This document shows, in pieces, positions 1-21,944 of a stretch of 21,944 nucleotides of DNA. The position numbers were made by a program, and so were the translations under genes. This DNA is from a virus, in the IMG/VR virus record IMGVR_UViG_3300017788_000204, positions 1 to 21,944 of that record. One strand, 5' to 3'. How positions within the stretch are numbered: position 1 is the stretch's first letter; each line of letters begins with the position of its first letter. Below the pieces are notes generated by a model that had not been told where the DNA came from, did not search any database, and was given only the letters and a program-made list of their open reading frames with translations.

Positions 1-77
1 ATTTGACTGTTCTTACCACCTTGCGATGATTTTTTGTTTACAGTGTCTAATTTTACATTACCAATTTGTCTAGCCAT
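1..77 (-). CDS. Small conserved phage protein, N-terminus only (partial)
   Basis: The first 25 codons of a minus-strand gene that runs off the left edge of the window. It begins MARQIGNVKL and is rich in Lys, Ser, Gln and Gly, suggesting a small basic protein. The ATG at 77 is preceded by an AAAGG Shine-Dalgarno sequence and, further upstream, by a GATAAATA late promoter box at 103-110, so both transcription and translation starts are supported. No function can be assigned from this fragment. Confidence 0.7.
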   Translation of the reverse strand, partial: MARQIGNVKLDTVNKKSSQGGKNSQ

Positions 78-101
78 AATATACACCTTTCTATGCGTAT
101 A

Positions 102-458
102 TTATTTATCAAACATAAATTCAAATCCTAAAACAAATCCCGGGTTCAGATCGTTTCTGCTTTTTTCAGCAGTGGGTGATAGAAAGATTGCAGTGTTATC
201 TTGAATTTGATATATGATCCTACCGTATGGAATTACAGGACTGAAACTGTCATATCCTGTAACAATACCGGCTTCTACGGAAATTTTGTCAGTTAAATTT
301 TCTATTAATCCAAAATATACGCTGGTATTTTGAATGCTGTTGTAATAGATACCTGTTGCTATGTAAGAATTTTCCAATCGGACATGCGGATGAATTTCGT
401 TGTAATCCCCTGCCAGTCCTAAATGTGTAGATATTGCTAGTCCAAATAGTAGATCCAT
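102..458 (-). CDS. Small outer-membrane beta-barrel-like protein
   Basis: A 118-residue protein with alternating short hydrophobic/polar strands and many aromatic residues (patterns GIYYNS, SVYFGLI, VEAGIVTGYD, PYGRIIY, GFVLGFEFMF), as expected of a small outer-membrane beta-barrel. The N-terminus (MDLLFGLAIS) is hydrophobic but is not a clean signal peptide. I chose the ATG at 458 rather than the TTG at 521: the TTG directly abuts the T-tract of the porin terminator, whereas the ATG has AGGGG five bases upstream and a perfect TATAAATA late promoter at 473-480. It follows the porin gene, so two envelope-type genes are adjacent. Similar short barrels occur in other T4-like phages as hypothetical proteins; a lipid-A-modifying enzyme is possible but no catalytic motif was identified. 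The envelope role is inferred from the strand pattern. Confidence 0.7.
   Translation of the reverse strand: MDLLFGLAISTHLGLAGDYNEIHPHVRLENSYIATGIYYNSIQNTSVYFGLIENLTDKISVEAGIVTGYDSFSPVIPYGRIIYQIQDNTAIFLSPTAEKSRNDLNPGFVLGFEFMFDK
103..110 (-). promoter_or_regulatory. T4-like late promoter box GATAAATA
   Basis: The minus strand reads GATAAATA, matching the NATAAATA late-promoter octamer of T4-like marine phages. It overlaps the end of the upstream gene (codons GAT AAA TAA) and lies 25 nt before the ATG at 77, leaving room for a short leader with the AAAGG ribosome-binding site. Confidence 0.7.
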
Positions 459-472
459 CAATGCCCCTGTAA

Positions 473-480
473 TATTTATA
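473..480 (-). promoter_or_regulatory. T4-like late promoter box TATAAATA
   Basis: A perfect match to the T4 late promoter sequence TATAAATA on the minus strand. It lies 14 nt before the ATG at 458 and downstream of the porin terminator, so it provides a separate late transcript for the small barrel gene. Confidence 0.8.
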
Positions 481-521
481 GGAGCAGAGTTAAAGAAATG
501 TTTGTGTTTTACTGAATCCAA

Positions 522-546
522 TAAAAAAGGGCCCGAAGGCCCTTAA
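522..546 (-). terminator. Rho-independent terminator after the porin gene
   Basis: On the minus strand AAGGGCC-TTCG-GGCCCTT is followed by further T residues. The 7-bp GC-rich stem has a very stable UUCG tetraloop (stem arms 538-544 and 527-533). It lies about 30 nt after the porin stop codon and separates it from the late gene downstream. Confidence 0.9.
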
Positions 547-575
547 TTGTGTTAGAATTTACTTTATTCAGTAAA

Positions 576-1400
576 TCAAAACTTGAATGTAATTCCGGCA
601 CCCATAGTTGTTGCTTCTGAATTCATGTTGTAAGCACCTTCACCGTAAAGGTCAAAACCATTCCAGTTATAGCTTACACCAGCACCAACATTTTGGAATG
701 CATCTGCATTATCGCCGTTAACAAAACCAGTTACAATACCATAACCAGCACTTGCTTCATAGGCAATAGTTTCAGTAGCAGCAGCATAAGTTACAATACC
801 ACCAAGGCTAATGTTGCCCGGAAGTGCCATTGTAGCCTTACCACCTAGAGTGAACTCCTCTGAAGTCATGTTGTAATCAACTACACCAGTAAGTGAGCCT
901 GAACCTAGATCCATAGTAGCAGCACCTTGTAGATTTGATACATCAGTAATATCTTCAGTTACATCAGTAAGACCAACCATCACGCTTGCGAAGTTAGTTT
1001 CAACAATAAGTGACTCGTTGCCACCTGCAGGATTAGCAATAGTATCGCCACCAACAATATTAAAATCGTTGCCTACAAAAAGATCACCTTGGTCACCGAA
1101 TGAAACGGTAGCAAAACCAACTCTAGTTCCGATCATCCAGCCGTCAAGTTCAAATTCACCGTCGACTGCTTCTACAGAGATACTGCCAAAAGCAAGACCT
1201 TCTGCTTCAATACCAGCACCAAGTGTGGTAGCAGCAACCCAATCACCGGCTGAGTTTTCAGTTGCTTCCACGTTGATAGAACCGCTTATAACAGGACCAC
1301 GCGGACCCATAACACGCGGATCACTAACAGTAGCATCTCCAGCAAACGCAGCACTGGAAATGAAAAGAGCAGTTACGCCACTAAAAATAGTTGTTTTCAT
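576..1400 (-). CDS. Porin-like outer-membrane protein
   Basis: A 274-residue protein with a classical Sec signal peptide (residues 1 to about 20, MKTT then a hydrophobic core, ending AFA before GDAT). The mature part consists of Gly-rich alternating beta strands and ends in Phe (sequence ITFKF), the C-terminal signature recognised by the BAM outer-membrane insertion machinery. This fits a small general porin of the alphaproteobacterial kind. The ATG at 1400 has an AAAGGA ribosome-binding site. A sigma70-like promoter lies at 1433-1460 and a strong terminator follows, so it can be expressed as a single-gene unit, possibly early. A phage-encoded porin could replace a down-regulated host channel, aid nutrient uptake or alter receptor display; these roles are inferences. 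Substrate specificity cannot be read from the sequence. Confidence 0.85.
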   Translation of the reverse strand: MKTTIFSGVTALFISSAAFAGDATVSDPRVMGPRGPVISGSINVEATENSAGDWVAATTLGAGIEAEGLAFGSISVEAVDGEFELDGWMIGTRVGFATVSFGDQGDLFVGNDFNIVGGDTIANPAGGNESLIVETNFASVMVGLTDVTEDITDVSNLQGAATMDLGSGSLTGVVDYNMTSEEFTLGGKATMALPGNISLGGIVTYAAATETIAYEASAGYGIVTGFVNGDNADAFQNVGAGVSYNWNGFDLYGEGAYNMNSEATTMGAGITFKF

Positions 1401-1432
1401 ATGTTAAAATCCTTTTCTGTTTAACAATACTA

Positions 1433-1460
1433 ATTATGCTATAACTCTACGTAAAATCAA
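1433..1460 (-). promoter_or_regulatory. Sigma70-like promoter for the porin gene
   Basis: The minus strand shows a -35 TTGATT (1460-1455), a 16-nt spacer and a -10 CATAAT (1438-1433), about 33 nt before the porin ATG. The -35 element lies inside a nested inverted repeat (1443-1490), which suggests regulation by a protein or by RNA structure. Confidence 0.5.
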
Positions 1461-1490
1461 TCATTTAGATGGTTTTTACAAGATAGAGTT
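1443..1490. repeat. Nested inverted repeat overlapping the porin promoter
   Basis: Arms AACTCTA (1443-1449) and TAGAGTT (1484-1490) enclose inner arms GTAAAA (1451-1456) and TTTTAC (1474-1479). The inner arm overlaps the predicted -35 box, so the repeat could be an operator. It could also form an RNA hairpin in readthrough transcripts from the tmRNA/microprotein unit upstream. Confidence 0.5.
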
Positions 1491-1496
1491 AGAAAG

Positions 1497-1514
1497 TGTT
1501 GCATTTAAGCAACA
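1497..1514 (-). terminator. Weak hairpin after the microprotein ORFs
   Basis: TGTTGC-TTAAAT-GCAACA forms a 6-bp stem just past the stop of the 32-residue ORF, followed by CTTTCT rather than a clean T run. It is at best a weak terminator for the tmRNA/microprotein transcript. Confidence 0.35.
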
Positions 1515-1516
1515 GA

Positions 1517-1615
1517 TTATTGACACAAATCTTCGTAGCGAGTTGTGTAGATTCTATGCTTGCTTAAATCAGCAACCGTGACAATTTTAAAGAGATTTAC
1601 AATTTTCTGTATCAT
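1517..1615 (-). CDS. 32-residue ORF coupled to the Cys-rich microprotein
   Basis: A 32-codon ORF, beginning MIQKIVNLF and ending YTTRYEDLCQ, whose ATG lies one base after the TGA of the preceding microprotein ORF (TGACATG), an arrangement typical of translational coupling. The peptide mixes a hydrophobic N-terminal half with a charged, Arg/Tyr-containing C-terminal half and has no recognisable domain. A GGA about 9 nt upstream, inside the preceding ORF, could act as a ribosome-binding site. The weak hairpin at 1497-1514 follows its stop. It is a possible real small gene, supported by position rather than by homology. Confidence 0.4.
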   Translation of the reverse strand: MIQKIVNLFKIVTVADLSKHRIYTTRYEDLCQ

Positions 1616-1616
1616 G

Positions 1617-1694
1617 TCAGCATCCACATGTTTTTTTACAATAGCACCAACATTGTGTTAGTTTTTCTTTTATCCAGCACCAACATATTTTCAT
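1617..1694 (-). CDS. Cysteine-rich 25-residue microprotein
   Basis: A 25-codon ORF starting at the ATG at 1694, preceded at a good distance by AGGAG (about 1705-1709). Seven of 25 residues are cysteine, in clusters CWCW (residues 4-7), CWCYC (15-19) and CGC (23-25), with a Lys/Glu-rich middle. An 11-base direct repeat (ATGTTGGTGCT, 1676-1686 and 1643-1653 on the minus strand), 33 nt apart and in frame, encodes the two CWC clusters and suggests internal duplication. The Cys spacing looks suited to metal binding or disulfide formation. It lies immediately downstream of the tmRNA tag region and probably shares its transcript. No family recognised; function unknown. Confidence 0.5.
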   Translation of the reverse strand: MKICWCWIKEKLTQCWCYCKKTCGC

Positions 1695-1715
1695 AGTGTT
1701 TCTCCTGTGTGTGAG

Positions 1716-1940
1716 TAGGTCCGTTCTGTTGCCCGGTGGAACCCATACCGCGTAGACTCATGCTGCGAGTGCTACAGGTGCAAAATTTGAATTTGCATTC
1801 GTTAAGTTGGCATATACGCTGCCAGCCGGTAAACTCCACTCTATCTTCACACCTGTCGATCCCATTTCATCCCCGAAATTGTAGTTATGGTGGAGATGTC
1901 GGCTTCGAAGCCGAGTCCAGAATGTGTCCACGTTGCTTCA
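1716..1940 (-). ncRNA. ssrA: Circularly permuted (two-piece) tmRNA gene
   Basis: tmRNA rescues ribosomes stalled on broken messages by adding a degradation tag. In minus-strand order the gene shows the acceptor piece first: a T-arm (UCGGC-UUCGAA-GCCGA), then CATCTCC and encoded ACCA ending at 1888; a 13-nt intervening segment; then the coding piece starting GGGGATG (1874-1868) and the tmRNA signature GGGATCGACAGG. GGGGATG pairs with CATCTCC over 7 bp, including the G3-U70 wobble that alanyl-tRNA synthetase recognises. A pseudoknot-like stem (UGGCA/UGCCA) precedes the tag ORF, which reads ANSNFAPVALAA then TGA (1796-1758), with the usual -ALAA end. This 3'-half-first order is that of alphaproteobacterial two-piece tmRNA. 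A hairpin using GGTTC/GGACC (1743-1718) follows the tag. The outer ends given are approximate. It has its own sigma70-like promoter. The T-loop looks one base short. Confidence 0.92.
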
Positions 1941-1954
1941 ACGTTTACAATACA

Positions 1955-1983
1955 TATTTAGCACAAATAAAGTATCTTGTCAA
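1955..1983 (-). promoter_or_regulatory. Sigma70-like promoter for the tmRNA gene
   Basis: A perfect -35 TTGACA (1983-1978) is followed by 17 nt and a weak -10 TAAATA (1960-1955). The -35 overlaps the stop codon of the preceding gene. Transcription would start near 1948, just before the acceptor piece of the tmRNA. Confidence 0.6.
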
Positions 1984-2513
1984 GTGTTTTTGGGACGCTT
2001 TTTCATAACACCAACAATAAAATTTGGGGGTATTGCTTTTTTCAATCTAAATTCTGACATTTGATAATACTCATAATCGGGGCGATTAGATTGTTTCCAT
2101 TTAATATATTCATCTCGAGATGATAGATGTTTTCGAGCCGATCCAATATTTCCCGACAACTGCGGATCCATGTTTGATTTTAACCAATCAATAGGTATTC
2201 GCATTTTGATAACCGATCTATCTTCGTCGGGTACATGCACTGGTCTTGCGCCAGCTGCCCTAAACTGTGCTTCGCCGCCAGCACCAGACATTGCAGCATA
2301 TCCATGTGCAGTGAAAGGATCACTGGTTACACTGATCATTCCTGTTTTAGGATCTGGACGATTTAATCCATTTTTTAACACATCGTTGACATTTCTATCA
2401 TGTGTTCCATGATATACTATAACTTGATTTTGATCTTCCCACCAACCAATATTGGGATTGTTTTCAAATGGAATTAAACCTACATTTTCATTTAAAAGAT
2501 CTGATATGCGCAT
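1980..2513 (-). CDS. Putative ADP-ribosyltransferase-fold protein
   Basis: A 177-residue protein beginning MRISDLLNE, a start common among small structural or accessory proteins of T4-like phages. The body resembles the ADP-ribosyltransferase fold: VIVYHGT (catalytic-type His at 35), a Ser/Thr strand SVTSD (61-65) with Tyr 72 shortly after, and a late acidic residue in SEFRL (Glu 154), giving an H-Y-E arrangement. Characterised phage ART enzymes (T4 Alt, ModA, ModB) modify host RNA polymerase or translation proteins, but they use an R-S-E arrangement and are not close to this one. The target is unknown; a structural or tRNA-phosphotransferase-like role is also possible. The perfect late promoter lies only 7 nt before the ATG and there is no Shine-Dalgarno sequence, so the mRNA may be nearly leaderless. 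The tmRNA gene follows directly. Confidence 0.6.
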   Translation of the reverse strand: MRISDLLNENVGLIPFENNPNIGWWEDQNQVIVYHGTHDRNVNDVLKNGLNRPDPKTGMISVTSDPFTAHGYAAMSGAGGEAQFRAAGARPVHVPDEDRSVIKMRIPIDWLKSNMDPQLSGNIGSARKHLSSRDEYIKWKQSNRPDYEYYQMSEFRLKKAIPPNFIVGVMKKRPKNT

Positions 2514-2520
2514 AATGTAT

Positions 2521-2528
2521 TATTTATA
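2521..2528 (-). promoter_or_regulatory. T4-like late promoter box TATAAATA
   Basis: A perfect TATAAATA on the minus strand, 7 nt before the ATG at 2513. With the usual late-promoter geometry, transcription would begin about two bases before the start codon. Confidence 0.75.
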
Positions 2529-2537
2529 ATACTTTAC

Positions 2538-2819
2538 TTATTTGACTGAGATGTCAAAATACCAATTTTCAAATGCTTCCATTCTAATATAATCAAATGG
2601 AATTTTACAATAGCCATTGTTTCCTCAATTTTTTCCAAAACTGTTTTTAGCTATGAAATATCCGTCAATAATATCATATCCTACCAAAACTATAGCATGA
2701 TTGCCCCAAAGCCTTTTGAAATAACCGTCGGCACAACCTAATACGGTGTCTTCTGTGGCCTCTAAATGTCCTTTGACCATCCAAAACAGTCTATAGGCTT
2801 CTTTATATTGCAAATTCAT
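2538..2819 (-). pseudogene. Papain-like (C1) peptidase C-terminal fragment with in-frame TGA
   Basis: The frame encodes the C-terminal half of a papain-family fold. NHAIVLVGYD carries the catalytic-type His, and GYFIAKNSFGKN carries the catalytic-type Asn. The family continues KNSWGxxWGxxGY; here the Trp codon after KN is TGA (2627-2625), after which the same frame continues with the expected GNNGYCKIPFDYI and ends at a TAA at 2540-2538. Either the gene is broken by one TGG-to-TGA change, giving a 64-residue product, or the stop is read through to a 93-residue protein. The papain catalytic Cys region is absent, so even the readthrough product is unlikely to be an active protease. The ATG at 2819 lies 4 nt after an AATAAATA box, with no ribosome-binding site. 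Confidence 0.65.
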
Positions 2820-2823
2820 ACAA

Positions 2824-2831
2824 TATTTATT
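2824..2831 (-). promoter_or_regulatory. T4-like late promoter box AATAAATA
   Basis: AATAAATA on the minus strand fits NATAAATA and contains the TAA stop of the preceding gene. It is 4 nt from the ATG at 2819, so a transcript from it would be leaderless. Confidence 0.5.
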
Positions 2832-3030
2832 CTACTTCTACGTCAGGATCAACTTCTGTGTCAGGTTCTTTTTTGGTTTTTCGTTTGTTACCGTACGAAA
2901 ATGTAAATTCTATATTTTCACTGCGTTTATCAGGAGGGCATTTTGTTACAGTGTTACCTTTTTCTAAAAACTCTTTTACTAGTTGTTGTGTTTCGTCACT
3001 AAGTTTTCTACTCGGAGGATTCATACTCAT
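2827..3030 (-). CDS. Small conserved phage protein, unknown function
   Basis: A 67-residue hydrophilic protein. Residues 10-28 look helical (KLSDETQQLVKEFLEKGN), followed by TVTKCPPDKR and a tail that becomes very acidic (DPDVEVE). The KCPP segment resembles one seen in small uncharacterised proteins of marine T4-like phages. Two in-frame ATGs (codons 1 and 3) could serve as start. It follows the SWIM-domain gene by 9 nt and is probably co-transcribed with it from the sigma70-like promoter at 3290-3317. No function assigned. Confidence 0.65.
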   Translation of the reverse strand: MSMNPPSRKLSDETQQLVKEFLEKGNTVTKCPPDKRSENIEFTFSYGNKRKTKKEPDTEVDPDVEVE

Positions 3031-3039
3031 TTGTTTATC

Positions 3040-3252
3040 TTAATTGAACCTTTCTAATACTTGTGTACTGTGTTTGCATTTACCTTGAAACGTAAATCCT
3101 GTACAACTACAGGTAAATCCTTTTTCGGTAAGGGCAACTGTGTAAACGCTACCTTGCTTGCTACCTGGGACTGACCATTCAGTTCCTACTAGGGAATTAT
3201 TTTTAAAATTCCAATCTTCTAGTTTCAAGTAGCGTTTGCTGAACCGTTTCAC
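3040..3252 (-). CDS. SWIM zinc-finger protein
   Basis: A 70-residue protein with a CxC-x8-CxH arrangement near the C-terminus (Cys 48, Cys 50, Cys 59, His 61; CSCTGFTFQGKCKH). This matches the SWIM-type zinc finger, a small zinc-binding module used in DNA or protein contacts. The N-terminal part (LKLEDWNFKNNSLVGTEWSV) resembles that of similar small proteins in marine T4-like phages. The start is GTG at 3252, preceded by AAAGGTGGGG. A sigma70-like promoter (TTGACA, 16 nt, TATAGT) lies just upstream, suggesting early expression with the following 67-residue gene. The partner is unknown. Confidence 0.75.
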   Translation of the reverse strand: MKRFSKRYLKLEDWNFKNNSLVGTEWSVPGSKQGSVYTVALTEKGFTCSCTGFTFQGKCKHSTQVLERFN

Positions 3253-3289
3253 AGTTGCCCCACCTTTGCTTCGTTCACATCGTTTATTT

Positions 3290-3317
3290 ACTATACTATA
3301 GTTTATAAAGATGTCAA
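3290..3317 (-). promoter_or_regulatory. Sigma70-like promoter for the SWIM-domain operon
   Basis: A perfect -35 TTGACA (3317-3312), a 16-nt spacer and a -10 TATAGT (3295-3290, five of six matches). The -35 begins directly after the stop codon of the preceding gene. The leader to the GTG at 3252 would be about 30 nt. Confidence 0.65.
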
Positions 3318-3497
3318 CTACAAATCGTTCTTTTTTTCTTGTATTTCTCTTCTACGTTCAGTAGTGAGATGTTTCAAATCTTGTAAAGCTTTACGAGCTC
3401 GCGGGGCAGCAGCTTTGATGCCTTTTTTTTCAAACAATTCTATTTCTTTAAGATACACAGCAAAAGCAACCTTTAATTGCTCATGTGTATCAGTCAT
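3318..3497 (-). CDS. Small basic helical protein, unknown function
   Basis: A 59-residue protein, highly charged and predicted helical, with an Ala/Arg-rich centre (GIKAAAPRARKAL) and a Lys/Arg/Glu-rich C-terminus. I chose the ATG at 3497, which overlaps the end of the HAD gene (ATGACTGA) and has AAGG upstream, over the earlier ATG at 3521. Small basic proteins with this Ala/Arg motif occur in marine T4-like phages without assigned function; nucleic-acid binding is plausible from composition only. Confidence 0.65.
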   Translation of the reverse strand: MTDTHEQLKVAFAVYLKEIELFEKKGIKAAAPRARKALQDLKHLTTERRREIQEKKNDL

Positions 3498-4062
3498 CAA
3501 GAATAACCTTGCAAATTTCATTCCAAGTTTTAACTCTTACTACTGAGGAATTTTTGTAAAATTGATTGTGGGGATGATCGATTAGTATAGGACGCAAGCC
3601 TGCCCGCAACCCTGCTTCACAATTTTCCGGTTTATCTTCTATCCACCATAGACCTGTATCCTTGTATTCCGCCAGTGCATCGTCTTTATCTGCTCCAGTA
3701 TCAAGACAAATCAAGTTGTTCCAAGGATCCTTGCCAAAATGTTGTTCTAAATTCATTTGACGTAGTCTTTTTGCGTAAGGATCTGTGCTTAGACTTGTGA
3801 TTACGTCAAACTTATATCCAGCAGCATGTAATCTAGCAACGCCTTCTTGACTATCACGAAATGCTGGAAGACAACAGATCCATGCACTTTCGTTATATTC
3901 TCTTACTAAATTTAGTTTTTCTTCAGTGAGAATACCGTATACCTCTGCTAGGTTGTAGAGGCCGTGTTTGATCTTTTGATGTCCTTTAAGTGTCATCCAT
4001 TCATGAAAGGGTGTTTCCCAATCAAAGAGAACGCCGTCAGCGTCGGTTAATATTTTTTTCAT
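3490..4062 (-). CDS. HAD-superfamily phosphatase, 5'(3')-nucleotidase-like
   Basis: A 190-residue protein with the HAD catalytic motifs in order: TDADGVLFDW at the N-terminus (nucleophile and acid/base Asp 7 and Asp 9), ITSLS near residues 88-92 (motif II Thr/Ser), a Lys near 126 (motif III region), and WWIEDKPENC (acidic pair 142-143, motif IV). The DxDGV start and length fit the 5'(3')-deoxyribonucleotidase-like group, which dephosphorylates nucleoside monophosphates. Together with NrdAB and glutaredoxin upstream this suggests nucleotide-pool management, but the substrate is inferred. It starts 13 nt after the PAAR gene and overlaps the next gene by 8 nt, so it is part of the operon led by nrdB. 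Confidence 0.8.
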   Translation of the reverse strand: MKKILTDADGVLFDWETPFHEWMTLKGHQKIKHGLYNLAEVYGILTEEKLNLVREYNESAWICCLPAFRDSQEGVARLHAAGYKFDVITSLSTDPYAKRLRQMNLEQHFGKDPWNNLICLDTGADKDDALAEYKDTGLWWIEDKPENCEAGLRAGLRPILIDHPHNQFYKNSSVVRVKTWNEICKVILDD

Positions 4063-4075
4063 TTTATACCTATTG

Positions 4076-4375
4076 TTAGTCGCCTACAAATACTGTAGAC
4101 TGGTTAGTTACTACTGTTACTGCACCGCATACTCTCGAATCATTATTTCTATGAACTGGTTTATTGTAAACAAACACTGTAGATGATCCGGAGTTTGCAG
4201 CAGGATTGCAATGAGGTCCACCTACTGGGATGCACAACGAATCGGGGTTTGCAGGATCTACAACTTCTATAACTTCTATATTTTCTACAAACACAGTCCT
4301 AGGATTTTCTGCAATTAAATCTCCTCCACCGTGTGTGTTAGGATCACCTTCAACTGCCCACAATTCCCACGACAT
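4076..4375 (-). CDS. PAAR-domain tail-spike tip protein (T4 gp5.4-like)
   Basis: A 99-residue protein with repeats characteristic of PAAR proteins: RTVFVENI, SSTVFVYNKPVHRNNDS, and STVFVGD at the C-terminus, with GGPHCNP and VCG supplying Cys/His for metal binding. PAAR proteins form the sharp cone at the tip of the central spike in T4-like tails (gp5.4) and in type VI secretion. The ATG at 4375 has AAGGA upstream. It sits inside the nrdB-led operon between a small unknown gene and the HAD gene, so structural and metabolic genes are mixed. The spike role is inferred from the family. Confidence 0.8.
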   Translation of the reverse strand: MSWELWAVEGDPNTHGGGDLIAENPRTVFVENIEVIEVVDPANPDSLCIPVGGPHCNPAANSGSSTVFVYNKPVHRNNDSRVCGAVTVVTNQSTVFVGD

Positions 4376-4385
4376 GTTTTATTCC

Positions 4386-4676
4386 TTAAAACATCTGTAT
4401 ACCACTAGTGCTGCTGACATATTGTTTTGCCATTTCGGCATCTGTCTTATGCACAAAAAGTATTGCACTTTTATTTAGTTTGATTTTGCTGTCTTGACTA
4501 ATAGTAAAGGCAAAAGGTCCTAATCCAATACCTTGTTGTGTAGGCATGAGAGCCATTGGTTTTTGCACTGTTACAGTTTTATCATTTTCTTCTAAAAATC
4601 TACATACCAGTTCTTCACCCGCTGCGGTTTTAATAGTAACTGTATCAAGATGTTTGTAGGGGGTTTCAATTATCAT
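4386..4676 (-). CDS. Small conserved phage protein, Sm/SH3-like barrel
   Basis: A 96-residue protein with a strand-rich N-terminal half (TVTIKTAAGEELVCRFLEENDKTVTVQKP) resembling a small Sm- or SH3-like barrel, a Gly-rich middle (GIGLGPF), and a C-terminal part ending TDAEMAKQYVSSTSGI. The same overall pattern occurs in uncharacterised proteins of marine T4-like phages next to nucleotide-metabolism genes. The ATG overlaps the glutaredoxin stop (ATGA), so translation is coupled. Function unknown; the barrel assignment is inference from strand pattern. Confidence 0.65.
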   Translation of the reverse strand: MIIETPYKHLDTVTIKTAAGEELVCRFLEENDKTVTVQKPMALMPTQQGIGLGPFAFTISQDSKIKLNKSAILFVHKTDAEMAKQYVSSTSGIQMF

Positions 4677-4924
4677 AAAGTATATCCTGTTCCGTTATAT
4701 CCAGTTTCTTCTAAGTATTTTGCAAATTCTGTATATCCCCCAACATGTGAGTTTTGAATTTTAATTTGCGGATAAGTTTTTGCCTTGGGAAACATTTCTA
4801 TCAACTCGTCTCTAGTAAAGTCTTCGTTAAGTTTATAATATTGGTATTTTAAATGTGTGCGTTCACACAGTTCTCTTGCTGCCTCACAAAATCCGCAGCC
4901 GTCTCTTCCCCAAATTTCTATCAT
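4673..4924 (-). CDS. nrdC: Glutaredoxin
   Basis: An 83-residue glutaredoxin with the redox pair in GRDGCGFC (Cys 10, Cys 13), the conserved cis-Pro loop TYPQI (51-55) and the glutathione-binding GGYTEF segment. It would reduce the C-terminal cysteines of ribonucleotide reductase using glutathione. Its ATG overlaps the nrdB stop (ATGA) and its own stop overlaps the next ATG, so it is translationally coupled to nrdB, which fits the role. CGFC differs from the usual CPYC but remains a dithiol site. Phage T4 has a comparable thioredoxin/glutaredoxin (NrdC). Confidence 0.9.
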   Translation of the reverse strand: MIEIWGRDGCGFCEAARELCERTHLKYQYYKLNEDFTRDELIEMFPKAKTYPQIKIQNSHVGGYTEFAKYLEETGYNGTGYTL

Positions 4925-6048
4925 AGACTAAATCCCTTAAATGTATCTGCACCTACATCTTGTTTAATTGCACCAACTGTGTACGAACTTATCTGCGTTT
5001 CTTGAGGGGCTACCTGTACTTCTGAACCAGCAATCCATTTTTCTGTCCAAGGCAACGGATTGCTTTTTACTGTATACGGACTTTTCAAGTTAACAAAATT
5101 CATACGTTTAGTTGCAATAAATTCAATGTATTCTGCAAGTAGTTGGGTATTTAGTCCGATCATGCTTCCGTCTCTAAACAAATATTCTGCCCAGGTTTTT
5201 TCTTGATTTACAGCATCAACAAACATTTTAACACACTCTGCTTCTGTTTCTTCAGCAATACGTGCATAGTCTGGGTCATCTTTTTTAAGGATTTTAAGAA
5301 GCATCTGTGTCGATGCAAGATGCAGATTTTCGTCACGTGCAATTAGTTTAATAATCTTAGCATTGCCTTCCATTTTTTTCAACTCAGCAAACGCCCACGA
5401 ACAAGCAAAGCTAACATAGAAGCGAACACCTTCAAGAATGTTAACGCTCATCAGTGCAAGCCAAAGACGTTTCTTTAATTCGTAAAGATCTACTGTTACA
5501 GGAGAACCGTTTATAGTGTGAGTGCCTTCCCCCAACAGATTATAAAGTGTTGATAGATTAATTAGTTCATCATAATTACGACTGATGTCTTCTGCACAAT
5601 CTACAATTTCTTCGATGTCCATCATCTCATCAAAGATCTTACTTGGATTGCTGTACACATTGCGAATGATGTGCGTGTAACTGCGGCTGTGAATTGTTTC
5701 CGAAAATGTCCAAGTGATAATCCAATTTTCCAATTCTGGCAAACTTACAATAGTGCCAAATGCTTCTGCTGGAGCACGACCTTGTACACTGTCTAATAGA
5801 ATTTGTCTTTTAAGATTGCTAGTAAAGATATGTTGCTCATGTGCTGTTAAGCTTTTAAAATCTGTAGCATCTTTGTAAATGTCAATTTCTTCGGGACGCC
5901 AAAAAAATCCCAATTGTTTGTCGGTTAATTGATCAAACTGCTTGTACTTTAATGTATCATAGCGTTGAATTGTAGGCCCACCGCTAGGGTCTAGAAATGC
6001 TAAAACTTTTGTATGGTCGACACGATTTTCTACGTCAAAAACACTCAT
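4921..6048 (-). CDS. nrdB: Class Ia ribonucleotide reductase small subunit
   Basis: A 375-residue radical-generating subunit that makes the di-iron/tyrosyl radical for reducing ribonucleotides with NrdA. Ligands read as Asp 86, Glu 117, His 120, Glu 206, Glu 240 and His 243, with the radical Tyr 124 in ETIHSRSYTHII; ARDENLHL carries the last two. The C-terminus (DTFKGFSL) is the tail that docks into NrdA. All key residues are present, so it should be active. It follows nrdA but has its own perfect-consensus sigma70 promoter (6067-6095) and an AAAGG site before the ATG. It is translationally coupled to glutaredoxin. Confidence 0.96.
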   Translation of the reverse strand: MSVFDVENRVDHTKVLAFLDPSGGPTIQRYDTLKYKQFDQLTDKQLGFFWRPEEIDIYKDATDFKSLTAHEQHIFTSNLKRQILLDSVQGRAPAEAFGTIVSLPELENWIITWTFSETIHSRSYTHIIRNVYSNPSKIFDEMMDIEEIVDCAEDISRNYDELINLSTLYNLLGEGTHTINGSPVTVDLYELKKRLWLALMSVNILEGVRFYVSFACSWAFAELKKMEGNAKIIKLIARDENLHLASTQMLLKILKKDDPDYARIAEETEAECVKMFVDAVNQEKTWAEYLFRDGSMIGLNTQLLAEYIEFIATKRMNFVNLKSPYTVKSNPLPWTEKWIAGSEVQVAPQETQISSYTVGAIKQDVGADTFKGFSL

Positions 6049-6066
6049 TGCTTTTACCTTTTTTAT

Positions 6067-6095
6067 ATTATAGTTTATATTTTGTTAGTTGTCAA
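6067..6095 (-). promoter_or_regulatory. Perfect-consensus sigma70 promoter for nrdB
   Basis: The minus strand reads TTGACA (6095-6090), exactly 17 nt, then TATAAT (6072-6067): a perfect consensus promoter of the host housekeeping type. It sits entirely in the 51-nt gap between the nrdA stop and the nrdB ATG, and predicts strong expression by unmodified host RNA polymerase. Confidence 0.85.
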
Positions 6096-6099
6096 TGAT

Positions 6100-8415
6100 T
6101 TATATTGTGCAACTTTCACAATAACCTTCATCTTCTTCTTTATGAAAACCATTGATTATTTGTACAGGTTCTTCTTTAATCATCTTGCTTAAATCAACTT
6201 CACCTGCACCGTCATTTGTATTGAAATAGTATAACTGTTTTCCGCCGTATTTGTAAAACATCAATATGTGCTGTAACATCACACTCATAGGAATTTTTTC
6301 ATCATCATAGAACACAGGATTATAACTGGTATTTACAGAGATGCCTTGATCAATATACTTTTGCAACACTGCCATAATTTTTAGGTAGCCTTCGGGAGAG
6401 CGTTGGTCCCACAATAAATCATAACGATTCTTAAGACGCTTGAAATCTGGCACAACTTGTTTTAGAACGCCGTGTTTGCTTTGTTTCACTGATATAAGAC
6501 TGCGTGGCGGCTCTACACCGTTGGTAGCATTTGCAATTTGTGCTGAAGTTTCGCTCGGCATAAGTGCCATTAGCGTACTGTTACGAATGCCTGTTTCACG
6601 CAACTGAGCGCGAAGACCTTGCCAATCTAATCTTTCTACGTGTGGTACAAGTTCGTCTACGTCACGTTTGTAGGTTTGGTTAGGTGTAATGCCGTTTCCA
6701 TACTTTGTCTCCATGTTGCCACTAGGTGCACCTTGTTCTGTTGCTAGATCAGCACTGGCTTTGATTAGATAGTAACTCCAAGCTTCGGCCCATTCGTCAA
6801 CTACCGCAAGTCCAGCAGCATCTATGTGTTGATAGGACAAGCCTTGTTTAGCCATCCAATAGGCAAAGTTAATAATACCAATGCCCAAAGGCCTGCGTTT
6901 TTCTGTACTGAGTCTTGCTGCAAGAACAGGATAATCTTGATAGGTTAACAATGCATCTAGTCCACGAACTGCTAAACGACATACACGTTCAAAGTCTGCA
7001 GGTGTACGAATATTTCCCCAATTGATAGCTGATAAAGAACAAAGGCTAATTTCTCCGTTAGGATCGTTTAAATCATTTAGAGGTTTAGTCGGCAAATCAA
7101 TTTCAGCACACAAATTGCTTTGTCTAATAGGAGCAACTTCAGGCAAGAAACTGCCGTGCTCATTTGCGTTGTCTACGTTCTGCAAATAGATACGACCTGT
7201 GCTCTTGCGTTCTTCCATAAAAGAACTAAAGAGATCAATTGCTTTTACAGTTTTTTTACGTATTTTATTATTGCGTTCTGCTGCTTCATACAGTTCTCTA
7301 AATCGTGCTTGATCGGCGAAGAATGCATCATACAAGCCCGGAACATCATTAGGAGAGAACAGTGTAATATTACCGCCAGTTATCAGTCTTTCATACATTA
7401 ACTTGTTAAATTGCACACCGTAATCCATATGACGTATGCGTGTTTCTTCAGTGCCTTTGTTGTTCTTTAAAACCAACAGTTCTTCGGCTTCTAAGTGCCA
7501 AATAGGATAATATACAGTAGCAGCGCCGCCACGAACACCGCCCTGGCTGCAACTTTTTACTGCTGCTTGAAACATTTTATAAAAAGGAATAATGCCTGTA
7601 TGATAGGCGTCGCCGTTTCTTACGGGAGAACCGATTGCTCGGATTTTACCGCCTCCAACACCAATTCCGGCTTTTTGACTAACATATTTAACGATACTGC
7701 TAGTAGTAGCATTAATACTGTCAAGGCTGTCATCAGATTCGATAAGGACGCAACTAGAAAACTGTCTCTGGGGAGTTCTAACACCAGCCATGACAGGAGT
7801 AGGAAGGCTAATATCGTGATTACTAATAGCGTCATAATAGTCCTTTATCCATTGCAGTCTAATTTCTTTTGGATATGCATGAAAAAGTGTAGCTGCTATT
7901 AGTATATAGCACATTTGTGGTGTTTCGAATATCTCGCCGGTAACTCTATTTTGAACTAGATACTTACCACGTAGCTGTTCCATTGCTACATAGGTAAGGC
8001 TTTCATCTCTTTCATGTTTAATAAATGAATTTATTTTATCCCATTCGTCGTTATCATAATAGGTAATCAGTTCAGGATCATAAAACCCTTTTTGTATATT
8101 TTGCTCAACAAGTGCTTTGACATGAAACGGTTCAAACTGGCTGTAAACTTCTTTTCTTAATGCATAATTGATTAGTCTACCGCCTACATATTGATAGTTT
8201 GGAGTGTCTTCTGAAATTAAATCAGCAGCGGCCTTGATTAGTGTTTCTTGGATCTCGCTGCTTTTAATTCCTGGATAAAATTGTATTTGACTTCGAATTT
8301 CTACCTCGCTTGGACTGACTCCTGTTATGCCTTGACATGCATGAAACACTACTTTGTGTAACTTTTCTATGTCGAGAGGCTCTTTCGTTCCGTTGCGTTT
8401 GGTAATTTGAATCAT
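6100..8415 (-). CDS. nrdA: Class Ia ribonucleotide reductase large subunit
   Basis: A 771-residue catalytic subunit converting ribonucleoside diphosphates to deoxy forms. The N-terminus (KRNGTKEPLDIEKLHK) starts an ATP-cone domain for allosteric control. Active-site residues are present: Cys 222 (FSSC), Asn 434/Cys 436/Glu 438 (SNLCAEI), Cys 459 (ISLCS), the radical-transfer pair Tyr 729/Tyr 730 (QLYYFN), and the C-terminal shuttle cysteines 766 and 769 (CESC). The length is close to the enterobacterial enzyme. The ATG at 8415 has AAAGGA upstream and an AATAAATA box further up. The enzyme should be functional and work with the nrdB and glutaredoxin genes that follow. It supplies dNTPs for phage DNA synthesis. 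Confidence 0.96.
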   Translation of the reverse strand: MIQITKRNGTKEPLDIEKLHKVVFHACQGITGVSPSEVEIRSQIQFYPGIKSSEIQETLIKAAADLISEDTPNYQYVGGRLINYALRKEVYSQFEPFHVKALVEQNIQKGFYDPELITYYDNDEWDKINSFIKHERDESLTYVAMEQLRGKYLVQNRVTGEIFETPQMCYILIAATLFHAYPKEIRLQWIKDYYDAISNHDISLPTPVMAGVRTPQRQFSSCVLIESDDSLDSINATTSSIVKYVSQKAGIGVGGGKIRAIGSPVRNGDAYHTGIIPFYKMFQAAVKSCSQGGVRGGAATVYYPIWHLEAEELLVLKNNKGTEETRIRHMDYGVQFNKLMYERLITGGNITLFSPNDVPGLYDAFFADQARFRELYEAAERNNKIRKKTVKAIDLFSSFMEERKSTGRIYLQNVDNANEHGSFLPEVAPIRQSNLCAEIDLPTKPLNDLNDPNGEISLCSLSAINWGNIRTPADFERVCRLAVRGLDALLTYQDYPVLAARLSTEKRRPLGIGIINFAYWMAKQGLSYQHIDAAGLAVVDEWAEAWSYYLIKASADLATEQGAPSGNMETKYGNGITPNQTYKRDVDELVPHVERLDWQGLRAQLRETGIRNSTLMALMPSETSAQIANATNGVEPPRSLISVKQSKHGVLKQVVPDFKRLKNRYDLLWDQRSPEGYLKIMAVLQKYIDQGISVNTSYNPVFYDDEKIPMSVMLQHILMFYKYGGKQLYYFNTNDGAGEVDLSKMIKEEPVQIINGFHKEEDEGYCESCTI

Positions 8416-8447
8416 TTTCTACGTCCTTTTCTTATTTTTTAAAAATT

Positions 8448-8455
8448 TATTTATT
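8448..8455 (-). promoter_or_regulatory. Possible late promoter box AATAAATA upstream of nrdA
   Basis: AATAAATA on the minus strand fits NATAAATA and includes the TAA stop of the preceding gene. It lies 32 nt before the nrdA ATG. A late promoter for nrdA is unexpected for a nucleotide-metabolism gene, so this may be a chance match in AT-rich sequence. Confidence 0.4.
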
Positions 8456-8876
8456 GAAGCGGGGGCATGTTGTACTTTATTTCGGATTGAAACGATCTAG
8501 GCAAATCTTTTACAAAAATAGCGTTGTCATATTCATACCCAATACAAAGTTCTCCAACTATACAAAGATATTTGGTGATTGAATTTTCTTTATCGTGTGT
8601 AATATGTATCTCGAAATGACAATTGGAAAACGTTGTAGTTAACTGTAAAGTATAACAAATTGCTAGAATTTTTATAAAATCACAATACACGTTGTTTTCT
8701 ATCAATTCCCAAGGGGTGGGCCAAGAATTCATGTCATAGGGATCTACTGCTATTTTAACAATAGGAGCTCTATTAAAAAATTTAATAGTGTCAGCTATTG
8801 GATCTTCAGACAGCTCGAGGCTATCTCTAAATGACTTCCAATCAGCCATCCTTTGTTCGAAAGGTTTAAAAAACAT
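8451..8876 (-). CDS. Conserved T4-like phage protein, unknown function
   Basis: A 141-residue protein with the segment VDPYDMNSWPTPWELIENN followed by a hydrophobic helix-like stretch (FIKILAICYTLQLT), a strand-rich C-terminal half (FEIHITHD), and the ending MPPLQ. This pattern is familiar from uncharacterised proteins beside tail-fibre genes in marine T4-like phages, suggesting a tail or baseplate-associated role by position only. It starts three bases after the fibre stop without a clear ribosome-binding site, so translation is probably coupled. Three cysteines fall in the middle. No enzymatic motif seen. Confidence 0.7.
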   Translation of the reverse strand: MFFKPFEQRMADWKSFRDSLELSEDPIADTIKFFNRAPIVKIAVDPYDMNSWPTPWELIENNVYCDFIKILAICYTLQLTTTFSNCHFEIHITHDKENSITKYLCIVGELCIGYEYDNAIFVKDLPRSFQSEIKYNMPPLQ

Positions 8877-8879
8877 ATT

Positions 8880-10496
8880 TTATGACTTGGTTTTTACTCT
8901 ATAATAAAAATCAGCATTGTCGCTTGTTGTAGAGTTTAACACCATTACTGCTACTGTGTCAACAGTTGCGTCGCCATTTTCGTCATAATTTTGTGCTTGA
9001 AATGTTAGATTTTCTTCAAATAAAGAATTACCAATATATTCATATTCGTCAACTAAAGTTTGTAGATTATTAGTAGGATCAACTACAATATGTAGTGTTC
9101 CTTTTCTTTTAGCATTTACTTGATTTGAGACATAAAGATACTCAACTTCTATGCCTTTAGTTCTATCTGCAGGTAGTTTGAAAAACTTAGTATAAGTTCC
9201 ATATTGTCCTAATTGTAATCTATAAGTATAATTGTTTTGATATATTGTTGGGCCTGCAACATCTGGAATATAAGGCACGTTAAGAATGTATAACGGGTCA
9301 CTACCTAGTTCTGCAGATCTTTCAAACCAATCGTTATCGCTCAAGTTATTGTTTGTTAAAAATTCTATTATAGGAACAATAGGATTAAGACTAGAGCCCC
9401 CGTCATTTCCTACAAGGTAAAATTTATTATTACTACTTTTGTTTGTTATACCGTTAGTAATCAAAATACCTTGTTTGTCTACGTCTCTAAATAAACTTTG
9501 CGAAATGATGTTTTTTGAAGGTCCTACCAATTGTCCGCTGTTGCCTAAGACAGTGTTTTCACCAAATGACACGCCTCTGCCCAAACTTTCAAAATTTGAA
9601 TTATTCCATGCATTATCGATTATATCAAAATCACTGTAAATGCCATAACTCATATTCTTAATAACAATTCTGTTAAACTGATTGTTTTTACAAGTTACAA
9701 CCGAACTTAGACTGTTTAGTAAAATACCTACATTGCTAGTATTCAGTGCATTACCGCTAGCCCAAGATCCTGTAATTGCAATATCTTCAAACACGCTGTC
9801 TCTGCAACTCTGTAGTCTAATAGCAGTTTGATTAGTTAAAGTTACACTAATTCCAGAAAGTCTAATATTTCTTGCTTGATTATTTGTAGTGCTAGTAGCG
9901 TCGCTAGAAATATTAGATGGTGTACTAGAACTGTTAATCGTTTGGAACAATGAGCCTGTTCCTGTAAATGTAATTTTTGTTTTTTCTATTCCAGCGCCTA
10001 CTATATTTGTGTAGGGTGGAAGATATAATGTACTGTTTACAACATAAGTACCTGGTTCTAACCAAAGTATAACTCTACTTTGCGGATTGTTTTTGTTAGC
10101 GTCATTTAAGAATAATTGGAATATTGCTCTTTGTAATGCAGCAGTTTGATTAGTGCCGTCGCCGTTTGCTCCGAAACTTCTTGCACTCACAATATCGTCT
10201 AGTCTAGCTTGTAAAGTTCGTTGTATTGGCGTATTTACAGTTGCACCTGTTTGGATATAACTTTCTGTGCTTCTGTAAGTATAGTCACTAGCATAGGCAA
10301 ATAAGTTATCGTGTTCAGTAAGAATTTTAGTATTGCCAACGTAAGGTGCACCTTCGCTTACACTACCGTTACCTATATATAAGGCTTGTGTGTCTAATGC
10401 CCAACCAAATTCTCCACTTGCTAACTGTGGTAATCCGGAACCTTGGTTTTCGCGACCCCTACGTATTTGTATGCGACTTATTGATACGACCGCCAC
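8880..10496 (-). CDS. Tail fibre / receptor-binding protein with beta-helix domain
   Basis: A 538-residue protein. The first ~70 residues (SISRIQIRRGRENQGSGLPQ, then ASGEFGWALDTQALYIGNG) form the attachment motif found at the start of many marine phage fibre and adhesin proteins. From about residue 100, ARSFGANGDGTNQTAALQRA begins a pectate-lyase-like right-handed beta-helix with repeated Asn/Ser/Ile-rich rungs, followed by a C-terminal strand-rich domain (about 420-538). It probably binds the host surface, perhaps with glycan-cleaving activity, though no catalytic residues are clear. The start is GTG at 10496 with AGGAG eight bases upstream and a CATAAATA late promoter at 10524-10531. Specificity is unknown. 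Confidence 0.85.
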   Translation of the reverse strand: MAVVSISRIQIRRGRENQGSGLPQLASGEFGWALDTQALYIGNGSVSEGAPYVGNTKILTEHDNLFAYASDYTYRSTESYIQTGATVNTPIQRTLQARLDDIVSARSFGANGDGTNQTAALQRAIFQLFLNDANKNNPQSRVILWLEPGTYVVNSTLYLPPYTNIVGAGIEKTKITFTGTGSLFQTINSSSTPSNISSDATSTTNNQARNIRLSGISVTLTNQTAIRLQSCRDSVFEDIAITGSWASGNALNTSNVGILLNSLSSVVTCKNNQFNRIVIKNMSYGIYSDFDIIDNAWNNSNFESLGRGVSFGENTVLGNSGQLVGPSKNIISQSLFRDVDKQGILITNGITNKSSNNKFYLVGNDGGSSLNPIVPIIEFLTNNNLSDNDWFERSAELGSDPLYILNVPYIPDVAGPTIYQNNYTYRLQLGQYGTYTKFFKLPADRTKGIEVEYLYVSNQVNAKRKGTLHIVVDPTNNLQTLVDEYEYIGNSLFEENLTFQAQNYDENGDATVDTVAVMVLNSTTSDNADFYYRVKTKS

Positions 10497-10523
10497 TGCT
10501 ATTCTCCTACGCTTTACTGTTTA

Positions 10524-10531
10524 TATTTATG
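10524..10531 (-). promoter_or_regulatory. T4-like late promoter box CATAAATA
   Basis: CATAAATA on the minus strand, overlapping the stop of the nuclease gene (GCA TAA ATA) and 27 nt before the GTG of the tail-fibre gene. Good fit to NATAAATA with normal leader length. Confidence 0.7.
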
Positions 10532-11228
10532 CGTATTTCTCATAGTAAGCATAGACTCTGTCCCACCATTCGTTAATCCAATCGTCAAATGTTCTGCCAA
10601 AATAAGGATCTGGTTCTGGGGTTAAATCGAACTGTTGATATTCTAAGTTTTGTGTACACATAAAAATGTGCCCGTGTTGAATATCTGTGCCATGTCTATC
10701 GTTGTGAGCTAACGCATAGGCTGTCATTTGCAAATAATAGTCTTCAATCCATTCGCCTTTTTTAAGTTTGTTGGATTGTTTAAAATCCATTATACAAGGT
10801 ACGCCTTTATAGACTCCAACTAAATCAGTTGTTCCTGCATACAGATTAGGAATGTAAAGTGGTACTTCTGATCCCCACACTTCTGTTACATCATCTAATG
10901 CATGTACTTTAATAACAGTTGCCATTTTGTGTGCATGTTGAGCGTATGGATTTGATCCTGCAATAGGCCATTCACCAGTTTCTACAAATAGTTCGATATA
11001 TTTGTGTAGTCGTGTACCTCTACTTGCAGCTTCGGTTGTGATTTCTTTGGCTTTTTGTTCGCCTACACGTTTACGCCATTCGATAAGATGCGTTTTGTCT
11101 TTTGTAGCGTCGAGAATTGTAGTTACACTAGCTACTGGATTACCAATAGGCGTGAGATACTTTCTTTTACCGTCTATTTCAGTTCTAGAAAATTTTTCGT
11201 AATTATACTTGTTTATAATCAATGACAT
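10527..11228 (-). CDS. PD-(D/E)XK nuclease, RecB-like exonuclease family
   Basis: A 233-residue protein with the RecB-type nuclease core: GTRLHKYIE (His 75), Glu 121 region, GTTDLVGVY (Asp 135), CIMDFK (Asp 148, Lys 150) and QMTAY (Gln 167, Tyr 171). These are the metal-binding and QxxxY motifs of phage exonucleases and Cas4/RecB-like enzymes. It likely degrades or processes DNA during recombination, replication or packaging; it lacks a helicase domain. It starts 16 nt after the preceding ORF without a clear ribosome-binding site. Its stop codon lies inside the fibre late promoter. Confidence 0.85.
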   Translation of the reverse strand: MSLIINKYNYEKFSRTEIDGKRKYLTPIGNPVASVTTILDATKDKTHLIEWRKRVGEQKAKEITTEAASRGTRLHKYIELFVETGEWPIAGSNPYAQHAHKMATVIKVHALDDVTEVWGSEVPLYIPNLYAGTTDLVGVYKGVPCIMDFKQSNKLKKGEWIEDYYLQMTAYALAHNDRHGTDIQHGHIFMCTQNLEYQQFDLTPEPDPYFGRTFDDWINEWWDRVYAYYEKYA

Positions 11229-11244
11229 AAGAATGAATATAAAC

Positions 11245-11514
11245 TCAAATTTTTCCTATGTCAACTGCTCTTTTTGCCATTTTGCTTACTGCATTGGGGT
11301 CTTTTTTCTTACCCATAGGCAAATCGTCATCTGCTCTTAGTGGTTTTAGTTCTAGCTTTCTTGTATCAAAACTTTTAATATAGCGTTTTACATCGTCGTC
11401 TGATTGATAGGCATTTCTAAATACATCATACGAAAATTGACTACTGCCGAGATTTCTCATCATACGGTCTAGTTCTGCAAAAGGAACAATATCTCGTTCA
11501 TCATTTTGCAGCAA
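11245..11514 (-). CDS. Conserved ORF without a good start, possible -1 frameshift extension
   Basis: An 89-residue charged, helical reading frame (for example PFAELDRMMRNLGSSQFSYD and DDDVKRYIKSFD). The nominal start at 11514 is TTG with no ribosome-binding site. The frame stays open upstream to the A9 tract at the end of the preceding gene, and it is the -1 frame relative to that gene. It may be expressed mainly as a -1 frameshift extension of the 254-residue protein, giving about 358 residues, or the homopolymer may contain an indel. No enzymatic motif. Likely a virion or assembly component by location. Confidence 0.6.
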   Translation of the reverse strand: MLQNDERDIVPFAELDRMMRNLGSSQFSYDVFRNAYQSDDDVKRYIKSFDTRKLELKPLRADDDLPMGKKKDPNAVSKMAKRAVDIGKI

Positions 11515-11555
11515 ATTTAATATTCTTATAAGAGGTTTAGTGTTTACTGCTTCAC

Positions 11556-12320
11556 TTACTTTTTTTTTAATTTTTTATCAAAATTACGAGATTCGCGCTT
11601 GGCTCTGCCGCCTTCTTCCTCGCCACCTACCGCAGGTTCAGCAGCACCGAATTCATCGTCGCTTGGCATATCTGTCATGTCGCCTTCATCGCCCATATCC
11701 ATGTCTGTGTCCATGTCAGTGGTTGGTTCCATGCCAGTGTCGTCTGCACCCATTGTATCCATCGGCTCTTCTTCGCCGGTTAACATTCCTACACCTTGTG
11801 TAAGTGCAACACGAGTAGTTTCCATTGTTTGATATAACGTGTCTAGTGCAGGCTTGATTGCGTTTGTAAATTGATCGGCCTTTTCTGGCCCCATTTCTGC
11901 TCTAATAGCATCTGCCAATTCTAACATTGATTCGGTTTGCATTTCGGCAGTATCTTCCATCCAGCCAGTTAAACGATCGACCATGTCTTTTGCTGCCATA
12001 ACTAGTTCAGCAGTATCTTCTGCACCCTCATTGATAGCGTTTATAGCAGTATCTATATCTTCTGCAATAGAGCCACGCTCAGAAATTGCAGCGTTTAGAA
12101 CGTCTAGGAAAAGTTTATTTTTTTGATAATCTTCTTTTTGAACACTGTCAAAACTTTCAGTAGTTGTGATCTGTGATAGTTTTGTTCTCAACTTATTTCT
12201 TACATCTTGCAGTTGTTCTACAGTAAAACGGTCTAGGTCAATCTTTTGACCAAAACGTTGTGCTAAACTTTCGTTTAGTTTTTTAGCAGTGACTGGTTTT
12301 GTAAATTCTCTTATATGCAT
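11556..12320 (-). CDS. Acidic phage structural/assembly-type protein
   Basis: A 254-residue protein. The N-terminal ~90 residues (NESLAQRFGQKIDLDRFTVE, then LQDVRNKLRTKL) resemble a conserved segment in several uncharacterised T4-like marine phage proteins. A helical middle follows (about 95-185), then an extremely Asp/Met/Glu-rich stretch (about 187-238, many DM and GDE units) and a basic tail RNFDKKLKKK. The charge pattern would suit a scaffold or internal core protein, but that is inference. The ATG has AGGAAAG upstream and a GATAAATA late promoter at 12347-12354. The gene ends at a slippery A tract that may allow -1 frameshifting into the next ORF. Confidence 0.75.
   Translation of the reverse strand: MHIREFTKPVTAKKLNESLAQRFGQKIDLDRFTVEQLQDVRNKLRTKLSQITTTESFDSVQKEDYQKNKLFLDVLNAAISERGSIAEDIDTAINAINEGAEDTAELVMAAKDMVDRLTGWMEDTAEMQTESMLELADAIRAEMGPEKADQFTNAIKPALDTLYQTMETTRVALTQGVGMLTGEEEPMDTMGADDTGMEPTTDMDTDMDMGDEGDMTDMPSDDEFGAAEPAVGGEEEGGRAKRESRNFDKKLKKK
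11559..11568 (-). other. Candidate -1 ribosomal frameshift site (A AAA AAG before TAA)
   Basis: The last codons of the upstream gene read TTA AAA AAA AAG TAA. This contains A AAA AAG, the slippery heptamer used by E. coli dnaX, directly before the zero-frame stop. Slipping back one base enters the frame of the next ORF, which lacks a convincing start. I see no clear downstream stem-loop or upstream Shine-Dalgarno-like stimulator, so a homopolymer indel is the main alternative. Confidence 0.45.
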
Positions 12321-12346
12321 TTTTCTTTCCTAGATGCTGTTTATGT

Positions 12347-12354
12347 TATTTATC
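12347..12354 (-). promoter_or_regulatory. T4-like late promoter box GATAAATA
   Basis: GATAAATA on the minus strand, 26 nt before the ATG at 12320, with the AGGAAAG ribosome-binding site in between. Good late promoter geometry. Confidence 0.7.
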
Positions 12355-12356
12355 TT

Positions 12357-12773
12357 CTAATATATAAATTTATTTAGATTTTCTTTGACCACTTGGCTTT
12401 TGATAATAGCCTGTTCCAGTCTTGCTTTTCTAGCATACACTATGTTTTTGTTAGTTGACTTTGCAATAATGTTTTTATAAAAAACTGCATCATTATAATG
12501 CTTTAGCAGCAACTTGTCAAGATTTAACGCACGATAGGTAATATCCTTGCCTTCTGCTAAATTCTTTGCTATAGCTACTGCACTGGTCTTGAAATATGTT
12601 TCTGTTATTTTTTTATTATTTTTACAATCAAAAATCAAATAAACGTCCGACTTTTTACGTATAGCATAATTTTTGATTCGTATAGAATTGCCTTTTTGAA
12701 AAGGTATATTGATGTTTTTAATTTCACCTTCTAAAATGTCTTCTAACTCTTGAATTAAATTTTCATTTATCAT
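12357..12773 (-). CDS. Conserved T4-like phage protein, unknown function
   Basis: A 138-residue Lys/Asn/Ile-rich protein starting MINENLIQELEDIL. It has a strand-containing core (SIRIKNYAIRKKSDVYLIFD), then TSAVAIAKNLAEG and a long C-terminal helical region. Similar proteins recur in marine T4-like phages within clusters of small late genes, without assigned function. Its ATG overlaps the end of the preceding 67-residue gene by 11 nt, so translation is coupled. No membrane segment or catalytic motif is evident. Confidence 0.7.
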   Translation of the reverse strand: MINENLIQELEDILEGEIKNINIPFQKGNSIRIKNYAIRKKSDVYLIFDCKNNKKITETYFKTSAVAIAKNLAEGKDITYRALNLDKLLLKHYNDAVFYKNIIAKSTNKNIVYARKARLEQAIIKSQVVKENLNKFIY

Positions 12774-12966
12774 TTTTTACTACGAAAACGTTCCCTTGAT
12801 AACTCACTTTACTTATTAAACTTTTTCTTATTAAATTGTTAAGAATGAATTGACTGCGTTCGTCAAATGCCTCAACTGGCAATGGTCTATCTATAAATTC
12901 TAACAGATCCTTTTCTTCGTTAGTGGTGTATATTTCAAAACTTTTTATTAGTTCATTTAGTTTCAT
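12763..12966 (-). CDS. Small conserved phage protein, unknown function
   Basis: A 67-residue protein (MKLNELIKSFEIYTTNEEKD at the start, NNLIRKSLISKV in the centre). The pattern looks like a small winged-helix-like arrangement of helices followed by two strands (VSYQGNVFVVKN), but that is a guess. It overlaps both neighbours, the upstream one by 14 nt and the downstream one by 11 nt, so it belongs to a tightly coupled string of small late genes. No function known. Confidence 0.7.
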   Translation of the reverse strand: MKLNELIKSFEIYTTNEEKDLLEFIDRPLPVEAFDERSQFILNNLIRKSLISKVSYQGNVFVVKNDK

Positions 12967-13204
12967 CGTCTGTGTCCACTTGCATGCCGGGTTTGATCAT
13001 TTTTGCAGGATCGGGTTTTGTTCCTGGCTTTGGTTTAGTTTGTAATTTTACTTTGCCTGTGGGATCTTTCTGCAACGCTGTGGGATTTTTCTTTAGATCT
13101 ATAGTAGTTTTAGTACCATCTCCATTGTCTATTTCTGCACTGACGTTTGGAACGACTCTAGTTATCTTAGCAGGCATTGCTTCTAACAGTTCTTTTATTT
13201 TCAT
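12953..13204 (-). CDS. Small conserved phage protein, unknown function
   Basis: An 83-residue protein beginning MKIKELLEAMPAKITRVV, then EIDNGDGTKTTIDLKKNPTA, and a Pro/Lys-rich probably disordered C-terminal half with many Thr and Asp. The NGDGTKTTID segment looks like a short beta hairpin. Comparable small proteins occur in marine T4-like phages with no assigned role. Its ATG overlaps the stop of the upstream gene (ATGA) and its end overlaps the next start. Confidence 0.65.
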   Translation of the reverse strand: MKIKELLEAMPAKITRVVPNVSAEIDNGDGTKTTIDLKKNPTALQKDPTGKVKLQTKPKPGTKPDPAKMIKPGMQVDTDDETK

Positions 13205-13518
13205 ATTCTTTTACCTTTTGAACTTCTACGTTTTGGCTTGATTCTTCTCATGCCCACATTTAATTTAGGCAATCTTTGACTTGCAGGGTTTGTTCTTTTG
13301 GTTCTACTGGCTTTAGTGGTCATGGTAGAACCTTTTCTTCGTTTAGTCGCTTTGAGTGTTCTACTGGCTTTAACGTTAAGTGGTGCTGTGCAGGTACTGG
13401 GTTTGCTAACTATTCTACCTTTTCTACTGCCGCTAGTGCAACGATACTTTCGTACAGTTTTGTTACCCTTTTTTCCAAAGATACCAACTACACCTTCTGT
13501 AATTTCCTCTATCAACAT
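13201..13518 (-). CDS. Basic Cys-containing protein, tandem paralogue 1
   Basis: A 105-residue, very Lys/Arg-rich protein. It shares with the next gene upstream the layout KKxxKxVRKYRCxxGxRKGRIV, a second Cys about 16 residues after the first, and a C-terminal segment of KASRTKRTNPASQRLPKLN type. The two clearly arose by duplication. The first Cys and the downstream Cys could bind metal as a pair, but no His/Cys partners are obvious. The ATG at 13518 shares its A with the preceding stop (TGATG); a TTG one codon earlier is less likely. Strong positive charge suggests binding to DNA, RNA or acidic protein. Function unknown. Confidence 0.7.
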   Translation of the reverse strand: MLIEEITEGVVGIFGKKGNKTVRKYRCTSGSRKGRIVSKPSTCTAPLNVKASRTLKATKRRKGSTMTTKASRTKRTNPASQRLPKLNVGMRRIKPKRRSSKGKRI

Positions 13519-13814
13519 CAACGTTTACCCTTGCGTTGTGCTCTGTTTAAACGAGCTATTCGTTTAGAAACAGGGTTCATTCTTTTGGTTCGCTGTGCTT
13601 TTCTAGCCATTCTAGCACCTAATCGTGCTTTGGTCTTTTTAAATTGTATTCTTTTTTTAATATCTGGTGCAGCAAAACACTGTGCTAATTTTGCAACAAT
13701 TCTGCCTTTTCTAGGGCCGCCTGAACAGCGATATTTTCGCACAGCTTTTTTACCAGAGCGTGCCCAAATTTGTTTTTCATCAATTTGATCAATAAAAATT
13801 TCACGAAGTAACAT
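13518..13814 (-). CDS. Basic Cys-containing protein, tandem paralogue 2
   Basis: A 98-residue protein with the same YRC...GRIV core as the downstream paralogue (here SGKKAVRKYRCSGGPRKGRI), a second Cys, and the ending KRMNPVSKRIARLNRAQRKG. Extremely basic throughout except for the N-terminal MLLREIFIDQIDE. A GATAAATA late promoter sits just 5 nt before the ATG with no ribosome-binding site, predicting a leaderless transcript. It leads a coupled string of six small genes running to 12357. Nucleic-acid binding or packing inside the virion is plausible from charge alone. Confidence 0.7.
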   Translation of the reverse strand: MLLREIFIDQIDEKQIWARSGKKAVRKYRCSGGPRKGRIVAKLAQCFAAPDIKKRIQFKKTKARLGARMARKAQRTKRMNPVSKRIARLNRAQRKGKR

Positions 13815-13819
13815 AAAGT

Positions 13820-13827
13820 TATTTATC
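13820..13827 (-). promoter_or_regulatory. T4-like late promoter box GATAAATA
   Basis: GATAAATA on the minus strand with only 5 nt to the ATG at 13814, so the predicted transcription start falls at or within a base or so of the start codon. Confidence 0.65.
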
Positions 13828-13832
13828 GTGAT

Positions 13833-14069
13833 TTATAGGTTCATTAATAAAACAATTACTGTAGAAAGCAACCCTGCTACTATTGTACCAGCAGATCCTA
13901 TAATAACCTTGGCTAAACTGTTTTGTCCAGCTTTCATATCTTCAGCAATGCCATCTAATTTATTTTCGACTTTGGTCAATCGTTGATCCAAGGCAGCATA
14001 ACGTATTGCACACAGATCTACGTGTGCTTCTAAACTTTCTTTTTCTAACTGAGTAGAAGGTAAAGACAT
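13833..14069 (-). CDS. Coiled-coil membrane protein, holin-like
   Basis: A 78-residue protein with an N-terminal helical, heptad-like region (ALDQRLTKVENKLDGIAEDM) and one strongly hydrophobic C-terminal segment (about 55-78, IIGSAGTIVAGLLSTVIVLL). This layout matches XhlA/hemolysin-like small phage membrane proteins, often linked to lysis, so a holin or holin-partner role is possible. The ATG has GGAGAG upstream and a GATAAATA late promoter about 50 nt further up, fitting late expression. No endolysin was recognised in this window, which limits the lysis argument. Confidence 0.7.
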   Translation of the reverse strand: MSLPSTQLEKESLEAHVDLCAIRYAALDQRLTKVENKLDGIAEDMKAGQNSLAKVIIGSAGTIVAGLLSTVIVLLMNL

Positions 14070-14121
14070 CGCTAACTCTCCAAAAAATACGTTTGCCTAA
14101 GTTAGTGCCTCAATTGTAAAT

Positions 14122-14129
14122 TATTTATC
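14122..14129 (-). promoter_or_regulatory. T4-like late promoter box GATAAATA
   Basis: GATAAATA on the minus strand overlapping the TGA stop of the upstream gene. It lies 52 nt before the ATG at 14069, giving that gene a normal leader with a GGAGAG site. Confidence 0.7.
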
Positions 14130-14520
14130 AATCTATGCGTTTAAATAGCAAATTGATCTTGCGTTTGTTTTTGGTTTCAAACACACTTTCTTTTAAAGTA
14201 ATAGATTCACTTAGTCCTGTAATGATAGGTATTAAATCAAAATCATTTTGCAATACTGCAACATCAATACCGTCGGCATATTCGATATTAAATCTTAATC
14301 GCCATACTTTGTGTTCACCTTTATAAATGTAACCAAACCCTTGTTTATCTACAGTAACAGTTTCACACATAGGAGATTCATCAAAATATGGAATTACTCT
14401 TAATCCTAAAGTTTGAACTAGTGTTAAAAAATTCTGTTGTTGGTGCCATTTGGGATCTGTTTTATCAAATCTTGCTTTGGTTTCGGTTATGTCTATTAAT
14501 GTTTGAAGTTCAAAAAGCAT
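14128..14520 (-). CDS. Conserved T4-like phage protein, unknown function
   Basis: A 130-residue protein starting MLFELQTLIDITETKARFDK, then QQQNFLTLVQTLGLRVIPYF, a HKVWRLRFNIEY strand, and DFDLIPIITGLSESITL. The pattern is familiar from uncharacterised, probably structural proteins of marine T4-like phages. A TGTAAATA element lies 4 nt before the ATG with no ribosome-binding site, so the mRNA may be leaderless. It is isolated from the preceding gene by a strong terminator. No catalytic motif seen. Confidence 0.7.
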   Translation of the reverse strand: MLFELQTLIDITETKARFDKTDPKWHQQQNFLTLVQTLGLRVIPYFDESPMCETVTVDKQGFGYIYKGEHKVWRLRFNIEYADGIDVAVLQNDFDLIPIITGLSESITLKESVFETKNKRKINLLFKRID

Positions 14521-14524
14521 ATGT

Positions 14525-14532
14525 TATTTACA
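14525..14532 (-). promoter_or_regulatory. Variant late promoter box TGTAAATA
   Basis: TGTAAATA differs from TATAAATA at one base and lies 4 nt from the ATG at 14520, immediately after a terminator. A promoter is needed somewhere here, which favours it being functional. Confidence 0.45.
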
Positions 14533-14536
14533 GAGA

Positions 14537-14570
14537 TAAAAAAAACGCCACTATGAAAGTGGCGTTTTTG
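14537..14570 (-). terminator. Rho-independent terminator
   Basis: A 7-bp stem ACGCCAC/GTGGCGT (14545-14565) with a 7-nt loop, followed by a long T run on the minus strand. It also has T residues on the plus side, so it could act in both directions. It ends the transcript of the 120-residue gene. Confidence 0.92.
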
Positions 14571-14589
14571 TTTGTAGTTTTTATGCGTA

Positions 14590-14952
14590 TTACATACCTT
14601 CTAGGTCTGTCGGTTCTGTAACAGTTACAGTTTGTGTATCTGATAGAGTTGCAACACCGCCGGTTACAGTGAATACACCAGTGTCTAGAACTTTTGCAAT
14701 TTGAGTTGCAATCCAATCTAGATCAATAGCATGACGATCTGCAACAAAGTATAGTTCGTTACCGTTTGATTTGAACTGCATGATGTGGCCTACTGAACCT
14801 AGTGTATCAGTTACGAATGATGCTTTTGCATCTGTACCAATTTGTGCAAGACCTGCACCACTCAACACAACCTTGTAAACGGTTTGCTGCATATTTCTTT
14901 GAATAGTACCTCTAGCAATTGGCGTAGGGTTAACTCTTGTTACTGCTGGCAT
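14590..14952 (-). CDS. Probable virion-associated protein, unknown function
   Basis: A 120-residue protein starting MPAVTRVNPTPIARG, with strand-rich segments (TVYKVVLSG, HIMQFKSNGNELYFVADR) and a Thr/Val-rich C-terminus (VFTVTGGVATLSDTQTVTVT). I chose the ATG at 14952, which has AGGAG eight bases upstream, over a TTG at 14979. It has its own GATAAATA late promoter and a strong terminator, so it is a single-gene late unit, an arrangement often used for an abundantly made virion protein. No family recognised; the structural role is inferred from expression signals. Confidence 0.75.
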   Translation of the reverse strand: MPAVTRVNPTPIARGTIQRNMQQTVYKVVLSGAGLAQIGTDAKASFVTDTLGSVGHIMQFKSNGNELYFVADRHAIDLDWIATQIAKVLDTGVFTVTGGVATLSDTQTVTVTEPTDLEGM

Positions 14953-15010
14953 TTTATTTCTCCTAATCTCTAATGCCAAATTCGCTACTCTGCGAACTTG
15001 TATATGTAAT

Positions 15011-15018
15011 TATTTATC
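15011..15018 (-). promoter_or_regulatory. T4-like late promoter box GATAAATA
   Basis: GATAAATA on the minus strand, 58 nt before the ATG at 14952. With the terminator at 14537-14570 it defines a one-gene late transcript. Confidence 0.75.
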
Positions 15019-15040
15019 AAATCGATAAAAAATACAAATG

Positions 15041-15907
15041 TTATACCTTCTTTTTTGCTCGTTTATGAAGGGCTCTTAGGTTTTGCACATAAGCAGGACC
15101 GGCTTTTACAATATCATCTATCAAAGCTATCGCAGGCAAATAAGCTTGTACCATAGGAGCAGGAATACCTTTGCCATCTTTTGCTAGTTCTAAGAATCGT
15201 TTAGTTAAACCTAAACTGGCATTTCCGACAATGTATCTATACAACGCAATGTCGGTAGGAGATATTAGAATATCAGGCACACTGATCACTGGTTCAGTGT
15301 CTGCAACACGATCTGTTTCTAGATTTTTAACAGCAGCAAATTTTTCAAAATCATCTATAATATCCGAAGAGCGAAGTTTTGCTCTCACAGCAAAAATTAA
15401 TTGTGTAAATGCTCTTTGTTTTTCTGCAATGGTTAGCTTTTTCCAATCACTTAAACTTCTGCGTATATCTTTATAGGTCGTGTTTGTTATACGTAAACTG
15501 TTTTCTAATTTAATAAACAAACTGCTAACTAGTAAGGGACTTTTACCCTGTGCTAATTCATTGAGATATCTATTTAAATCTCTTACAGGTACTCGAGTTG
15601 ACTTTTTAGCAGCAATTGCTAGATCAGGTTCTTTTAGCTTTCTTTGTGCAGAATCGTCACCTACAAGAAAATATATGAAATTATAAAGATCCGTGCCCAT
15701 GATTCTATAAAACTTATACAATTCAAATCCTACTGTTTTTTTACAATAGGTTTGAATAAACAATTTAAAATCAGGATATTGATTCATCATTTCTAATGCA
15801 AGCAACATAAGATACAGTCTTTCAGCACAGTCTGTATAGGTAAGCTTTTGACTGCTACCATCATCCTTGGTCATTCTTGCTTCACAAAGTTCTTTTATAA
15901 ATTCCAT
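15041..15907 (-). CDS. Conserved T4-like phage protein, unknown function
   Basis: A 288-residue, mostly helical protein. Notable segments are ARMTKDDGSSQKLTYTDCAE near the N-terminus, FYRIMGTDLYNFIYFLVGDD (about 67-86), and AVRAKLRSSDIIDDFEKFAA in the third quarter. These recur in uncharacterised proteins of marine T4-like phages. It starts three bases after the ligase-like gene and ends the operon that begins at 18011. No catalytic motif or membrane segment stands out. Co-occurrence with two nucleotidyltransferase-like proteins hints at a shared nucleic-acid process, but this is inference. Confidence 0.7.
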   Translation of the reverse strand: MEFIKELCEARMTKDDGSSQKLTYTDCAERLYLMLLALEMMNQYPDFKLFIQTYCKKTVGFELYKFYRIMGTDLYNFIYFLVGDDSAQRKLKEPDLAIAAKKSTRVPVRDLNRYLNELAQGKSPLLVSSLFIKLENSLRITNTTYKDIRRSLSDWKKLTIAEKQRAFTQLIFAVRAKLRSSDIIDDFEKFAAVKNLETDRVADTEPVISVPDILISPTDIALYRYIVGNASLGLTKRFLELAKDGKGIPAPMVQAYLPAIALIDDIVKAGPAYVQNLRALHKRAKKKV

Positions 15908-15910
15908 TGT

Positions 15911-16999
15911 TTACTCTGGACGCCATCTATGTCTTGGCACTAGTTTAGTTTTACTTGCTCTATCAACATACCCTTCTCCGCCTGCTTCACCTTTTGTACT
16001 GGCTTTTACATCTGCAGGGGCAGCATCTAGTTGATCTATTATGTCGTTTTTAACTGCCATTATCTTGTTAACCAATTCAAATATTGCATTAAACGCGGTA
16101 GAATTGCTTTGAAGCATCTGTTTAATTTTAACTTGCTTGTTTGGACTAACTTTACTTTGTTCTAACCATATGACAAATCCCTGGTTTAATTTGTTCAATT
16201 GTTGAGTTTTGCTCATATAATTAATATAGGTGTACAGTATTTGTTTCACGTCGCTTAACCCCTGTTGAGGTGCTAATACTGAATCTATTGCTGATCCATA
16301 TTTGTTTGCAAGGGTTTCTATCTCTTTTACACTGCTTTTATCTACCTTAGGTTGATGTGGTACATAGGTAGGTCCTAAAACAACAACTTCTCTACTGTTA
16401 AGTGCTTGCACATTGTCTACTGGTTCGCCTGCACTGGAACCGAATTCGTCATGATGAAGATGTGCTACAATTCCTACTGTGCTGGAACCAATTCTTTTAC
16501 CTAACTGTGAATTTGGATCAACTGTATAAGTTACCTTATTAGGAGTAAATTCAATACCAGATTCTGTTTTTTGATAAGGATCGCCTGGATAGTACAACAA
16601 ATCTCCAAAGTAAAAGCCTCTGACGCTGGGAGGAGTTGCCTTTTCCATTATAGAAAATACTGTGCCCAAATCGTTTGCTAGTTTCTCTCTCCAATCTTCA
16701 CCTTTACCTGAACTGGCTATGAAATTTCTCAAATCCTCAGCACTGTTGCTTTTTCTTCGGCCCCATCCGTTTTTGCCTACTAGAACAAATTCTCCGTCTG
16801 TATCTCTACCCCAGTAGATTGCTATTCTGCCATCCCACTTTACACTAACTGAACCTGCATCTGTGCCTAATCTATTTAGAATTTCAACTGCTTCTTTAGC
16901 ACCTGCGGATCCGTCTACCACCACTAGGTCTTCAAGATGTTGATATTCTCTGCCTACCTTTGCTTCAGTGATGACCTGTCGAAATTCTATAAATCTCAT
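15911..16999 (-). CDS. Phage protein with ligase-like KxDG nucleotidyltransferase motif
   Basis: A 362-residue protein. VSVKWDGRIAIYWG (Lys 54, Asp 56, Gly 57, Arg 58) matches KxDGxR motif I of covalent nucleotidyltransferases such as DNA/RNA ligases and capping enzymes, where Lys forms the nucleotide adduct. A later RGFYFGDLLYY segment could be the motif III region, and IEFTPNKVTYTV and TVGIVAHLHH follow. A C-terminal helical region and a basic end complete it. An RNA- or DNA-joining role is a hypothesis from motif I only; similar phage proteins are annotated as unknown. It overlaps the Pol-beta-like nucleotidyltransferase gene by ATGA and precedes the 288-residue gene. Confidence 0.65.
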   Translation of the reverse strand: MRFIEFRQVITEAKVGREYQHLEDLVVVDGSAGAKEAVEILNRLGTDAGSVSVKWDGRIAIYWGRDTDGEFVLVGKNGWGRRKSNSAEDLRNFIASSGKGEDWREKLANDLGTVFSIMEKATPPSVRGFYFGDLLYYPGDPYQKTESGIEFTPNKVTYTVDPNSQLGKRIGSSTVGIVAHLHHDEFGSSAGEPVDNVQALNSREVVVLGPTYVPHQPKVDKSSVKEIETLANKYGSAIDSVLAPQQGLSDVKQILYTYINYMSKTQQLNKLNQGFVIWLEQSKVSPNKQVKIKQMLQSNSTAFNAIFELVNKIMAVKNDIIDQLDAAPADVKASTKGEAGGEGYVDRASKTKLVPRHRWRPE

Positions 17000-17757
17000 T
17001 TAAGACGTTCCATCATTTCACGGAACCATTCCATTGTTCCAACAGGAAATGATTCTTTAGGAGTAGTTTGTTTTTTTGCAAATGCAGGATCCTGTTCTAG
17101 ATCCGCTAACATGTTTTTACCGCCATCGGGCAATGCTTTTGCTATAGATTCTACGCTTCCGAGGTCTTTACCAGTTGCGTTGTCACCAATCAAAGTTTTT
17201 GCAATTTTATCTAGATCATCTGTATAAAATTTGCTCTTTTTTCCGTCAGGTCCTCTAGTCCATAGACCTTCATAAGGGCTCCAAAGCAGTCCGTTTTTTC
17301 TTGCTAGATACGCAAGTGCTACATGTTTATGCATACCTTTATAAGGAGAACCTTTTGGAATATCGTGAACGTGAAACTTTTGTGCAATTTCAGCCTTAGG
17401 CACTACCATAATATCTACTTGATGTGCAGAATCGCCAACTGGTGATCTTACGTGAACACTTACTCCACTTTGCCCTGTTTGATAACCAGCTTGGTCAAAC
17501 AGATCTCTCAAGTTCTTTCTAACTGTTTTTATATCGGTATTTTTGAAATAATTAGCCAGTGCGTCTGCATCTACAATCATATCCAAGTCACCACTGATTT
17601 TACCTGGTGTAGGAGTAGCACCACTGCCTATTGGCAATGCTTTTGTTCCTATTTTTGTAAGCACACTGTTAATAGGTTTTATTATTGCAGGTATATCTTT
17701 ATGATCAAATGGCGTTGCATCTGCAAAAACATTACCACCTTCATTTAACGTGGTCAT
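16996..17757 (-). CDS. Pol-beta-superfamily nucleotidyltransferase-like protein
   Basis: A 253-residue protein with the Pol-beta-type signature: IGSGATPTPGKISGDLDMIV (Gly-Ser at 44-45, Asp 57 and Asp 59) and a third acidic residue in HQVDIMVV (Asp 115). This is the metal-binding triad used by nucleotidyltransferases that add nucleotides to RNA, proteins or small molecules. The middle contains HKHVALAYLARKNGLLWSPY. Substrate unknown. Its ATG overlaps the upstream stop (ATGA), and its stop overlaps the start of the ligase-like gene, so these proteins are translationally coupled and likely act together. Confidence 0.75.
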   Translation of the reverse strand: MTTLNEGGNVFADATPFDHKDIPAIIKPINSVLTKIGTKALPIGSGATPTPGKISGDLDMIVDADALANYFKNTDIKTVRKNLRDLFDQAGYQTGQSGVSVHVRSPVGDSAHQVDIMVVPKAEIAQKFHVHDIPKGSPYKGMHKHVALAYLARKNGLLWSPYEGLWTRGPDGKKSKFYTDDLDKIAKTLIGDNATGKDLGSVESIAKALPDGGKNMLADLEQDPAFAKKQTTPKESFPVGTMEWFREMMERLK

Positions 17758-18011
17758 TTTTTTGATTTATCCTCTATAACTTTTTGAATGCTTCTTCTAA
17801 ATTTTCTAGGGTCTGATGCTTTTATTGAATTAAAAAATCTACGTTCTAATTCACCTGCTGTTTCTATATCGTAACTGGCATGGATTCTTGTTAAAAGATT
17901 TATTGCACTTTCTATTATATTATTTGCACTGGCTTCTATAAGATAGTCGTTGTTTCTTTTACCGTGAACGGTGTTCAATTCTTCTAAGATACTTCTTGTT
18001 CTTTTTCTCAT
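17754..18011 (-). CDS. Small conserved phage protein, operon leader gene
   Basis: An 85-residue, helical, charged protein (MRKRTRSILEELNT at the start, then NIIESAINLLTRI and ETAGELERRFFNSIKASDPR). The pattern recurs in marine T4-like phages directly ahead of nucleotidyltransferase-like genes. The ATG at 18011 has ATAGGA upstream and an AATAAATA late-type box at 18030-18037. It leads the coupled operon down to 15041. It may be an accessory subunit of the nucleotidyltransferase, which is only a positional inference. Confidence 0.7.
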   Translation of the reverse strand: MRKRTRSILEELNTVHGKRNNDYLIEASANNIIESAINLLTRIHASYDIETAGELERRFFNSIKASDPRKFRRSIQKVIEDKSKK

Positions 18012-18029
18012 TTCAGTGTTCCTATAATG

Positions 18030-18037
18030 TATTTATT
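18030..18037 (-). promoter_or_regulatory. T4-like late promoter box AATAAATA
   Basis: AATAAATA on the minus strand, 18 nt before the ATG at 18011 and just after the pstS terminator. It would drive the four-gene nucleotidyltransferase operon. Confidence 0.6.
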
Positions 18038-18057
18038 TTGATAGAACAGAATGAGAA

Positions 18058-18090
18058 GAAAAAAATAGGGAGCACAGTATGCCCCCTACT
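18058..18090 (-). terminator. Rho-independent terminator after pstS
   Basis: A 9-bp stem TAGGGGGCA/TGCTCCCTA with one G-U pair (18066-18088) and a 5-nt loop, followed by seven T residues on the minus strand. It lies 15 nt after the pstS stop and closes the phosphate cassette. Confidence 0.93.
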
Positions 18091-18104
18091 TTTAATTGAA
18101 ACGA

Positions 18105-19091
18105 TTATTGTGCTAGACTAGCAATCAATGCTTGTGTTTCTGCTAGAGCAGGATCTGGCACTAGACCATACTGATCAAGTGGACCGCCAGGACCAGCAAT
18201 ATCATCACTCATAAAGAATGTAATAAATTCATGCAGTCCAGGAATAGCACCTACATGAGCATTCTTTACATAGAAGAACAGCGGACGGCTGATTGGATAC
18301 TCTCCACTTGCTACTGTTTCACTACTAGCAGTTACACCGTTGATAGTGGCAGCATACAATGTTTGTGTATTATTAAGCAGGAATGACAATCCAAACACGC
18401 CAATTCCAATCTTATTACCTTCCAGACGGGCTAGTGTTTCGGTATAGTCGCCGTCGATATCGATAGCAACATTATCAGAGCGAACCTTCATACACTCTGC
18501 TGACGCTGCTTTCTTATCACCGCCATTTTCCTTGAGGATAAGGTCATATGTTCCTACAACCTTGCAGCCTTCTTCCATAACCTTGATGTCAAACACTTCT
18601 CTCGTTCCGTGCTTGGTGCCAGGAATGTAAACAAGAATCTCACGATCAGGAAGTGAAGGATCTACTTGTTTCCAGTTGGTTACGTTTGATCTTGCGCTAA
18701 GTGCAAGATACATCTGTGCTGGAGTTAAGTTGTCAAAGCCTTTGTTTTCAAGACGGCTTGCAAAAACAATACCGTCGTAACCAATACGAATCTCAGTAAT
18801 TTCACCTATCACTGCTTCACACGCAGCCCACTCATCATCTTTCATTTTTGAACTGCTGTTGGCAATATCAACTGTGTTAGGACCAATGCCTTCACAGAGT
18901 TTTTTACGACCAGCACCAGAGCCACCACCTTCAACTACAGGTGTAGAGAAGTCAAAGTTTTCGCCAAATGCCTCAGCAACAATAGTTGCGTAGGGTAATA
19001 CTGTTGAACTGCCGGTAATGTGAACGTTGTCACGTGCGGCAACTTGTGTTGCGGCTAGAGCAAATGCCGCACCTATTATAAATGATTTCAT
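18105..19091 (-). CDS. pstS: Phosphate ABC transporter substrate-binding protein
   Basis: A 328-residue periplasmic phosphate-binding protein. A Sec signal peptide covers residues 1 to about 19 (MKSFIIGAAFALAA, cleavage after ..VAA). The mature part begins with the phosphate-site loop HITGSSTVLPY, followed by GGGSGAGRKKLCEG and DIANSSSKMKDDE, typical of PstS. It binds phosphate and delivers it to the host PstCAB importer; no other pst genes are present, so it must use the host transporter. Its ATG has a strong AAGGAG. It follows phoX across a 75-nt gap holding a perfect inverted repeat, and is closed by a strong terminator. Phage-borne pstS is established in marine cyanophages. Confidence 0.93.
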   Translation of the reverse strand: MKSFIIGAAFALAATQVAARDNVHITGSSTVLPYATIVAEAFGENFDFSTPVVEGGGSGAGRKKLCEGIGPNTVDIANSSSKMKDDEWAACEAVIGEITEIRIGYDGIVFASRLENKGFDNLTPAQMYLALSARSNVTNWKQVDPSLPDREILVYIPGTKHGTREVFDIKVMEEGCKVVGTYDLILKENGGDKKAASAECMKVRSDNVAIDIDGDYTETLARLEGNKIGIGVFGLSFLLNNTQTLYAATINGVTASSETVASGEYPISRPLFFYVKNAHVGAIPGLHEFITFFMSDDIAGPGGPLDQYGLVPDPALAETQALIASLAQ

Positions 19092-19129
19092 ATGTTATGT
19101 CTCCTTTTGATTCTCATTTATTGTGTAAG

Positions 19130-19157
19130 GTTAAGGGGACTTTTGTTTCCCCTTAAC
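19130..19157. repeat. Perfect 10-bp inverted repeat between phoX and pstS
   Basis: Arms GTTAAGGGGA (19130-19139) and TCCCCTTAAC (19148-19157) with an 8-nt loop. On the minus strand it is not followed by a T run, so it is a poor terminator. It may be an RNA-processing or stability hairpin, or a partial attenuator between phoX and pstS. Confidence 0.7.
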
Positions 19158-19166
19158 TAATTTAAA

Positions 19167-21002
19167 TTAACCTATAATACCGCCGTCATTACGAGTAACA
19201 GCAATCACACCACTTCTTGCTAAACCACCAAATGGCCATGTGCTGGGGTGTCCTTCTTCGCCAGGATGTTGAACACCTACAAACATAGTTTTGCGATCTG
19301 CACTCCATGTCAAGCCAGTAATCTCGCAAGCAACAGGTCCTACTAGGAATCTATGTATTTCACCAGTTTCGGTATTGCCTACTAACATTTGATTATTACC
19401 TTGGCCAGCAAAGTTTTTTTCGTTGCTGTAGTTGCCATCAGTTTGAATCCAAAGATTACCTAAACTATCAAACTTAATACCATCGGGGCTATTAAACATG
19501 TTGTCTGCTGTAACATTAGCACTACCTGCCATAGAATCTGAATGGACTGTTGGATTACCTGCTAGAACGTAAAGATCCCAAGCAAATGTATTTGCAGCAT
19601 GATCTTCATTAGTTGGGTTCCAGCGAAGTATGTGTCCATAAGGATTACCTGCTCGTGGGTTAGCAGCATCAACAGGTTGATTTTCTTTTTCGCCACGATT
19701 TCTGTTATTAGTTAAGGCCACATAAACTTCGGCCTTTTCTGGATGAGATGCTACCCATTCTGGACGATCCATTGTAGTTCCGCCTACTTTTGTAGCAGCA
19801 ATTCTAGCAAAAACAACAGTTTCGTCAGCAGCCATACCTGCATCGGCAAGATTTAACCATTCGCCTGTGCCGTCGTCGTTGAATTTAGCAACATACAAAT
19901 CTCCTTCATCTAACAGAGATGAATTGTCACCGCCTTCTACATACACGTTCTTAGAAACGAAACGGTATAACATCTCGCCTCTTTCGTCGTCGCCGCTGTA
20001 AACCACAGCACGACCGTCTTTATTAATGACAAGTTCTGCATTTTCATGCTTAAAACGTCCATGGGCAGTTAATTTTTTAGCATTACCAGTAGCAGGATCA
20101 ATTTCAACTATGTAGCCGTGACGATTGGTTTCGTTAGGCTCTTTGCTAAGGTCGAATCTGTCATCAGTTTTAATCCAGTTGTAACCCCAGTCAACATTAG
20201 CAATACCATAACGTTTCATTTCGTCAGTGCGAGGTGCTTCTTCCCCTAGGCTGTTGGCAAAATAACCATTGAAGTTTTCTTCACAAGTTAGATATGTTCC
20301 CCATGGAGTCATACCATTACCGCAGTTATTCCATGTTCCTTTTACAATTACACCTTCTGAATCTGTTGAGGTTTTTAGAAGATTACTACCTCTTGCAGGA
20401 CCAACCACTGCAATCTCAGTGTCGGGAGTAATGCGTCTGTTATAAACGCTGTCAAGCACAGGTGTCCATTTGCCGTCGTTGTTACCAATCTCTACAATAG
20501 TAATACCGTGTGCTGCTTTATTCTTGTTTACATCGTCATCTGTTACAGGCTTGCCTTCTTGATGAGCAAACATCAATTCTAAGTTAGTATATTCGTTATT
20601 AATAACAAGCAAGGTTTTGCCATTAACTTCAAACACATCCATACCGTCGTTGTTGTCACCCATAGTTACGGCTTGATCGGCTGCTGTAAAGTTTAGAGGA
20701 TCAAATGTTTTACCAGCACTTGTCAACGGGTCACCCCAGTTAATAACTGGATACCAACTATAACCTTCTGGTAATGTGATAGTATCAGCACTAGTAGCTG
20801 CTACAGGAGTAAAGTTTATTGCATTAAATGCACCGGCATTTGCTCTGCTGGTTAAAGCAGTTGTGCTAAGAAACGCACTGGTTCCAATAATAGCGCCCAC
20901 CCCGGTTAGAAAATATCTTCTTGAAATTACATTGTCTAGTTCTACAGTCTTGTTAGGATTTTGAATTTCATCCCATTCGTCGAAACTTATTCTGTCTTTC
21001 AT
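19167..21002 (-). CDS. phoX: PhoX-family alkaline phosphatase, Tat-exported
   Basis: A 611-residue PhoX-family (DUF839) phosphatase. The twin-arginine signal is SRRYFLTG (Arg 28, Arg 29), then a hydrophobic stretch and ANA before the mature part. Family motifs include WGTYLTCEENFNGYF, RPEWVASHPEKAEVYVALTN and NSPDGIKFDSLGNLWIQTDG. PhoX enzymes are Ca/Fe-dependent, fold in the cytoplasm and are exported by Tat to release phosphate from organic esters. Its length is in the normal range and no break is seen. The ATG has AAAGGA upstream. The gene sits behind a leader containing a tiny ORF and a terminator, suggesting conditional readthrough. With pstS it forms a scavenging pair. Cyanophage examples usually carry PhoA-type enzymes. 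Confidence 0.9.
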   Translation of the reverse strand: MKDRISFDEWDEIQNPNKTVELDNVISRRYFLTGVGAIIGTSAFLSTTALTSRANAGAFNAINFTPVAATSADTITLPEGYSWYPVINWGDPLTSAGKTFDPLNFTAADQAVTMGDNNDGMDVFEVNGKTLLVINNEYTNLELMFAHQEGKPVTDDDVNKNKAAHGITIVEIGNNDGKWTPVLDSVYNRRITPDTEIAVVGPARGSNLLKTSTDSEGVIVKGTWNNCGNGMTPWGTYLTCEENFNGYFANSLGEEAPRTDEMKRYGIANVDWGYNWIKTDDRFDLSKEPNETNRHGYIVEIDPATGNAKKLTAHGRFKHENAELVINKDGRAVVYSGDDERGEMLYRFVSKNVYVEGGDNSSLLDEGDLYVAKFNDDGTGEWLNLADAGMAADETVVFARIAATKVGGTTMDRPEWVASHPEKAEVYVALTNNRNRGEKENQPVDAANPRAGNPYGHILRWNPTNEDHAANTFAWDLYVLAGNPTVHSDSMAGSANVTADNMFNSPDGIKFDSLGNLWIQTDGNYSNEKNFAGQGNNQMLVGNTETGEIHRFLVGPVACEITGLTWSADRKTMFVGVQHPGEEGHPSTWPFGGLARSGVIAVTRNDGGIIG

Positions 21003-21018
21003 ACGCTTTTCCTTTATG

Positions 21019-21105
21019 TTATGATAATAAAAAAGGAGCCGAAAGGCTCCGAAATAAAGGATAGATAGACTTTTCCATGTTATGGTTTACGGTGTGTGTG
21101 TTCAT
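21019..21105 (-). CDS. Possible leader peptide ORF upstream of phoX
   Basis: A 28-codon ORF starting at the ATG at 21105 with AAAGGA six bases upstream, beginning MNTHTVNHN and ending PFLLS. It runs straight through the terminator hairpin (21035-21050) and stops 17 nt before the phoX ATG. That is the geometry of a leader peptide whose translation could disrupt the terminator. There is no run of one amino acid that would point to a specific signal. It may instead be a chance ORF. Confidence 0.4.
   Translation of the reverse strand: MNTHTVNHNMEKSIYPLFRSLSAPFLLS
21025..21051 (-). terminator. Intrinsic terminator inside the phoX leader
   Basis: GGAGCC-TTTC-GGCTCC followed by six T residues on the minus strand (stem arms 21050-21045 and 21040-21035). 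It lies only about 30 nt before the phoX ATG, so transcripts from the promoter near 21150 must read through it to express phoX and pstS. Confidence 0.88.
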
Positions 21106-21133
21106 GTGTCTGTCCTTTATACCTTTATTTAAC

Positions 21134-21159
21134 TGTTACACTACATTATAATTGTAACA
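21134..21159 (-). promoter_or_regulatory. -10 box TATAAT within an inverted repeat (phoX leader promoter)
   Basis: A perfect -10 TATAAT (21150-21145, minus strand) is flanked by an inverted repeat TGTTACA (21134-21140) and TGTAACA (21153-21159). No good -35 is seen, which suggests activator dependence; the repeat is a candidate operator. It does not match the usual Pho box well, so PhoB control is not shown. Confidence 0.5.
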
Positions 21160-21195
21160 ATAGTATGAAGATTGTGTGAAATTTTTGTAAAATCT

Positions 21196-21944
21196 TTATT
21201 TTTTTGATTTTTTTCTAGCAAATTCTACGATTTCCTTTGCTACATTAACGCCGGTATATTTTTCAAAGCCTTTAAATCCAGGAGCACTGTTGGCTTCGCA
21301 TAATTTGTAATCATCCTTGTCGAAAAGTAGATCTATTCCTGCGATATCTAACCCTATTGCTTCTACAGTTTTTAAACTTAATTCTACAATTCTATCATTA
21401 AGCGGAAAGTTTTCTCCAACACCACCTCTAGTAATGTTTGCTTTGAAACTGCCATCTGTGCTGCTGCGTTTCATTGCACCTAACACTTTGCCACCCACCA
21501 CATAGGTTCGTATATCTTCTCCTGGTTTAGAGTCTACATACTCTTGGACTATAATTGCTTCGTCTTGCTTGATGCCATGAGCAAATTCTATAAAATCTGT
21601 GAATTCTTCTATAGAACGAACGAGATAAACACCCCTACCATAACTGCCGGAAAATATTTTTACCACAGCAGGAAAACCAATTACTTTTTTAACCAGTTTA
21701 GCATCTACGGGATGCTTAACCAACATTGTTTTTGGCGTGGGCAATCCGTGCTCTGCAAAAAATTGGCTGGCCCAGAGTTTGTCTTTTGTTATTTCAATAG
21801 CATTACTGCCGTTACACATAGGCACCCCCAATCTTTCAAAATGCCTATAAACACTAAATCCAAAATATCCAGTACCGGACCCTGTTCTGGGAATTATTAC
21901 ATCAGGTAAATCAACTACTTTGCTTTTGTATCTTATACTGCGTC
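21196..21944 (-). CDS. RimK-like ATP-grasp ligase (5' partial)
   Basis: An open frame from the window edge to the stop at 21196, about 249 codons visible. The frame continues upstream of any internal start (for example PDVIIPRTGSGTGYFGFSVY), so the gene begins outside the window. RimK-family features include the DKLWASQFFAEHGLPTPKT entry to the ATP-grasp domain, the Gly-rich nucleotide loop FSGSYGRGVYLV, and the metal-binding C-terminal GIDLLF...CEANSAPGFKGFE. RimK-like enzymes ligate amino acids, classically glutamate onto ribosomal protein S6. Related members make gamma-glutamyl peptides or modify other proteins, so the target here is open. A virus-encoded copy could alter the host ribosome. 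It lies upstream of the phoX cassette but is separated from it by the promoter near 21150. Confidence 0.85.
   Translation of the reverse strand, partial: RSIRYKSKVVDLPDVIIPRTGSGTGYFGFSVYRHFERLGVPMCNGSNAIEITKDKLWASQFFAEHGLPTPKTMLVKHPVDAKLVKKVIGFPAVVKIFSGSYGRGVYLVRSIEEFTDFIEFAHGIKQDEAIIVQEYVDSKPGEDIRTYVVGGKVLGAMKRSSTDGSFKANITRGGVGENFPLNDRIVELSLKTVEAIGLDIAGIDLLFDKDDYKLCEANSAPGFKGFEKYTGVNVAKEIVEFARKKSKK

Follow-up and report, generated by a model that had tools for sequence, protein, structure and literature searches.

A Permuted Alpha-Type tmRNA Gene in a Phage Genome Fragment and Its Viral Relatives

The locus and its surroundings

The stretch of DNA analyzed here (the window) is a 21,944-base virus fragment from IMG/VR. 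At positions 1714 to 1950 on its minus strand lies a permuted (two-piece) gene for tmRNA, which releases stalled ribosomes (Table 1). An Rfam scan of the whole window returned only two matches, both at this locus and on the minus strand: alpha_tmRNA RF01849 at 1987-1714 (85.7 bits, E = 3.1e-22) and tmRNA_permuted RF04321 at 1948-1758 (84.7 bits, E = 3e-15), well above the curated Rfam cutoffs of 50 and 47 bits, respectively. A first-pass annotation, made from the sequence alone, had called an alpha-type permuted tmRNA in a phage and proposed a covariance-model search as a check; these matches, amid T4-like phage genes, bear it out. Every element that it named, including the 13-nt intervening segment and the GGGGATG/CATCTCC pairing with G3-U70, was found, on the minus strand, which it had left unstated. 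Its range of 1716 to 1940 was right for the locus and slightly short on the 5′ side, where the P2 helix starts at 1948 and the promoter spans 1983 to 1955.

The neighbors are phage genes, as had been claimed: class I ribonucleotide reductase genes nrdA and nrdB, a phage exonuclease, a virion structural protein, and a DUF6267 protein that, among phages, matches those of cyanophages and marine viruses. The coding strand of the window has 11 copies of NATAAATA, the core of T4-type late promoters, and the opposite strand has 0. The source is a phage of the T4-like type, probably marine. No integrase was recognized among the window genes tested.

Elsewhere in the window, a PhoX alkaline phosphatase gene adjoins one for a PBP-type (PstS-like) binding protein; only two records in the phage collection matched PhoX, both labeled Acinetobacter phage, at 35 to 37% identity. 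The first sizeable gene past the tmRNA encodes a product that, by eye, has a signal peptide and is outer-membrane-barrel-like, with no Pfam match. Across phage tmRNA loci (L012, L013, L014, L021, L042, L047, L059, L064, L082, L094, L096, and L115), the product of the gene in this place is often of this kind, by eye, and in others it resembles a small gp33-type protein. Just past the tmRNA, a tiny Cys/Trp-rich open reading frame (ORF), MKICWCWIKEKLTQCWCYCKKTCGC, follows AGGAG; its counterpart in the sister phage L002 has one base fewer and extends to about 58 amino acids. Just upstream of the tmRNA, a 177-amino-acid ORF with no Pfam or PHROG match has a YHGT-like N terminus that resembles ADP-ribosyltransferases by eye.

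Table 1. Features of the permuted tmRNA locus, other genes in the window, and features of the sister phage L002
Feature	Positions	Strand	Description	Basis
-35 box TTGACA (CTTGACA)	1983-1978	minus		sequence
-10/degenerate T4-late box TAAATA, within GCTAAATA	1960-1955	minus	17 nt past -35 box	sequence
Acceptor piece	about 1948-1888	minus	P2 5′ strand, T-arm, CAUCUCC, encoded CCA	RF01849/RF04321 alignment
P2 5′ strand GUAAAC	1948-1943	minus	pairs with GUUUAC 1834-1829	
Intervening segment TAACTACAATTTC	1887-1875	minus	13 nt	sequence
Coding piece to tag stop	1874-1758	minus	GGGGAUG, D-loop, P2 3′ strand, tag ORF	Rfam alignments
P2 3′ strand GUUUAC	1834-1829	minus	in coding piece	
Tag ORF ANSNFAPVALAA, stop TGA	1796-1758	minus	GCA AAT TCA AAT TTT GCA CCT GTA GCA CTC GCA GCA TGA	translation, Rfam alignment
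Terminal H-type pseudoknot	1750-1718	minus	after tag; S1 and S2	
Pseudoknot S1	CGGU 1750-1747/ACCG 1737-1734	minus		
Pseudoknot S2	GGUUC 1743-1739/GGACC 1722-1718	minus		
Cys/Trp-rich ORF	about 1694-1618	minus	just past tmRNA	
First sizeable gene past tmRNA	1400-576	minus	barrel-like	by eye
177-aa ORF	1980-2513	minus	just upstream of tmRNA	
PBP-type (PstS-like) binding protein	18105-19091	minus	adjoins PhoX	
PhoX alkaline phosphatase	19167-21002	minus		E = 6e-167
NUMOD3-motif ORF	L002:8376-9041	plus	inserted in tmRNA gene; affected region 8267-9076	E = 3.4e-7
Alternative oxidase	L002:7501-8094	minus	between tmRNA region and porin-like gene	Pfam AOX, E = 1.3e-80

RNA structure and covariation

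The acceptor piece ends at 1888 in CATCTCC-ACCA, with the CCA encoded. Across the spacer, 7 bp make up the acceptor stem: G-C, G-C, G-U (3:70), G-C, A-U, U-A, and G-C. The D-loop signature reads GGGATCGACAGG / GGGAUCGACAGG, and the tag ends in -AA, as membership among alpha-type permuted tmRNAs requires. The P2 pairing and the post-tag pseudoknot are elements additional to those annotated before. By analogy with known permuted tmRNAs, the 13-nt segment is expected to be removed from the transcript. Minimum-free-energy folding of the two pieces did not yield the full expected structure; simple folding can fall short for pseudoknotted RNA.

The one sign against the identification is that ARAGORN reported no tmRNA in the window. 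In L002, whose tmRNA gene is 95% identical and encodes the tag ANENRMPLAIAA, it does report one, as it does in L040 and L163, which have the UUCGAA T-loop of the window; L082 is missed. Because L002 and other relatives with an identical T-loop are reported, the failure on the window gene is probably a score-margin miss; the 6-nt T-loop was rejected as its reason, since L002, L040, and L163 are found despite sharing it.

Viral relatives were gathered by exact sequence patterns. At least 119 viral stretches matched a window-like coding piece in these scans; a window-like T-arm was present in 53 and a host-like D-loop in 58. In all, permuted tmRNA-type genes occur in well over 200 stretches of viral DNA. 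The sampling patterns left acceptor positions 5:68 and 6:67 free or nearly so. In the 76 distinct viral permuted tmRNAs compared, these two pairs formed in 152 of 152 cases as AU, GC, CG, UA, GU, or UG, compared with a mean of 94.7 (maximum, 108) when partners were swapped; acceptor pairs 1 to 3 were set by the sampling pattern and carry no evidential weight. All five T-stem pairs likewise vary yet stay paired in the 76 genes. Pseudoknot stem 2, represented by 47 different strands among 67 distinct viral genes, reaches at least 6 bp in 58 of the 67, versus 14.8 (maximum, 22) with swapped partners. Because these stems covary across related viral genes, the structure of the viral permuted tmRNA gene family is under selection.

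A promoter-like sequence with sigma70-type and T4-late features

The first-pass annotation also assigned the gene a promoter of its own, in agreement with a promoter-like TTGACA-N17-TAAATA in positions typical of related phage tmRNAs. The TTGAC motif lies mostly 96 to 99 nt upstream of the CCA end in related viral tmRNAs (96 nt in the window), and the TAAATA box of the window sits at the modal ATAAATA position of other phage tmRNAs. The region 60 to 90 nt upstream of the CCA end contains TATAAATA in 34, and NATAAATA in 40, of 76 viral genes whose upstream sequences differ, compared with 0.42% and 0.87%, respectively, of random windows from the same loci. Neither box stood at the tmRNA promoter place in any of 31 hosts. 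In a separately drawn viral sample, 34 of 55 had NATAAATA, whereas in a host set of larger size 0 of 88 did, both counted without de-duplication.

From these patterns, we infer that the phage tmRNA promoter is a hybrid, in which a sigma70 -35 box is followed by a box that would double as a -10 element and a T4-type late core. Such promoters, with the two elements paired at a fixed place, may be new; in the open-license literature, covered in part, we found phage tmRNA tied to neither late promoters nor homing endonucleases. The late core of the window, GCTAAATA, has two mismatches to TATAAATA, and because it is degenerate, the sigma70 reading is the safer one for this phage. A sigma70-type promoter suggests early expression, and the signature as a whole offers a testable prediction on when during infection phages need ribosome rescue.

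A 6-nt T-loop that recurs in phages

In the T-arm of the window, UCGGC-UUCGAA-GCCGA, the loop is 6 nt long. The loops of sampled alphaproteobacteria have 7 nt and read GGCGGUA or GGCAGUA, types that are near-universal outside the Rhizobiaceae picked for a short loop. With any stem, UUCGAA occurred in 1 of 385 alphaproteobacterial genomes (G003), effectively 0 of 384 because G003 is a center picked for having this loop. Restricting the stem to GGC/GCC gave 53 viral versus 7 bacterial stretches, 5 of the latter being rhizobial ssrA genes. The loop is present in 4 of 99 members of the first viral sample and also in the one-piece phage tmRNAs L134, L150, and L165. The tree requires at least four origins for it. 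A UUCGAA T-loop nearly absent from bacteria and recurrent in phages may be a new observation.

Some details of these loci stand apart. A 12-base palindrome, GGCTTCGAAGCC, creates the 6-nt loop (window 1934-1888 and 53 viral stretches). The remaining two bacterial stretches (L171/L172) carry one and the same tmRNA and lie 150.7 kb from each other, surrounded by many tRNAs, on contig NVXB01000001.1 of NORP22, a Hyphomicrobiales metagenome-assembled genome (MAG). The contig is probably that of a phage with terminal redundancy, binned with the MAG. Three Rhizobiaceae, G003, G004, and G006 (L177/L184, L181/L186, and L179/L183), carry two tandem permuted tmRNA matches approximately 360 to 390 bases apart, the second scoring 84 to 96 bits versus 145 to 152 bits.

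Origin of the gene and inference of the host

In trees built from a short alignment (about 146 columns) with hosts drawn from one class, the genes of the window, L002, and L082 cluster together with strong support inside a set of phage genes, and all three trees place the window tmRNA within a phage-only group and not nested among host genes. The nearest host lies 1.26 to 1.28 changes per column from the window gene, and the nearest phages lie at 0.02 to 0.4. A single split between phage and host versions of all permuted tmRNAs was rejected: the tree with a second viral sample needs 7 changes, versus 1 to 2 in the first sample, which was picked mainly by a window-like D-loop pattern. On account of these 7 changes, only the group of the window itself is claimed to be phage-only. 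Because other viral lineages interleave with hosts under different sampling, the trees imply either repeated acquisition of permuted tmRNA by phages overall or its exchange with hosts.

The tag ends in ALAA, like host tags, and is one residue off ANDNFAPVALAA, found in a sampled alphaproteobacterium, so that the earlier suggestion of a phage-specific degradation tag finds no support. It had also been proposed that the tmRNA points to the host group. That expectation did not hold up: the RNA belongs to a phage group apart from sampled host ssrA genes, and phage Melnitz combines an alpha-type tmRNA with a gammaproteobacterial host (PMC9004378). Judged by the phage-only placement, the host-like tag, and the Melnitz case, the gene is a weak guide to the phage host, and caution is warranted in inferring a phage host from its tmRNA. 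An alphaproteobacterial host for the window phage is plausible.

An invaded tmRNA gene in a sister phage

On either side of a region in which the tmRNA gene is replaced from the tag onward, phage L002 matches the window at approximately 95% identity. The replacement comprises the tag ANENRMPLAIAA, a new pseudoknot with compensating stems, and a T-run, after which comes an antisense ORF with a NUMOD3 motif. This motif is typical of homing endonucleases. The window-type 3′ end, now displaced, continues past the ORF from GCAACAGAACGGACC (L002 position 8299, window position 1732). Phage L096 has a tag and pseudoknot 82% identical, over 84 nt, to these new ones. The simplest account would be insertion with co-conversion, in which a replacement 3′ end came with the element and the tmRNA stayed whole. 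Its preservation suggests, indirectly, that loss of the gene is costly. A search for homing endonucleases beside other phage tmRNAs found an in-gene case only in L002, a single instance. A homing-endonuclease-type ORF that enters a tmRNA gene, swaps the tag, and rebuilds the 3′ end may be new, and it suggests that degradation tags could be exchanged between phages in one step. L002, a marine T4-like phage, also encodes an alternative oxidase, missing from the corresponding place in the window (Table 1).

Proposed function and alternatives

The observed gene, family covariation, promoter-like sequence, and phage-only placement lead us to propose, with a probability of roughly 0.75, that the window carries an intact phage alpha-type two-piece tmRNA with its own promoter that works with host machinery in ribosome recycling during lytic infection. 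Transcription, processing, charging, partners, and benefit are modeled on tmRNA families. Its own promoter would drive transcription of the gene, probably early through the sigma70 polymerase of the host and possibly a second time late. Host RNase P would generate the 5′ end of the coding piece, and other host tRNA-processing enzymes would act at the CCA and within the spacer, so that removal of the spacer would leave two base-paired RNAs. Host alanyl-tRNA synthetase would charge the tmRNA by way of G3-U70, A73, and CCA; dependence on host SmpB is expected because no smpB was recognized in the 22-kb fragment, and SmpB and EF-Tu of the host would bring the tmRNA to ribosomes stalled on broken messages. 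The nascent peptide would receive ANSNFAPVALAA and be passed to host ClpXP-type proteases. The phage would most likely benefit from ribosome recycling amid the mRNA breakdown of lytic infection; such recycling, suggested in the first-pass annotation, is plausible. The 6-nt T-loop, which deviates from the 7-nt host loop and may affect SmpB or EF-Tu binding, is a point against the proposal.

If the gene were a host ssrA captured recently and passively, through transduction or an imprecise excision event, it would be a mere marker of the host. The near-identity of its tag to a host tag fits this account, as do the short spacers (5 to 15 nt) of small-genome alphaproteobacteria; the phage-only group in three trees, the far longer path to hosts than to phages, the lack of a recognized integrase among the window genes tested, and a promoter and 6-nt UUCGAA loop unlike those of hosts (a recent capture should have the 7-nt type) make it highly improbable. 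A phage decoy, which would compete for SmpB or ribosomes with the tmRNA of the host and thereby block trans-translation, has a precedent in the tag-less form of phage DS6A, which inhibits endogenous tmRNA (PMC11915505), and the altered T-loop would suit it. The hallmark of the DS6A type is the absence of a tag ORF, whereas the window has an intact tag frame with an AA ending, recognized by a simple pattern in 111 of the 119 related viral genes listed, and the family pseudoknot covaries; because a decoy needs neither, we regard this role as very unlikely. It is also unlikely that the tagged peptides are mostly host proteins. The early expression suggested by the sigma70-type promoter would favor host targets, but the tag has no feature particular to host proteins, and late boxes are common in related phage genes, which suggests that expression extends to the stage when most of the proteins being made are those of the phage.

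Beyond the reading as a recycling tmRNA, we offer tentatively, at somewhat less than even odds, that phage permuted tmRNAs are a long-lived phage family marked by a hybrid promoter, a repeatedly evolved UUCGAA loop, and tag-exchanging homing endonucleases. If so, the hybrid sigma70/T4-late promoter would keep trans-translation going through the entire infection. The locus is a covariation-backed example of a phage-resident tmRNA lineage.

Comparison with known systems

The gene type is already known from many aquatic phages, and the window gene is a further case. A phage-borne permuted tmRNA with its own promoter, which the first-pass annotation had thought unusual, is in fact common in aquatic phages, given the well over 200 viral stretches found here and a published survey in which 53 of 133 unique phage tmRNA structures are two-piece forms, 50 of them marine or aquatic (PMC9004378). 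Another study lists 79 phage tmRNA sequences (PMC11915505). The literature found, which covers the field in part, mentions neither the late box at its fixed place, nor the recurrence of the 6-nt loop, nor the L002 invasion. A blastn search of 50,697 phage records with the window gene gave no match, and cultured-phage relatives were reached via L075 and L082.

Closest in setting are the OM43 phage Melnitz and the pelagiphage Mosig, marine myophages with permuted alpha-type tmRNA like that of the window; Melnitz also has no integrase and a promoter just upstream (PMC9004378). Both genomes have a glutamine riboswitch, linked to ssrA in Melnitz (PMC9004378), whereas window positions 1 to 4100 had no match to one at E ≤ 1. 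Among cultured phages of Rhodobacterales, reached via L075, roseophage DSS3_MAL1 has an annotated, permuted ssrA, with a 7-nt GGCGGTA T-loop and a much longer spacer than the window gene, and vB_RpoS-V10, DSS3P8, and RcXuper have unannotated permuted relatives. An unannotated locus of Sinorhizobium phage Phosso partially matches the tmRNA region of L082, the next-closest relative of the window tmRNA, at 76% identity over about 172 bases; Phosso is a 469-kb jumbo phage of a soil bacterium, unlike the window phage. Host alphaproteobacterial ssrA (RF01849) shares with the window gene the two-piece form, G3-U70, an ANDN...ALAA-type tag, and a post-tag pseudoknot, and differs from it in having a 7-nt GGCRGUA-type loop, no TATAAATA box, and a separate place in the tree.
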